DNA of 64,000 nucleotides from Botryosphaeria dothidea (Eukaryota > Ascomycota > Dothideomycetes > Botryosphaeriales > Botryosphaeriaceae), in contig WWBZ02000082.1 in NCBI GenBank assembly GCA_011503125.2, positions 1,488,001-1,552,000 of the forward strand, written 5' to 3'. The position numbers were made by a program, and so were the translations under genes. This document shows, piece by piece, positions 1 to 64,000 of this stretch. Position 1 is the stretch's first letter. The number at the start of each line of letters is the position of its first letter. The notes beneath the pieces are model-generated. The model had not been told where the DNA came from. It worked only from the letters and a program-made list of their open reading frames with translations, and did no database searches.

Positions 1-1202
1 CCTTCCTCCTCATCGTCGCGCCGACGCCCCGCCTGCCATTCCCCTCCGAGAAGACATACCGCACAATCCTCCCCGACGGCACCACCAGCGAGCCCAAACA
101 ACTGCCCTGCTGGTCCGACGAATGGAAAGCGCGCAAGCAGCTGGCCCGGCGCCAGAGCAAGCCGATGGAAGATCAACACCGGATTGACCCGCCCGAAGTC
201 TTCATGTCCGTCGTTGTGCCCGCGTACAACGAGGAGCAGCGCCTGGGCGGCATGCTCGAGGAAGCCGTTGAGTTCCTGCAGCGCGAGTATGGCGACGCGC
301 ACGGCGCCGAGGTCGAGGCGCGTTCACCGTCTGTCTCCGCTAAGTCGTTGAACGGCGCGCAGAAGCAGCTGCGGAGCAACGGCGCCGCGGCGAGGGACAG
401 CAATGCGCGCGTCGGTTCTGGGTGGGAGATTCTTGTGATTTCGGACGGCTCGTCGGACCGCACCGAGGAGTATGCGCTGAATTTCGCTCGCGATCACCAG
501 CTTTCCCAGTATCCGACCCCCGTGCCCGGCCCGTGGAAGGCTAAGCCCGGCCCTACACATATTCCGCATGGCTCGATTAGGGTGATCAGGTTGGAAAAGA
601 ACAGGGGCAAGGGAGGTGCTGTTACCCACGGCATGCGCCATGTCCGGGGGCAGTATGTCGTATTCGCCGACGCCGACGGTGCGAGTGAATTCACTGACTT
701 GAAGAAGCTCGTTGCGGGATGCCAGGAGGTTGAGGATTCATTGGGAAGAGGTGTGGGTATTGGCTCACGATCCCATCTGGTGGGGAGTGAGGCTGTTGTC
801 AAGGTAAGAAAATGCCGATGTTCATCAGAAAGACCGCATGTTAATGGCCCTTTACAGCGCTCGAAACTCCGCAACTTTCTCATGCACTCGTTCCATCTTT
901 TGCTCTGGATCATGACCCCGCCTGCTACGTCCAGAATCAAGGACACACAGTGCGGCTTTAAACTTTTTTCCCGCCCCGCATTGCCCTACATCATCCCTTA
1001 CATGCACAGCGAGGGCTGGATCTTCGATGTTGAAATGCTCATGCTTGCGGAAAGCGCAAACATCCCTATGGCCGAGGTGGCTGTTGGCTGGAAAGAAGTT
1101 CTTGGAAGCAAGCTGAACGTTGTTTGGGATAGCTTAGGTATGGCGTGGGGTTTAGCTGTACTCCGTGCCAGTTGGATGTTTGGAGTATATTCTCGTGCGT
1201 AA
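1..1202 (+). CDS. ALG5: Dolichyl-phosphate beta-glucosyltransferase (Alg5), 5' partial
   Basis: This enzyme transfers glucose from UDP-glucose to dolichyl phosphate on the ER membrane, supplying the donor for the last steps of N-glycan precursor assembly. The frame is open from base 3, so the start codon and the usual N-terminal membrane anchor lie off the left edge. A GT2-type nucleotide-binding start (SVVVPAYNEEQRL), ISDGSSDRT, a charged KNRGKGGAV stretch, the DAD metal/nucleotide motif in VFADADGA, and the Alg5-typical KDTQCGFKLF and EGWIFDVEML segments are visible. One intron lies at 804-857 (GTAAGA...TTACAG). It is 54 nt long and stop-free, so the frame reads straight through it, but removal gives VVK-RSKLRNF, which is the family sequence. 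Its 3' end faces the amylase. Identification is firm; only the N-terminus is missing. Confidence 0.93.
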   Translation, partial: FLLIVAPTPRLPFPSEKTYRTILPDGTTSEPKQLPCWSDEWKARKQLARRQSKPMEDQHRIDPPEVFMSVVVPAYNEEQRLGGMLEEAVEFLQREYGDAHGAEVEARSPSVSAKSLNGAQKQLRSNGAAARDSNARVGSGWEILVISDGSSDRTEEYALNFARDHQLSQYPTPVPGPWKAKPGPTHIPHGSIRVIRLEKNRGKGGAVTHGMRHVRGQYVVFADADGASEFTDLKKLVAGCQEVEDSLGRGVGIGSRSHLVGSEAVVKVRKCRCSSERPHVNGPLQRSKLRNFLMHSFHLLLWIMTPPATSRIKDTQCGFKLFSRPALPYIIPYMHSEGWIFDVEMLMLAESANIPMAEVAVGWKEVLGSKLNVVWDSLGMAWGLAVLRASWMFGVYSRA

Positions 1203-1562
1203 ATCACACCGGGTATCTATTGTTCAAAAAGGCATCTCATAAAAAGATTACTGTTTTTCGGCGTTTCAAATCTTTGTCTTATTCCTTGGTTGTAGACGAT
1301 GTCTCCACGGTGCCTTTTATTTGGGATAAGCATGCATAGCCCTATTGAGAATAAATGACGTGGCTGAGCTGTTTAACCAATGGGCAGAAGAGGTAACGAG
1401 GACGTTTCTGAAAGGAACTAATCATATCACACGAAGGGTCACACTAGGCCGATTATCTGTAAGTAAAGATTACTATTGGCTCAAGCTGTGCTATGTTATA
1501 CCTCTGGTTTACCCTCTTTTTCCAGTTTCTATAGCACTCTCTCCTCCAGTCTTATCTCTCTT
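1203..1562. other. Convergent 3' intergenic spacer
   Basis: This spacer lies between the stop codons of ALG5 (plus) and the amylase (minus). It is more AT-rich than the flanking exons and should hold both 3' UTRs and poly(A) signals. I see no further gene or repeat in it. Confidence 0.5.
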
Positions 1563-3397
1563 CTATAACTTAAACCCATCACCCCTTCCTACGTTCTCCC
1601 ACAATTCTGCAGGCACACTCTCCTCCCTCACCCACACACTTACGCTCCGCGTCCCGCACCCAAACTCCCCGCAACCCCGCTCATCCAACACAACCTTCTC
1701 CTTCACACCCCCGAGCGCGTCCACCCACGTCTGCCCCGCCGCCCACCGTCCGACGCTCATCCCGTTGCGCGCAGGCCCCGCCACGCTCATCACGACCGCG
1801 CACCCGTCCGGCCGGTCCCACGTCCCGTGCCGCACCCACCCGACGGCCGTGCGCTGGTCAAAGTAGTCCGTCTGCTCGCCGTACGCGAAGAAGCGGCGCA
1901 GCAGCAGCAGCAGCGGCAGCTTGCCGCCACAGGCCGGCGGCGCGGCAAAGGGCCCGCGCGTGCCGTGCACGTCGCCGTAGAAGACGCAGGGCAGGCCGTC
2001 GGCGCGGAGCAGCGTGAGCGCGTAGGCGAGCGGCTTGAAGAAGGGCACGACGGGCGTGTCCATGGTCTGGCCCTGCTGCGTGTCGTGGCTGGTGACCATG
2101 GTGACGGCGCGCCCGGGGCGCGCGGCGACGAGCGTGTTCTTGTAGATGGCGCGCAGGTCGACGATCTGGGGCGGCCCGAGCGACGAGCGCCGCGCGACGG
2201 CGGCGCGGGACAGCGCGGAGAAGTTGTTGAGGAGGGGGGCGTCGTAGGTGTGCGCGCCGACGCGGTCGACCCATTTGACCAGTTTTTCGACCTCGCCCGT
2301 CCAGTACTCGCCGACGACGAAGACGGAGCGGTCGGGGGAGGCTGCTCTGACGTGCGCGGTCCATTCGCGCGCGAAGTGCCATGAGACGTGCTTGAAGGCG
2401 TCGAGGCGGAAGCCAGATACGCCAACTTCGTCGGAAAGCATCCAGGCGCCCCAGTTCAACGCTTCCTGCCGCGCTTCGGGGTTCGCGTAGTCGATGTTGG
2501 AGAACATGAGGTAGTCGAAATTGCCGTTCTCATCATCGACGTCTTGAGCCCAGTCTTTGCCGCCTTTGCTGCGACGGCCTTTTGCGTCGGGTGGATCGAT
2601 AATCTTGTAGATGGCATGTCGTTCTGCGCGTTGGTCCCAGTCGGTGCCGTTGAAGTGCCCCCAGTGCCATTTCATGCTGCTGTACTTGTCGCCGCGACCC
2701 GGGAACGAGTAGTGAATCCATGGCTCGATTTTTCGAGGTTTGGTGATCTCTTTCCTGCGGTCTTGGAGAAATCAATATGTGGGTGCATCTGCGAGAGGAC
2801 ACAACACTGAATAGAAGAATGAGAACAGAAGAGACAGAAGACATGAGAGCTGACAGATGAAGAACTTTAAAAGTCTGGCCTACCTTCAGGGTCGACCTCG
2901 ACGGCCCAGCACTCTTCTGTCGTGTCACCTGCCGTTTTGTGGTTGAGAACGGCATCCCAAATGATGGCGATGCCTAAGCTTTTTGCCTTGTCAATCAGCT
3001 CGCGCAGTTCCTCGCGGGAACCCCATTTTGTTGATCTGGTGCCCTTCTGCTCGAACTCGCCGAGATCCCACAAGTCGTAGCAGTCGTAGCCGTTACCGTT
3101 GGGCTGGTTCGCCTTGCAGCCGGGCGGCAGCGAGATTGAGGTTATGCCCAGATCGGCATAAGTCTGCAGCGCTGCAGATAGGCGGGTCCAGTGCCCACCT
3201 GGCGTGTGCCACTCGAAGCCCTGGAAGATGGTCTCGTTGACGGGCGTCGGGGTACCTGGTTCATGCTTTTCTGGGCCTTCAGTTGGACATCAGCTTGAGC
3301 GCGAGCAAGGGAACCCTTAGAAATTACCCCTGAGCGCAATCTGACTCTGTTTGCGGCTCCGATGAGCTCTGGAGAAACGGTTCTTGAGCCAAGACAT
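1563..3397 (-). CDS. GH13 alpha-amylase, probably intracellular (GH13_5-like)
   Basis: Hydrolyses alpha-1,4-glucan links. Three exons are proposed: 3397-3328, 3270-2884 and 2761-1563, with introns 3271-3327 and 2762-2883; phases match and yield 551 residues. Exon 1 begins MSWLKNRFSRAHR, with no signal peptide, consistent with a cytosolic enzyme. Family landmarks appear in order: IFQGFEWH near the start, NGYDCYDLWDLGEF, region I DAVLNHK, region II GFRLDAFKH (nucleophile Asp), region III VVGEYW (acid/base Glu) and region IV TSHDTQQGQ (transition-state Asp). The order and wording of these motifs resemble the bacterial-type amylases found inside fungal cells rather than secreted Taka-amylase. It shares a 430-bp divergent promoter region with ferrochelatase. 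The tail after the barrel is GC-rich. The weakest point is the first, 70-nt exon, chosen because it supplies the only matching phase and an ATG. Confidence 0.88.
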
Positions 3398-3828
3398 GGA
3401 TCTCCGGCAGCGTGGCGATCTCCGGGTCCTTCTTGCGCGGTCCGTCTGGGAGTCTTCAGGGTTTATTATATGTGCACACAAGGGTTCTCAAGAGCTCCAG
3501 CGCGAAGCGACCGTATCCGGACACGAGGTCGCCGTGTTTGGTTTGCCTCAGCTGGGGGATCGCGCGAACACGTGCCGCCAAGCATCAGAGCCCGAACGGA
3601 TGAGAGCGTTGATGATGTACGTAGTAATGCGCAAAAGCTGAGTGGCGCCCGATTAGCGGCGCGCCAGCACCCGCGATGACGATCGAGAATGCCGATTGAG
3701 CTCTAAGCTCGAGACCACCTCTCTTATTCAGCCCACACGTCCTGCTCACCACCAACCACCGCCTCCCTGGACCATGCAGAGGTAGCAGTTGATTCCGCTC
3801 TCTCCGAACTTTTCCACCACCGCCCGCC
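3398..3828. promoter_or_regulatory. Divergent promoter region, amylase / ferrochelatase
   Basis: The 431 bp between two ATGs pointing away from each other must carry both promoters and 5' UTRs. I see no clear TATA box. The ORFs readable here are short, overlapping and unlike any family, so I treat the stretch as non-coding. Confidence 0.45.
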
Positions 3829-5249
<1,421 letters not shown>

Positions 5250-6472
5250 AGATCTCGTTTCGATTTGTTTGGACAGGATAACAAAATAGGTTGGGGCTGT
5301 AAGACTACGGCTTTACTATATCTGATGCATCTAGGCCTGGCATAGCGTTTTCGAGCTCCTCTCTCACATTTAGTCTGTAACAATAGTACTACACACACAC
5401 ACATAGCTGTTCAGCTGCTAAAAATGGGCGTATACGAGCTTACGATTGCAACAAGGCTTGTACTAGGGAACTTGCTCGGGTCTACGATCCTTATGAGTGG
5501 CTGAGTACCGCGGCGTCGCAAGCACAGACAAACGTCCCTGAAGCGCAGCAACGCCCACTCAGCAGTACCACGTTGGACCTGGGGCGCGATACGGGCGAAT
5601 CAAAGTACAGGTGGCGAGTAGGAGCAAAAGCATGGTGTCCAATTTGCGCGCGACAGGTGGAGCCGAGGGAAGGGCCGACGGGCAGGAGCAATCGCATTCT
5701 TCTCCCAACAGAAGATCCTGTCCTTTTCCATGCGCTCGAGTCGTCGTAGTCGAAACAAGCAGCTCCACGGGCCGCGCGAGAACTCTGGAGTGCTAACTTT
5801 TTCCCATGCAGGCGGCAGCGACAGGTGGCATCCCGAGCGGAGCAACCGTCAGACCGAACCAAAGTGTCTGGGGCTAAGCCGTGGCAGGCATCTACGTCAC
5901 GACTCGGGGCATGATCCATGCCAGCTCATAACGCCGGCCTCTCGGGGAACCGCCTGCCGACACGCTGCTACTTGCATTATCAATCCGCAAATCACCTCGG
6001 CGTCATACATCGCCCTGAAGGCGCATGCTGGACAACATGATACCGCCCGCCAGTTGACCTCCCCGCTCCCCATACTTTCCGGCCCGTCGCCGCTCCAAAG
6101 CCCACTCGCTGCCACCTCGTCGGCGCTCTGACCTGAGAGTTTGAGCTTCGCGACTAACTCCGCCCGACATATCGCGCATCGCGCAACACTTACAACACCA
6201 CTGGCCCCAGTCTGCCCGCTGTCGCCCCAGTTGCCCCCACCAATCACTGCGCCTGCTGTTCTCCCGTCCAGACAAGGTACCACCTCCACAGATACGCCAA
6301 CGAGAGACATGGCCAGTCTTATATGATCTGCCCGCCCACATTCCGTCCGTCTCCTGTGTACAACCGCTGCCACTAGTCGCCGAATCCTCCCGTACGGGCC
6401 TCTGGCAGTGTCCGTAGCGGCCCTTGTGACCTTGACAACTCTCCTCAGAACCACTCGAAGCCTGCCGCAGCC
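5250..6472. other. Intergenic region between ferrochelatase and MFS gene
   Basis: About 1.2 kb holding the ferrochelatase 3' end and the transporter promoter. A short (AC)n run lies near 5390-5402. ORFs on both strands up to about 220 codons are low-complexity, show no family motif and overlap one another, so none is called. Confidence 0.4.
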
Positions 6473-8320
6473 ATGGAGAACAACGCCGTACACGCACCCG
6501 ACACCGGGCCTTTGCGGGCTGGTCCGATACGAAGGGCTGGGGGAGCTCACACTGGAGAAGACACCATGTTAGCTGACGTGGGTGGTGTGGACTCTGGCCA
6601 CCGTTATCGAAGCGCCGAAGAAGCTCCTCTGCTGGGCGACAACAGCGAGAGCAGAAGAAGCAGCGCAGCAAGTAGCGCTCCACCGTACGATGACTTCTCT
6701 GCGCTTCCCTGGTACAGACGGCCGTCGGTCAGTAGTCTGCTCGTACGGGTTGTGCCTGACATGTGCTGATAATAGTTTCAGGTCTACTGGATGTTGCCCA
6801 TGTTCTTCTTGACGGCCATCGCCAACGCCGGTATACTTGTGCCCAAGATGAACCTAATTCTGTCTCTTATCTGCCGCGAGTACTTCTTCGATAAGGCCAT
6901 CCAAGACCCGAACTTCACGGCTCTTCCGGTTGTCTTTGGGGATGACAACCCGCAGTGTCGCACACCAGAGGTGTCTTCGTATGTTGCGCAGTTTACCCTG
7001 TATGGCAACCTTATCTCCGGTGTCCTGTGTGCTATTACTTCGCCCAAGCTGGGGGCTTTGTCGGACCGCTATGGCCGCCTGTACATCATTGTCATCACCA
7101 GCACTGGAATGCTGCTCGGAGAAGTCATCACCCTATGTGCTGCTACTCACCCTGATACTATTCCTGTCGGCTGGATTCTGGTAGCCTATGCTGTCGAGGG
7201 TTTCTTTGGATCCTTCATCGCTGCAATGGCCATCGCAAACTCTTACGCAACAGACTGCATTCCCGTTGATAGACGCAGCGTTGTCTTCGGGTACTTCCAT
7301 GCCGCGCTATTCACTGGCATTGCCCTCGGTCCCATTGTGTCGGCGTACATCATCGAAGCGATCGGCTCAGTCGTTTCCATCTTTTACTTCGCGGCTGGAG
7401 TTCACGTCAGCTTCATCCTCTTCGTCGGCCTGATCATCCCCGAGTCCCTCACAAAGGACCGCCAGATGGCTGCCCGAGAAAAGTACGCCATGGAGCGCGC
7501 AGCCCGCGCCCCCTCGGCCGACTGGATCAACCGGATCCGCCAGATCAACCTCCTGGAGCCGCTCAAGATCCTGTACCCCACTGGCGCGAGCAGCAGCCCG
7601 GCCGTCCGCCGCAACCTCCTGCTCCTCGCCGGCGTGGACACGACCGTCTTCGGCGTGCACATGGGCGCCATGACGGTCGTCATCATCTACACCAACTACC
7701 AGTTTGGCTGGTCCAACTTCGAGACCAGCCGCCTCGTCTCCATCGTCAACGGCTCGCGCGTCTTCTGCCTGCTCGTGCTGCTGCCGCTCATCACACGCTT
7801 CTTCAAGGGTCGCCGCGCTGCAGCCCGCCGCAGGAACCCGCTCGCAAAGCCCTCGGGCGCCGACGTCTTCGACCTCGTCCTCATCCGCCTCGCCATCGCG
7901 CTCGACACGCTCGGGTACTTAGGTTACACGCTCGCCACGTCAGGGAACTTGTTCCTGGCTTCCGGCGCTCTCGCGGCCGCCGGTGGCATCGGCTCGCCGA
8001 CCCTCCAGAGCTCCCTGACCAAGCACGTCCCTGCCGACCGGACGGGCCAGCTGCTCGGCGCGATTGGCTTGCTGCACGCGCTGGCGCGCGTCATCGCGCC
8101 GACGGTGTTCAACGCCATCTACGCGGCGACGGTGGGCACGTTCACGCAGCTGGTGTTCGTGTGCTTGACGAGCGTGTTCGGCATCGCGTTCGCGACGGCG
8201 TGGTTCATCCGGCCCGGGGTGGGGCTGGACGAGCCGTCGGCGGAGGAGATTGTGGGCGTGGGCGCGGCGGCGCAGATTCGGCGGGTGGCGGAGGCGGAGG
8301 AGGTGGATGCGGAGGTTTGA
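6473..8320 (+). CDS. Major facilitator superfamily transporter
   Basis: A polytopic membrane transporter of 597 residues; substrate unknown. Two exons: 6473-6727 and 6782-8320, with a 54-nt phase-0 intron ending TTTCAG. The first 85 residues are a hydrophilic Ser-rich cytosolic tail. Helix 1 begins at YWMLPMFFLTAIANAG. The MFS motif A is GALSDRYGR, between helices 2 and 3, and about 12 hydrophobic segments can be counted with a central charged loop (roughly residues 320-375). The overall pattern resembles the TetA/hippocampus-abundant-transcript-like fungal group (yeast YCR023C type) rather than sugar porters. The 3' third is strongly GC-biased. No neighbouring biosynthetic genes suggest a cargo. 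MFS membership is certain; subfamily is inference. Confidence 0.9.
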
Positions 8321-10200
8321 GTCTTTTTTTCGCTTCGTTTTCTTTTCTTTGCTCTTATTCTTATTCCGGGTTGACCGTTCGGTCGAATCGATCAGAAGAG
8401 AGGAAGAGAGATCTTCCTTTCGTCATGATTGGTTTATGGTGGACGTTTGTGGTCCCTTTGGGTAGACTGTACTATTCTTTTTCGGTAAGGTAAGACAAAA
8501 CGGTGGGTGGGACATCAACCGTGGGACGACCGGTGTGTATGATGGGATAAAAGAGGGAAGGGTGGGCTTTTGGTCTTTTCGCGTAACGACATTGCAACGG
8601 AGACAACAACAGAGCGGTATTCTTTTTTTTCCCTTCGATTCTTTGGAGACTTTCTTTCTTTCGTGGAAGCTGAAGTGAGGGCTTGTGCTACGACGCGTGG
8701 TCGACGGGTAAGCAAGGAGGGAGAGTATTTTTTATCTGACCGGTGCGATGGTGTGCTGCCTAAAGGCGGCAATCTGACTGGTGGGAGGCGGCGGGTTCTT
8801 ACATGCGCACCACTCTCCTTCGTCTTTTCTTTTTCTTCCGTTGCACGACAGAGCACACATACACTGCAGACATGCATATCACTTGAGCATCTCATGACTT
8901 GTGTGGTCCCTTTTTTGAGATCTCATTCGTCTATGAAGGGGAACAGGGTTGTTTCTGTGGGGCCTTTTGCTGGAGTTTTGAGTTTATTTACTGATCATGA
9001 GGACCCTTCTTCTCGGCTATGCTTATCGTGCGTGTGAGGCGAATGTCGAATCATCGGCTTTCGAGCCGAGTCGAATGCGAGAGGCTCGCATTGGTTATTA
9101 TTGCCTCTCCTCCAATTCTTCTCGCTTTCCGCCGTCCTCCGTAGAATTTGGAGGATGTGTTGTTGGTGACTGCCCGGTTGGGTGAGGCTCCGCTTGACTT
9201 GCTTTGGTGTGTATCACGAAAGTTTCTCCTCTCCATGTAATTCCATGGAGCCAAATTCTGATATTGGCTTGTGGCATTCTCCCCGACGTGCATTTGAGTG
9301 GGTGGCAAGAGGGACACCTTTTCCGGGTAACAGGTCTGCGTGCTGCGGAGGGGTAGAAGGGCGCGTATGCGTGCGACCGGAGCTACGGATCTGGGTGCGA
9401 ATTCTGTGTGGGTGAGGGAGGGCAGCCGCGGTCATTGCCTCAACAGCGTCGGGAGAAATCGGAGATGTTGGGATAGTGTTAAATACAATGGCACCTCACA
9501 CTCTCTCTTCACATGGGAGTTGGCGCTGGCTATCTATTGTTTCACGACGTTCATGTGGAGTCGAGCACAACATTCACTTGTAATGTTCATTCCATTCCGG
9601 TACCAGTACACATAGGTAAAGTAGTAAAAAAGTGTAACGAGGGACGACTGCTCGAACTGGTCTGAACACGCTCATCTCTACTCTAGGTACGATGAAGCAA
9701 TGTATAGAAAGAACTTCTGGATATGGAAAGAGAATATACATGTCCCGGCCCAATCCTACCCTTCCAAACGCCGATCGAAAAGCAATCCCGGGAAGACGAA
9801 AACGGTTACCTCGAAACGCCGACAACACTTCGTCGTGGTTGTGTGGTTTGTCCTTCCGCTTAAGGAGAGATCTTCGAGGAGGGTGAAGCGGATAGGTTGT
9901 TATGTGGTTGTCGCGTAGGAAGTAAGATGGGGCCCAGCTCTGCCCAGGTCCACGACTGCGAGAGGACGGTCGGTTGAAGGACCATCCACCTCCGTCTCGT
10001 TGTTCGTCTCGTTATGTCATCGTTCATCCTCCACCGTTTGTCATCACTTCCTACAGACTTGTCAATCTCTGATTAATTGAGGTGTTTGTGGGTTGAAGAG
10101 GGGGGTAGTGGAGGCGTAAGAGGAAAGCCGACAGAGGGAAGGAAAAGTTGTCAGAGGGGAGAGGGAGGCGCTTACCTCGATCGAGTGTTCCACGATACGT
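8321..10200. other. Gene-free stretch after the MFS gene
   Basis: About 1.9 kb with T-rich and pyrimidine-rich runs near 8320-8350 and 8615-8660, probably the MFS 3' UTR followed by spacer. No ORF here has a recognisable domain or plausible splice structure. Confidence 0.4.
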
Positions 10201-10515
10201 TTAGAAGTTACCACCGCCACGGCCTCTAGTGCCGAGCCTGAGGAGTGCCCTCGCACTTCCGATCCAGCCGTGGTGAGATCCAGCGCCCAGCTGGCTGCCA
10301 GCGGCAGCACCAGCAACGGCAGCCGTGCCGGCACCAACGGCAGCGGCGTTGGTGTGAGCAAGAGCACGCTGTTCAGCGCGAGCCTGAGCCCTCGCAGCGC
10401 GGCGGGGGAAGATCATGGGGCCAAAATAGCGAGCCGGCAGGTAGGCAGCAACGCCGAAGGCCGCGGTGTTGAGGCCGAGGGCCACGAGCTCGGAGGAGGT
10501 CTTAAGAGCGAGCAT
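10201..10515 (-). CDS. Small uncharacterised protein, 104 aa
   Basis: An intronless ORF starting at ATG 10515 in a good context (CATCACCATG). I do not recognise it. Residues 8-33 (ELVALGLNTAAFGVAAYLPA) form one hydrophobic, helix-like segment followed by a basic Arg/Ala stretch (FPRRAARAQARAEQR), then an Ala/Gly-rich region and a Gly/Arg-rich end. This is compatible with a small one-helix membrane or organelle protein. Support for its being real: codon-like composition distinct from its surroundings, a TATAAA-type element about 295 bp upstream on the same strand, and a pyrimidine-rich leader. Against: short, low complexity, isolated. Confidence 0.45.
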   Translation of the reverse strand: MLALKTSSELVALGLNTAAFGVAAYLPARYFGPMIFPRRAARAQARAEQRALAHTNAAAVGAGTAAVAGAAAGSQLGAGSHHGWIGSARALLRLGTRGRGGGNF

Positions 10516-10809
10516 GGTGATGAACGTTGGGTGGTTGAATGGAGAGTGTTGTGAGTGTTTGGGTTCTCAGAAGCCTCGGGCTGCTGTGGAACGCTTGTGA
10601 ACGCTCGAGAGGGGTAAGAGCAAGAGCCAGTCAGGTAGAAGCAACCAGGTACTTGGTAGTGCAACAAAGGTAAGGCTGATGAGGCTGTCTGGCTCGCAGA
10701 CGGGACGGTTGCTTTCAGGAAGGGACGGTTGGAAAGACAAGGCAGCAAGAGGAGGGGAGAGTGCTGGTAGGTATCACCTGGTTGTCCCCCTTTCCCCTCC
10801 CCGTCTCTC

Positions 10810-10816
10810 TTATAAA
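10810..10816 (-). promoter_or_regulatory. TATA-like element upstream of the 104-aa ORF
   Basis: TTATAA core (minus strand TTTATAAG) about 295 bp upstream of the ATG at 10515, at the edge of a pyrimidine-rich tract. Distance and orientation fit a fungal promoter, but the motif is short. Confidence 0.3.
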
Positions 10817-13800
10817 GGGTGGCTAAAGCAGCCATCAGCCGGGCCTGCCGGCACAGGCACGTACCTCGAGTCCTGCGACACCACATTGGACGAGGACCAT
10901 GCTGAGTAGCCAAACGGGCCAACCAGTCAACCTTGTTGCGGTAGTGTGGCAGTGGCGTGAACACGCAGCACGCTTCCAGCGCTCAGCCATGTCACGAGGG
11001 CCGGCTGTGAGTGGTCGAAGAGAGGGCATGCTGCGCTTCCCCGCATTTTTGGTGGAAGCGTCCCCGCTTTCCAGCCGTCTGGGGCCGCCCGCAACCCCCT
11101 GTCGCGCGGCCGCAAAGGGAAGGCAGGTGCGTGGCGATTGGCTGCTGGACTGCTGATCCAAGTCTATTGTGACACCCGTCTCCCTGCCGGGAATGCCTGG
11201 GCTTGCGCAAACCCACCCTGCAAAGGTAGGAGCGAAGTGCCTACGTTAGTTCGTTGTCCGGGCTCCGTCTGGCATCCCGGTTCGTTCGCTGCTTTAACAT
11301 CCGCGCCTTGATTGGACGGCTCCGACGCGAAGCCGTCGCTGATTGGCCCTGTTCTGTCGGGGGTGCTGCGCGCTGCACGATTGCGACGGGCCTTCCTGAT
11401 GGTGGTGTGACCGAAAGGTGCAGAACTGCGGTGTCGTTCTCGGTGTAACACATATAGCTTCGAGATTCCGCCGGCGATATGAGGTATCGTGCGCAGGTGG
11501 TGTGCTCTTCGGATGACCGATTCGAAAGTCGGAGATGGCCTGCTCTGCAATTGATGCTGTTTTCCGAAGCGTGTCTCGCTTCCAGTGACGCTGTACTTGA
11601 GCCCACCATGTCCATGCTCTTTGAGATGTACGTCCCCCTCAAACGTGGCCGGCGACCCACGCTTCGGCCAAACCTCCACGTACTTCAAACCGTTTCAAGG
11701 AGTATGCGTGGAAATCGCGACGCTACACGAATAGCGTGCGAGGCGGCCACGCAAGTCGCTTGCCTGAGGAAGCGCCGACTGCGCACCCGGAGATTAAGGC
11801 CATGGTGGCTATGTGGCGTGAGGCACACTGCATCGTTTCGAGATAGTCTCTGCCCAGCGCGTTTTAAGGATCCACGTGAGGGGTAAAACTGGATCTCCTC
11901 CCACTGTTCATCCTCGCTTTCAGCCCCTCTACAATTAGATGAGATGAGATGCGATCTCCCTTGCTTGGACGAGCGGGGCACTTACGGCCATCATTGCCAT
12001 TCAACAGAAGCAGGTTGCGCCCGCTCATGGCTACGCAATAATTTGTGGCTTTGAAACGTCTGGCACCTTGCTTTGAGCGAGCCTGGGCAAGGCGACAGTT
12101 CCAGGTTCTGACGAAGAATGAGAGGCTACTTCACCTACTGACGTCAATGGATACCCCTCCTCAACTAGTAACGGTGGCCAAGAAAAAGCTTACCAGGAAA
12201 CATTCGGAAAAGCGCTGCGGCTCGTCGACACACGAACACATTACTACGTCATCCTCGGATCTTTTCAAGCATCGGTGGAGTGGTAGTCGTCCCTTGGGAC
12301 GAACTGGTCAATGTTTTGGGGAACGTCAAGACTTTACTTACACAGTTGCGACTGCTCCTACACCAAAAGGGCTGAAAAGCACTGCAGGGCCTCTTGGACT
12401 CTACTTGATTCTCCGATAAATGTAAAGCGCTTTTCCCAGCAGTCGTGCTGATTCAGTCAACGACTCGGGGTGCAGAAAAGGAGGCGTTGTGTCGTCCACC
12501 CATCTCGGTCCTTCTGCGGACACGCCTCAGGCATAATTCTGCCTTAGGCATTAAGCGCTCCCGCAACACGCTTTACATCTCTCAGTCCAAGCCATCCGTT
12601 GCTGACGTCGTCATGGCTTCGGTGTGAGGTCTAGATTATCTTCATGTCATCTTTCCTGCCTTGCGCCTTCCATGGTCAGCAAATGTTGCCTGCTGAGACG
12701 CCGACCAGTTGGAGCTCGACGGTGACGTTGGGCTTTTCATCTACACACTTCGTCACTCCACGCCGCATATCCTCTTGTCTTCTGCCTTTTCCTCGGGTAA
12801 GCATTGTTCTCTAGTTGCGATCTCATGACAGGTCAGCATTGATCCATTCTGAGCCGTCAGACCGCGAATGTGTTCGGAGGCCGCCCTGGTCCGCGCTATT
12901 TACGTTCGAGTTGGAAGCGTTTCCCATTGAAGCATGGATCAGGCAGAAAAGTGATTTGGTAATGATTCTTTCAGACGATGCGGCGCTATCGCTTGCTTTG
13001 CCGCGCGCATACAGATCGCCTTTCCAGGTTGGTTGTTGGGGGCCGAAGGAGTGCGGCCTCTCTATCTCTGTCCATCATGCACGTATCGCGTGCTCTCAGG
13101 GTGTGGAGTTTCAGTTGCCTCGTTGCTGCCTAGCGGATGACTGCGGGGAAATGAAGTGGAAGTTGGTGGCACGACGGCGTAAGACAGGAATGAGACGAAA
13201 GCCAACGGAGGGATCAAACAGGCGTAAGTGCAGGCCTCTGTCGAAGAGTTGCCCCATCGGCGTCGAATTGGGCAGCATACGATGTTGCCTTGTGGGTTTT
13301 GGAGGAGCTTGTGCCGCAGAGGTCAGGGAGGCGCAGCATGGGGGCCAAGAAACCCACATCAGAGTGCATTTTTTCGGATAAGTAAGACGGGCCGCGCTGG
13401 AGGCTCCGACGGGGAAGATGGGAAACGGCAGCATGCAGGCCGATGAGCCTAGTGATCCTTCGACGCGTGCGCGTTCGGAAGTCGGGACAGGTCGACGCGT
13501 CGCTACGGGAATCGGGAGGCAGGCGCGAGCAGGCAGTGCCTCCCTAGTGGAAAGCGTGGCAGCGACCCCGGTTCCGAGCCGTGCCTGCGGTTGGACGGCT
13601 CTCGTGCGACTCTTCGCCGCGGCCCATTGGGCTTCGAGAGCACCGGTCAAGAGAGAAAGAGAGCCGCTAGACGCAGTGCCCCGTGTATAAAGCAAGCAAG
13701 GCGTCGTCTTCTGGAACACACCCGTCTCCCCATGCAGCACCAGTGTCCGCCTCCTCGCAGCCCACCCTGACCTTGGAACGCGGCAGCGCTGCCCCTTCCT

Positions 13801-16800
13801 GAGTTTGCGACGGGCAGGCTGTCATCTTTGCGACCGTCGGAGCCTCTGCATGAGGCACACGAGCCGGCAGTTGTTATTATGTTCCCGGAGCAATGGCCTG
13901 AATGCAGCAGGCCATCCCATCAACAGGATCTTCACCCTGGGCACCTACGAGAAGCACCGGCGACAAAGAAACGCTGCCTGATCTTATCGCTGACTCTGTC
14001 TTGCAGGCTGGCCTTGGTCCATTCGCTGTCATCGCATTTGGTTTTGCCTGCATTCGTCGCCTCGTTTCCCAGCAGCATGTTTCACTCGTGGCCTCTGCCA
14101 TAGCTCTCTGTCGTCGCATCCATTTCTCCTTTGTTGCCATGTCTACGGTCTTTGATCTGCGCCTCATGCTGCAATTTCTGTCTTGCTGCGTTTTCAGGCA
14201 AACGTCTTCTCCGCACGCTCGGAGCGATTTCCCATCTATCAAAGTTGCCCTGCCGTCCGCGTACCACAGCCATTTGCCTTAAAATCCTTCTTCGCTGCTC
14301 ATACCCCGCCTCTCCGAAGGGCCAGCCTTGTGATTTGTTGGCACGTGTCGGCTCCTCTTCTCCAGCGAATGACAGTCTGACATCTAAGCTAGCCTATTTA
14401 TGTATTCCAATGAGTGGATCAGCCACAAGTTTATCTCATCACCTCACCTGTATGCCCGACATGGGCCTTATCCTCGGTCCTACCAATCATACCTCGCACA
14501 TTCACTACGTCTTGACCTATCCACTATATTACCGATGGTCACCAGGCCTCCGTGTCACTGCATGGTCGAAATTCGCTCAAGCAGCCTCAGGCCGGCGATC
14601 TTGTTACACCAAGGGCCCCAATATCAGATACTTCGCAACCGGCCCGGGCTGTGCTGTACCGACGCACAACAGAAACCGCTGTGGCTCCCGTGCCTTGCCA
14701 ACTCCCCGCATTCTCTCTTTTTGTCGATGGTGATCCCTCAGATGACCCAAGGCAGCAGGTGCAAGGCTGACACCAATCGTCGTCCACCATTCGCCTATCT
14801 TTCTAGTAATGTTTCCAGATAAATCCAGAAATCCCATCGAAATGTGTCACATCGCTTCATTCTTCCTTCACAAGACAAGGCTGATGATGGCATCGATGAT
14901 GACGAAGCTCAAAGGGCGTCTGCAGTCTGCCGTGTTCGGCATGAGAATGCAGTCATCCACCACAGTCTTTGCTAGTCCCTCAGTGTTGGCGTCGTTCATG
15001 TGGTTGAGTTCCATGCTGTGCTAGTTGCCTTCTTTTCAACCCCCTTCCTCTATGATTCACTTCCCCTGTCTCTGTCTCTTGTTGCACTCTCCTGAGTGTA
15101 AAGATGAGACCACATTTACGCATAATAAGGCGGCCGGGCGTGTCCACACAGGAAAGAAATATTGTCTGAGATATTAAAATCGAGGAGGTTGAATTACTTG
15201 CTATTTTCGGTTCGTGTCATAGTCGTGCAAGAGAATTAAGCACCGATCAATCTTTTGTTTGTGGAGGCACAAAGATTGCCCGCGCTTGATACCTCCCCCG
15301 GGAAAGCGGATCCGCCCTGGGCAAACAGGAGCCCCTTCCGAACGAAATTCTTGTGGTTCTGGAACCAATAATCAAACGGAGCTGGCTCCAGAAGGCAACC
15401 AATATATCCTTTTTCCGTGCCAACAGAAAATCCGTATGCAAAACTAATATCGCATGGCTGGAGACGACAACCGATTTACCGGGCTCTCTGTGTGACAACC
15501 AACTTTGCCTACCTCCTTGAGTCCGCATTGTTGCTGAAATTGAGATATTAAGCGATCGTCTTTCCTTGAAAATAAGGTTGCTAAATGTGGGTATCGAAAG
15601 GCTCCCAAATTCACGGTTACGACGTCTTTAGAATCCCTTTGAGATCTTCACGATGATTGTTCACGCGGAACAAAAGTGGAAAAGGAAAAATAAAGGAGCG
15701 GACATTGGTCCGATTGGAAGGATTCAAGCCCCTCATCAACATAAGACCAGCCGCGGTTCGCGCCCGTAGCCTTCTTGCACGAGCTGAATGATCCTTTCGA
15801 GCCTGCATCGGACTGCTGCTTTGGCATGGTTCTCGCAGGAAAAGCTCGGTGAGTGAGATGCAAGCCCGCGAAAAGTCGCTTCATGGTTGCGTCTGGCCAG
15901 CATCCTAGTTCTCTTCGTGCAGCAGGAATTGAAGTCAATTCGTACGGATGCAGCGATTGGGATGTAGGATCGAGACAATGGCTTAGCTAGAAACAGCAAT
16001 GATGGTCTGTATAACGAGAGAAATTGAATTATGAGCGAAATAATCCAGAGTAGGGAGATGTTGCGTAATAGGGGCGAAGAGCTGAGCGACACTGTTCACG
16101 AACTGATCTTGCAAATTGCAACCTACAAGCTGTTGGATCCTGCCGTCACTCTCAGGTGTGTTGCTGTGCTCTGCTTCGTTGTTCCAGACAGGTTGCGTGG
16201 TAATCACCACATTTTTGATTAGTCTGCCGTGGGAAACGAACGCGAAAGACGACAAGTCTGCTCTGACCCTGGACTGCCCCGTGTTTAGACAGGCATTTTC
16301 GGAGACGGTGAAGAGGACAGGCGAGTGGAGACGGCGGTAGCCAAAACTTGTTTCTGCTCAGAGGCTGCCACGCATGTCTTCCTTTCTCAGGAGACGGCTT
16401 CGGCCGACTATTACTCCAGGTCATGAGATGGTTTGCCTGCTCTCGCTCTTTGCAGCAGGGCGCGCGTTCGGGCCTTCCTGACTCAGTGTAATAGAGCGCC
16501 GTCAGCGTGTTCGTCACTCATTGAGGCTTATTGTGAAGCTAGACGGGCACGCCGTCAATTGAGGGCGTAAAAGGATGGAGGCTGTGAGAGATACAATAAT
16601 AGCACGTCAACGTGGAGGAGGCGGCTCCACATACAGAAAGAGGAAGGGGCAGAAATTTCGTCAGAGACAAAACGGGACCTCAAAGGCAACATGGTGTATA
16701 GTTAGTTAGATGAAGATGACTTCTTCGCGGCAGGCAGAGGAGAGTAAGCGCGGAGAGATGGTTGTTCGAGCGGTCAGCTTAGGTCAGTTGCCTCGAGGCG

Positions 16801-17578
16801 GTAAGGAAGTGAGCTGTCATCCGTCTCTTGAGGTCTTGCTGTTGTTGGCATCTTAGCGCAGAGGAGGCCATGCTGTAGTTGACCACATCGTGAGCAGCTC
16901 AGGGAGTCCGGATTGCCGGATGCGGCTAGGAGGCTCGAGTTGAGGCCGAGATGCGGAGGGGCGCGCTTGGGGAGGATGGATGGCTTGCGTTGGGTTTTAG
17001 GCAGCAGCGTTTTGCAAAACACGAAGCTGATAAGCCATGCCGCCAGGCACGCCGCTGACGGGGCCACCGAATCCGCAATGCACGCCGGGGCGCTGGCCGT
17101 CTGCGTCCAGCTCGCACAGCATCGCCCAAGACACTATGTCTTCTCACGAAGACCGGAAGTGCTCACCGGTGAATGTGCGCGATGGTGGCGCGCGCGTGAG
17201 GCTCGGGGGTCGTTCGTGTGGCTGGCCGATCGGCGCGTCGCGGAGAATTGGGAGTTGGGGGCCGTTTTCTATTCCAAGCAGCCGCAGTGGCAGCGGCGCC
17301 AGCCAGCCAGGCAGCGGCGAAGGCAGGCAGCGCGTGCGCCGCGCTGGGGCGTAATCTTATACGGCATCAATGAAAAATGCGGCTGAACGGTTTCGTGCGA
17401 AGGGGGTGCCAGTTGAGCCGCAGCGGCAGGCAGCAATAATGCGAACCACGGTCAGCAGGCAACCAGTGTGCCAGTGCACCCTTGTTGTCCGCCCCCAAAA
17501 GAACCTGACCAGCGGGCCCCGGTAGCACGGCGCGCGGGCACGATGCGCGCAACGCCGTTGCCTTGCGGTTGGGCTTTG
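10817..17578. other. Long gene-free region (~6.8 kb)
   Basis: No ORF in this stretch shows a protein-family motif, and I could not assemble exons with consistent phases. The largest ORF (12815-13381, plus) is Cys/Arg-rich and unlike a known protein. I see no tRNA B-box, no long inverted repeat and no transposon end. It may hold regulatory DNA, non-coding transcripts or decayed sequence. Confidence 0.4.
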
Positions 17579-17585
17579 TATATAT
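17579..17585 (+). promoter_or_regulatory. TATA-box-like element of the Est1-like gene
   Basis: TATATAT about 400 bp upstream of the proposed ATG at 17982, followed by a C-rich leader. Position suggests a promoter with a long 5' UTR. Sequence match only. Confidence 0.35.
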
Positions 17586-17981
17586 CCCGCTGCTACACGC
17601 TGAAATGCCGGCCGCTCCAGAAAAATATCGAAGAGTGTCGTCGGCGGCCTTTCATCCGCCCTTCCACCACCTTCCCGCCCTGCCGCCCCCAGGCCCCGAC
17701 CAGGCGGTTCCTCGGCTGTGTCCGGCCTAGCGCGCCAACGTCACCTCGCAGCCCTCAGCCCTCCTGCCAACCGGTCAACTTTTGCCCCACGAAGGCAATC
17801 CCCCTCAAAACCATCGCTCGAATCCTTCCCCAGCGCCGATGCTTTGTTGGACTTGCCCCAGTTCCGCTCCCGACGCCTGCATACTACCCGGCGATCCCGT
17901 CGGGCCGTGTTGACTTCTCTTCCGGCCTGCATGCGACTTGACCGACCCGCCGCCTGCCGCTGCTGAACTGGCCATCTTAAC

Positions 17982-20522
17982 ATGAACACAGACTACGACT
18001 ACTTGCGAGAAGGCCTAGCACAGACCCAGCGAGCCCAAGCGAAGTCGGCTGCTCTGGCGCAGCCCCTCACAGACACTCTCGCCTGTCCCTACTGCGACTG
18101 TGAGCTGTTTGACCACGATGACGCATTGTGGAACCATGTCCGCTCAAGCCATGCCCAGCAGATCCAGGGCTCCGGTGTGAAGGAAGGCACTTCCTTTTTT
18201 AGGAAATTACTAAAAGACGAGGCTCTGCATAAAGCGTGAGTCCGCCCCGATCGCGCATCCCGACTCTGTCTCTCCCTCCATCCACCCATCCTGACTCGAG
18301 CCATGATAGCAAGCAAATTATCACTTCTCGTCACCAACAGCGCCTGTCGAAGCACTCGCGCCGCCAGGATGCTTCCAGATCACAGACGCCGGACTTGAAC
18401 CGGCTCTCACTTCAGAGTAAGACCGCACTCAGTTTTTTGACTGCTCACCTCCCTTCCCTGGATGAACACTGCGTCTGACATTCCTGCATCAGAATCGTCT
18501 AATCCATCCTATCTTCGCCAGGATGTAAAGTCAAGTAAGGCTCGCGGCTTGGAGGCCGCAGTGGAGCCGCAGATCGCAGACGTGGAAATGTACGAAGAGC
18601 GATCGTGTCTGCCGTTTCATCTCTCTGCCAGTCCTGGAAAGGGCCAAGATACGGCTGAGCCACGTGGACAGCAGCCTGCAGCGCTGCCACTTCACCTTCA
18701 AGAATCTCTTAGCAAAACTCATCGGGCTCACTCTTCTGCCTCTCCCACGTCAGTAACGCCTGCGGGTAGCCCGGTGCCTCCCTCGGTGCCAGGCCGACCG
18801 GGCGTCTTACCGCCGCCAGCAAATGAGGACTGGCCCGACCTGGTCCTTCAACCAGACTCCCGGCCCATCTCCCAAGAGCAGCTTGCTGCAGAAGTTAAAT
18901 CTATTTATGCCGGCCTCACGATGGTGGAATCAAAATGCATCCACGTCGATAAGGCCCAGGCAGCAGCTGAGCGAGATCCCGTGTCCGGTCAGCAGCCAAG
19001 GCTAGCCCCAGACCACTGGCAAGCTCTCATTGCATTACATAGGACTTTGCTTCACGAACATCACGATTTCTTTTTGGCGTCGCAACACCCATCAGCAAGC
19101 CCTGCATTACGTCGACTTGCGGCTAAGTACTCCATGCCTGCTCGAATGTGGAAGCATGGCATTCATTCTTTCCTGGAGCTCCTTCGTCATCGTTTACCCG
19201 AGTCTCTGGAGTACATGCTTACTTTCATTTACCTGGCCTACCAAATGATGGCGCTTCTGTACGAAACAGTCCCCGCTTTTGAGGATACTTGGATCGAATG
19301 TCTCGGAGATCTAGGCCGATACCGAATGGCTATTGAAGACGAGGATCTCCGGGATCGGGAAACATGGGCGGGAGTTGCCCGCTTTTGGTACAGCAAAGCT
19401 GCAGATAAGAGCCCTGCTATTGGTCGTCTTTACCATCACCTGGCGATTCTTGCGAGGCCCAACGCCCTTCAGCAGCTTTACTTTTATTGTCGATCCCTGA
19501 CATGCGTGCAGCCATTCATGAGCGCACGCGAGTCTATTCTCACACTTTTCGATCCCATTCTCGGCCGCTCACATACGTCTTATTCCCATTCGTTACCCGT
19601 CGAAACCAGCTTCATACGTGCACACGGATTACTTTTCGAAAAAGATCATGGATTCCAACAAAAATTTGACCTCAGCCTGACCGAGTTCATTGGACAACTG
19701 GACAACAGCATTGGACGCGTTACCTCGAAGTGGAAGGAGCAAGGAGCGTATATGGCCATTGCAAACATTGCCAGCCTGTTTGACTACGGCAGCGAGGACA
19801 ACTTCTTGCGGCTTGCTTTTGCAACGCAATACCAAAACATTATACGTGACCAAATTGAAAGAAATGACGACCCTGATGGACAAAATCACACGACTCTGCC
19901 ACCAACACAACCCGCAGCCGACGACCTGAGGCTCGACCTCCAGACCGCCACCACATTTCCTTTCGCCTGTCGCCTCACTTTCGATACGTTGCATGTTGTC
20001 CTTCGGCGCTTTGGAGATAAGAACGTCCTGACTCATTTTCATATCCTGCTCGCATTCCTGACTCAACTTTCAACGCTTCAATATGATACGTCCTACATTT
20101 TCAAATACGTCCAATGGGAGGAATTTGCCTTCTTTCTCAACACTCTGGCAAAGTCGGAGAAAATAACTCCAGCGATCGAGTCACCTCGTTTCCTTCGGGA
20201 AGGGGATGAGGATTTCCGACCATTGCCAGAAGACTATCTCATTAGGGGTCAATTATGGGCTCACTCGTATTATCCGGCAACATGGTTTGGCGGTGTAGTG
20301 GATGAGGAGGAGCGGATGTTGGAATTGGCTTCGACCATAAGATCAAGAACCGAGAGGATCCTGTGGCTTGGGATTCGTCTCGCTTCGGTAAGTTCCTGTT
20401 TCAACTGGTCAAACACGTTGGGGCTAATTTTCTAGCAGAGAAACCTTGATTTGAAGTACGACAGTTCTAGCCGCAGTTGGAGCACCAATCGCTCCGGTGA
20501 CGCGATGGATGTGGATGAATGA
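17982..20522 (+). CDS. Est1/Smg7-like protein with N-terminal C2H2 finger
   Basis: Likely an RNA/telomere-associated regulator of the Est1-Ebs1-Smg5/6/7 group, which acts in mRNA decay or telomerase recruitment. Four exons: 17982-18235, 18310-18416, 18493-20387 and 20439-20522 (introns 74, 76 and 51 nt; all phases agree), 779 residues. Residues about 35-57 form a single C2H2-type finger (CPYCDCELF...WNHVRSSH). A Ser/Pro-rich linker follows. From the IYAGLTMVESKCIHVD segment on comes the TPR-like 14-3-3 fold and the Est1 DNA/RNA-binding region, including the typical GDLGRYRMAIEDED, W.GVARFWYSKAADKSPAIGRLYHHLAILA and PNALQQLYFYCRSL stretches. No PIN nuclease domain is seen, so it is not a Smg6-type nuclease. 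The family call is good; whether it works at telomeres or in RNA decay cannot be read from sequence. Confidence 0.85.
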
Positions 20523-21132
20523 AATGATTCACCTTAATGCTGGCCTGGCCCGTCTTGACAGGTCTGTCGTTGAATCGAGCACGCCGCACAGCGTGTGCTG
20601 CCATGTCTGTGAGCAGTGCAGGCATGCACTTAATTATGGCTTATGGCCAATTGCATAGCCTAAAGGCGGGATATCAGTCTCGGCTGAGCCTGACCTGCTT
20701 GAAGCAGTGTAACAAGCAGCATGCAAACATCTCCACCGAGAGATGCCGCATTGCGATTGCACATTAGGGAAACAAACTGGGAACGGCGTGCATAATCGTG
20801 CATGTTCAAAGCCTCGCCGTCCCGCGAAATCGTAGATGAGAACAAATATTAAAGAACAAGTATGTGGTACTTCACAACCGTGGCCATTTCCTGCCAATCG
20901 CAGCGGCCAACCCTAGTGTCGTCTGGAGAGCGCAAGCCAGTGAAGTCGCCGACTGCCATTTCCGGCAGTATAAGTTCCATCTCAGACGCCACAGTATCCC
21001 CACGCAAGTCTCACGATCCTGGCGGGGCTGGCTGCTGTGGGCGCTTCCTTTTGTCTCGACCCTTGCCCAAAAGATCCAGAATTTCTGCAGGCACCGCCCC
21101 TTGTGGGTTGAGCGGGCCGAGCCCCGTAAAGA
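20523..21132. other. Intergenic region downstream of Est1-like gene
   Basis: About 600 bp. ORFs on both strands (for example 20862-21140 plus) are Ser/Pro-rich but match no family. I call nothing here. Confidence 0.3.
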
Positions 21133-21449
21133 ATGCTTGAACGTGACACCAAACCAAGAAAAGGAAAGACCCGGTCGTTGATCATCCACAGGGATGAAAC
21201 CTTCGAGGTGGATGAAACCTTCGAGGTGGATGAAACCTTCGAGGTGGACGAAGAAGAGGGACAATCTGACATCTCGCAAACCTTATTTCCGAGAGTTCGC
21301 CCACTCGAGATTCTGGTAAGCAAGGCATCAGTCTCTCCAACAACGCCGCCCTGTTTACCTCTCTTTTCTCATTTCAGAGGGGAATTTCGATCGCTTGCGC
21401 CAAGCCGGCCGCCCTTTCTTGTCGTCTTCTCAACTTTACACAAGGTTAA
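21133..21449 (+). CDS. Hypothetical two-exon small protein with acidic repeat
   Basis: Low-confidence model. ATG 21133 opens a frame with a basic start (KPRKGKTR) and three perfect ETFEVD-containing hexapeptide repeats encoded by an 18-bp tandem repeat, ending in an acidic DEEEG run. A textbook fungal intron follows at 21316-21377 (GTAAGC, pyrimidine tract, TTTCAG, 62 nt, phase 0), and the second exon stops at 21449, giving about 83 residues. I do not recognise the product. The intron looks real, so the strand is probably transcribed; the coding part could equally be a leader of the small membrane ORF downstream. Confidence 0.22.
21193..21246 (+). repeat. Perfect 3 x 18 bp tandem repeat
   Basis: Three identical copies of an 18-bp unit beginning GATGAAACC and ending GAGGTG. 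The unit length is a multiple of three, and in one plus frame it encodes the acidic hexapeptide DETFEV. Complete identity suggests recent expansion. Confidence 0.95.
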
Positions 21450-21658
21450 AAGGTTGTCCCGAAGGGTTTTTCTGTCTCTGCACGCCTGACGTTGCCACGT
21501 CACAGGGATTTTGGAGACGACCTTGTTTGCTTTGCGGGGCTGAGAGTTTCTTCTTCATTAACGTGGTCGCTACTGCCGAAAACACTGACAACCTCACTGC
21601 TCGCCTCTGTTGAAATTCCATTCGTACACGCTCGATTGATTTTGCTCCCCGGAACACG

Positions 21659-21823
21659 ATGCCGCCGCCGCCACCACCCCCAGACTCGCTGCCGATCGAT
21701 CTTCAGCGTCGGGAGATGGATGAGGTGACTAAATTCATGCTCATTAATATCTCAGCCGCACTGCTGGCGGTGCTGATAATTCTCGTGGTTATCATTCTCA
21801 TCATGCGCTGTCGGAGACGATGA
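21659..21823 (+). CDS. 54-codon single-helix membrane smORF
   Basis: An ORF shorter than usual annotation cut-offs. It encodes seven consecutive prolines after Met, an amphipathic polar stretch with a charged RREMDEVTKF segment, one clear transmembrane helix of about 23 residues (INISAALLAVLIILVVIILI) and a short basic tail (RCRRR). The helix followed by a positive tail suggests a tail-anchored-like or N-out topology. I do not recognise a family. Support: well-formed domain layout and its position on a strand with two good intron signals (21316-21377 and GTGAGT at about 21862). Against: no conservation evidence is available here. Confidence 0.4.
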   Translation: MPPPPPPPDSLPIDLQRREMDEVTKFMLINISAALLAVLIILVVIILIMRCRRR

Positions 21824-24061
21824 TATGGAGGACTTTCTTATGGGTGGACTTGATGAAGAGCGTGAGTTTTATTCTTCATGCTGCTTGTAATCGTAACTTA
21901 CTAGGGCATTCGACAATTCAGTTGTCCGGAAGTCGACCTTTTTTTTCACTGCTGAAGCAGGCTCACCGGCTCACCGGATTTCGTGTTCAGGGATGCGAAT
22001 GGACCTGTCAATAAGTGGACAGCACGGCACAAAATCACGGCAATTCCCTGATCACGAAGAATTGCTTCTGCATACGCGAGGAAACCCTGGATATTACAAT
22101 TCCAGGGACTTGTATCACCAAATACGCATTCGCCAAACGTTTAAGGCATATGCATGCATCGGCGTTACACTGGCCACTGTCTGTGTGCGTATGCCGTGCT
22201 TACATATCCCTACAGTTTCATCAGGCTTATCATTTTGCGAGCACGCCATGAAAGGATTCAATTACTTAGCCATCTCACTATTCCAAGGAAATTTCCGCGT
22301 CATATGTTACCAGGCCATGCGAGGAGTGCGGCCACACCTTCCGTAAACCTCTCCCTCGCCGTAATCCGTGCTGCAAAATTGCAAATTTCTGTTCCTCAAT
22401 TGTACCTCTTCAGATACCCTCTTTTCGAAAGGTATCATATACTCGAATTTATATCTATTGTGGGCAGGCTTGGTTGGCACTCAAAGTACTTGGCGAAGTC
22501 TTGTACGGTGGGAGAGCCAGACGGCTCGACATGGCTTTTTGAGACAGAAAGGAAAGGCAAAACAACATACATGGAGATAAGAAGCAATGAACAAGTGATA
22601 AAATTCCGTTGAGACCCAAAGATGATTTGGAAATTCCCTCTCCTCTGGAATTATTTCTTGGGGTTGCGCAAGGGGTCTGGGGTTGAGCACATACACAGAC
22701 AACATTCCCAACGGGCACCATGATACTTTAATCAAGCCATCCATAAAGTTACTACCATTTACATGACCCTCCCTCCATCCACTTCCGTCAAGCCAGCACC
22801 GAACAATGCCAGAGCTGGAACAATGCACAGAGTTTCAATTAATCCTTATACAAGGCCTTGTTTTCCTCAACGCCATGCTATTCATTACTTTGAGCATGGG
22901 CTCTGTGTATGAAACAAACGTACCGCATCTCTACTTCACCGTCCCATTCATCCAAATCATCTTCTGTTGCTTCCTGATTGCCCATTTCGAAGTAACATGC
23001 TGGCGCATTCAGCAATCTGGTCAGTCAAGATACTTGTAGCTCTTATCATCGAGGTGAGATATTTAACACTATGCACAGATATTTTGGAGGAGCAGGAGCA
23101 AGAACTAGAGCGAGAGCGAGAGTGAGACACAGATCAACTCCAAGGCCAAGCATCTATGAAAGAGATCATCTTGAACTATGGTACCTTGAAGCAGCCCTCA
23201 TACTCTTTGAGTGCTTGAAGCATCTGTCTCTTGATCAAGTGTCATGCAAGGGAAGGAAAACTGGTGTTGCCAAGCCCTAATTTTCTACCATTTCTGCCTT
23301 TTTCAAGAGATCCCTGGCATCATGGATGCAAAGTATGTAAATATGCGGGTTGAGCAACCTGAACTGTGGTCTTACAGGATCCACGCGATTTCCGAACTTG
23401 GAAAAACTTCCCCCAAGCAGCTTTGCGTACATATAGAGGGATATCGCAGCCGGCGGTTATCGCCAAATGTGATTTTCCCGTAGAAGGTCAGGTGAATGTA
23501 CGTGTTAAGGGGAGTGGAAGCATTCGTCCGGATGGGTTTATTCTTGTAAATCTAATATACCTGTATCCGGACGAATTCTTCTACTCCCTACGAGGTTATA
23601 TTTTCTAGAGCCCGTCACCGCCAACCATCGCTGCAATACCCCCCTGTACTGCGTTAAATACTGGGATATTCCACAGCCGCTGGACTATTTTCAAAGTCAT
23701 CTGTCTCTCTTTTGATACTCCCACTGCCTCCGCTTAAGTTCTCAGTCAAGGTGGCCTTACATGTCCTGTTCTTCCCATTTCCAAACTATTCTCATATCGG
23801 GCTTGACCATATTAATCTTAGTCTACTTTATAGCCTTACTTGTGGCAATAATTCGTGAAATGGTAACTCAAGATTCATGTATTACCTCAAAGGTATATTG
23901 ACTATTTGTTGCAAGTACGTTATTTCTGGGTCTTGCATTGATTTTCCACACACGCTTCCGCGAAGAAAGTGGTACGTTCATTTCATTAATGCGCACTAAA
24001 CTTCCTTTTCTTCCGAGCGGTATGGCAATACGCACCGTCTCAAGGTATTTTTGAAGTATTT
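21824..24061. other. AT-richer gene-poor stretch
   Basis: About 2.2 kb with visibly lower GC than the flanks and many short interrupted ORFs. A GTGAGT...TTACTAG pair near 21862-21905 looks like an intron, possibly of the transcript carrying the 54-codon smORF. The only structured element I see is the 77-bp hairpin at 23511-23587. Confidence 0.4.
23511..23587. repeat. 77-bp hairpin element, copy 1
   Basis: Left arm GGAGTGGAAGCATTCGTCCG continuing GATG, right arm its near-perfect inverse ending CTACTCC; about 22 of 24 arm positions pair around an AT-rich loop. The same 77-bp length and arm sequence recur at 25117-25193 and 41157-41233. Confidence 0.85.
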
Positions 24062-24325
24062 TTGAGGAACATTGAAGCAAAATCAAGCCACGGACAACCC
24101 ATTACCCTCCTGCCAAGCCAAGGAAGGGGTTCGCCCTATTCCTCCCACTCTGGTTCTTCACCGGACTTCAACGCAAGGGAACCGCCCAGCACGATAACCA
24201 CATCAACGCCAAGCAACCCTGTCTTGACAACCGACCACCAGATCCCGCTCAATATACAACCCTCCCGAAATGCCCGTCCCCTCGACTCTCGTTCAATTGT
24301 TCCTTTGCGTAACAGCCGACAAACC

Positions 24326-24904
24326 ATGCCGCGCCCCGAAGCCCGCCGCCTCCGCACCGCCTTCCTCCTCGCCATCGCCACGTCGGTGTGCCTCGTCATC
24401 ACCAGCGCGATGATCATCCTCAGCGTCGCGCCCCTGCTGCCCACGCCCGACGGGAGCGCCAACCTGCGCCTGGGCCTCATCCTCGCGCTGGCGTGCTCGG
24501 CGACGCTGTCGTCCGCGCTGCTCGCCGCGACCGAGGTCGTCAACTACCGCAACCACACGCGCAACTTCCTGTGTGTTCCGAACAGCGGTAAGAACGACGC
24601 TCGAGGAAATGTTCATGGAAATGCCTGATGGTTTTTTTTTTTTTGTGTGCAAGATGCCCATCTCGTCCGTCCGGGATCGAGCAGCTCGGATGCCGCGACG
24701 CCGTCGGTCGCGCATTCGAGGTCTTCGGACACTATTAGGGTGACTTTTTCCACTACGGGGTCGGAGCCCAGGGTCAAGTCGGGCGGATCTGCGGAAGTGA
24801 AGGGGCGGGGTACGGAGAAGTCTTCTGAGGCGGCTACCCAGACGGAGAGACCAGGTGAGCTCGATCAGTCTTTGGTGGCAATTAGAAAGCTGATAGACCT
24901 GTAG
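24326..24904 (+). CDS. Uncharacterised two-helix membrane protein
   Basis: I do not recognise the family. Exons 24326-24587 and 24654-24904 give 170 residues; the 66-nt intron has a long T run and joins phase 1 to phase 1 (CVPNS-DAHLVRPG). The ATG at 24326 precedes a basic MPRPEARRLR segment and two transmembrane helices (about residues 12-34 and 43-66), with a short PTPDGSANLR loop between them. After NYRNHTRNF the second exon is a Ser/Thr-rich, probably cytosolic tail. The frame is open about 90 codons further upstream without an ATG, so an additional 5' exon is possible. It could be a small fungal plasma-membrane or cell-periphery protein. Confidence 0.55.
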
Positions 24905-25030
24905 GAACAATCTGATTGGATTTTCAGTTAGCAAGGATGAAGCGGAAAATGGTAAGATGGGAAGGTCGTATCTTTCGGGTTGCGGGCGAAATTTATCAAA
25001 CTTGTACGGCGTGCTTTGAATCGAGCGGTA

Positions 25031-25249
25031 CAGCGCTTCTCAAGTTAGGCTTATGCAGGCTGGTGTCGCAAACATCTTCTTTACGACGGATTAGTATTAT
25101 AGTATCCTTGCTATGGGGAGTGGACGCATCCACCCGGACGAGAGTGTGATTAGTTTTATAAGACACTTACGCGTGGATGAATACTTCCACTCCCCCCGCG
25201 ATAGCTCTTGCGCTGCCCGGGCCGCATAAGCCAAACTCGAGAAGCATTG
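25031..25249. mobile_element. TA-flanked MITE containing hairpin copy 2
   Basis: An inverted-repeat element of about 219 bp flanked by TA on both sides. Left end CAGCGCTTCTCAAGTTAGGC pairs with the inverse of the right end (right end read inward: CAATGCTTCTCGAGTTTGGC), and the match continues for about 40 bp. The TA flanks and lack of an ORF suggest a non-autonomous Tc1/mariner-type element. The 77-bp hairpin sits in its centre. A related right end lies next to hairpin copy 3 near 41270-41320. Confidence 0.6.
25117..25193. repeat. 77-bp hairpin element, copy 2
   Basis: Same length as the other two copies. Arms begin GGAGTGGACGCATCCA and end GGATGAATACTTCCACTCC, a more diverged palindrome. 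It is nested in the TA-flanked inverted-repeat element 25031-25249. Confidence 0.75.
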
Positions 25250-25499
25250 TAACGTCGGAGCGGGTCTTTATTCTTTCCTATTCTTTATCTTGCTTTCAGC
25301 AGTCCAAACACGGCAAGTAGCATTCCCTTTCGAATCAAAGTGTCAGCTCTTCATGTGCACTTGTCTCACTGAAACTTTCTGTGAACGGAAACATCATAAG
25401 CATTACTGCAATGCTCAGACACTGTCTTCACTTTTTAGGTCACATAAGGTCATCGAGACTCAAGCGATTTCACTTTCCCTTCCCAATCCCCCTCCCCCT

Positions 25500-27296
25500 T
25501 CACGCCTTCTTCACTTCCAACACTGCCAACCCCACCACATCCGGCGCTGGATCGGGCCCCGGCGCCCCGACTACGACGACATTCGCATCGCCCGGCACGA
25601 ACCCATCAACCTCGACGTCCAGCCTGCCCGTCTCGAACCAGTCTCCGCCGCTGATGGGCAGCGCCCAGCGCTTCGCCGCGCCACCGTTGACGCTCAGGGT
25701 CAGGTTGCGCGTGTTGGTACCGGTCGACCAGGCCGATTGCAGGGCGACGTCGTAGTTGATGTAGTCGATGCCCAGCAGGAGTTTTTGCGCCGGCGCCGAG
25801 ATGTTGCTGAAGGTGAGAGAGGCGCCGATGTAGAGGTTGATCGCTTTGGAGCCGACGGGCTGGCACTCGTTGGTGCCGCACGCGCTGATGGAGGCGCCGC
25901 CGCTGACGGTGGCGGATGTGACGGGGGCGTAGGAGGCCTCGACGGTGGTGGCGTTCGAGGGCGTGAGGGAGGAGAGGACGAGGAGCTTGGCTTCGTGGCC
26001 GGCGAGGTCGAGCGTGAGCGAGTTGTCGGCCGCGCCGAGGTCCTGTGCGGCCCAGACGTCGCGGACGGCGCCGGCGCCGGCGAGGCCGACGGTGGAGAGG
26101 TCGAGGGTGATGGTTCGGGACTCGTTGCGCCAGTTGGGCACGGCGACGACGAGGCGCGAGTCGGACAGGTTGCCGGCCCAGATGTCGTACTCCTCCTCGG
26201 TGTAGCGGCGGATGAGGCGGGCCTGCTCACCCCGGGGGTCCTGGTTGATGGCGAGGGCCTCGGCGTTGAGCATGATGTCGAGCGAGGCCTGAGGCGTGCG
26301 GGTGGTGGACATCGGGGCGCCGATGGTGAGCGGGGATTTGTTGATGGCCCACATGGTGAAGTGGAAGCGCTCTTCTTCCAAGCTGAGGGCGTTGAGGCCG
26401 ATGATGAGCATGTCCATGTCCGGGTATTTGCCCACGCCCGTGTGCTTCCAGTAGGGCACGACCTCGTTCGTGATGCGCCAGATGGACGACCAGCTGTTGT
26501 AGATGTCGTTGGAGATGCGCCAGCTGTTGCCGTAGCGCGGAGCCCATTCTCCTAGGTCTTCTCCGACTCCCCACTGGCAGATCTGGTAGAGAATGGGTCT
26601 GTCCTGCTTGTCGAGTTCCTGGGACATCTTGGCGAAGCGGACGGATGGATCAGGCTCGTAGGGATCGTAGACGACGAAGCCCTCGGTCACGTTGGCCCAG
26701 CAGTTGTCGTACTTCAGGGCATCCCCACCCCATTCGGCGAATGTCTGTGCATCTGATTCCTCGTAGCCCAAAGACGCCACCAGGAAGATGTGCTCTGAGT
26801 CGGTAGTACATTGCCATTTTCCCGCTCCCGAATACAGTCCAAATTGCAGGCCCAGATCATGGATGAATTCACCTAGGGCAGGAAATCCCGAGGGGAATAA
26901 GGTGGAGTTCCAGGTAATCTTGCCATCGGCGGTCCTGTTGGACGACGGCCATCCACAGTCGGTGGTGACGATGTTGTATCCCTTTTTGGCAAAGCCAAGG
27001 TCCACGAGGCCTTGTGCATTTTCCTTGATGATCTAGAGGAAGGGGGGCAGGTTAGAATTCGCGAAGACCTTCCGTACTTGTTCGGTGAGATGCATGGAAG
27101 AAATTTTGGATGTTCTAGACCACAAAGTTTCAAGAAAGGAAAATAAAATACGCACAGTCTCATTGGGGCTACAAGAGTAGGCATTGTAGCTGTTCCAACC
27201 CAATTGGGGGGCCGTGGTTCGCACGACAGCCGTCGCAGGGTGGAGCAGCAGCGCGGCGGTGGCTAGAGCTCGCAACGACATCTGTTTCGTAGGCAT
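25500..27296 (-). CDS. Secreted GH27 alpha-galactosidase
   Basis: Releases terminal alpha-1,6-galactose from galactomannan and raffinose-type sugars outside the cell. Exon 1 27296-27156, intron 27033-27155 (GTGCGT...CTCTAG), exon 2 27032-25500; 557 residues. A signal peptide (SLRALATAALLLHPATA) precedes TAPQLGWNSYNAYSC, the GH27 N-terminus. The nucleophile is in GGDALKYDNCW (about Asp156) and the acid/base in WRISNDIYNSW (about Asp223). The barrel is followed by a beta domain and, from about residue 400, an extra C-terminal region with NLYIGASLTF and LDVEVDGF that looks like a CBM35-type carbohydrate-binding module. ATG 27281 is an alternative start, six codons (counting Met) into the signal region. 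A TATA box lies 56 bp upstream. Exact substrate preference is not readable. Confidence 0.94.
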
Positions 27297-27351
27297 GACA
27301 AAGAATGCTCCCAGAACAAAGCTCGATCCAGGCAAGCAATAAGCCTGTCAC

Positions 27352-27359
27352 CTTATATA
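27352..27359 (-). promoter_or_regulatory. TATA box of the GH27 gene
   Basis: Minus-strand TATATAAG 56-63 bp upstream of the proposed ATG, the expected place for an inducible fungal secreted-enzyme gene. Confidence 0.55.
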
Positions 27360-27581
27360 CATCTATGCCAGACATTGGTGGGGCTGCACCGCATTCTCCG
27401 TGCCATCATGTAGCGCGGTTCACCAAGCCCACTGCGGGAGGGGTCCGGTGGGAGAGGGCGGGTATGGCTGGAGCCGCAGGGCGCGATCACGCCGGTGTGG
27501 GCTGGTCGGGCGAAGTGAGCACGAGAAACGAGAACTACTGTACGAGGCCCGGTGGTGATCGTCTCCCGCACGCCGGGCCAT

Positions 27582-27598
27582 GCGGGGAGATTGCGGGG
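27582..27598. promoter_or_regulatory. Paired CreA-like sites upstream of GH27
   Basis: Two GCGGGG hexamers, 27582-27587 and 27593-27598, fit the CreA/Mig1 consensus SYGGRG and are 11 bp apart in the same orientation. Carbon catabolite repression of an alpha-galactosidase would be expected; the motif is short, so this is inference. Confidence 0.3.
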
Positions 27599-28433
27599 AG
27601 GCACGACCGAGCCAGCAATTTCAGCCGAGTACGATCGCACCTTCCCCAACGAGCAATGCCGTCACGCTGCATCTCCGGTGATGCGTGGTCATCTGGAATC
27701 TTGAAATCAAGGCACAATCAATCTGGAGGCATGAGGTATCAGATGAGCCCAACGCCTGTTTCGACCGAGCATGGGGCCCCGGAGCTGCTCCGCCGTTGAG
27801 CTCCTCGGAAACGAGCCGATCGATGTTTCAACCACGTGTAGGCGTTGGGGGAAAGATTTGAGGTTGCAGGTGAAAGGCCCAGGCCCGGGGCCGTACCTGC
27901 TTTTAAGCATGAGCGCTTGACGCCACGTGAGATGCAAGCCATCAATGCCTTCCCGGCGCAAACATGAACCGACCTCGTTCACCGACTCAGCGCCTTCAAA
28001 GTCACCAGCTCGCTTCCACACGGCCAAGCCGGTACCTGCATGTCTATTTCTCACCGAAACTATCACCAACGATTCATGGAGCCGAGAGCCACCGCCATTA
28101 CCACGGAGCACATAACTGCTTCGAGCCCAGTTGAACCCTTCTCGCGCCCAACCCGTGCATCCGTTACCAGACCGCTTCCACTTGAAGAAGCATGAAGCGA
28201 GCATGTACGGCTTCGTTGTTATCAGCCCCGAACGACCGCTGACACCATAGCCTAAAGATTGCGCCCTGGTCCCGGCATCCCGTCATAGGCGGAAAAACAC
28301 GATGGAAATCTACCCCGCAAAAACCATTGATGTGTAGATCTCCCGAGCAGTGGCTCTGTCTGCAAGACATAAAGTTATCCAGAGCTACGGGTAAGCATCA
28401 GGGACAGGAAGAGAAGCGTCTTCGCCGCACACC
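27599..28433. other. Divergent promoter space, GH27 / carboxylesterase
   Basis: The rest of the 1.1 kb between the two divergent secreted-enzyme genes. No ORF with a motif and no repeat is seen. Confidence 0.4.
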
Positions 28434-30131
28434 ATGGCTAACCTCACCAGGAGCCCCTTTCTCGTATTGCTGCTCTCGTTCCTGCTGGGCACGTTAGCAT
28501 TCGACGACCCTCTCGTCGAGCTGGACTACGGATCCTTCCAAGGCCGCTACAATGCCGAATACAACATCTCCTACTTCCGCAAGATCCCCTTCGGCGCCTC
28601 CACCGCCGGCGAGAACCGCTTCCGCGCGCCGCAGCCGCCCCTGCCCATCACCAATGGCACGTACAACACTGACCAGCCCTTCGACATGTGCCCGCAGCGC
28701 ACCGTCAACGGCTCCGAAGACTGCCTCTACCTGGGCCTGTACTCGCGCCCGTGGACCAACTCCTCCGCCCTCCGCCCCGTCCTCGTCGTCTTCTACGGCG
28801 GCGGCTTCATCCAAGGCTCCGCCTCCTTCTCCATCCCGCCGCCCATGTACCCGGTGCTGAACGTCAGCACCGCTAACGACATCGTCATCGTCTACCCCAA
28901 CTACCGCACCAACGCCTTCGGCTTCCTCCCCGGCAAAGCGGTCGCCGACTCGCCCACCGCCGACCTCAACGCCGGCCTGCTCGACCAGGACGCCGCGCTG
29001 CGCTGGGTGCACGCCAACATCGCACATTTCGGCGGCGACCCGAGCCGTGTCGCCATCCAGGGCCAGTCCGCGGGCGGCGGGTCGGTCGTCGCGCAGGCGA
29101 TCGCGCGCGGGGGCGAGACCGAGCCCAAGCTCTTCCGCGCCGCGCTGCCGGGGTCGCCGTTCTGGCCGAAGACGTACGCGTTCGACGCGCCCGAGGCGGA
29201 GGCGCTGTACGCCGGGCTGGTCGAGAGGGTCGGGTGTGGCGGGGAGGGCGACGCGCTGGCGTGCCTGAAGCGTGCGGACGTGCAGGCGGTGCGGAACGCC
29301 AGCCTGGCCATCAGCGGGCTGCGGCAGTACACGACGTCGTCGTTCAACTGGGGCCCGGTGGTCGATGGCGAGTTTTTGCGGACGCCGCTGTCGGAGGCGA
29401 CGAGGCTGAACGCCGAGGTCGCGTGGTCCATGTTCAACACGCACGAGGGCGAGAACTTCGTGCCGGGCGGCCTGGGGCAGGCGAATGGCTCCAACGGGTT
29501 CAACAGCTCCGACGGGTTCAACAGCTCCGAGGCCGGGTTTGAGGGCTGGGTGCGCGGGTACGTGCCCGGCTTCTCGGACGCGCAGGTGGAGCGGCTGAAG
29601 GCGTTGTATCCGGCGGCGGGCGAGGCCGAGGAGGCGGCTTGGAACACGACGACCGTGCGGGCCGGCATGGTGTTTCGCGATTCGGTGCTGGCGTGTCCGG
29701 GGCTGTGGTTTGCGGAGGCGGCGGGGAAGGGCATGGGGTATTTGGGCGAGTACACGATCAGCCCAGCCAAGCATGGCAGCGACACGCAGTTTGTAAGTGG
29801 TCCCTCTTTTTCATTCAATCCTTTAGTGGTGGTTGGATTTCGTTGTGGTGGTGCTGACTGGTACGTTTTCTAGTGGAATCAAGTGAACGCGGTCCAGAAA
29901 TCGCAGCCTTTGGTTTACCAAGGGTTGGCAGGAGCAATGGCCAGCTACTTCCAGACTGGGGGGGAACCAAATGCGCACAAGCTGACTGACAGCTCGCAGG
30001 CGGGAGTGCCAGAGCTTACGGCCGGGAAGGAGTGGGTCGTGAAGTCAAATTCCTTTGAGCAAACAGACATTACCATGTTGAAGGCGCGGTGTGCATTCTG
30101 GAAGGGAAATGCAAGGGACATACCATTATAA
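28434..30131 (+). CDS. Secreted type-B carboxylesterase
   Basis: An alpha/beta-hydrolase of the carboxylesterase/lipase type B family, 538 residues, in two exons (28434-29792 and 29874-30131; intron 81 nt, phase 0). Residues 1-22 are a signal peptide (FLVLLLSFLLGTLAF). The oxyanion loop is FYGGGF, the nucleophile elbow GQSAGG (Ser212), the acid in NTHEGENF (Glu338) and the His in SPAKHGSDTQF (His447). Many N-x-S/T sites are present, including a small in-frame tandem repeat GFNSSDGFNSSE near residues 358-369. The stop codon TAA is unusual: its first two bases are the TA target duplication of the pogo element and its last base is the first base of the transposon. The reading frame is intact. 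Substrate unknown. Confidence 0.93.
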
Positions 30132-30180
30132 CGTAGTTTACAAGCGAGCCGCCACTCCAAGCGAGCCGCCACCCTCACCA
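30131..30180. repeat. Pogo element left terminal inverted repeat
   Basis: 50 bp, identical to the inverse of 31937-31986. It contains an internal direct duplication of a 14-bp motif (CAAGCGAGCCGCCA), a possible double transposase-binding site. Confidence 0.97.
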
Positions 30181-30402
30181 GCTTTCTACGCCTTCACACG
30201 CATATCGTTCAACAACGCATTAAAATATAATGAGAACAACAACTATCCTAGCTTAAAAAGCCTCCACAGTATCTTTTTGACACGTACGAGAATTGTGCCC
30301 TGGCTCCCTACAGCGCCTACAGCGCGCTATTTGCTGCCTACTCACACCAGATCGCGCCTTGCCTCGACGCATTTCGCCCTCAAGTTGCTCATTAACGTCC
30401 TT

Positions 30403-31905
30403 TTAAGCAGTAATTTCCTCACCCTCTGCCTTTGTTAAGGTACCTCGCTTCTGGATCCGCTTTCTTTTGCGCTGTTTACGCTTCGTGGCAGCCTTATTTG
30501 CCTTCTGAAGGCTAGAGACCTGATCGCGTAACAAGACCATCTCATGCACCATCAGCTGAGCCCCCTTGGTAAGCCGATTAAGCGACTCAATCATTGAAGT
30601 AGGCGACGAATCTTGGTGCCTTTGAATCCGATCGCGAATTAGGGTTGATTGGGACTCTAGTTCTCGCGCGTTGCTTGGTGTTTTCGACTCCCATAGAGCA
30701 GCCTCTGGGGCAGCTGGTGGTGTTGGCGTACGAAGCTTCACATCAAGCTTTGATAGCACCGCATCTAGGTCGTACGGCACTAGCCCAGCTCCTCGAAAGC
30801 TTGCGCAGATGTTAGCCTTTATAATTGACTTATCAAAGGCTACTTTAAAGGCTGGTAGGAACTCAAGCTTGGTGATATGGTTGATGTGGTTGCGCGCCAA
30901 GCCTCCAATCTGATCCCCATACGCGCGCTTCAACGGCGAGAAGCAGCCCACATCAAGCGGCTGGAGCAGGTGCGACGAATGTGGAGGCATACAGAGGGTA
31001 ATAATCTTCTCCTCCTTGCAGATCGCCTGGAACTCAAGCGAGTTGTGGCTCTCGTGGCCGTCGATAATCAGCAGCCGATACGTCCCCACCGTACGCGCTT
31101 TCGTATGCTTGTTGAAGTGTTTTAGCCACGCAACCCCAAGCTCATTCGTTGTCCAGCCGTTGTCACTAACTGCGATGGCCCAATCGCCAGGTATATCGTT
31201 GTCCCCATACCAGGCGGAGAGGTGGTGCTTGGCCGCGAAGATGATGAATGGTGGAATCGCCCACCCAGCAGCGTTGATTCCTTGGATGATAGTCACCCAC
31301 TCACGGTCGCCTGGCTGTACCGCCTTTGGTCGATTACGCCTCTCCGAGCCTGTAACAACGAGCTGAGCCAATATCTTGCCCATCATAAAGCCAGTCTCGT
31401 CGAAGTTGTGGGTATCTTCGTCAAGGATGCCGTACTTCTCCTTCGTACGCTGTACAAGCTTAAACCACTCGCCAAGGACCTTAGGATCCTCACACAAGGC
31501 CCGCTGGCGATCATACGGTCGATTCAATTGAGTTTTAAGCTGCGGAGTCCGCCCAACAAAGTTCCTTGGCCAATGCGTGCCAACCTGGCCAGCAGCGCGC
31601 TCAGCAAGCAGTTTATTAGCCATATCCCGCACTGCATCCAACGTAGGCGCAAAGCCTCGCGAGTCTAGGTCATATATGTGTTGAATTATTGCCTCCTCCT
31701 CGGGTTTTGTAAGCTTCTTTGAATTGGGCTCGTAATCGCGTCGTGAGGCGACTCCGGCGCGTCGGTCGCGGAGCGTGGTTCGGGGGATGTTAAACGTTGA
31801 CGCAGCGCGCTTTACGCTCCGGATCTGCTTCTTATCGATAGCTGAGATAGCGAGGAAGATATCTGCTTCGTTATAGGTTGATCGAGTAGTAGTTGGTTGA
31901 GCCAT
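30403..31905 (-). CDS. Pogo/Fot1-type transposase (DD35D)
   Basis: Cuts and pastes the surrounding element. 500 residues, no intron, ATG at 31905. The N-terminal half carries psq-like and CENP-B-type helix-turn-helix DNA-binding domains (about residues 10-130, with AASTFNIPRTTLRDR and GTHWPRNFVGRTP). The DDE_1 catalytic core shows Asp169 (NFDETGF), Asp282 (IIDGHESH) and Asp318 (LLQPLDVG); the last two are separated by 35 residues, the DD35D spacing of the pogo/Fot1 group. A Lys/Arg-rich tail (KRKQRKRKRIQKR) may be a nuclear signal. No stop, frameshift or missing catalytic residue is seen, so it could be active. Confidence 0.97.
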   Translation of the reverse strand: MAQPTTTRSTYNEADIFLAISAIDKKQIRSVKRAASTFNIPRTTLRDRRAGVASRRDYEPNSKKLTKPEEEAIIQHIYDLDSRGFAPTLDAVRDMANKLLAERAAGQVGTHWPRNFVGRTPQLKTQLNRPYDRQRALCEDPKVLGEWFKLVQRTKEKYGILDEDTHNFDETGFMMGKILAQLVVTGSERRNRPKAVQPGDREWVTIIQGINAAGWAIPPFIIFAAKHHLSAWYGDNDIPGDWAIAVSDNGWTTNELGVAWLKHFNKHTKARTVGTYRLLIIDGHESHNSLEFQAICKEEKIITLCMPPHSSHLLQPLDVGCFSPLKRAYGDQIGGLARNHINHITKLEFLPAFKVAFDKSIIKANICASFRGAGLVPYDLDAVLSKLDVKLRTPTPPAAPEAALWESKTPSNARELESQSTLIRDRIQRHQDSSPTSMIESLNRLTKGAQLMVHEMVLLRDQVSSLQKANKAATKRKQRKRKRIQKRGTLTKAEGEEITA

Positions 31906-31936
31906 TGTAGTCGAAAGGTGACGCGTCGCGTGAAGT

Positions 31937-31986
31937 TGGTGAGGGTGGCGGCTCGCTTGGAGTGGCGGCTCGCTTGTAAACTACGT
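31937..31986. repeat. Pogo element right terminal inverted repeat
   Basis: 50 bp, exact inverse of 30131-30180, followed by the duplicated TA at 31987-31988. Confidence 0.97.
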
Positions 31987-32161
31987 TAGATAAAATTATC
32001 CGATGTATTATGTTTGAAGCCAATTGATCAACTCTGCATGTCAGATATCTCCATTGAGTCGTGAAGTGACCCGGACATGAAAAAAGATTAACGTGTTCAT
32101 ACAGGGTATCATAATTATGTAAAATGGTGCATAGCAATTCTCTTATGGTGCGCCGCCAGTC

Positions 32162-34360
32162 TCAAGCACCTTCCATCTTCACATCCTGGTCTTTCGGTTG
32201 CTCTTCTTGAGCAGGGGCATCGGATTGCCCCGGTTCCACTTCTTTTTTCTTTCCCAAGAACCTCTCTGGGACACCCTTAGCAACTGCGAACCTACCCTCA
32301 GACTTAGGTCCCACGAAGCAGCCCAACAGGTTGCTCCATCTCGCCGTTCCCATTCCTCCTCCGAGCCCACTGACAAACCTGCGGATACTTCTGAACGCAA
32401 AGGCATCTGCATACGGCAATCCCGTGAGAGGATCGCGGTAGCGTGCGGGCTGCGCAGTGATGCAACAAAGTTCGCGATGAGGCAAATGAGCATTGCGGGC
32501 GCCACGGCCAGGCGGTGGGCGTGTGGGAAGGGCAATAGGCATACCGGCCGGCCATCTAAAAAGAGCTCGCGAAAGTGCATCTTTGTCGCGAGGACGAAGT
32601 GAATCGAAATTTTGAAGGGTGATTAGGTTCCGCACTGCACGCAAAATAACCCTCCGAGGCGGTGCTGCCGGAGGGTCGGATTGCGCCTGTTGATACGAGG
32701 CGGGCTCGCCGGAGGCCTTGATAGGCTCGTCTCCTTGGTTCCTTTCTTTTGCTGACTCAGTGACCATTAAGGCCGAAGGTAACTGTGATTGTGAAGAAAG
32801 GGGTCGCTGAGCAGAGGAAGAATTCGGCTGATTGGAGTCCATGGATGCCCAGTCGAAAATCCCATCAAGGAAACCACCAGCTGACTGTGGCGGAGCAAAC
32901 ATGATGTTATTGCCTTGACCAGATGATAACTCGGCGGATGAGTTAACGGTATTGGATGGCTGGGTTTCAGACGAGCCTGTTTGAGAAAGGTGGGGTTTTG
33001 AAGACTGGGTCTGCGTTGGTTGGATGGTAGACAATTGCGATGGAGCTTGCTCTGATTGAGATTGTGGCGTTTCTGACGGATTCGGTTGCGAGGGCTCCAA
33101 TTCAGATGACTGCGGGTGGTCCGGCTGTGCCGTAGACGTTGGTTGATGGACCGGCAAGCTTTGAGTTTGCTCTGTGCTTGCAGCGGGCGCCTCCGCATTA
33201 GAAACCTGGTCAGAATTGTTTGAAGGTTCTTCGGGTTTGACAATTGCCGCAAGCTGCTGCTGAGGCGCACTATTCTCTTGCTGTCCGTCTTGGCCAACAG
33301 ATGCAGTGGATTGTGGAGCAACGATCGGTTCAGAAGCAATGGACGTGTTGGGAGCAGACGCAGTGGACTGCAGAGCAACGATCGGCTTAGACTCAGTGGA
33401 TGTGTTGACGGCATCATTGACGGAAGGGGAGTCGTCATCAAGCTCCTCGATCTTGCAGTTATCCTTACCCACTTGCTTAAGCTTATCATTGACCCAGAGA
33501 GAGGGACCGCTGTAGTAACGCACGAAAGGCCCGTCCAATTTGCGGTTTTTCAGAGCCTCCAGACGAGCCTTATTCTCCTCAGCCTTTTGCCTCTCTGACT
33601 CCTCCCACCGACTCAGCGTCTTGTTATTTCTTTTCTCGACGCGAGCCGCCTCGGCCAGCCGTTCCTGTTGTGTCATCGGCTTCGGCTGATCTTTCTCCTT
33701 TCGCTTCTCTGCCTTCTTCATTATCTCAAGAACGTGTAGGCGATGGCGTTCCTTCTCTTCCAGGCCCTGTGTGAGATTCTGCTTGTTCTGAACCGTGAGG
33801 CGTCTCGACGAGGATCGAACAGGCCCCTCGGTGGCCTCGGGTAGCCAGGACACGCGTTCGGACTTCTTTTTTGGGCGAGGAGGCGGTAGCATTGAGGATT
33901 GTGGAGTCGACTGCGCCGTAGTTTTTGCCTTCTTTTGTTGCCGCAGCGCGGCTTGCGCGAAGGGGTCTCGTCGCTTGCGCTTCTGTAGGAGCTTCTGCTG
34001 GCGCTCCTCTTTGCGGAGAACCTTCTCGCCGGCGTCTTCGTCGTCTTGCTCGCCTTCATCCTCATCTTCATCGCCTGAAGACTCCAGTGCGATGTCCTCG
34101 GGAGCAAGGGCGTCGGCGCCTCCGAATTCGTCGTCATCGGCATCTTCAGCCCAATGCTCGTTGTCGTAGAACTCGTGCGCGTCCTGCTGCTCGTCTGGGC
34201 GCTCCTCCTGGTCTAGCAGCTTTCGCATCCAATTGCCGGCATTGGAGCGGCGGGCGCGGGCAACCACCATGGCGGGCTCGGCATCGGAGGAGCTACTGGG
34301 CGCGTCGTTGGCGGCTTCAGGCAACGGGCGCCGCGTGCTGGGGTCGCCGTCCTGAGACAT
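32162..34360 (-). CDS. SWC2: SWR1-complex subunit Swc2/Vps72 (YL1 family)
   Basis: Histone H2A.Z-H2B-binding subunit of the SWR1 chromatin remodeller, which exchanges H2A for H2A.Z in the nucleus. Single exon, 732 residues. The N-terminal YL1 domain shows RRSNAGNWMRKLLDQE, an acidic stretch with DEDEDEGEQDDEDAGE, and the basic KRKRRDPFAQAALRQQKKAK block. A Gln/Ser/Pro-rich linker occupies about residues 330-560. The C-terminal YL1_C domain has HRELCCITAQPARYRDPLTGLPYADAFAF, split here as CCITAQPARYRDPLTGLPY followed by ADAFAFRSIRR. An acidic tail ends the protein. It is longer than yeast Swc2 mainly through the linker. It lies tail to tail with the transposon-interrupted esterase and head to head with the PUF gene. 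Confidence 0.95.
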   Translation of the reverse strand: MSQDGDPSTRRPLPEAANDAPSSSSDAEPAMVVARARRSNAGNWMRKLLDQEERPDEQQDAHEFYDNEHWAEDADDDEFGGADALAPEDIALESSGDEDEDEGEQDDEDAGEKVLRKEERQQKLLQKRKRRDPFAQAALRQQKKAKTTAQSTPQSSMLPPPRPKKKSERVSWLPEATEGPVRSSSRRLTVQNKQNLTQGLEEKERHRLHVLEIMKKAEKRKEKDQPKPMTQQERLAEAARVEKRNNKTLSRWEESERQKAEENKARLEALKNRKLDGPFVRYYSGPSLWVNDKLKQVGKDNCKIEELDDDSPSVNDAVNTSTESKPIVALQSTASAPNTSIASEPIVAPQSTASVGQDGQQENSAPQQQLAAIVKPEEPSNNSDQVSNAEAPAASTEQTQSLPVHQPTSTAQPDHPQSSELEPSQPNPSETPQSQSEQAPSQLSTIQPTQTQSSKPHLSQTGSSETQPSNTVNSSAELSSGQGNNIMFAPPQSAGGFLDGIFDWASMDSNQPNSSSAQRPLSSQSQLPSALMVTESAKERNQGDEPIKASGEPASYQQAQSDPPAAPPRRVILRAVRNLITLQNFDSLRPRDKDALSRALFRWPAGMPIALPTRPPPGRGARNAHLPHRELCCITAQPARYRDPLTGLPYADAFAFRSIRRFVSGLGGGMGTARWSNLLGCFVGPKSEGRFAVAKGVPERFLGKKKEVEPGQSDAPAQEEQPKDQDVKMEGA

Positions 34361-35994
34361 GGCTCGAGATGGAGGGCGGGCGCGAGAAGACGGCGGGTGA
34401 CGTAGGGGAAGTTATGCGGGTGTGGCACGGCGGACAGGAAACGGTCGCGTCGGCGGCTAAAACGGAATCACAGGGTGTTTTCCGCAGCTGCATGTCATGC
34501 AGGCGGGCTTCGCGAGGGCGGCGCTGGGCGGGAATTGCAAGCCTCGGGTCGCTGAGTCGCCCGGCGTGGAGGGAGTGGACTGAGTGGTGATGAGCTGGGA
34601 AGGCGAAACGCGCCCCGGCTCGTTGAAACATCAAACACATCAGGTCGGGGCGTGTGATTGGGCGGGCGCTTAGGGCCGAATCAACGGCGCTGGGCAGCAC
34701 ACCCATTGCTCAAGTCCGGGCTCGAGATCAGCGACATCTAAGTGAGCCCGGACGCGCTCGAGGCACACACGGTGGCCCGGCCGGTCTGGAGAAGTCTCGC
34801 GGTCGGCTGGCGCCTGCGTCGCGGGGTCGACGCGGGCGGGCGCTGTGTGCGGCCTGGTCGCGCGCCGTGGGAGCAGCAGCCGCAGCAGCACCGGCAGCAT
34901 TGCGGGCAGCAGGCGAGGCCTCGCGGGTAGGACGCTGTCAATGCAGGGCAATCCCTCGCGAGGCATAGCAGGAAGCACTGCACCCCCTCGGGACGCGCCA
35001 TTAGGTGTTTCAGGATGGGATGGCGCCCGCCGGCGGCCAGTGAGCTGGCTTTTGTCTTTCGCTGAAGCCACGACGCCTCTTGCCTGCTCGTCGCGGACTG
35101 GCCGCTTGCCCACACGTTGTCCTGTGCGCGCTGTTTCTCTGCTCTGTTCCGCCGCGGGCGCTCTGATCGGGGCGCATCTTCAGGCACAGGGCACCGCTGC
35201 TACTCGCTCGCTCGCCTGCTCGCCTTCTACCCATCCCCACCACCACCCACCATCCCTCACACCCGCCCGCCTCTCCTCACCCCGTCCCCTTTCGTCCCGA
35301 GCGTTGCGGCCGTCATTTTAATCAGCCCTGTCGTAATTCGTACCTCCCTTCTCCAGGCCTGCACGCGGACTGTCTATTCCACTGGCTGCGTCTGTGTATA
35401 ATCCGCGTTCTTCGTCGAGCCCCAAGCCGCACGCAGTCCAGCTCTTCGCACAACCCCAGCTGTCCTTCGCCGCGCTCGCTGCATCGCCGCCCTCGCTCCT
35501 TGATCGCACTGGCCGTGCGTTCTGGTCCCTCCGCCCATCAAGCTCGCTCGTCCGTCGTGTGAGCTTCTGGAGCCCGCCATTGCGGCAACAAGAGCTTCCC
35601 CTTGACGTCGGCCCTAGACCCTGCCGCTGCCACCCTAATTGCCCCCGTCGCGACACCAGCACACACGACGCGCGACACCCCTCGGCACCTCTCCCAGAAC
35701 CCTCCGTGCAGCTCCCGTCGCTGTTCTGTGGCCCGACACCGCTGCTCCCTACTTCAGCCGGTCTGCGAGCTCAGGGCGCGATTTGTACAGTGGCCGCGAG
35801 ACAGCAAACGTCGAGCGCCAACCCGCAGCACTGTCCTTCGACTCGGTGCACCACGGCGACCTCACTCGCCGCTACATTCCTTTGGCCGGCACAAGAACAT
35901 TTTTCGCCTCAGCCCTGGTTTTGGTAATTGAGAGCGTCCGACCTCGTACTTTGAAAATTCTCAAGGGCCATACAGGATTCGACTCTAATTCATA
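34361..35994. promoter_or_regulatory. Divergent promoter region, SWC2 / PUF gene
   Basis: 1.6 kb between two divergent ATGs. The half next to the PUF gene (about 35200-35990) is C/T-rich, as in long fungal 5' UTRs. Short CAG-type runs occur near 34870-34895. No gene is called here. Confidence 0.4.
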
Positions 35995-38900
35995 ATGGCT
36001 CCCCCGACCTCGAGACCCGAGCACCACATCAACCTGAACTACCTCCCCCAGCTCACCCCGAACCAGCCCCGCTCTGGCTCGTCCACCGCCGCCACCTCCC
36101 CCATCGAGCCGCCTACTTCGAATAACAACGTGAGGTATCCGCTCGGCAACGGAAGCAGCATGGCCTCCATTGGAAATGCCGCCGCAACCGCCCGCATGGG
36201 TGCTGGTTCCCCGTCGCATGACTACGGCGGAAGGCTCTTTTCGAAGCGGTACGTATAGCGCTACCTCAGTAGTCTACCGGAGTCTGACCGAAATTCATCA
36301 TCTAGGGCTAGAGAGATCCAAGCACAAGAGGGACTCAATCCCCAGCTTTGGGGCCCTCCGACGAGCGGAAATTCTACTCCCCTGCGGGAGGACGATCCCA
36401 GAATCGCCCAACGGCGAAAGCTTCCCCGACTTCAATGCAGCCACTGGTATGGAACAGGCCGCACAGCAGACCGCGTCGACCAGGAGGACCAGGGCTGGAA
36501 CTCTGCCCTCTCGGTTTTCGACTGCGGGTGTTCTGAACGGTCTGAAGCCTCAGGCATCTCTCCTTCCGCAGACTTCCCGCCCCACTCCGTCAACCAGCCC
36601 TTTCAAGCCGGGCTCGCACACTCCCACGGATTTGGGAGGATTGGCTCAAGCGGTTCCACAACCAAATCCTCAGCCATGCTTTCGCGTATGAGGGCTGGCT
36701 CAATGCCACAGCGTCCCGGCTATCTGTCAAACTCGAACCCGTTGGGCTCATCGGTATTCTCGTCAACTGGGCCAGTGGTCGCGAGCGTGGTAACACCCTT
36801 GCGAGTATTCGCTCTTCAGAAGGTCCTTCTTCACCGGCCCATTCTCATTTTTCAAGTCAGTCGCTCGCCGACAATGATGTTAAGACGCTGGACTATCTTG
36901 GACTTGTGGACACCCCTCAGCAATCCCGCGCCACTCTGGCCCCTTCGGACATTGAGATCATGTTGGAAAACCAGCGGGCTGCACTCCCGCCCAACATGAT
37001 TGCTAACTTGGCTGCAATGAACAAACAAAACGCTGCCAACCGTTTTAGATCCTACTCGGTTAACGCGAAAGAAAAGTATGCTGATGAAGAGGAGGAAGAA
37101 ATGGAGCACATGGGTCCTTATGGTCAGTACAGCGGAACTTTGACGCCCACAGCCGAAGCCAGCGCCGCCGCATATGCAAACATCCATGAAGCCGTCCGCC
37201 AGCATAATCTTGAAGTGCAGGCTTTTGCGAACTTTGCAAGCGCGAGTCGTCCCCGAGCTCGCACTGCCGGTGTCCTCGAGTCTCCCTCTACTCGTCTCCT
37301 GCGTAATTATCTCCCCACCGCCTCTAGGCTCGATAGCAGCATCAGCGCCTCTGATCTTCAGTTGAACGAAGAAGCCGAATACAGCGGATTGACGGAAGCA
37401 GTACAAAGCCTTAACCTCAATGGAAAGCCTATGCCCGAGACTTCCGGTGATGAGAACACCCTTGAAGGTCCTACGAGGGCTTTGTGGCTGGGCAACATTC
37501 CATCCTCCACGACCGTTTCTTCTCTCAACGTCATTTTCAACGTCTTTGGCCCAATCGAGTCAACCAGAGTTCTCACGCATAAGAACTGCGGATTTGTCAA
37601 CTTCGAATCCTTGGAGAGTGCCGTTCGCGCGAAGCAGCAGTTGAATGGCAAAGAGATCTTTCCAGGTGCTGGCCCGGTCCGTATTGGTTACGCTAAGGTT
37701 CCTAGCGCTTCTGGTACTCCGGGCCACAACGGACTTTACCCTTCGCCTAGCCCAGACCCGAACTCGAAGACCCAGGGAGATGGATCTTCCCAGGTAGCTG
37801 GTAACGCTGGCAACCGCCAGGCCAAGGATGTACGTGCCGATGCCGGCTCTGCGCCTTTGACTACTCCCAACCTCAGGGAAATGCAAGGCGACATCATTCA
37901 GATCGTGAAGGAGCTAGGCGCGACCGACGAAGAGGCCAGTAACATTGCTGCAAATGTCACGCACGCATTTGAAAACGACCAGTACGAATCTGAGGTTCCG
38001 CCGATTCCAGAGCCATCGCACAACAGGGTACACGATGCCCCCCGGCTCCGCGAAATTCGCAAGAGGATCGACAACAACTCTTGCACTCAATCTGAGATCG
38101 AGGATGTGGCCATGGCGATGCTTCCGGAGGTCGCCGAACTTTCTTCTGACTACTTGGGTAACACCGTGGTCCAGAAGTTGTTTGAGTACTGCTCAGAGAG
38201 CGTAAAGGAAGCCATGCTCTCCGAAATCGCTCCTCACATGGCGGAGATTGGCGTGCACAAGAATGGTACCTGGGCTGCCCAGAAGATCATTGATGTCGCC
38301 AGGACTCCTGTCCTCATGAAGATGGTTGTCGACAGCCTTCGCCCGTACTCGATGGCCTTGTTCCTCGACCAATTCGGCAACTATGTCATGCAGGGCTGCC
38401 TGCGCTACCAGTGCCCGCTCAACAATTTCATCTTCGAAGTGATGCTGGGTCGCCTTTGGGACCTCGCCCAGGGAAGGTTCGGCGCAAGGGCTATGAGGGC
38501 CTGTCTTGAGAGTCATTTCGCTACCAAGGACCAGCAGCGGATGATTGCTGCTGCTATTGCCCTCCACAGTGTCCACCTCGCAACCAACGCTAACGGAGCA
38601 CTCCTTCTGACTTGGTTCCTGGATACATGCACTTTCCCTCGCCGACGCACTGTTCTTGCGCCTCGTCTGGTGCCTCATCTGGTGCACCTTTGCACCCACA
38701 AGGTGGCTTATCTCACAGTCTTGAAGATCATCAACCAGAGGAACGAACCGGAAGCTCGCGACACGGTTCTGAAGGCCCTTTTCTTTTCGCCCAACGATGA
38801 GACTTTGGAGGCCATTCTTCGTGACCAGTCTTGTGGTGCGACACTCATCTTCAAGGTCCTCACTACACCGTTCTTTGATGAGAAGATGCGCCCGGAGGTT

Positions 38901-39718
38901 GTGCAGAACGTTCGCAATGTCTTGCTTCGCATCAAGGCGCAACCTGCTCAGGGATACAAGCGTCTCATGGACGAAGTCGGTCTGTCCACTCGCAGCGGCG
39001 GCCCGAACGCGCGCGACAACCATGTTCGCGACATGTCCCCAGCCTCGCGTCCCGGCTCGAAGCAGGCCAACATATCGAACGGAGGAGCGCATCAGCAATC
39101 TGCGGGCACTCCTGATAGCCAGATGAGCCGTCCGTTCTTCCCTCCCGGCATGCCTCAGCCGCAATTCGACCCTACGTTGAACCTGCAACGCACCGCCAGC
39201 ATGGATAGCCAAGGATTTGACCAACCGCAATTCCTTCCTAACGGCCTCGGAGGTTTCGGGGCGAACCCCAACCTCGCTATTGCTGCGCAATACCAACAAG
39301 CAATGTTGGCGGCAGCTCAGCAGCAGTCCCGTGGCGGTCCTGCCGCTTTCGGCTACCCGCCTATGAACGGAATGGGTGGCATGCCTGGTGGCGTCGGCAT
39401 GAACGGCTTCCCACCAGCAACTGGGGGCCCTGCGGATGCTTTCCGTAACAGCCCGCTTGGCGGTGCGCCAGGTCTTGGTATGGCTCCTGGTTTTGGCCAG
39501 CCTGGCCCTGCCCCCATGATGGGCTTTCAGGGATCTCCAGTAGTCGCACCGCAGGCTCCGTTTGGCTACCCGCCGATGGGCTATGGTGTGCCCCAGATGG
39601 GCCAGCAAGGACCTCAGCAACAACAAACAGCGGCAGCAGGCGGCCGCAGGAACAGGGTACGTCCATGATCTCTTCTGAATTACTTGACTGTGTCGATGTT
39701 AACCGAATGCAGAGATGA
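35995..39718 (+). CDS. RRM-Pumilio (Jsn1/Puf-type) RNA-binding protein, apparent frameshifts
   Basis: A cytoplasmic mRNA 3'-UTR regulator of the PUF family with an RRM. Exon 1 35995-36248, intron 36249-36305, main coding part to 39656, and a probable last intron 39657-39712 (GTACGT...TGCAG) leaving one codon and stop at 39718; unspliced, the stop would be 39668. From 36906 on the frame is clean: RRM about 37472-37700 (TRALWLGNIPSS, CGFVNFESLE), then about six PUF repeats from 38110 to 38970 (DYLGNTVVQKLFEYC, GTWAAQKIIDVA, FLDQFGNYVMQGCL), and a Gly/Pro/Gln-rich tail. Between 36391 and 36770 the family-like peptide changes frame three times. A stop-free spliced path also exists: the frame of exon 2 runs to 36789 and a 36790-36860 intron would rejoin the main frame, but it drops family-like peptide. 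Function of the core is secure; the N-terminal third is not. Confidence 0.85.
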
Positions 39719-40935
39719 TTTTGATTCGCCATCTCGGTACAGATTCACTGGCCGACCCATGTATCAGTACAAGAACACAATTTAGAGCACCATGCGAAGC
39801 AGCGCCAACTTGCGCGACAGCACGGTCCAATCGACGAATACTTCCCAAGAGCTTTGAAAAACATGAGGAGGTTATGGGAGGCACTGGTTGTTCTCCCAAG
39901 GACGCATACTATCGCCTTGGCTATTGGGCTTTCTTACGGTCTTCGTCGCTCGTTTATGTCACTCTCGAAGGAATGTGGAGCTACGGTGTTCATTCGGAGC
40001 TGCGGAGTTGGATATATCTCCTTCACGCCTGTCTCTTTCTATCGTTTGCCAATTTCGTTTGCATTTCTTTCACTTCATGTAACAAACTTCACTTCATGAC
40101 CAGGACCGGAAAGGATTCGGGCAATGGCGGGGACGAAGCTACGAGTGATGCAGGAAAGATGGGATATGATTGTGGACTAGGCCCGGCTTTTTGGGGAAGC
40201 TCTTGGTCCAGGATTCCGTCCGGATGTACTGCCTTACTCCCTTTTGAAATGAGTTCCCCAAAATATTGTCGCTTCTTTTTCCTAGCTCCGTACACTTTTG
40301 CACCAGCTTTTTAGATTACCATCTTGATGTATCAAATCCTGATGGTAGCCAAATTTTTTTTTCTTTATCTCTTTCATGAACATCTGGGGGGAAGAGAAGG
40401 AGGCATGTAGATCACTCCCGCTACTTTTATGTTCTGGCTCTTCTACAGAAAACCCCGAAAACGAAATGTGCTGCTTTTTTCTCTTACTTCTTGGTTGGCG
40501 TTTTCTATCCTGTACTCGTCTTAAGCTCCTTCGCAATCATGTTCAGGTTTTTGAGGCGCTTTTACAGCTGTTGCTGTTCTTTCTTTCTCCTATACGTGCC
40601 TTTTTTTCGTGTAGTCGAAAAAGATACGCGAGAAACAAAAATTCTCTTGATGTTGATTTCGTGGCGTCTGCTCGGTTCTCTGCTTGTTGATTTTGATGCT
40701 GTTGATCACGCCCATGATGATGACCGCGTTCTTGCTGACATTGACGGTACTATGTCCTGCGTGTGCCGATTTCGTTGCTGACGATGCTTTCTGATGTCTG
40801 CTCTAAGTTGATGCTTCTTGCACTGCTATTTCATCGATTCTCGTTGCTCGCATAAAAGTCGCTAAGACCAATTTTGGGTCATCCCATCTCGCTTCATTTC
40901 CCTCGAAGGTTGTCTTTCTTTCTTAGGTAGAGTGC
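39719..40935. other. 3' flank of the PUF gene
   Basis: About 1.2 kb, T-rich in the second half, probably 3' UTR and spacer. A 199-codon ORF starts at 39715, inside the last PUF codons, but it has no motif and Cys/Phe/Ser-rich composition. I treat it as chance. Confidence 0.4.
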
Positions 40936-41152
40936 TGCTATTCCGTCATTGGTTAGGTCTTCTCTATTATAGTGCCGCGGTTTCCACCGGCATCTTAGCA
41001 CATACCGACCCCTAAGGGTCCCTATATAAAAAGACTAAATATCTACCACCTTAAAAGCAAAAGAATAACGTCGTGGGTCCTACCTAGGAGTTGCGGGATT
41101 ACTCTAATATGCTTTAGAATCCCGAGTGCTAGCCACTATACTATAGTAGAGT
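40936..41152 (-). repeat. tRNA-Gln-derived SINE-like element, copy A (decayed)
   Basis: Read on the minus strand, a tRNA-like head (TATAGTATAGTGGCTAGCAC, then CGGGATTCT...AATCCCG) is followed by a roughly 130-bp body. The whole unit aligns with 46798-47008. Shared blocks include TGCTATTCCGTCATTGGTT, GCCGCGGTTTCCACCGGCAT and AAAAAGACTAAATAT. The head has lost its T-loop TTCGA and its acceptor start, so this copy is not a functional tRNA. Hairpin copy 3 starts 5 bp beyond its tRNA-like end. Confidence 0.75.
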
Positions 41153-41156
41153 GTGT

Positions 41157-41233
41157 GGAGTGGAAGCATTCGTCCGGATGTAAGCGCCTCGTAAGACTAA
41201 ATACGCCTACGTCCGGATGAATGCTTCCACTCC
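41157..41233. repeat. 77-bp hairpin element, copy 3
   Basis: Arms GGAGTGGAAGCATTCGTCCG + GATG and the exact inverse, a 24-bp near-perfect stem with a 29-bp loop. It is the best-preserved copy. About 40-90 bp to the right (41270-41320) the sequence resembles the right end of the TA-flanked MITE at 25031-25249 (GTCCGCATAAG, GAAGCACTATA). Confidence 0.9.
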
Positions 41234-43991
41234 TTACGGTAAGAGCATGTTGTGTGGTTCGTGTAGCTGAGAGAAACGCTTGCGACGCCAGTCCGCATAA
41301 GTTGAACCTAAGAAGCACTATATGACCAGATTCATAAAACACACGAAGTTGAGATACGATCAAAAACGTGAACAGGTCCCAAGAACAGTTTTAAATCTCG
41401 TTGAAAGCGATCTCGAACGCGCGGTACACAGGGCTGTGAGGTTGTGAGTGTCGCCAGCCCACGAGCTCAATACATACCTGGGTTTTGGCGGCCCGTTCCT
41501 TTCCGGAAGAAAATCAGCAAGGCAGGCACGGAGAGGTTCGCTGAAGGATAAGCTGCTTGACTCACCAATCTTACATAGGAGCAGGAAAACCAGAGCAAGT
41601 CTTGCATTTTGCTACAGCCTTAACGAGCACCTGAGTGATCGCCGTTCAGCACACCGCAGAGCCCGGAGGCTAAGCCCAGCCACGGAGGACAAGCACGCCT
41701 TGCGGAAAACGGAACGCTCTACAAAGTATATCTACTGCTAAGAACAAATCTACGATGCAAAGGATGCCAGGACCATGTTCGGATTCACCACGTGGCGCAA
41801 AACACCAAGCCTATTTAAGAACCCGCCGCTGGCTGGCTCCGAAGGAGAAATCGTAGACCCTAAGGGGAAAAACCGAAACACTGCGGAAGGCCATACTGAT
41901 GAGACACTCAGCGGCTGACGGCAAGTATCCAATCAAGTGGCTGTGGTTCCAAGAAGATCAATCCAACTCCCCCGGGGCATGACCAAAGAAGAGTTGGAGC
42001 ACATGGTGACCAGTAACTCCAGAATTTTCCTCGAGACGAACAGCGTGACAGTCACTCTGCTCAACACCATCTGGAGCATTGCTGGAGACTATCTCATGCG
42101 TCTATTTGACCTATGCCTTTGGACCGAACATTGTCTTGCCATCTTCAAACATGTTGAATCGCACGGAGAGTTCTACAACCCCAGCAGTTTGGCGCCTTTC
42201 CAAAGAAGGCAGCAACAGATCTTTGAATGCAGCCAGAATTCACGCTATAATACACCCATATTCGAGGTATCAAAGCTTCAAAATCAATACTCTTGTGTCA
42301 AGAGCCTCATGCAGAAGAGAGAGAAAGTAATATGAAGGAGAGAGAAAGAGAAAGAAGATAATTGCACTTCCGGACGGTTGAAAAGAGCTCATGGGTTCGG
42401 TGGTTCATCGTGGAACCATGAACTGGTCTCTACAAGCCTACAAGTAACAGATCAAGCCCGTACACACATATTCAGACTACAGCCAGGCGGGACAAGGAGA
42501 GGAAGAAAAAGCAGATTGAAGGTCGCCTCGTGCCCGGCACCCCGATTCTAACATGTCTTATCACTGAGAGATGGCTAAGACTATCCTTAATTGAGGCAAA
42601 ATCAAGAGCGGATCTCTGTGAGTTCTTCAATGAATCTGTGATTACTCTTTAGGCAAGATTACATGAAAATCAGAAGGCAACCGAAAGTCGAGATTACTCA
42701 ACCCTTCCTGCGATTGCAAGACCCGCCATATCCGTTACGTTGACTCAACTTAGCCTCCGCCTTGGGGATGGAGTAAGTTAAGGACCTGAAGCTTCGAACA
42801 CTGACCAGATGCAGGGAGGGCTCTCATTTTGCGCGTGGCTTGTTGCTCCACAATATTTGATTTTTGCAACTGGTTTGCACGGAGCTTGAACCAAGTTGGG
42901 CTACAGGTTCCGCCCAGTTACGGTGTTTCTCGGGTGCTCGTTTTGGAGAGACTTGTCGGTAGACCAGATTGGAGTCCTGCGGAGAAGTTTCAATATTCAG
43001 AGGGACGGCCAAGTGATCCTTTCCTTAAGCTGGGAACCTATCAATGGTATCATTGGTCTCTTTAAGTCACAATGTCTGTGGTCTTGCCGGCATAGTCGGA
43101 TTGTGTTATTCAATTTGACGCTGGCCAGATCCAGAATTTGGGCTGGCTGGCCTCTTAAAGGAATTCCAGCCCAGTTTTAGGCGCGAGACATTCTCAAGCA
43201 TATTCGCCAGGCTTGGTCACGTTGGGGTCAGCTCTCACGCGAGTTGGGCGTCGGTCCCGACTCAAGGTGCCATCTATGACTGGCGAAGAGCTAGTTATTC
43301 ATGTGGAAGCTACTGTTTGGACCATCTGAAGCTCCGTTTGAGGCAGATCGACATACTACGGTTACTGAATATTGTCCGTGCCGGCTATTGGCATTGACGT
43401 GCTTCTGGTGACCAAGAGACTCATTGCTACAGCCCATAACGCTACGAACCGACGAGCGACGAACAGGCTGATGTTGAGCTGAGACCTCGTGAGGTCAAAT
43501 GGGTTTTTACAATGTGGGCGTCAACTGAACGACCCAAGAGTAGACTGCGTGCCACTGGTACGTTGTCTCATTGGGATATTGATGAAGATGGTTTGTTGCA
43601 TTAATTGTAACAAACCTTGTAAGTGCCCCCTGGTGAGCAAGTAAAGAATTATCACCATCCTTGTTCTTAAGGAACATTGTGCAGTTAATCAGATAATTGA
43701 GGTTCTATTTATTTGACCACTTCATACCCATTTTCATTGCCCGAGTGGTGTTTTTCGTGAATCACAAGCTTACAACGCCCGTTCTGGTTTTCTCCAGAGA
43801 GCTGCTTTCCAAAAGCCATCATTCCGATGCGTCTACCTTCAAGCAATTCTGCATTTTGCGTCCGTTACTCCATTCGTTAATTTTCTTGCGATCCTTATTT
43901 CTGCTGTCGAAACATCATCTCACGGTAACCAACTGACTCGTTGAGTCTGTTGGATGTCATATCGTCGTTTGAAACAAGCATGACAGCATGC
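41234..43991. other. Repeat-rich gene-poor region
   Basis: About 2.8 kb of many short interrupted ORFs on both strands, bounded by hairpin copy 3 and the end of KU70. Apart from a possible P450 remnant at 41937-42100 I see no feature. A purine-rich GAGAGAAAG run lies near 42320-42357. Confidence 0.4.
41937..42100 (+). pseudogene. Possible cytochrome P450 I-helix remnant
   Basis: The frame reads GMTKEELEHMVTSNSRIFLE then TNSVTVTLLN. This resembles the segment before and through the P450 I-helix (typically GMS-x-EE...S-x...AGSETTATLL), but the AG(S/T)ETT core is degraded. No heme-binding Cys loop or K-helix ExxR is found downstream. If real, it is a decayed fragment. The similarity is weak and judged by eye. 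Confidence 0.25.
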
Positions 43992-46068
43992 TCACTTCTT
44001 CTCAAAATAGTCCTCGATGTGCTCCACAATATCCGCCTTCTTGCCAGCAACAGAAATGTGCTTGCTGTGCGCCCAATCCTTCAAGACCGGCACCGTAAGC
44101 TACAGATACACGTCAGCTCAGCCCCGCTAGCCATCCCTTGCATGGCTCGTTCGCCCGCGACACAACATACCTTTGCAATCGTTCCCTTCTCGTAGCGTGA
44201 TCTCATCTCCGCGTCATCAATCGTGTCTGACGTCTTCGCCGGCACTGTTCCGGACTCTGTTTTTGGTCGCTTGGCCATGGCCTTCGGCTCTTCTTCCGCC
44301 TGGCGTTTTCTAGAACTCTGCGCCCAGTTGCGGAACTCTTCATCCAGGGTCTGGCCCCACTCGACTGCCTTCTCTCCGACGCGCTTGTCGATCTGCCGAT
44401 GCCTGGGGACAGTCTTGTCCTCTGGTTTATCCGGCAGCTCATCCTCCAACGCAATGGCCTGAAGGATGCGATAGAACCACTGGAGAGCGGGGTTGGGATA
44501 CCGGCTGGGGTCATATTCACCCTTGGGCAGGGTAAGGTTCTGGATGATGTCACGCATAATGTCCGTCAAGTTGTCGGACGCCCGGACGAGAGGGATCTCT
44601 GGGTTTTGGCGGATGTCGTCGACGTAAGGCAAGGGAATTACCCACAACCCTGGTGGCCTGACCTGCTCGTTGCGCTCACCCAGCTTTTCCTGACCTGGGA
44701 TTACTGCTGCCAGAGTGGGAACAGCGTTGCGGCGCGGAATGAACCAAACGATGGCCATTTTCTCCTTCTTCAACAAGTTCTGCTGCAAAGCCGAGAACAC
44801 ACGTGTGGAACCTATGTAGTCAGTCTCTGTGGGGTAGATGAAGATTGGACCGCGTAAGTTTGCCCACTCGGGCAGCATTGATAGCGGCTTGAAGCCAATG
44901 ATGCGGACAACGGGGTCACCGAAATAGCGGATGGCTTTTGTCTCCTCCTCTGTGAATGATACTGTCTGTCCGCCGAATTTGTAGGCTTTCCTGATCTCGG
45001 CTTTCTGCACCTCGCGTGCTGTATCCTCGGCGATTTTTGAGGACGATCCCATCGCAATCTGCGGCTTCTCACCATTCATCCAGACATAACAGCTTCGGAC
45101 TTTATCCTGTCGTTTGATCAGAATGTACCCCTTGATGCCAATCTTCAGTCCTGGGCCGACTTCGAAAGGCAGTGAGAATAAAGCACGCCTCGGTGCCGCC
45201 TTGGAGTTAATGTTGGAGATCAGCGACTGAAGGAGGCTTATTCCGTCTCCCCTTTCAGAGATCTGGGCAGCTTCGGCGATTGGTGCAGGAGCCTCAGGAT
45301 CAGAAATAGACGGGCGGTAGATAATGTCATCGTAGAACTTCGCCCGGTTGAATCCTCGATCTGCGTTCGCAATAGGGAAGAGCTCGATGATGACGCCGAG
45401 ATCGTACAGATCCTTTGCACGGACGGCCGCGGCTTGCCGAAGGTTCTTGTCGTCTGTGTGCGGGCTGTCGTTGTCTGTGACGAGAAAGAGTCGTCTCGAA
45501 GTGAAGTTGGCTGCCTTCGTGGTGAATATCTGATTTGCACAGAAGAGCACGTTTGCCATGGACACGGGCTCCTCCGACGGCACAAGCAGTTTCTCGGCCT
45601 CTTCCTCATCCTCAACAAGGTTACGCAGCCGCTTCACATCGTTGGCAGCCGGAACGTCGAGGTCCGTCAACAAATAACAATGTGGGTATTGCAAACGTCC
45701 ACGGCTGCCTGCGCCTTCGTCTTGGAATTTGGATTGTTCTGTCCCGAAAAGCAGGACGCCCATCATATCATTTGGGTGCGAGATGATGCGCTGCTGCATA
45801 AGCTGGTAGGCGCATTTGAGAGCGGCAGAGGTGGACGAGTCGCGGTCGGCTTTCTTTGAGTCTGAGGGAGGCGGTTTCTTCAGCATTGAATGGCTGACAT
45901 CGATGGCGAAGAGCACGGCATCTTTGACCGTCTTGTAGCCCTGCGTTCGCCGTTAGCGATCATGTTCCGGTGTGCGGAGCCAGTATCGCGTACTGCCTCA
46001 TCGAGTGTCTCCTCCTCCTCGTCATCTTCCTCCTCCTCGCGATTGTAGCGTTCCGAGGGGTTTGCCAT
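43992..46068 (-). CDS. KU70: Ku70 DNA end-binding subunit
   Basis: Forms with Ku80 the ring that binds DNA ends for non-homologous end joining and also protects telomeres, in the nucleus. Exons 46068-45994, 45940-44171 and 44099-43992 (introns 53 and 71 nt, both phase 0), 650 residues. A short acidic start ([16 protein letters not shown]) leads into the vWA-like N-terminal domain ([15 protein letters not shown]). The Ku core follows, with [42 protein letters not shown] and [20 protein letters not shown]. The C-terminal SAP domain is in the last exon ([20 protein letters not shown]). The first intron brings the first 25 codons into the family context ([14 protein letters not shown]). All usual parts are present. 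Confidence 0.97.
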
Positions 46069-46797
46069 CGTGTTTGGTCGTGAAGGTTGCTGAAGAGTGT
46101 GGAGACGGCAGCGCGAGTTGGCGCGTCATCCGTCACTCCGCGCGCGAGCAGGCAGCAACGCGCGTGCACGTGATCCAATCGGCCATTCGGCCTTCGTCTC
46201 ACCGACGACACCGTTTGAACACATTGCTCTGCAAGGCGAGCGCATTGCCGCAGTTTCGCCCAGCCTATTTCCCGCAGCGGTCTGCAACTTCTATTGAAAG
46301 AGACCTTGATCGGCAGGTTATGTAGCCCTGGACACTGGTCGACGATGATTGGTCCGTGCCAAGTGCGTCGATCTCATCGGTTGTTCCTTTTTCCCCATCC
46401 TGTCCCGCCTTATGCTCAAGTGTCGCTCATTTGCCTCTTTCGCCGCCCTCTTTCTACGTGTCTTTTTGCTTCTTTCTCTTGCACTTGTCATCCAATGGTC
46501 ACGCACGCCTGAAATGTGGCCTAGCCAAGCCCAGGCCGCCTGACTGCGACGAGGTCTGCGCGCGGCTTTGGAGAAAGAAGACGGCAGCACATTTCCGACA
46601 TCTGGATCATTCCTGGAACCTTGCTTCTTACTCCGCATTCAGGCCTCTTGCAAGCGTTGTCGCGTTGACGATCCTCCGAGCTCGGTCCCCTTTTCCTTGC
46701 TTTGCAGCCCTGTGCCTCCTGAGGACGTCAGCGACCCAGATTATGTAACTCCAACCGCAAAAGAACAGCCTGTGTTCGTCACTCGGTGCTAGCTCTA
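46069..46797. other. KU70 upstream region
   Basis: About 730 bp holding the KU70 promoter. ORFs on either strand have no recognisable motif. Confidence 0.4.
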
Positions 46798-47008
46798 CTG
46801 CTATTCCGTCATTGGTTTAGGTCTTCTTTGTTATGCTGCCGCGGTTTCCACCGGCATTTTCGCACGTACCGGCTCTGCAAAAAGACTAAATATTTACTAC
46901 CTTGAAAGCAAAAGATAAATTTCATAGGTCCTGCCCAGGATCGAACTGAGGTTGCGGGAATTTGTAACTTATCAGAATCCCGAGTGCTAGCCACTACACT
47001 ACAGAACC
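46798..47008 (-). repeat. tRNA-Gln-derived SINE-like element, copy B (intact head)
   Basis: Same unit as 40936-41152, aligned over its whole length with roughly 80% identity by eye. Here the tRNA head is intact (next entry). The body, on the minus strand, runs from about 46925 to 46798 and ends at the shared TGCTATTCCGTCATTGG block. A pol III A-box (TAGTGGCTAGC) and B-box (GTTCGATCC) are both present. Confidence 0.75.
46926..47008 (-). tRNA. tRNA-Gln (anticodon CUG) with 11-nt intron, possibly a SINE head
   Basis: Folds as a complete cloverleaf: acceptor GGTTCTG/CAGGACC (7 bp, one G-T), D stem GTG/CAC with TAGTGGCTAG loop, anticodon stem CGGGA/TCCCG, loop TTCTGA...T giving anticodon CTG, a TAAGTTACAAA intron directly after position 37, T stem CTCAG/CTGGG with loop TTCGATC. 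Mature length is 72 nt. All standard pairs hold, so a working gene is possible. The sequence continues into a body shared with a decayed copy, so it may instead be the promoter head of a tRNA-derived SINE. Confidence 0.6.
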
Positions 47009-47192
47009 GACTTTCTTGATGTGTATATACATAATTTTTGAAGTTTATATATCACTTTATTCATCATCTTGTGTCGCCCGAAAGCGACCCGAACTCGGTG
47101 GTTGGTTGGATTACGCGAGGCTTGGCACACTTCATAACAAGTAGGACAGTAGAATAGAGCAGTGTTCGGGTCACTTTCATGAGTAACCGGGG

Positions 47193-47252
47193 TTGCGGAA
47201 ATACTCTGATGTACTTCAGGATCACGAGTGCTAGCCACTACACTATAGAACC
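47193..47252 (-). pseudogene. Truncated tRNA-Gln-like fragment
   Basis: On the minus strand the 5' two thirds of the same tRNA is readable (GGTTCTATAGTGTAGTGGCT onward, then an anticodon arm with an insertion like copy A). The T arm and 3' acceptor are lost and the SINE body is absent. It lies about 185 bp upstream of copy B in the same orientation. Confidence 0.6.
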
Positions 47253-48685
47253 AGATGAGGCTCTTTTTCTAGTACCTGGACAAATCTTGAAATTTGATCA
47301 TTATGTAGCAATTCTACAGCCACACCGAGGTCACACATCTAAAGCCACAGAGTAGTACTACATCCGACGGTTCGCGAAGGCCAACCCAGGACTCTCGGGG
47401 GGAGTCAAAAACATTCAACCAGTTCCTAGTGTTGCAAATTTATGGTGACAAAGCTATTCAGATGAGTGCTTCGACTCCCAGAGCTGTTTCGATAAGACTT
47501 TTGTCTGGCTTTTTGCTGCGAACCTTGCGTTCGGTGTTAACCATCGGCTGCAGCACCCCTCTGTACGTCTATCCCTGGTTTTGCCATGCACAACCAAAGA
47601 AACGTTACCACAGTGCATCCCCGAACTACCGGATTCCTGGGAAGCTCGCTTTGCGTCGGGAGGGGTCCAGGACCGTTCTCGGGCCCCTCGGACCTAAGGC
47701 TGTCCAACTGCGTAACACAGCCTTATCGACAACCCCGGCAGCAGCCATATAATTGAAAGCTCTCATTCGCCAATGCCCGTTTTTGTGGCGCGGGATTCAT
47801 CCACTCAGAGCAGCTTCTGAGCAAGCGATCTGACCTCGAACGGACGTGTCGCGTAACAGGGAGGCAAGCAACTTCACATTATCTAAGGATTTCGTACTAA
47901 CGCTCTATGCCCGCCACGAAGAATGTTCTCCCCGTCGCAGTCGGATTTGGCGTCCTGTGTCATGAACGGACGGACCCTGTGCAGATGAAGCTTGCCGGCC
48001 ATATTGCGGTCCAGTGCAGCCACCAGAAGAAGCCAGTTGTCGAAAGTTCCACAACAAACATCACATGGAATGCCGCAAAAGGAAATTGGCACGGTGGCTG
48101 GCAGGCAAGTATCGTGTAATAGAAAATGTGTAATTGCAGGGCGTTACTCGACTTTGTCACGAGGATCCTCTGGATCTCCGTCTATCTCGGCTCTCCGTCC
48201 GCAAGCCCTCACAGCGGTGCTTAAGCCGAGAGACGCACAGCCTTCCTGTTTGGCAACGTGACACCTTCAGCACGGCAACCGGATGGGCGCAGAGGAAAGC
48301 GTGCAATCGGGCCATGGAGAGGGGCTAGGCCTGGTCAAGGCGGGCTGCGGTCTCGGCGGACTTTGCAGGCGCAGACGCTTGGGGTGCGCAGCCAGCAGCG
48401 GCCAACAACAGCGCAATTTCGCGGCTCTGCACCAAAACCCCACCTTCGTCCGAATACCTGACAATTGGAAACTGCAAGATTGGTAGGGAAGTCGCGTGGT
48501 GTTGATAGCGGAGTGGAGAAGCAAGGAGCGCCGACACCGGCAACCTTAATACTGGGCGGGGCTAAGGACTTCCGCGGGTAGCCGAGCTGGGGGCGCGCGC
48601 GGCTGGGGGATGAGCTCAGAGCATCGTGCCTGTGCCCTGGGCCTGCGTCGAGCCGCAGATGAACCAACAGAGCTACCATTTGCCT
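47253..48685. other. Upstream region of PUT1
   Basis: About 1.4 kb with no supported gene. Several overlapping ORFs around 48260-48680 have no motif. Confidence 0.4.
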
Positions 48686-48692
48686 TATAAAA
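48686..48692 (+). promoter_or_regulatory. TATA box of PUT1
   Basis: TATAAAA 165 bp upstream of the PUT1 ATG, followed by a C-rich leader. A good consensus and plausible spacing. Confidence 0.5.
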
Positions 48693-48856
48693 CTGCTACC
48701 ACGTTACTACCCAACACTATGCAGAAGACCGCTGCGCGACCTCCCCACCGTTCCTCCCCGTGCGGACCCATAAGATACCCATCCCGCCGTTATTCGCGCT
48801 GTCCCGTGTAACTGTTCGCCAAATCGCCTGCGAATCCGCCGACTTCCTAAAACGTC

Positions 48857-50335
48857 ATGCTCACCACCCTCCGCCACACCCGCCCTTTGTCCCTCAAGTC
48901 TCCGATCCTCGCCCAGCGTGCCGCGCTGGTATCAACTCGGGCAATCTATCACAATGCGCGCTTTTCCACAAGGTCGCCGGTGCGGACAGCAAGCCTGTCG
49001 ATGAAGCCTGGCTCGGCCGTCCAAGAATCCGTGCAATACGCCTCCCAACGCCTCTCCGCACAAGCCGTCTCGCCCACCTCCGCCGCACCAGCCCCACCCT
49101 CCCGCACGTTCGATGATGCTAGCAGCGCTGTTGCAAAGCTCCCGACTGCATCCCTCTTCCGCAACCTCCTGATCCAAAACCTCTCTGCCTACCCTGTCGT
49201 GCTCTCCTTCCTCCTCTCCATCCTCAAGCGTCACTCCGACCTTTTTGTAAAGGCACCCATCCTGCGCCATGCCCTCCAATACTTCTTCTACGCCCACTAC
49301 TGTGCCGGCGCAACAGGGCCCGAGATCTCGCGCACTGTCCAGAGCCTGAGGCAGCTAGGCATGAAGGGCGTCATCCTGAACTACGCCAAGGAGGTTGACA
49401 CCCCCGGCGTCGCCGCCGAGGGCAGCGAGAAGGCCGCTGAGACGCAGAGGTTGCACGAGCAGCAAGTGAGCCAGTGGTTGGATGGCACGCTCAAGACGAT
49501 CGAGTACGCCCCCAGCGGCGACTACGTCGCCATCAAGTTCTCCGGCGCCGGGGCCAAGGTGGTCGAGATGCTCGAGCACGACCAGGAGAAGCCCGACGAC
49601 CTCTTCGGCGCCGCCCTCACGCAGGTCTGCGACGCCGCCCGCGACAAGGACGTCAAGATCCTCGTCGACGCCGAGCACCAGTGCCAGCAGGCCGCCATCG
49701 ACCGGTGGACCATGGCCCTGATGCAGCGCTACAACACGGGCAGCAGCCTCGTCGTCTACAACACGTACCAGATGTACCTCAAGGCGTCGATCCAGGTGCT
49801 GGACGCGCACCTCTCGCGCGCCGCGGCGCACGGCTTCCACTTCGGCGCCAAGCTGGTGCGCGGCGCGTACCTGGGCAGCGACCCGCGCCACCTGATCCAC
49901 GACACCAAGGCGGCGACCGACGCCGCCTACGACGCCGCGGCCGAGAAGCTGGCCCGCTTCCACGTCGAGGCCGCGGCCGGCATCCGCGTCGGCATCGTGC
50001 TGGGCTCGCACAACGCCGCCTCGCTGCGCAAGGTCCGCGCCATCCGCCACCAGCAGGCGCTGGCCGGCCAGCCCGTCGCCAACGTCGTCTACAGCCAGCT
50101 GATGGGCATGGCCGACGAGCTGTCGCTGTCGCTGACGTCAGCCGACCGGGAGCTCGGCCTCAACGAGGGCGACTGCGACGTCTACAAGTACGTCACCTGG
50201 GGCACCATGCAGGAGTGCATCCTGTACCTGGTGCGCCGCGCCGAGGAGAACCGCGATGCCGTCGCCAGCGCTAGGGACTCGAGGACCATCTTCTGGCGCG
50301 AGCTCAAGAGGCGTTTCCTCCCTTTTGCCGGTTGA
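48857..50335 (+). CDS. PUT1: Proline dehydrogenase, mitochondrial
   Basis: FAD enzyme oxidising L-proline to pyrroline-5-carboxylate at the inner mitochondrial membrane, the first step of proline use as nitrogen source. Single exon, 492 residues. Residues 1-50 are Arg/Ser/Thr-rich without acidic residues, a typical presequence. The PRODH barrel starts near SLFRNLLIQNLSAYPVV. Landmarks are LGMKGVILNYAKE, KILVDAEHQCQQ, SLVVYNTYQMYLK, the FAD/substrate motif GAKLVRGAYLGSD, VGIVLGSHNA, QLMGMADELS, the late YVTWGTMQECILYLVRRAEEN with the substrate-binding arginines, and a final RELKRRF. No parts are missing. Codon use in the second half is strongly GC3-biased, like the other enzymes here. Confidence 0.97.
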   Translation: MLTTLRHTRPLSLKSPILAQRAALVSTRAIYHNARFSTRSPVRTASLSMKPGSAVQESVQYASQRLSAQAVSPTSAAPAPPSRTFDDASSAVAKLPTASLFRNLLIQNLSAYPVVLSFLLSILKRHSDLFVKAPILRHALQYFFYAHYCAGATGPEISRTVQSLRQLGMKGVILNYAKEVDTPGVAAEGSEKAAETQRLHEQQVSQWLDGTLKTIEYAPSGDYVAIKFSGAGAKVVEMLEHDQEKPDDLFGAALTQVCDAARDKDVKILVDAEHQCQQAAIDRWTMALMQRYNTGSSLVVYNTYQMYLKASIQVLDAHLSRAAAHGFHFGAKLVRGAYLGSDPRHLIHDTKAATDAAYDAAAEKLARFHVEAAAGIRVGIVLGSHNAASLRKVRAIRHQQALAGQPVANVVYSQLMGMADELSLSLTSADRELGLNEGDCDVYKYVTWGTMQECILYLVRRAEENRDAVASARDSRTIFWRELKRRFLPFAG

Positions 50336-51304
50336 AGGAAAGAACGCGACGGAGGAGGAGGAGGAAGATTATCATACTTCGAAAGAAGGATGACATGGAT
50401 TGGAGCCCGGGTAGAATCCACGGCTTCCCCGAGGAACAAGCTCTCCCTAAAGTAGGAGTGCGGGCGGGGTTTGTCGAGTTCGCGGCGATCTGGCATCAAC
50501 ACAAAGCCGGAGAAGAAGCTACGACGGTTTGGAGTTCAGGCGCCTGCAGTGTACCAGTTGGAAGACGGAAATCTGCAAGAAATTGGAAATCTGCATCATG
50601 AGAAGTGGAATGATGACATGACACGACAGCTATTTGTATAACAGATAGACTGACAGAAGAAAGATAGAAAATTAAAAAACTGAGACGAGACTGCTCGCAC
50701 TTATCCATCTTTTGCTCGACTGGTTGTTCCCTGTTAGTTGGTGGTCAGTCCTCACCTTGTAAGGATGGAGTCTTGGTAAACAGTCGACTGGGGCTCATTT
50801 CCTCGCCCACTGCGCTGGCCTAGCCTATGGACTGATAGGTGACTGATGGATGCTTGGGAGCGACCGGCCTGGTGCCTGACAGAATCCTACAGGATTATTG
50901 AAAAAAATTCCACAGCGTCTGTAAGTTGGTTAGTAAAAACATGTGCCGTTGAAACAATCGGCCCCGATGTGAATGACAGTCGCACAGGACATCCGCTTCA
51001 ACTGTCTCAGACATGCGCTCATTGCTGCCTAGTTGCTGACGGGTAGCCTTGTAGCTCACTAGTTGTTCCTTCTTCGCATAGCCTAAATCAATGCCATCTC
51101 GAAACGCACCAGCAACGTCGTTCGGGCGAAATAGTTGAATGAAGTCGTATTGAGGCCAACATCGTAGTAATCGTTCCAGAGTGAAAACAGTATTAGTACA
51201 ATATTTCGCTGCAGTCCAGATGTGCAGCGCCGGAAATTCTCCATGCGCTTTCTTGCCTCCAATATATAACAATCCTCTACCAGGATTCTTTCCCATTCCC
51301 CAAT
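50336..51304. other. Convergent spacer, PUT1 / MGST3-like
   Basis: About 970 bp between two 3' ends, with a GGAGGAGGAGGAGG purine run right after the PUT1 stop. No gene seen. Confidence 0.4.
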
Positions 51305-51938
51305 TTACAACAGCTGGTAGGCATCCCAGCCGACCATGCCCATCAACACGAACTGAATGATGTTCGCCCAGCTGCCAATGAGCCTGCCCTTGCCGTTCTG
51401 CTTGCCGGGGCTGGTGTAGCCAACGGCGTACATGATCCTGCCGACGGACCACAGGCCGCCCATGATGGCGGCGGGGACGGGCCTGCGCAGGCCGGCGACG
51501 AGCAGAGCGAAGAGGAAAGAGGTGTGGTTCTCGAGGAAGTTGTAGTGGCCGCGCTGGGCGCAGTTGAAGAGGTGCAGCGCCTGCGAGCGCTGCGCGTCGG
51601 CCGTCTGCTCGACGCGCTCCTGCGTCGCGTACTGGTGCGGGTAGGGCACGCCGGCCGCCTTGCGGAAGCTGCCGACGCGCACGCCCAGCCAGCTGGCGAC
51701 GAACAGGGAGCTGGTGGCGGCGAGTACGACGTAGCTAGTAGAAAGGCTCAGTGTCAGTTGGGTTGCTTGCCAAGGCTATTGTGAAGTATGGCGGGTTTCG
51801 TGGTGAAATAGGGCGGGCGCGAGGCATTGACGGCCGGCACGGGTGATGCGCGAGCTCCGTCCGCTGCTGAGAGCTTGCATTGAAAAGGAGACAGCCTTAC
51901 CCGTACTCGCGCGGGACTTCAATGGTGGCGAGGGACAT
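51305..51938 (-). CDS. MAPEG family protein, microsomal GST 3-like
   Basis: A small integral membrane glutathione transferase/peroxidase of the ER. Exon 1 51938-51901 (12 codons plus 2 nt), intron 51735-51900 (166 nt, GTAAGG...TACTAG), exon 2 51734-51305; 155 residues. The start MSLATIEVPREYGYVVLAAT and the four hydrophobic segments are typical of MGST3-like proteins. The conserved signature is LFNCAQRGHYNFLEN, which includes the glutathione-binding Asn-x3-Arg and the FLEN motif; GKGRLIGSW lies before helix 4. The intron is longer than most here, and the short first exon is found only by phase and family sequence. Confidence 0.92.
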
Positions 51939-52822
51939 GATTGGGCTGTAGCGTGGCGATTCGTTGGGCGGAGGTGGAGAGATGTCGGCAATCGGCTTGG
52001 TAGAGTCTGGTCCTTCGAGGTTCGAGAGCAGTGTCGGGCGGGCTTTTAAAGTTTCGGCGAAAACAGGCAACCCTTTTCCACTTTCTTCTGCTTATTCCGC
52101 TGTTGCTGTCGTTTCGCCTGTGGCTTGCTGTAAAGGGACTGCTGCGACGCGGCTGCTGATCAAGCAGTCCGGTCGGCGGAACTGATCTATCCGATTGGTT
52201 CCTGCCGGCGGACGGTCTGTTGGCCCGCAGGGTGTAGGCAACTACGTTCGCAGCGTCGCCGCATTTTCTTCTGGGGACGTCGCCTCAAAAGTTACGGAGG
52301 CTTCGCAGACCGGTCATCGGAAATATAAGACTTTAGGTGTTGAACGAGTTCCGCTTAAGCTTTCGGGCACGATCTCCCGCAGATGGCACCCGGCTCCCGC
52401 CCCTATTGGTCAGACAGTTCTCGCGCCATTTGCAGCACCGATGATTCGCCCACGGAAGTCGAAGGCTGCACGTTTGTCAGCGGCCGTCTTGGAAGCTTGA
52501 AGGGAAGGGCAATCAAATGATCTCGTATTTCGCTCTTCCGCGGAGAGTAATGTCAAGCGCACAGATTAGCGTCTTCTTGACTTGCAACACGAGCACCGCT
52601 CGAATAGGCGCTCGGCATTCTTTGGAGTAGGTTCTGATCAACGAGAGCATACTTTAGCCTCTTCGGTCAATGGACGGGGGCCCCAGAATAGATTCTGAAG
52701 CAGACTGTGTACTTGATTCCAGGCAAATCTATGCTAACGCCGCACACGTATGCGTGAATGCAGATTTGGTTTCGAACGCACATTTTCCGGTCTTCTATTC
52801 AAATACTTGGAACTTCCAGATC
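51939..52822. other. Spacer between MGST3-like promoter and isochorismatase 3' end
   Basis: About 880 bp; contains the MGST3-like promoter. No gene, repeat or clear motif is seen. Confidence 0.4.
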
Positions 52823-54070
52823 TTAAGCCTTGCACAGGGTCTGCAGCACCTGACTCGTACTTTCCTTCGTCTCCTTGACCAACTTCGCCATTTCCTTGAA
52901 CCTGCGATACTTTCGATGAGCAATCTATTTGACTCCCGGTGATTAGGTGAATGACCACATACTCTGGAATTGCAGCATCGTTGATAAGCTCGTAGAGGAA
53001 GCTCTCGCTTGTAGTCACCACCACGCCTTCGTGCCGGAGTCTGGCCAGGGCTATAGGAATTTCTTCCTTATTGCAGCTGGAGACCCCATCCGCTAGGACG
53101 TACACCTTGTGGCCCTCGCGCAGCAGCTCGAGAGCAGTCTGGGTGACGCAGATGTGCGACTCGATGCCGACGATGATACATTCGTGCTTCTGAGTGAGCG
53201 CAGCGCGCACTTCAGGTGTAATCATGGAAAACAGTGTCTTGTCAGCATGCACCTTGGTTTGGATGCCACCAGGAACGTCAAGACCCAGCTCTGCACAGGT
53301 TTCTCCGAGACGAGCACGGTTCTGCGTGGTAGCAATAACGGGGAACTTCAAAATCTGGCCTAGATGAGCTTCAGCTGGAGCCCCAAACCAACAAAGGGAT
53401 GGGAGATTTGGGCAAGCATCGGGAGCTAGGAAACGGCACAGTTCCACGAAGGCAAATCAGAAAGCCACACGAAGAAGAGGTAACAAAGGAAAAATGAGGG
53501 GTAGCGCCGCACTCGTCCAGCACAGCGCGTGGACAAGCTTGAGGACAGCCAACTTCGCCCTTGTGTGGGCTTGGACTATGTATAGAACGGGCTGAGCGAG
53601 GGTCGTGCGGCCCGTGAAGAAATTCAGTGCAGTGAATACGGGCAGAAGACTCGGACCAGCATGTCCTGATGCAGGCGATCATGCGAGGCAGCACGGGATC
53701 GGTCCAGCTGCAGCCATCTCACGCCCCAGGACGCCTTGTTCCTGGAGAGCGGCGGTCCACAGCGTCCGCCAGGAAGCAACGCCAAGAAGAGAAGACGGGG
53801 CGCGGGCTGACGGGGGTGGTCGTACTGGCTCTGAGCATCTTCTGGGTCGTGGTGATGACCTTGGAAAACTCCCAGATGGCGGGGCGGAATTTCTCTTGCA
53901 GATCGCAGATGCTGCAGCGCCGGTCAGTCGTCGAGGCGGCATGTGGACATGTGCAGAGAGAGGAGGCCGTACAAGAGCGCGGGGCTCGCTGGACGGGAGC
54001 TGTCAGCACGTGGCGCGGCCGGGGCGGGCGCGGGAGCAGACTCACTCAATCTGCGGGCAGCGGCAGCCAT
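52823..54070 (-). CDS. Isochorismatase-fold hydrolase (ISOC1-like)
   Basis: Cysteine hydrolase of the isochorismatase superfamily; the fungal and animal ISOC-type members have no settled substrate. Five exons: 54070-54046, 53988-53973 (only 16 nt), 53911-53826, 53359-52963 and 52901-52823; introns of 57, 61, 466 and 61 nt. Every junction agrees in phase and gives 200 residues. The superfamily triad is present: Asp17 (FICDLQEKFRP), Lys83 (HADKTLFSM) and Cys113 (GIESHICVTQTALEL). The body ends FKEMAKLVKETKE...LCKA as in close homologues. The third intron, 466 nt, is the longest intron in the window and could hide an alternative exon. No signal peptide; probably cytosolic or mitochondrial. Confidence 0.9.
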
Positions 54071-55473
54071 GGTCGCGGACTCGAGGCCAATGAGGACTGA
54101 GAAATTTCCAGGAATGGCACGCTGAAGGCGAGGGCAGACACTGTGGTGTCGGGCAGGGCTGCTGGGGGAGGACGTGCGGTCATGCAGAGGCGCGAGCCTC
54201 GGGATTTGGGCGGAGCAGGATGACGCAGTGGGGTTCGCGAGGGCCAGCCGTTGGGCCGCCCAGCGCGCGCAGCGGGCGTCCCTTGTGTGCTGCTGCTGCT
54301 GCTGCTGCGTACCTTACCGCTGTGCGTCCGACGGATGTGCAGCAGGCTCCTTGCGCTGGGCTGCCCTGGCCCTGGCACGCCAGCCCGTCCGGGGCGCTGC
54401 TTCACGTGCGGCGCAATCTGGGAGCGGGAAGACGGGAGCTGGACGAGGGAGCGGAGAGCAGCAAGCAGCAGGAAACCTTCCGTAAACTGCTCGTGAAACG
54501 CAGCGCCGCTCCGTGCCCTTCTCGATCGGGCATGCGCGGGGCCAGCGGCCACCGGTCCACCCGCGCGCAGTACTCTACTCACCCACCTACAATAGTCAGC
54601 CTGAGTAAGGGCTCCTGACTGTCTGCCTGCTCCCCTCGCCCTCAGCTGCCATGCTGAGCCGTGGGCCGTGAGCCGTCAGCCGGCGCCGGCGGCGGCATGG
54701 AGGGAGAAGGCGTAGGCGTGAGCGTGGGCGTGGGCGTGGGCGCTGCTATTTCCACCTACAGGCCCTTTGTGCCACGGGTACAATGGCCGTCAGCCTCGGG
54801 TGCCTTGGCGGGCCCCAGCTGGCGCTTCGTCTTTGACGGGCGTGACAGCGGACCCCATTGGCTGTGCGGGCTGGTGTTGCGTCCTGCCCGCAGCGGGCCC
54901 GCGACGGGCGTGACATCGAGGTTTATAGCAGCCGGAACAAATGCGCGCGCGCCTGGTCTATGCGTGATTTTGTTTGATGAGCGGTGACGGAGCGTATTAT
55001 TCTGTAACTGCTGCTCCTCCGTAATTCCGCCTTGCAATAGCACTGGATCGCGACTTAGCGAGCAGCGAGCGCAACCTGCTATCAAGCACATCCCTCACCA
55101 CACAACCTTCCTTTTTCCCATTCGCACCCAACCTGCTGCGCATCCGCCCTCGAACCCACCCCTCCGCCATATCGCCTCTCCTCGCCGCGCTGCCTGCCAG
55201 CGCCCCTCTCCAGCCGTGGCGTAGCCGCTGGTCCTGCCCTGTCCTTCAGCACCGCGATCCCGCAGGGGCAACTGCCTCGACGCCTCTCCCACCGAGTGCC
55301 CGCGCCGCCGCTCCCCAGCTCCGTTCACCCTCAAAACCGCCCGCTCGCCTGCTTCTTGCTCGCTGTGACACGTCCCGCCGCGCTTCGCGACCGGTACGCA
55401 ATTCCCTCGCCCTCGCCGCCGTCATCTCCACCGCTCCCGACCACCGCCTCGACCTCCCCGCCCGCCGGCGTTG
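54071..55473. other. Divergent promoter region, isochorismatase / Cid1-type gene
   Basis: 1.4 kb, GC-rich, containing a pure CTG run at about 54289-54306 and a GTGGGC-type tandem run at about 54721-54742. The stretch before 55474 is C-rich, like a long 5' UTR. No supported gene. Confidence 0.4.
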
Positions 55474-58400
55474 ATGGGCGAATACAGCAGTACTGAAGCA
55501 GACGCAGGCTGGTTATATCGCACCCTGGATTCCCCAGACACTCTCTACTCGCGCCGCCTTGCCTCGGGAAGTCCGCTGGCCCAGGACCAGCACACCTCCG
55601 TTTCCCATCCTTTCCTCGTCACCCCCCACGCGCAGCAGCCGCTCCTGGTCTACCACCCGCTCCTCCGCTCCGTGCACATCAACAACCTGCTCCAGAAGAA
55701 CTTTCTCGCGCAACCGCCCCCCGCCACCACCGTGTCTCAGGAACAGATCCCGAGGCCCTTGGCGTCGAGGCCGGCACAAGAGACCACAAAGAAAGCGCAA
55801 CCCAAGCCGCACCCTGCGCCACAGCACATCGATGGGAATAACGGCGTGTCAACTCGAGCTACGAGCGGCAAATCGCAGGTGACGGACACCGCAAACATGT
55901 CGAGTAGGGGGTCAGACGGGGTCAAGCAGCATGCCCTCCCCGCACGCCCGCCAATGACGTCCCATCACTCCAACTCTGTTCCATCCACCCCTCACCAGCA
56001 CGCTCGCGACATTTCGTTCCGCTCGAGAACGCCATCTCCGAATGGCGCCCTTGGAAACCACTCGCCGAGGTCTGTGTCCTCCGAAGCGAATGGGTCTATG
56101 CCTTCACTACGAAAGCAGCCTTACAAGTGCAAGTATGAAACACATATTGCTTTTGGCAGGCGTCGGATGGGCTACGACAACGCGGATATGTTGGAGAAGG
56201 CCGCTGTTGCGCCTAAGGCTGCGTTGAACCCCGATGAGGAGGAGAAGCTGAGTGGCGACATGCGAGAGCTCTACGACCGGTTACTGCCGTCCGAAGAGAG
56301 CCAGAAGCGGAGGAAGCTCTTGGTGGAGAAGCTGCATCGCATTCTAAACACCGAGTGGCCTGGAAACGAATTCAAGGTCCACGTCTTCGGATCCTCGGGT
56401 AACCTACTGTGCACCACCGAGTCTGATGGTATGTATCGGCATCAGCTGTAGTTTACGAGAGGTGCTAATCTTGCGGCCAGTCGACGTGTGCATTCAGACC
56501 TCAATGAGGAAGCTGGAGAGTGTACATATGCTGGCTGAAGCACTAGCGAAACGTACGTCGAGGAATCCACAACGTTGAAACATTCTGCTGAAACAGGAAC
56601 AGACAAGATGAGCAAGGTGGTGTGCGTGGCCTCGGCAAAGGTCCCAATTGTCAAGGTCTGGGACCCTGAACTTGAACTCGCTTGCGACATGAACGTCAAC
56701 AACACCCTGGCGATCGAAAACACCAGGATGATTAAGACGTATGTCCAAATCGATGAGCGCGTTCGTCCGTTGACCATGATCATCAAATATTGGACGAAAC
56801 AGCGCATCTTAAACGACGCTGGTATGTTTCACGTTTCGATTTATTTTCTAGCCGCTAACATTCGTAGCAATGGGTGGTACGTTGAGCTCATACACGTGGA
56901 TCTGTATGGTCTTGAATTTCCTGCAGACCAGGAACCCGCCAGTGTTGCCTTCTTTACACCAGATGCCATTCGAGAAGCATCCGACCGAAACTGGGGAAGA
57001 TTCCAGTTTCTTTGATGATTTGGACCAAGTTCGCGGGTTTGGAGAGGCCAACAAGGAGTCTTTGGGGCAGCTGCTCTTTCAGTTCTTTCGACTTTATGGT
57101 CATGAATTTGATTATGAGCGTGATGTAGTCTCCGTCCGGAACGGCAGGTTTTTGACCAGGAAAGAGAAGGGATGGGAAGTTGACAGTGGCAACAAGGAGG
57201 GCCGGTTCCGTTTGTGTGTTGAGGAGCCATTCAACGTCTCGCGGAATTTGGGCAACTCCGCCGATGACTACGCTTTCCGCGGGATACATTTGGAAATTCG
57301 GCAGGCGTTCGACCTTCTAGCGGATGGTGGAAAACTAGAAAAGGCATGCGAACAGTATGTCTACCCCAAGGAAGAGCGACCGACTTTTCAGAAGCCTCCG
57401 CCGGCACCGAAACCAACTCTTACACATAGCACTTCTCCATCTCGGAGAGGTGGTCGTGGGAGTGGAAACAGAGGGAGCCGGAATCATTACAACCAAAGGA
57501 ACAACCAGGGTGACCGTAGCCGGTCATCAAGTGGTGCTTATACAAATGGGCTACCGTTCCTGAGCCCTCCGCTTGCGGGTGCCGGTCCGGATTATTTCGC
57601 AGCCACGACAGGGGCATCTTTACACGAGCAGCTGTACAAACAGTATCAAATGCTCGAGATGCAGCAGCATAGCCTTAAAGCGCAGCTTTTCGCACAGGCT
57701 CAGGCGCGTGCAGCGCAAGCACAAGCACAAGCTATCGCCCATGCTCAGGCTCAGGCCAGAAACGGCTCAAGCCATGGCTCTCCCCCGAAGACGCAGTATG
57801 TTACTGCACAACCAGTATCGAGGGATCCGAACGAGCCTCCCGCCACTGCGCCACTTATGCCACAGTACCTCTATCCATATCCGAACAGTTTCGAGCAACC
57901 TCAGCCGATGTCACAGTCGCACTCTCAGGACGGCATTCGGACGAATCCATCGTCTCCATTGCTGCCTCTGAGCATACCCACGCAACGGCGCGGTGTACAT
58001 CGCGCTACGGTGGCAGAAGGACAGGCAAATAGCGCCGTTAGATCGCACTCGCAGCCGGCAAGGGCCGATCAAAACGCTTTGCTACTCCAGGGTTACCCAC
58101 CAATTCCGAGCTACCCGCCTAATCTCATGGCTTACCCTATAGCTCGATCGTCGCAGGAACCCGCGGCGGCTCAGCAACAGCCGGTAGATGTCCCACAACA
58201 GCACACGCAGGGGTTTGCAACGACAGCACGGGAACCTGTCCAGAATGGTTCACCGAAGGAGTATTATGGATACTTCATGAACGAATCTCCACAGCAGCAC
58301 TTCAGGTCTCACCTTCAGGATTACACCGTTCAGCAAATCCCTTCGTTTCAAGAATTAGCGCAAAGACGGAAAAGGTTGTCGCCAGAGTTGGCACCCCCTC

Positions 58401-59401
58401 AACAGTCTCAAGCACAGCAGCACGCGTCGAGATCTCCATCGCCTCTAGGACACGGTCACAACAGGAGCTGTTCAACAGGAGTTCGGCAAGCCCCTACGTC
58501 TGCTGCCCCACTGCAAGCAACCGAGAAATCATCGCTAGCACCTCCAATGGATTCTGGTCCAGTGATAGTGAACGGGTCATATCGTGCACCGCAAGCTAGG
58601 GAGCAGCGAAGTCTTGCTGAAAGCGTCGATTCAAACGGCTTCACCGACAGAGACTCTGTTTCCTCATTGTCTGGTTCAGCACGTCCTGATGAGCCGTTCC
58701 CCATGGAGATGCCGGAGCAACAACAGCAACAGCAACTCTACACGAACGAGCTATTACGCCGACATTTCGCTTCCTCAGAGCCGGAGGGTCCCAATGGCAT
58801 CGACGGATACGGGACAGTGTCTCAAGCGGCCGTGCCGAGTTATGCGCCTTCCGGGTCGACTGTTGCAGCCCATTATCCTCTAAATGGAGACTCTGCAGCA
58901 AATGGTGCGCCACCTAATCATAACATTCCGCCATGGCGTGTGAAGCCAGCTCCAAATGGAGTGTCGCATCTGGACACATCGAGAACGTCCGCTGTCCCTC
59001 CGCAAACGATCAAGTCGGCTGTTCTGCCTATTTTGTCGCCTGTTCAGGAGACCAGAACCCCATCGCCGACTGCCAGCCGAGGTGCACTGTCCGCTGGCCT
59101 TCAGCCTCCGAATGGCACTCTGAACTCTTTCGAGAAGGAGAACCAGCCGACTCAGCCTCGTTCTGCAGGTATTCAGAACGTGAAGCAGCTGACTCAGCCA
59201 AAGAAAGAAAGCCCGACTACGCACGAGAAATCCGGCAACAAGGGCGGTGCTGGGGGCAACTCTCCGGCGAACGGCGGCTGGCAAAAGTCTAGCGGAGGCA
59301 AGAAAGGCGGCCGCAAACGCGCCAAGTCTAATGCCAGCAAGAACGGCGAGCACAGAGGTGAGCCTCTTCCAGCCAACGAGGCTGACCGCAAGGGAGGTTA
59401 G
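55474..59401 (+). CDS. Cid1/Trf-type nucleotidyltransferase (PAP/TUTase-like)
   Basis: Probably adds A or U tails to RNA. Exons 55474-56428, 56481-56552, 56597-56821 and 56868-59401 (introns 52, 44 and 46 nt; phases agree), 1,261 residues. Residues 1-220 are disordered Ser/Pro/His-rich. The catalytic palm shows VHVFGSSGNLL followed by SDVDVCIQT; the metal-binding Asp318 and Asp320 straddle the first intron. The central domain has KVPIVKVWDPELELACDMNV, NTRMIKTYVQIDERV and LSSYTWICMVLNFLQ. The PAP-associated domain is ESLGQLLFQFFRLYG-HEFDYERDVVSVRNG, ending near residue 600. The remaining 650 residues are Gln/Pro/Ser-rich with a basic GGKKGGRKRAKSN end, a likely RNA- or partner-binding tail. 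The third carboxylate is probably in LELACDMNV. Poly(A) versus poly(U) activity cannot be read here. Confidence 0.9.
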
Positions 59402-62397
59402 AGCACCTAATTGTGTCACAATTGAATGGCGTGTCGCTAGCCAACCCAATGGACCTCAAATGTAACAACATGGATTGCATCACCTGGGGACTGCACCAGG
59501 ACGAGTATTGACGCATACACCACTGTGTGCGATTGAACGGCGACTGTCGATTCGCGCCGAGTAATGAAATTTTGGTTACGAACTCGAACCCTCACAGGGC
59601 TTGTTGCCACGGTAAGGGTTATTGGCGCGTTGCAGAGTCGATTTCTACCCATTTGAACTGGGGTGCGCCTCGTCCGGCGAAGAAAAACATTTCGGTTTGT
59701 CCTATTCAAAGTCATCCGGCTCGGTGGAAGGCGTTGAAGATTGATTTGATGAGAATGACAAGAGATGCAGATAAGGTGAGGTTATGAAATGGGTTGGCGG
59801 TATTTGGGACATCATGGCAACGAAAAAAGAGCTCTTTGAAACTCAGCAGAAAGCAGAAATGAAGATATCGATTTCGAAAACGCGAACATCGGCCAGCACC
59901 GCGCCACCCGGTCCAACCGATGGAGATGGAGCCGAGAACACTGCTTCCGTACCAGTTTCTCTCCAAGCTGTTCCATGTGGCTTAAATTGCGCACGCCAAG
60001 TCTCGGCTTTGGACACGCTTGATTTCCAGGAATCCAAAGTGAGGAAAATTGCCAAAAAAAAATCTCAGTTGATCAACCCTACTACATGACGCCTTGGAAT
60101 ACGCCGAGCAACAGCAAATGAGCCATGACGACCTGTTCGCGGAGTCGCGGCTCTCCACAGATGCACCATGAGACAAACCAAAGAAAAATCAAAAAAGAAG
60201 TTTCAGATACCAGGTTTCCATTTACTGTTCATCTTCCGGTCACAGTCTTACCCGTTTCTTCTTTTGCAGACCACGTGCATGCATTATTCTTGCATCCTCC
60301 TAAGCGCTGTTACTTGTTTCACTACGGAATGGAAAACCGGATTGTGGAAATGTGGAAAAAACGGGAAAGTGGTATATCATCATTGTCAGCGATAAGCGCA
60401 CACCTACGCATAGCCGTACAGCACATAGCGACCGGGGTTTTTGGTTTTTGCCTGTGTTTTTTTTTTTTTTGCCATGTTGAGGTCTAGGTCCGTTTCTGCG
60501 GGTGGGTCCGATTTCTATCAAGTGATACTGTTTCTTGTTTCCTTTTTCTTTTCTTTTCTCATCGTCATCATGGGTGGGGCTCTTGTCTTCTTTTAAAAGG
60601 TTTCTCTTGGTTTCTCTTTTCTTTTTGATTGAATTGAGAAGCATGGCATATGTTGTACAGATAGACTCGTCGACCTTCTTCCCCCGCGAACAAGCGATCC
60701 GCGGGAAGAAGGAAAGAAATGAGGGATGATTGCATGAGAGAAAAGGAGATGTCCGTCCGTCCGCCTCTCGTGAAAGAGCAGCTGGAACCGCGCGCGTCTC
60801 TGCTTATCCCGTCGTCTTCGGTCACCGCGATTCGCAAACAAACGATGGGAAATTTGGAGGAGTTTCTAGACAGAAAGAGTGGATGAACTGGACCTGAGGC
60901 TGAAAGATAGATTGGCATGCCGAATGGATGAGTTACCATAGGGGGGACGTTGGATGTCTTGTGGTATGGGGAGGTTTTTTTTTTTCGGGACCAGCGCTCA
61001 GTTTTGCAAAGCATTTTGGATCGGAATGCGCATACAGCAGGGAGGAATCATTTTTAATCAATTTGCCTGGGTCTTTTTTTTGTTCTCGAAATGATGAGAA
61101 TATTCGGTTTGTTTCAATTGGACTTCTTCAGGGTTTCTTTTTTGCGAGATCAAATATTACAACGCCAATCGAAAAGGCTCGAATGCCGTCTTGGTATAGA
61201 TTTAACTAACAGCAGCCAAATGAACAAAAAAAATTTATACATTGATAATCGCTTCTATCCTTTTGGTTCGTGACGACGTGGTCGTGAGGTACGTCAACCC
61301 CCACGGTAATGCGTTGGAAGTTCGTCTCGTAAGCACTTTGACAAAATGCACATACCCTCGACCATTCTAGTGCGGCCTCCAACAAAGAGTACCTAGCAAT
61401 GACAGGAAGGCTTAGAGAAAGAGGGTACCACGCAACACTATCACTCTCATACTTTCCGTTTTAGGCGTCGGCAAAGTTGCTTCTTGATGCCGGGCACCCA
61501 CCCGGCCAAGCTCTGTGACGCGTGTTCACATAACGCCGTCGTCCCTTTTTGCATCCCTCGCGTACAGAGATAGCGTCGCTAGGCCGCGAGCCCGCCACAG
61601 CCGCCGGCCCGCGTCCCCGTGGGGGTCCAAATTGAGGCTACCTCCGGGAGGCGATGTTGTGGCAATGTTGGCGGATTTTTAGAGTAGAGTAGGGCGTCGT
61701 AAGTGGGGTCGCTTGGATGTTTTTCGTGGTTAGGTTTTTAGTTTAGCTGCAAGTTGGTGTGCTTTTTATGGGTCGACGTGTTGTTGGTTCCTTCTGATTT
61801 TTGTGGGCATTGATCGTCAGGCAAGCTGAGGGGCTGGAAAACGGGCACCAGGGGGGAAATGCCGAGACATTTGGCTTGATGGGTACAAGGAATGCATTTC
61901 CCCATGCATGCATATCAGCCTCAAATGCTTTTGACGTCCAGACCGTTAGGCAAAGTGACGGTTATTGGCGGGCCGGACGAAAGGTTGAAAAAAGGAAAGA
62001 GCCAATTAAAGTGGTGGCGAAAATGTCAAGACTGGGCGTACGTAACTTCGGCGAATACTGCCTTCTTCACTGCTATGATGAAGAGTAAGCAGTCTGCTAA
62101 CTGATCAACAATTGCGTTGACGACATTGGTGCACATGCATGCCAAGCCACGGCGGCCTGCTGCGGATCATGCCTCCCGTCAGATCACATCAGGCTGTTCC
62201 GGTATCATCACGTGAAAGTTTACTGTTAGACAGCTGTTGTACAGATAAAAGCTAACGTTGTTCAATGATATTTTGTGAGGGTGAGATCAAACACCAGACG
62301 AACCCCTCAAGTATGACAAAGTCTAATGAAGCTCTATAAGCAAGAGATCAGAAGTATGAAGATAAGAAATGATAAGAAATAGTGAAGTCGAATCTAT
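59402..62397. other. Convergent gene-free region (~3 kb)
   Basis: Lies between the 3' ends of the Cid1-type gene and DGAT1. Homopolymer T and A runs occur near 60052, 60461 and 60977. No ORF has a motif and no repeat shared with the rest of the window is seen. It is longer than two 3' UTRs need. Confidence 0.4.
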
Positions 62398-64000
62398 TCA
62401 CTTCCACAATTGAGGTTTGCTCACACTTCCATACTTGGCTTGCCAGGCGAAAAAGTATAACAATGCTGCCAAAGGTTGGCCGACAAGGCAGAAACTAACC
62501 CAGAAAATCATGTTACCAATGACTTTACCATTGAGGACCCTCATACGCTGAAGAGGGTCTGTGAGCAAAATCAGAGGGATCTGGAAAATCATTCCCGCAA
62601 ACGCAACACCTAAACTTAAGTTAGTGGGTGTGTAGGAGATCAATGGATGGCAGCAAGAAACTTACCGATGATGTTGTGGGTTGGCACGCCGACAGCGAGT
62701 TCGTGCAGCGCACCAGAGAACAGAAAGACGAGAATCTGCGCGATAACAGGCGGGATACCACGGCCACAAAGTGGGCTGTAGATGTGCCTGCGCATGAAGC
62801 TTGCGACAGGCTTGTTCCAGGTCACCCAGTAGACGCGAATACTGGTGGCATTCCACCACTCGGTATAGAACTCGCGGTCACCGAAGCGCATCACCTCAGC
62901 CAGAGCGTTTAAGAAGGAATGGAAGAAAGCCATAAAACCAGCTAGCCAGCAGAAAAGGGAAATGGTCGAGAGTTTCAGCATGCGCTCCACGATTGAAACA
63001 AAGTCAAGGGTGGCAATCTTGTCGAGTGAGTTCTTCAAGAGAGGCGAAGCATACTGAGCGGAAGCAATCCAGATAACGATGCTGAGTCCGACCATCTCAC
63101 CACAGCGCTTGAAGACAAACGGCCACCTAATCTTATCGGTGCGAGGATAGACAGGTTGATAAACCAGGGTAGGAGCCCACCAGAAGTACGTCAGATTTTT
63201 GATTGAGATGTTCTTCGGGTAGGGACAGTCTTTGTAGGTCTCGGGGAGCGGGGCATTGTCCATTTCATCAAGCAGAGCATGGCGCAGGTCACGATTGGTG
63301 AAGGCGTATGAGCACGTCTTCAGCCAGACGATTATAGCGTGCAGCTCGCAAAGGGTGCCAATGCCGGGATGGTGGATCCAGTAGTAAACGACGGTTGAGG
63401 CAACCAGAAGATTCAGGGTAGCATTGACGCCGTGAGCGAAAGCAATCAGGCCCCAAGTGCCGCGGAATTCATCGCGTCTAGCCTGGGCGTCCTTGGGAGA
63501 CTCGGCCTTCTTGATCCGTGCTATGGCGCCCTTGGCCTGCTGGGCAGCGGCGAGCTCGATGACGTATGCGACGAAGAGGTGGCAGGGCACGAGGAAGTAG
63601 AGGATAGAGCCGTAGACGACGTCCTGGCGGCGGTAGTCGTGGCAGCGGATACAGATCAGGACACCGTACTGGGACAAGGGTGGTTAGCGGAGGAAGGGTG
63701 AGGTATGAAGATTGGTCTGCGCACCTTCCGGAAGTTTTCAATCATCAAGCGCAGGTTAGAAACAACTTTGAGGCGGTCAGTTAGCCATGAGCCAGTGCAA
63801 CCCCTGGGGGTGAAGCGTACTCAGCACCAAGAACATCAGGTTCCTGAACCCAACAAAGCTGGGGGGCTTCTCCGCATCTTGGCTGAGACACGAGGGACGC
63901 GCCTGGTGGTGTACGGCGACTACATGTCGGTATTTCCCGACATTCTTCGCTGAGGCGGCAGCAGAGGCGGCAGCAGAGCGAGGCTGGCCGTTCGAGGCAG
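62398..64000 (-). CDS. DGAT1: Diacylglycerol O-acyltransferase 1 (MBOAT), N-terminus cut
   Basis: ER membrane enzyme making triacylglycerol from diacylglycerol and acyl-CoA. Exons seen: 64000(open)-63821, 63765-63725 (41 nt), 63668-62666 and 62609-62398; introns 55, 56 and 56 nt with matching phases. The first visible exon starts in an Ala/Ser repeat and continues KYRHVVAVHHQARP, so the start codon and more of the regulatory N-terminus lie off the right edge. Family landmarks: FVGFRNLMFLVL-IVSNLRLMIENFRKYG over two junctions, YFWWAPTLVYQPVYPR, FYTEWWNATSIRVYW (the FYxDWW-type motif, here with Glu), and HELAVGVPTHNIIG with the catalytic His. The C-terminus, FFAWQAKYGS, is complete. The wording fits DGAT1 better than sterol O-acyltransferase. 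Confidence 0.92.

What the first reader, a model, noticed from the sequence alone, without database searches (positions are those of the whole stretch)
30125..31995. Transposon inserted exactly in a stop codon, which it rebuilds
The esterase stop codon is T30129 A30130 A30131: TA is the target duplication and the last A is the first base of the pogo element. Removing the element and one TA joins ...CCATTATA to GATAAAATT, where the same codon reads TAG. The insertion therefore changed TAG to TAA, kept the protein unchanged, and replaced the native 3' UTR with transposon sequence. Because element ends beginning with A restore TAA after any TA-x stop, this is a neat route to harmless genic insertion.
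Basis: seen in the sequence. Interest (0 to 1): 0.75.

Follow-up and report, generated by a model that had tools for sequence, protein, structure and literature searches.

The report
Transposon landed in esterase stop codon
In a fungus, an ordinary jumping gene landed exactly in the stop signal of an enzyme gene and, because its own first letter is A, left a working stop signal behind: a tidy accident rather than a new mechanism.

Summary
A 1,856-bp transposon (30131-31986) with perfect 50-bp inverted repeats and a TA duplication sits in the stop codon of a carboxylesterase gene. Joined flanks read CCA TTA TAG; with the element the codon reads TA|A. The stop position is ancestral: 30 of 34 aligned homologues end in the same column, none goes further, and 4 lack the end in their gene models. 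The element is an ACGT-ended, DAHLIAE1-like Fot1/pogo transposon, a known kind. The "route to harmless insertion" does not hold in general: a copy differing at 10 bases turned a tyrosine codon of a RidA-like gene into TAA, and of 29 TA sites in the esterase coding sequence 20 are tyrosine codons and one is the stop. By a rough estimate one random TA insertion hits a TAA/TAG stop with probability 0.4-0.7%; at least one hit among 20 family sites has a chance of 8-13%. No empty allele was found: both esterase copies in the assembly carry the element. Replacement of the 3' UTR is likely but untested.

The parts
28434..29792 (+). carboxylesterase exon 1
   Evidence: ORF 28434-29873: Pfam COesterase 2.9e-62; splice site GTAAGT at 29793; homologues
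29793..29873 (+). esterase intron (GTAAGT...CTAG)
   Evidence: joined exons align with homologues through the junction
29874..30131 (+). esterase exon 2 with stop codon TAA at 30129-30131; the last A belongs to the transposon
   Evidence: 30 of 34 homologues end at the same column
30129..30130 (.). left copy of the TA target duplication = first two bases of the stop codon
30131..31986 (-). transposon, 1,856 bp, ACGT-ended, DAHLIAE1-like Fot1/pogo type (strand = that of its transposase)
30131..30180 (+). left terminal inverted repeat, 50 bp, perfect match to the right one; holds a 17-bp direct repeat (15 of 17 alike, read by eye)
31937..31986 (-). right terminal inverted repeat
30403..31905 (-). 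transposase frame, 500 aa; D169, D282 and D318 read as a DD35D triad
   Evidence: DDE_1 3.6e-32, HTH_psq 2.9e-05, HTH_Tnp_Tc5 below its cut-off; triad by motif position; shorter than 540-552 aa, the length of 106 of 120 listed relatives
30219..30234 (+). A-rich block with ATTAAA, 88-103 nt after the stop: candidate poly(A) signal inside the element (suggestive only)
31987..31988 (.). right copy of the TA target duplication
31989..31989 (+). G, third base of the inferred earlier stop codon TAG, now 1,858 bp away
32162..34360 (-). convergent neighbour: YL1 gene; 172 bp lay between the two stop codons before the insertion
   Evidence: Pfam YL1 4.1e-59 and YL1_C 1.3e-12; distance

Best explanation
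A cut-and-paste transposon of the ACGT-ended, DAHLIAE1-like Fot1/pogo kind inserted once, by ordinary TA targeting, into the TA of the stop codon of a carboxylesterase gene. TA was duplicated and the element begins with A, so translation still stops at the same residue, now at TAA instead of TAG. The insertion left the reading frames of both genes of a tightly packed convergent pair (esterase and YL1) intact, and so could survive. Shown here: the structure, the TA duplication, the intact frame, the conserved protein end, the domains of the element. Inferred: that the earlier codon was TAG, that selection tolerated the event for this reason, and that the esterase mRNA now ends inside the element.
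For: Perfect 50-bp inverted repeats and TA on both sides; 10 of 10 end-to-end places, 7 distinct sites, with the same ends and TA; DDE_1 and HTH_psq, DD35D spacing; 30 of 34 homologues end at the same column, none beyond; rough chance estimate 0.4-0.7% per insertion and 8-13% for at least one hit over 20 sites, so no special mechanism is needed.
Against: No empty allele and no RNA data could be examined. The estimate rests on an assumed share of TAA/TAG stops and on a gene density taken from a published B. dothidea assembly. 8-13% is low enough that a mild preference for gene ends cannot be excluded.
Confidence: 0.9

Rival explanations
1. Targeting: elements of this group prefer gene 3' ends, so the position is not an accident of TA targeting.
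For: In Sclerotinia sclerotiorum similar elements lie about 50, 135 and 300 bp after stop codons and one 87 bp after a stop is part of the gene's ESTs (PMC4188875 section 6).
Against: Of 20 distinct paired sites in this assembly only one is shown to be at a stop codon; one is a tyrosine codon in exon 1 of a RidA-like gene, one probably an intron of a DUF6594 gene, and several have AT-rich flanks. Most sites were not tested for genes, so this is weak.
Confidence: 0.08
2. Adaptation: ends that begin with A were selected because they make genic insertions harmless.
For: ACGT ends are conserved in 13 of 14 Sclerotinia families as reported (all but TcMar-Pogo; PMC4188875, passages) and in DAHLIAE1 and 2 (PMC3441728, passages).
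Against: The same A makes nonsense at tyrosine codons: 20 of 29 TA sites in the esterase coding sequence against 1 stop, and a sister copy did this. In phase 1 this element stops the frame after one further codon.
Confidence: 0.03
3. The earlier codon was not TAG, or the gene once ran on past this point, and later mutations make it look like a stop-codon insertion.
For: Only the flanks of the occupied site were seen; a later change of G31989 cannot be excluded.
Against: 30 of 34 homologues end at the same column and none runs on; the nearest, from B. dothidea, ends in the same six residues.
Confidence: 0.03
4. Assembly artefact.
For: The stretch is redundant in the assembly: it matches contig C36 at 100%.
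Against: The junctions have the hallmarks of transposition and are identical in both contigs.
Confidence: 0.01

Closest known systems
DAHLIAE1 of Verticillium dahliae (PMC3441728, passages seen)
   Same: About 1.86 kb, inverted repeats of 41-62 bp beginning ACGT with 15-17 bp internal direct repeats, 2-bp duplication, DDE_1 with HTH_psq and/or HTH_Tnp_Tc5.
   Different: Transposase of 551 aa there, 500 aa in this copy. Sequence identity was not measured.
ACGT-ended Tc1/mariner families of Sclerotinia sclerotiorum (PMC4188875; abstract, passages, sections 6, 7 and the first part of section 9)
   Same: 1.8-2.3 kb, ACGT ends, TA duplication, same domains; some copies close behind stop codons, one in the ESTs of its host gene.
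   Different: The distances printed there are 50-300 bp after the stop; here the element begins inside the stop codon.
Fot1 clade of the pogo family (PMC7325037, passages)
   Same: DD35D transposase, mainly fungal hosts.
   Different: No tree was made here. That Fot1's own ends also begin with A is recalled, from no call.
Plasmid pM3362MDR, integration at the TA of a stop codon (PMC6206304, passages)
   Same: Foreign DNA joined at a TA dinucleotide in a stop codon.
   Different: Bacterial plasmid recombination by a single cross-over in a truncated gene; no transposon.

Membership tests
Fot1/pogo transposons (Tc1/mariner superfamily) | TA target duplication | tested here: met
   10 of 10 end-to-end places, 7 distinct sites, found by similarity alone. 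The 23 pairs are no independent test, since the pattern held the TA.
Fot1/pogo transposons (Tc1/mariner superfamily) | Terminal inverted repeats around one transposase gene | tested here: met
   50 bp perfect; one transposase frame
Fot1/pogo transposons (Tc1/mariner superfamily) | DDE_1 catalytic domain with N-terminal HTH DNA-binding domain(s) | tested here: met
   DDE_1 111.8 bits and HTH_psq 24.1 bits, above cut-off; HTH_Tnp_Tc5 20.6 bits, below its cut-off of 22.2
Fot1/pogo transposons (Tc1/mariner superfamily) | DD35D spacing | tested here: met
   D282 and D318, 35 residues between, by motif position, not by alignment to a solved member
Fot1/pogo transposons (Tc1/mariner superfamily) | Place in a phylogenetic tree | not tested
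   no tree made
DAHLIAE1-like elements | About 1.86 kb with ACGT ends | tested here: met
   1,856 bp; 10 of 10 end-to-end places begin ACGT
DAHLIAE1-like elements | Direct repeats of 15-17 bp inside the inverted repeat | tested here: met
   17-bp unit twice, 15 of 17 alike by eye; best self-match of the end is at offset 17, 20 of 33
DAHLIAE1-like elements | Transposase of about 551 aa | tested here: inconclusive
   500 aa in this copy; it ends where the C29 copy reads on, at a difference of RIP type; 106 of 120 listed relatives have 540-552 aa. A trait of this copy, perhaps not of the group.
DAHLIAE1-like elements | Sequence similarity to DAHLIAE1 itself | not tested
   Verticillium sequences were not fetched; hence 'DAHLIAE1-like'

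The most novel reading that the evidence does not exclude
The element has taken over the 3' end of the esterase gene: it supplies the last base of the stop codon, the 3' UTR and the poly(A) signal, and the esterase transcript, antisense to the transposase, helps to keep it silent. It would then be a domesticated terminator between two convergent genes.
Probability: 0.15. Interest if true: 0.5.

Novelty: new member of a known kind. Interest (0 to 1): 0.3.

Why it matters
It is a clean matched pair from one genome. Two copies of one element that differ at 10 bases follow the same rule (TA plus A makes TAA): one is silent for the protein because it hit a stop codon, the other is a nonsense mutation because it hit a tyrosine codon. 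It shows that an insertion within a coding sequence can leave the protein unchanged, which screens for such insertions can misjudge, and it gives a simple prediction for the codon-phase spectrum of ACGT-ended fungal transposons. It opens no new class of mechanism.

Tried and rejected
Empty allele: I looked for a copy of the esterase without the element in the window's own assembly. Of five matches two cover the whole query and both carry the element; the other three are short pieces of 66-70% coverage or less at 69-77% identity, other esterase-like sequences. The collections of DNA on hand are viral, prokaryotic, phage, plasmid and E. coli (metagenome scans: none allowed), and the assembly has no relatives held, so the empty site in other isolates stays untested.

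An apparent inversion of the element between C36 and C69 (L011, L012) was dropped: those loci are given on the contig strand, and their flanks are reverse complements of each other.

Open frames of 109 aa at C2:1489754 and 32 aa at C6:186247 also end in a stop codon that holds the target TA (which printed the two longest frames per site). I did not count them: they are mechanical frames not tested for domains, and at C2:1489754 a frame on the other strand ends at the same TA too.

Domain tests of the flanks: the 36-aa exon piece of the RidA-like gene gave no Pfam match; exon 2 alone and the joined gene did. Of seven flank ORFs at five sites, four matched a family at E 0.01 or better, one of them (adh_short_C2) below its cut-off; the three without a match include two of the three that span a joined site.

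Poly(A) signals: of 14 listed hexamers five occur in one cluster inside the element, 88-103 nt after the stop, and none in the 400 nt scanned from 31990 on. The scan began one base too late to see GATAAA at 31989-31994, which is on the list. Fungal signals are loose; this is only suggestive.

Solved structures: the esterase has relatives such as EstA (1ukc, 3.5e-37); this added nothing to the question.

Prior reports of a transposon in a stop codon that it rebuilds: searches (25 of 198 listed; 20 of 1,609; 1 of 1; 12 of 29; 6 of 6; none) showed no such case in their listings. Of the six papers I opened three (passages); only PMC6206304 is related. This library lacks most subscription journals. 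One search (15 of 794 listed) showed no paper on pogo elements in Botryosphaeria.

Full report
What is there. The window lies in an assembly of 51.7 Mb in 78 contigs. It is fungal: the best protein match of the esterase is from Botryosphaeria dothidea, followed by other Botryosphaeriaceae (family recalled); no tool names the species of the window. At 28434-30131 lies a carboxylesterase gene with one intron (COesterase 2.9e-62 for the ORF that holds exon 1; 538 aa). At 30131-31986 lies a DNA transposon of 1,856 bp with perfect 50-bp inverted repeats and TA on both sides. Its transposase frame (500 aa, minus strand, 30403-31905) has DDE_1 and HTH_psq domains, an HTH_Tnp_Tc5 match just below its cut-off, and aspartates spaced as DD35D. 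On the far side, convergent with the esterase, lies a YL1 gene. Before the insertion 172 bp lay between the two stop codons.

The observation. The esterase stop is T30129 A30130 A30131; TA is the duplicated target and the last A is the first base of the element. Joined flanks read CCA TTA TAG in frame. I aligned 34 of the 120 listed homologues with the esterase. In 30 of 34 the last residue lies in the same column, none goes beyond, and the other 4 (P0007, P0009, P0020, P0023) are gene models that seem to read into the intron and lack the last exon. P0014, one of the 30, has a gap just before its last residue; P0001 and P0008 lack part of the region before the end. So the position of the stop is ancestral and the protein is unchanged in length.

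One event. The element with its flanks occurs on C78 (the window) and on C36, identical over the 4,856 bases compared. Other parts of the window also match C36 at 100%, and matches from C78:1.49 Mb to 3.13 Mb keep an offset of 885,566 to 885,678. This is one insertion in a stretch that is duplicated or assembled twice. The assembly holds no empty allele.

The family. A similarity search found 10 end-to-end places, 7 distinct sites; all have TA on both sides and begin ACGT. A pattern search for the ends (a capped list; the control pattern gave 26 and 23 matches against 57 and 59) let me pair ends by hand at 23 places, 20 distinct sites. That pattern holds the TA, so it is no independent test of the duplication. 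Two of the 20 pairs are longer than the rest (7.3 and 2.4 kb). The features resemble DAHLIAE1 of Verticillium dahliae: 1.86 kb, ACGT ends, internal direct repeats, the same domains (PMC3441728, passages), and the ACGT-ended families of Sclerotinia (PMC4188875). Sequence identity to those was not measured. The transposase frame is shorter than most relatives: 106 of the 120 listed proteins, the query's own record among the 120, have 540-552 aa.

Age and decay. The copy on C29 differs from the window copy at 10 of 1,856 bases. All 10 are transitions that put TpA in one copy where the other has CpA or TpG: 8 in the C29 copy, 2 in the window copy. That is the mark of repeat-induced point mutation (RIP; from general knowledge), though the direction of each change is inferred. 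One of the two in the window copy lies in the codon that ends the 500-aa frame. The C29 copy has a stop inside its transposase. Both copies are recent and show decay; whether either can move is unknown.

The rule cuts both ways. The C29 copy sits in the first exon of a gene with the Ribonuc_L-PSP (RidA) domain (exon 2 alone 5.9e-14, joined gene 2.2e-21; a 36-aa piece of exon 1 alone gave no match). There the target is the TA of a TAC tyrosine codon, codon 22 from the nearest in-frame ATG, and the element's A makes TAA: a nonsense mutation. In the esterase coding sequence 29 TA sites exist; 21 are in phase 0, of which 20 are tyrosine codons and 1 is the stop. In phase 1 this element stops the frame after one further codon. 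So an element that begins with A is no device for harmless insertion; in this coding sequence one TA of 29 leaves the protein unchanged. TGA stops hold no TA.

How surprising it is. With 304 genes per Mb as printed for B. dothidea (PMC7325678, passages), 1,874 TA sites in the 62,142 bases of the window outside the element and 40-70% of stops being TAA or TAG (assumed), a random TA insertion hits such a stop with probability 0.004-0.007. At least one hit over 20 sites then has a chance of 8-13%, over 100 TA insertions 33-51%. Selection against other exonic hits raises the share among survivors. Of the other 19 sites one is the RidA-like exon; one lies probably in an intron of a DUF6594 gene (domain in the frame to the right; the intron is inferred); one lies in or beside a DUF6536-like gene (domain in the neighbouring frame only). 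For the rest no gene at the site was shown, but only 6 of the 19 sites were tested for domains at all.

The 3' end. From 88 to 103 nt after the stop the element carries an A-rich block with ATTAAA (30219-30234). The esterase transcript probably ends inside the element or runs through 1.86 kb of it, antisense to the transposase. This is inference. In Sclerotinia element sequence is found in the 3' region of ESTs of a dehydrogenase gene, the element lying 87 bp from its stop codon (PMC4188875 section 6), so such a fusion has a precedent.

Verdict. It is a new and tidy instance of a known kind of event.

Noticed in passing
L003 (G000 C29:3284988-3286843): A copy that differs from the window's at 10 bases interrupts exon 1 of a RidA-like (Ribonuc_L-PSP) gene at a tyrosine codon and makes it TAA.
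   Followed up: yes
window 1001-62200 and contig C36: All pieces of the window searched outside the element match contig C36 at 100% at a nearly constant offset; with matches up to C78:3.13 Mb, much of C78 seems redundant with C36, either a large duplication or a stretch assembled twice.
   Followed up: partly
window 30131-31986 against L003: All 10 differences between the two copies are CpA/TpG to TpA transitions, the signature of RIP; one lies in the codon that ends the window's 500-aa transposase frame.
   Followed up: partly
L070 and L071 (G000 C1:5796359-5798224): A relative of the element seems to sit in an intron of a DUF6594 gene, just before a branch-point-like CTAAT (intron inferred).
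   Followed up: partly
L006 and L007, flanks: Flanks of two copies are AT-rich with extreme RIP indices (TpA/ApT 2.07 and 2.10; (CpA+TpG)/(ApC+GpT) 0.04 and 0.02), unlike the window (0.62; 1.26).
   Followed up: no
window 28434-29792, near residue 360 of the esterase: The window esterase has six extra residues, a repeat of GFNSS, that the B. dothidea protein P0001 lacks.
   Followed up: no
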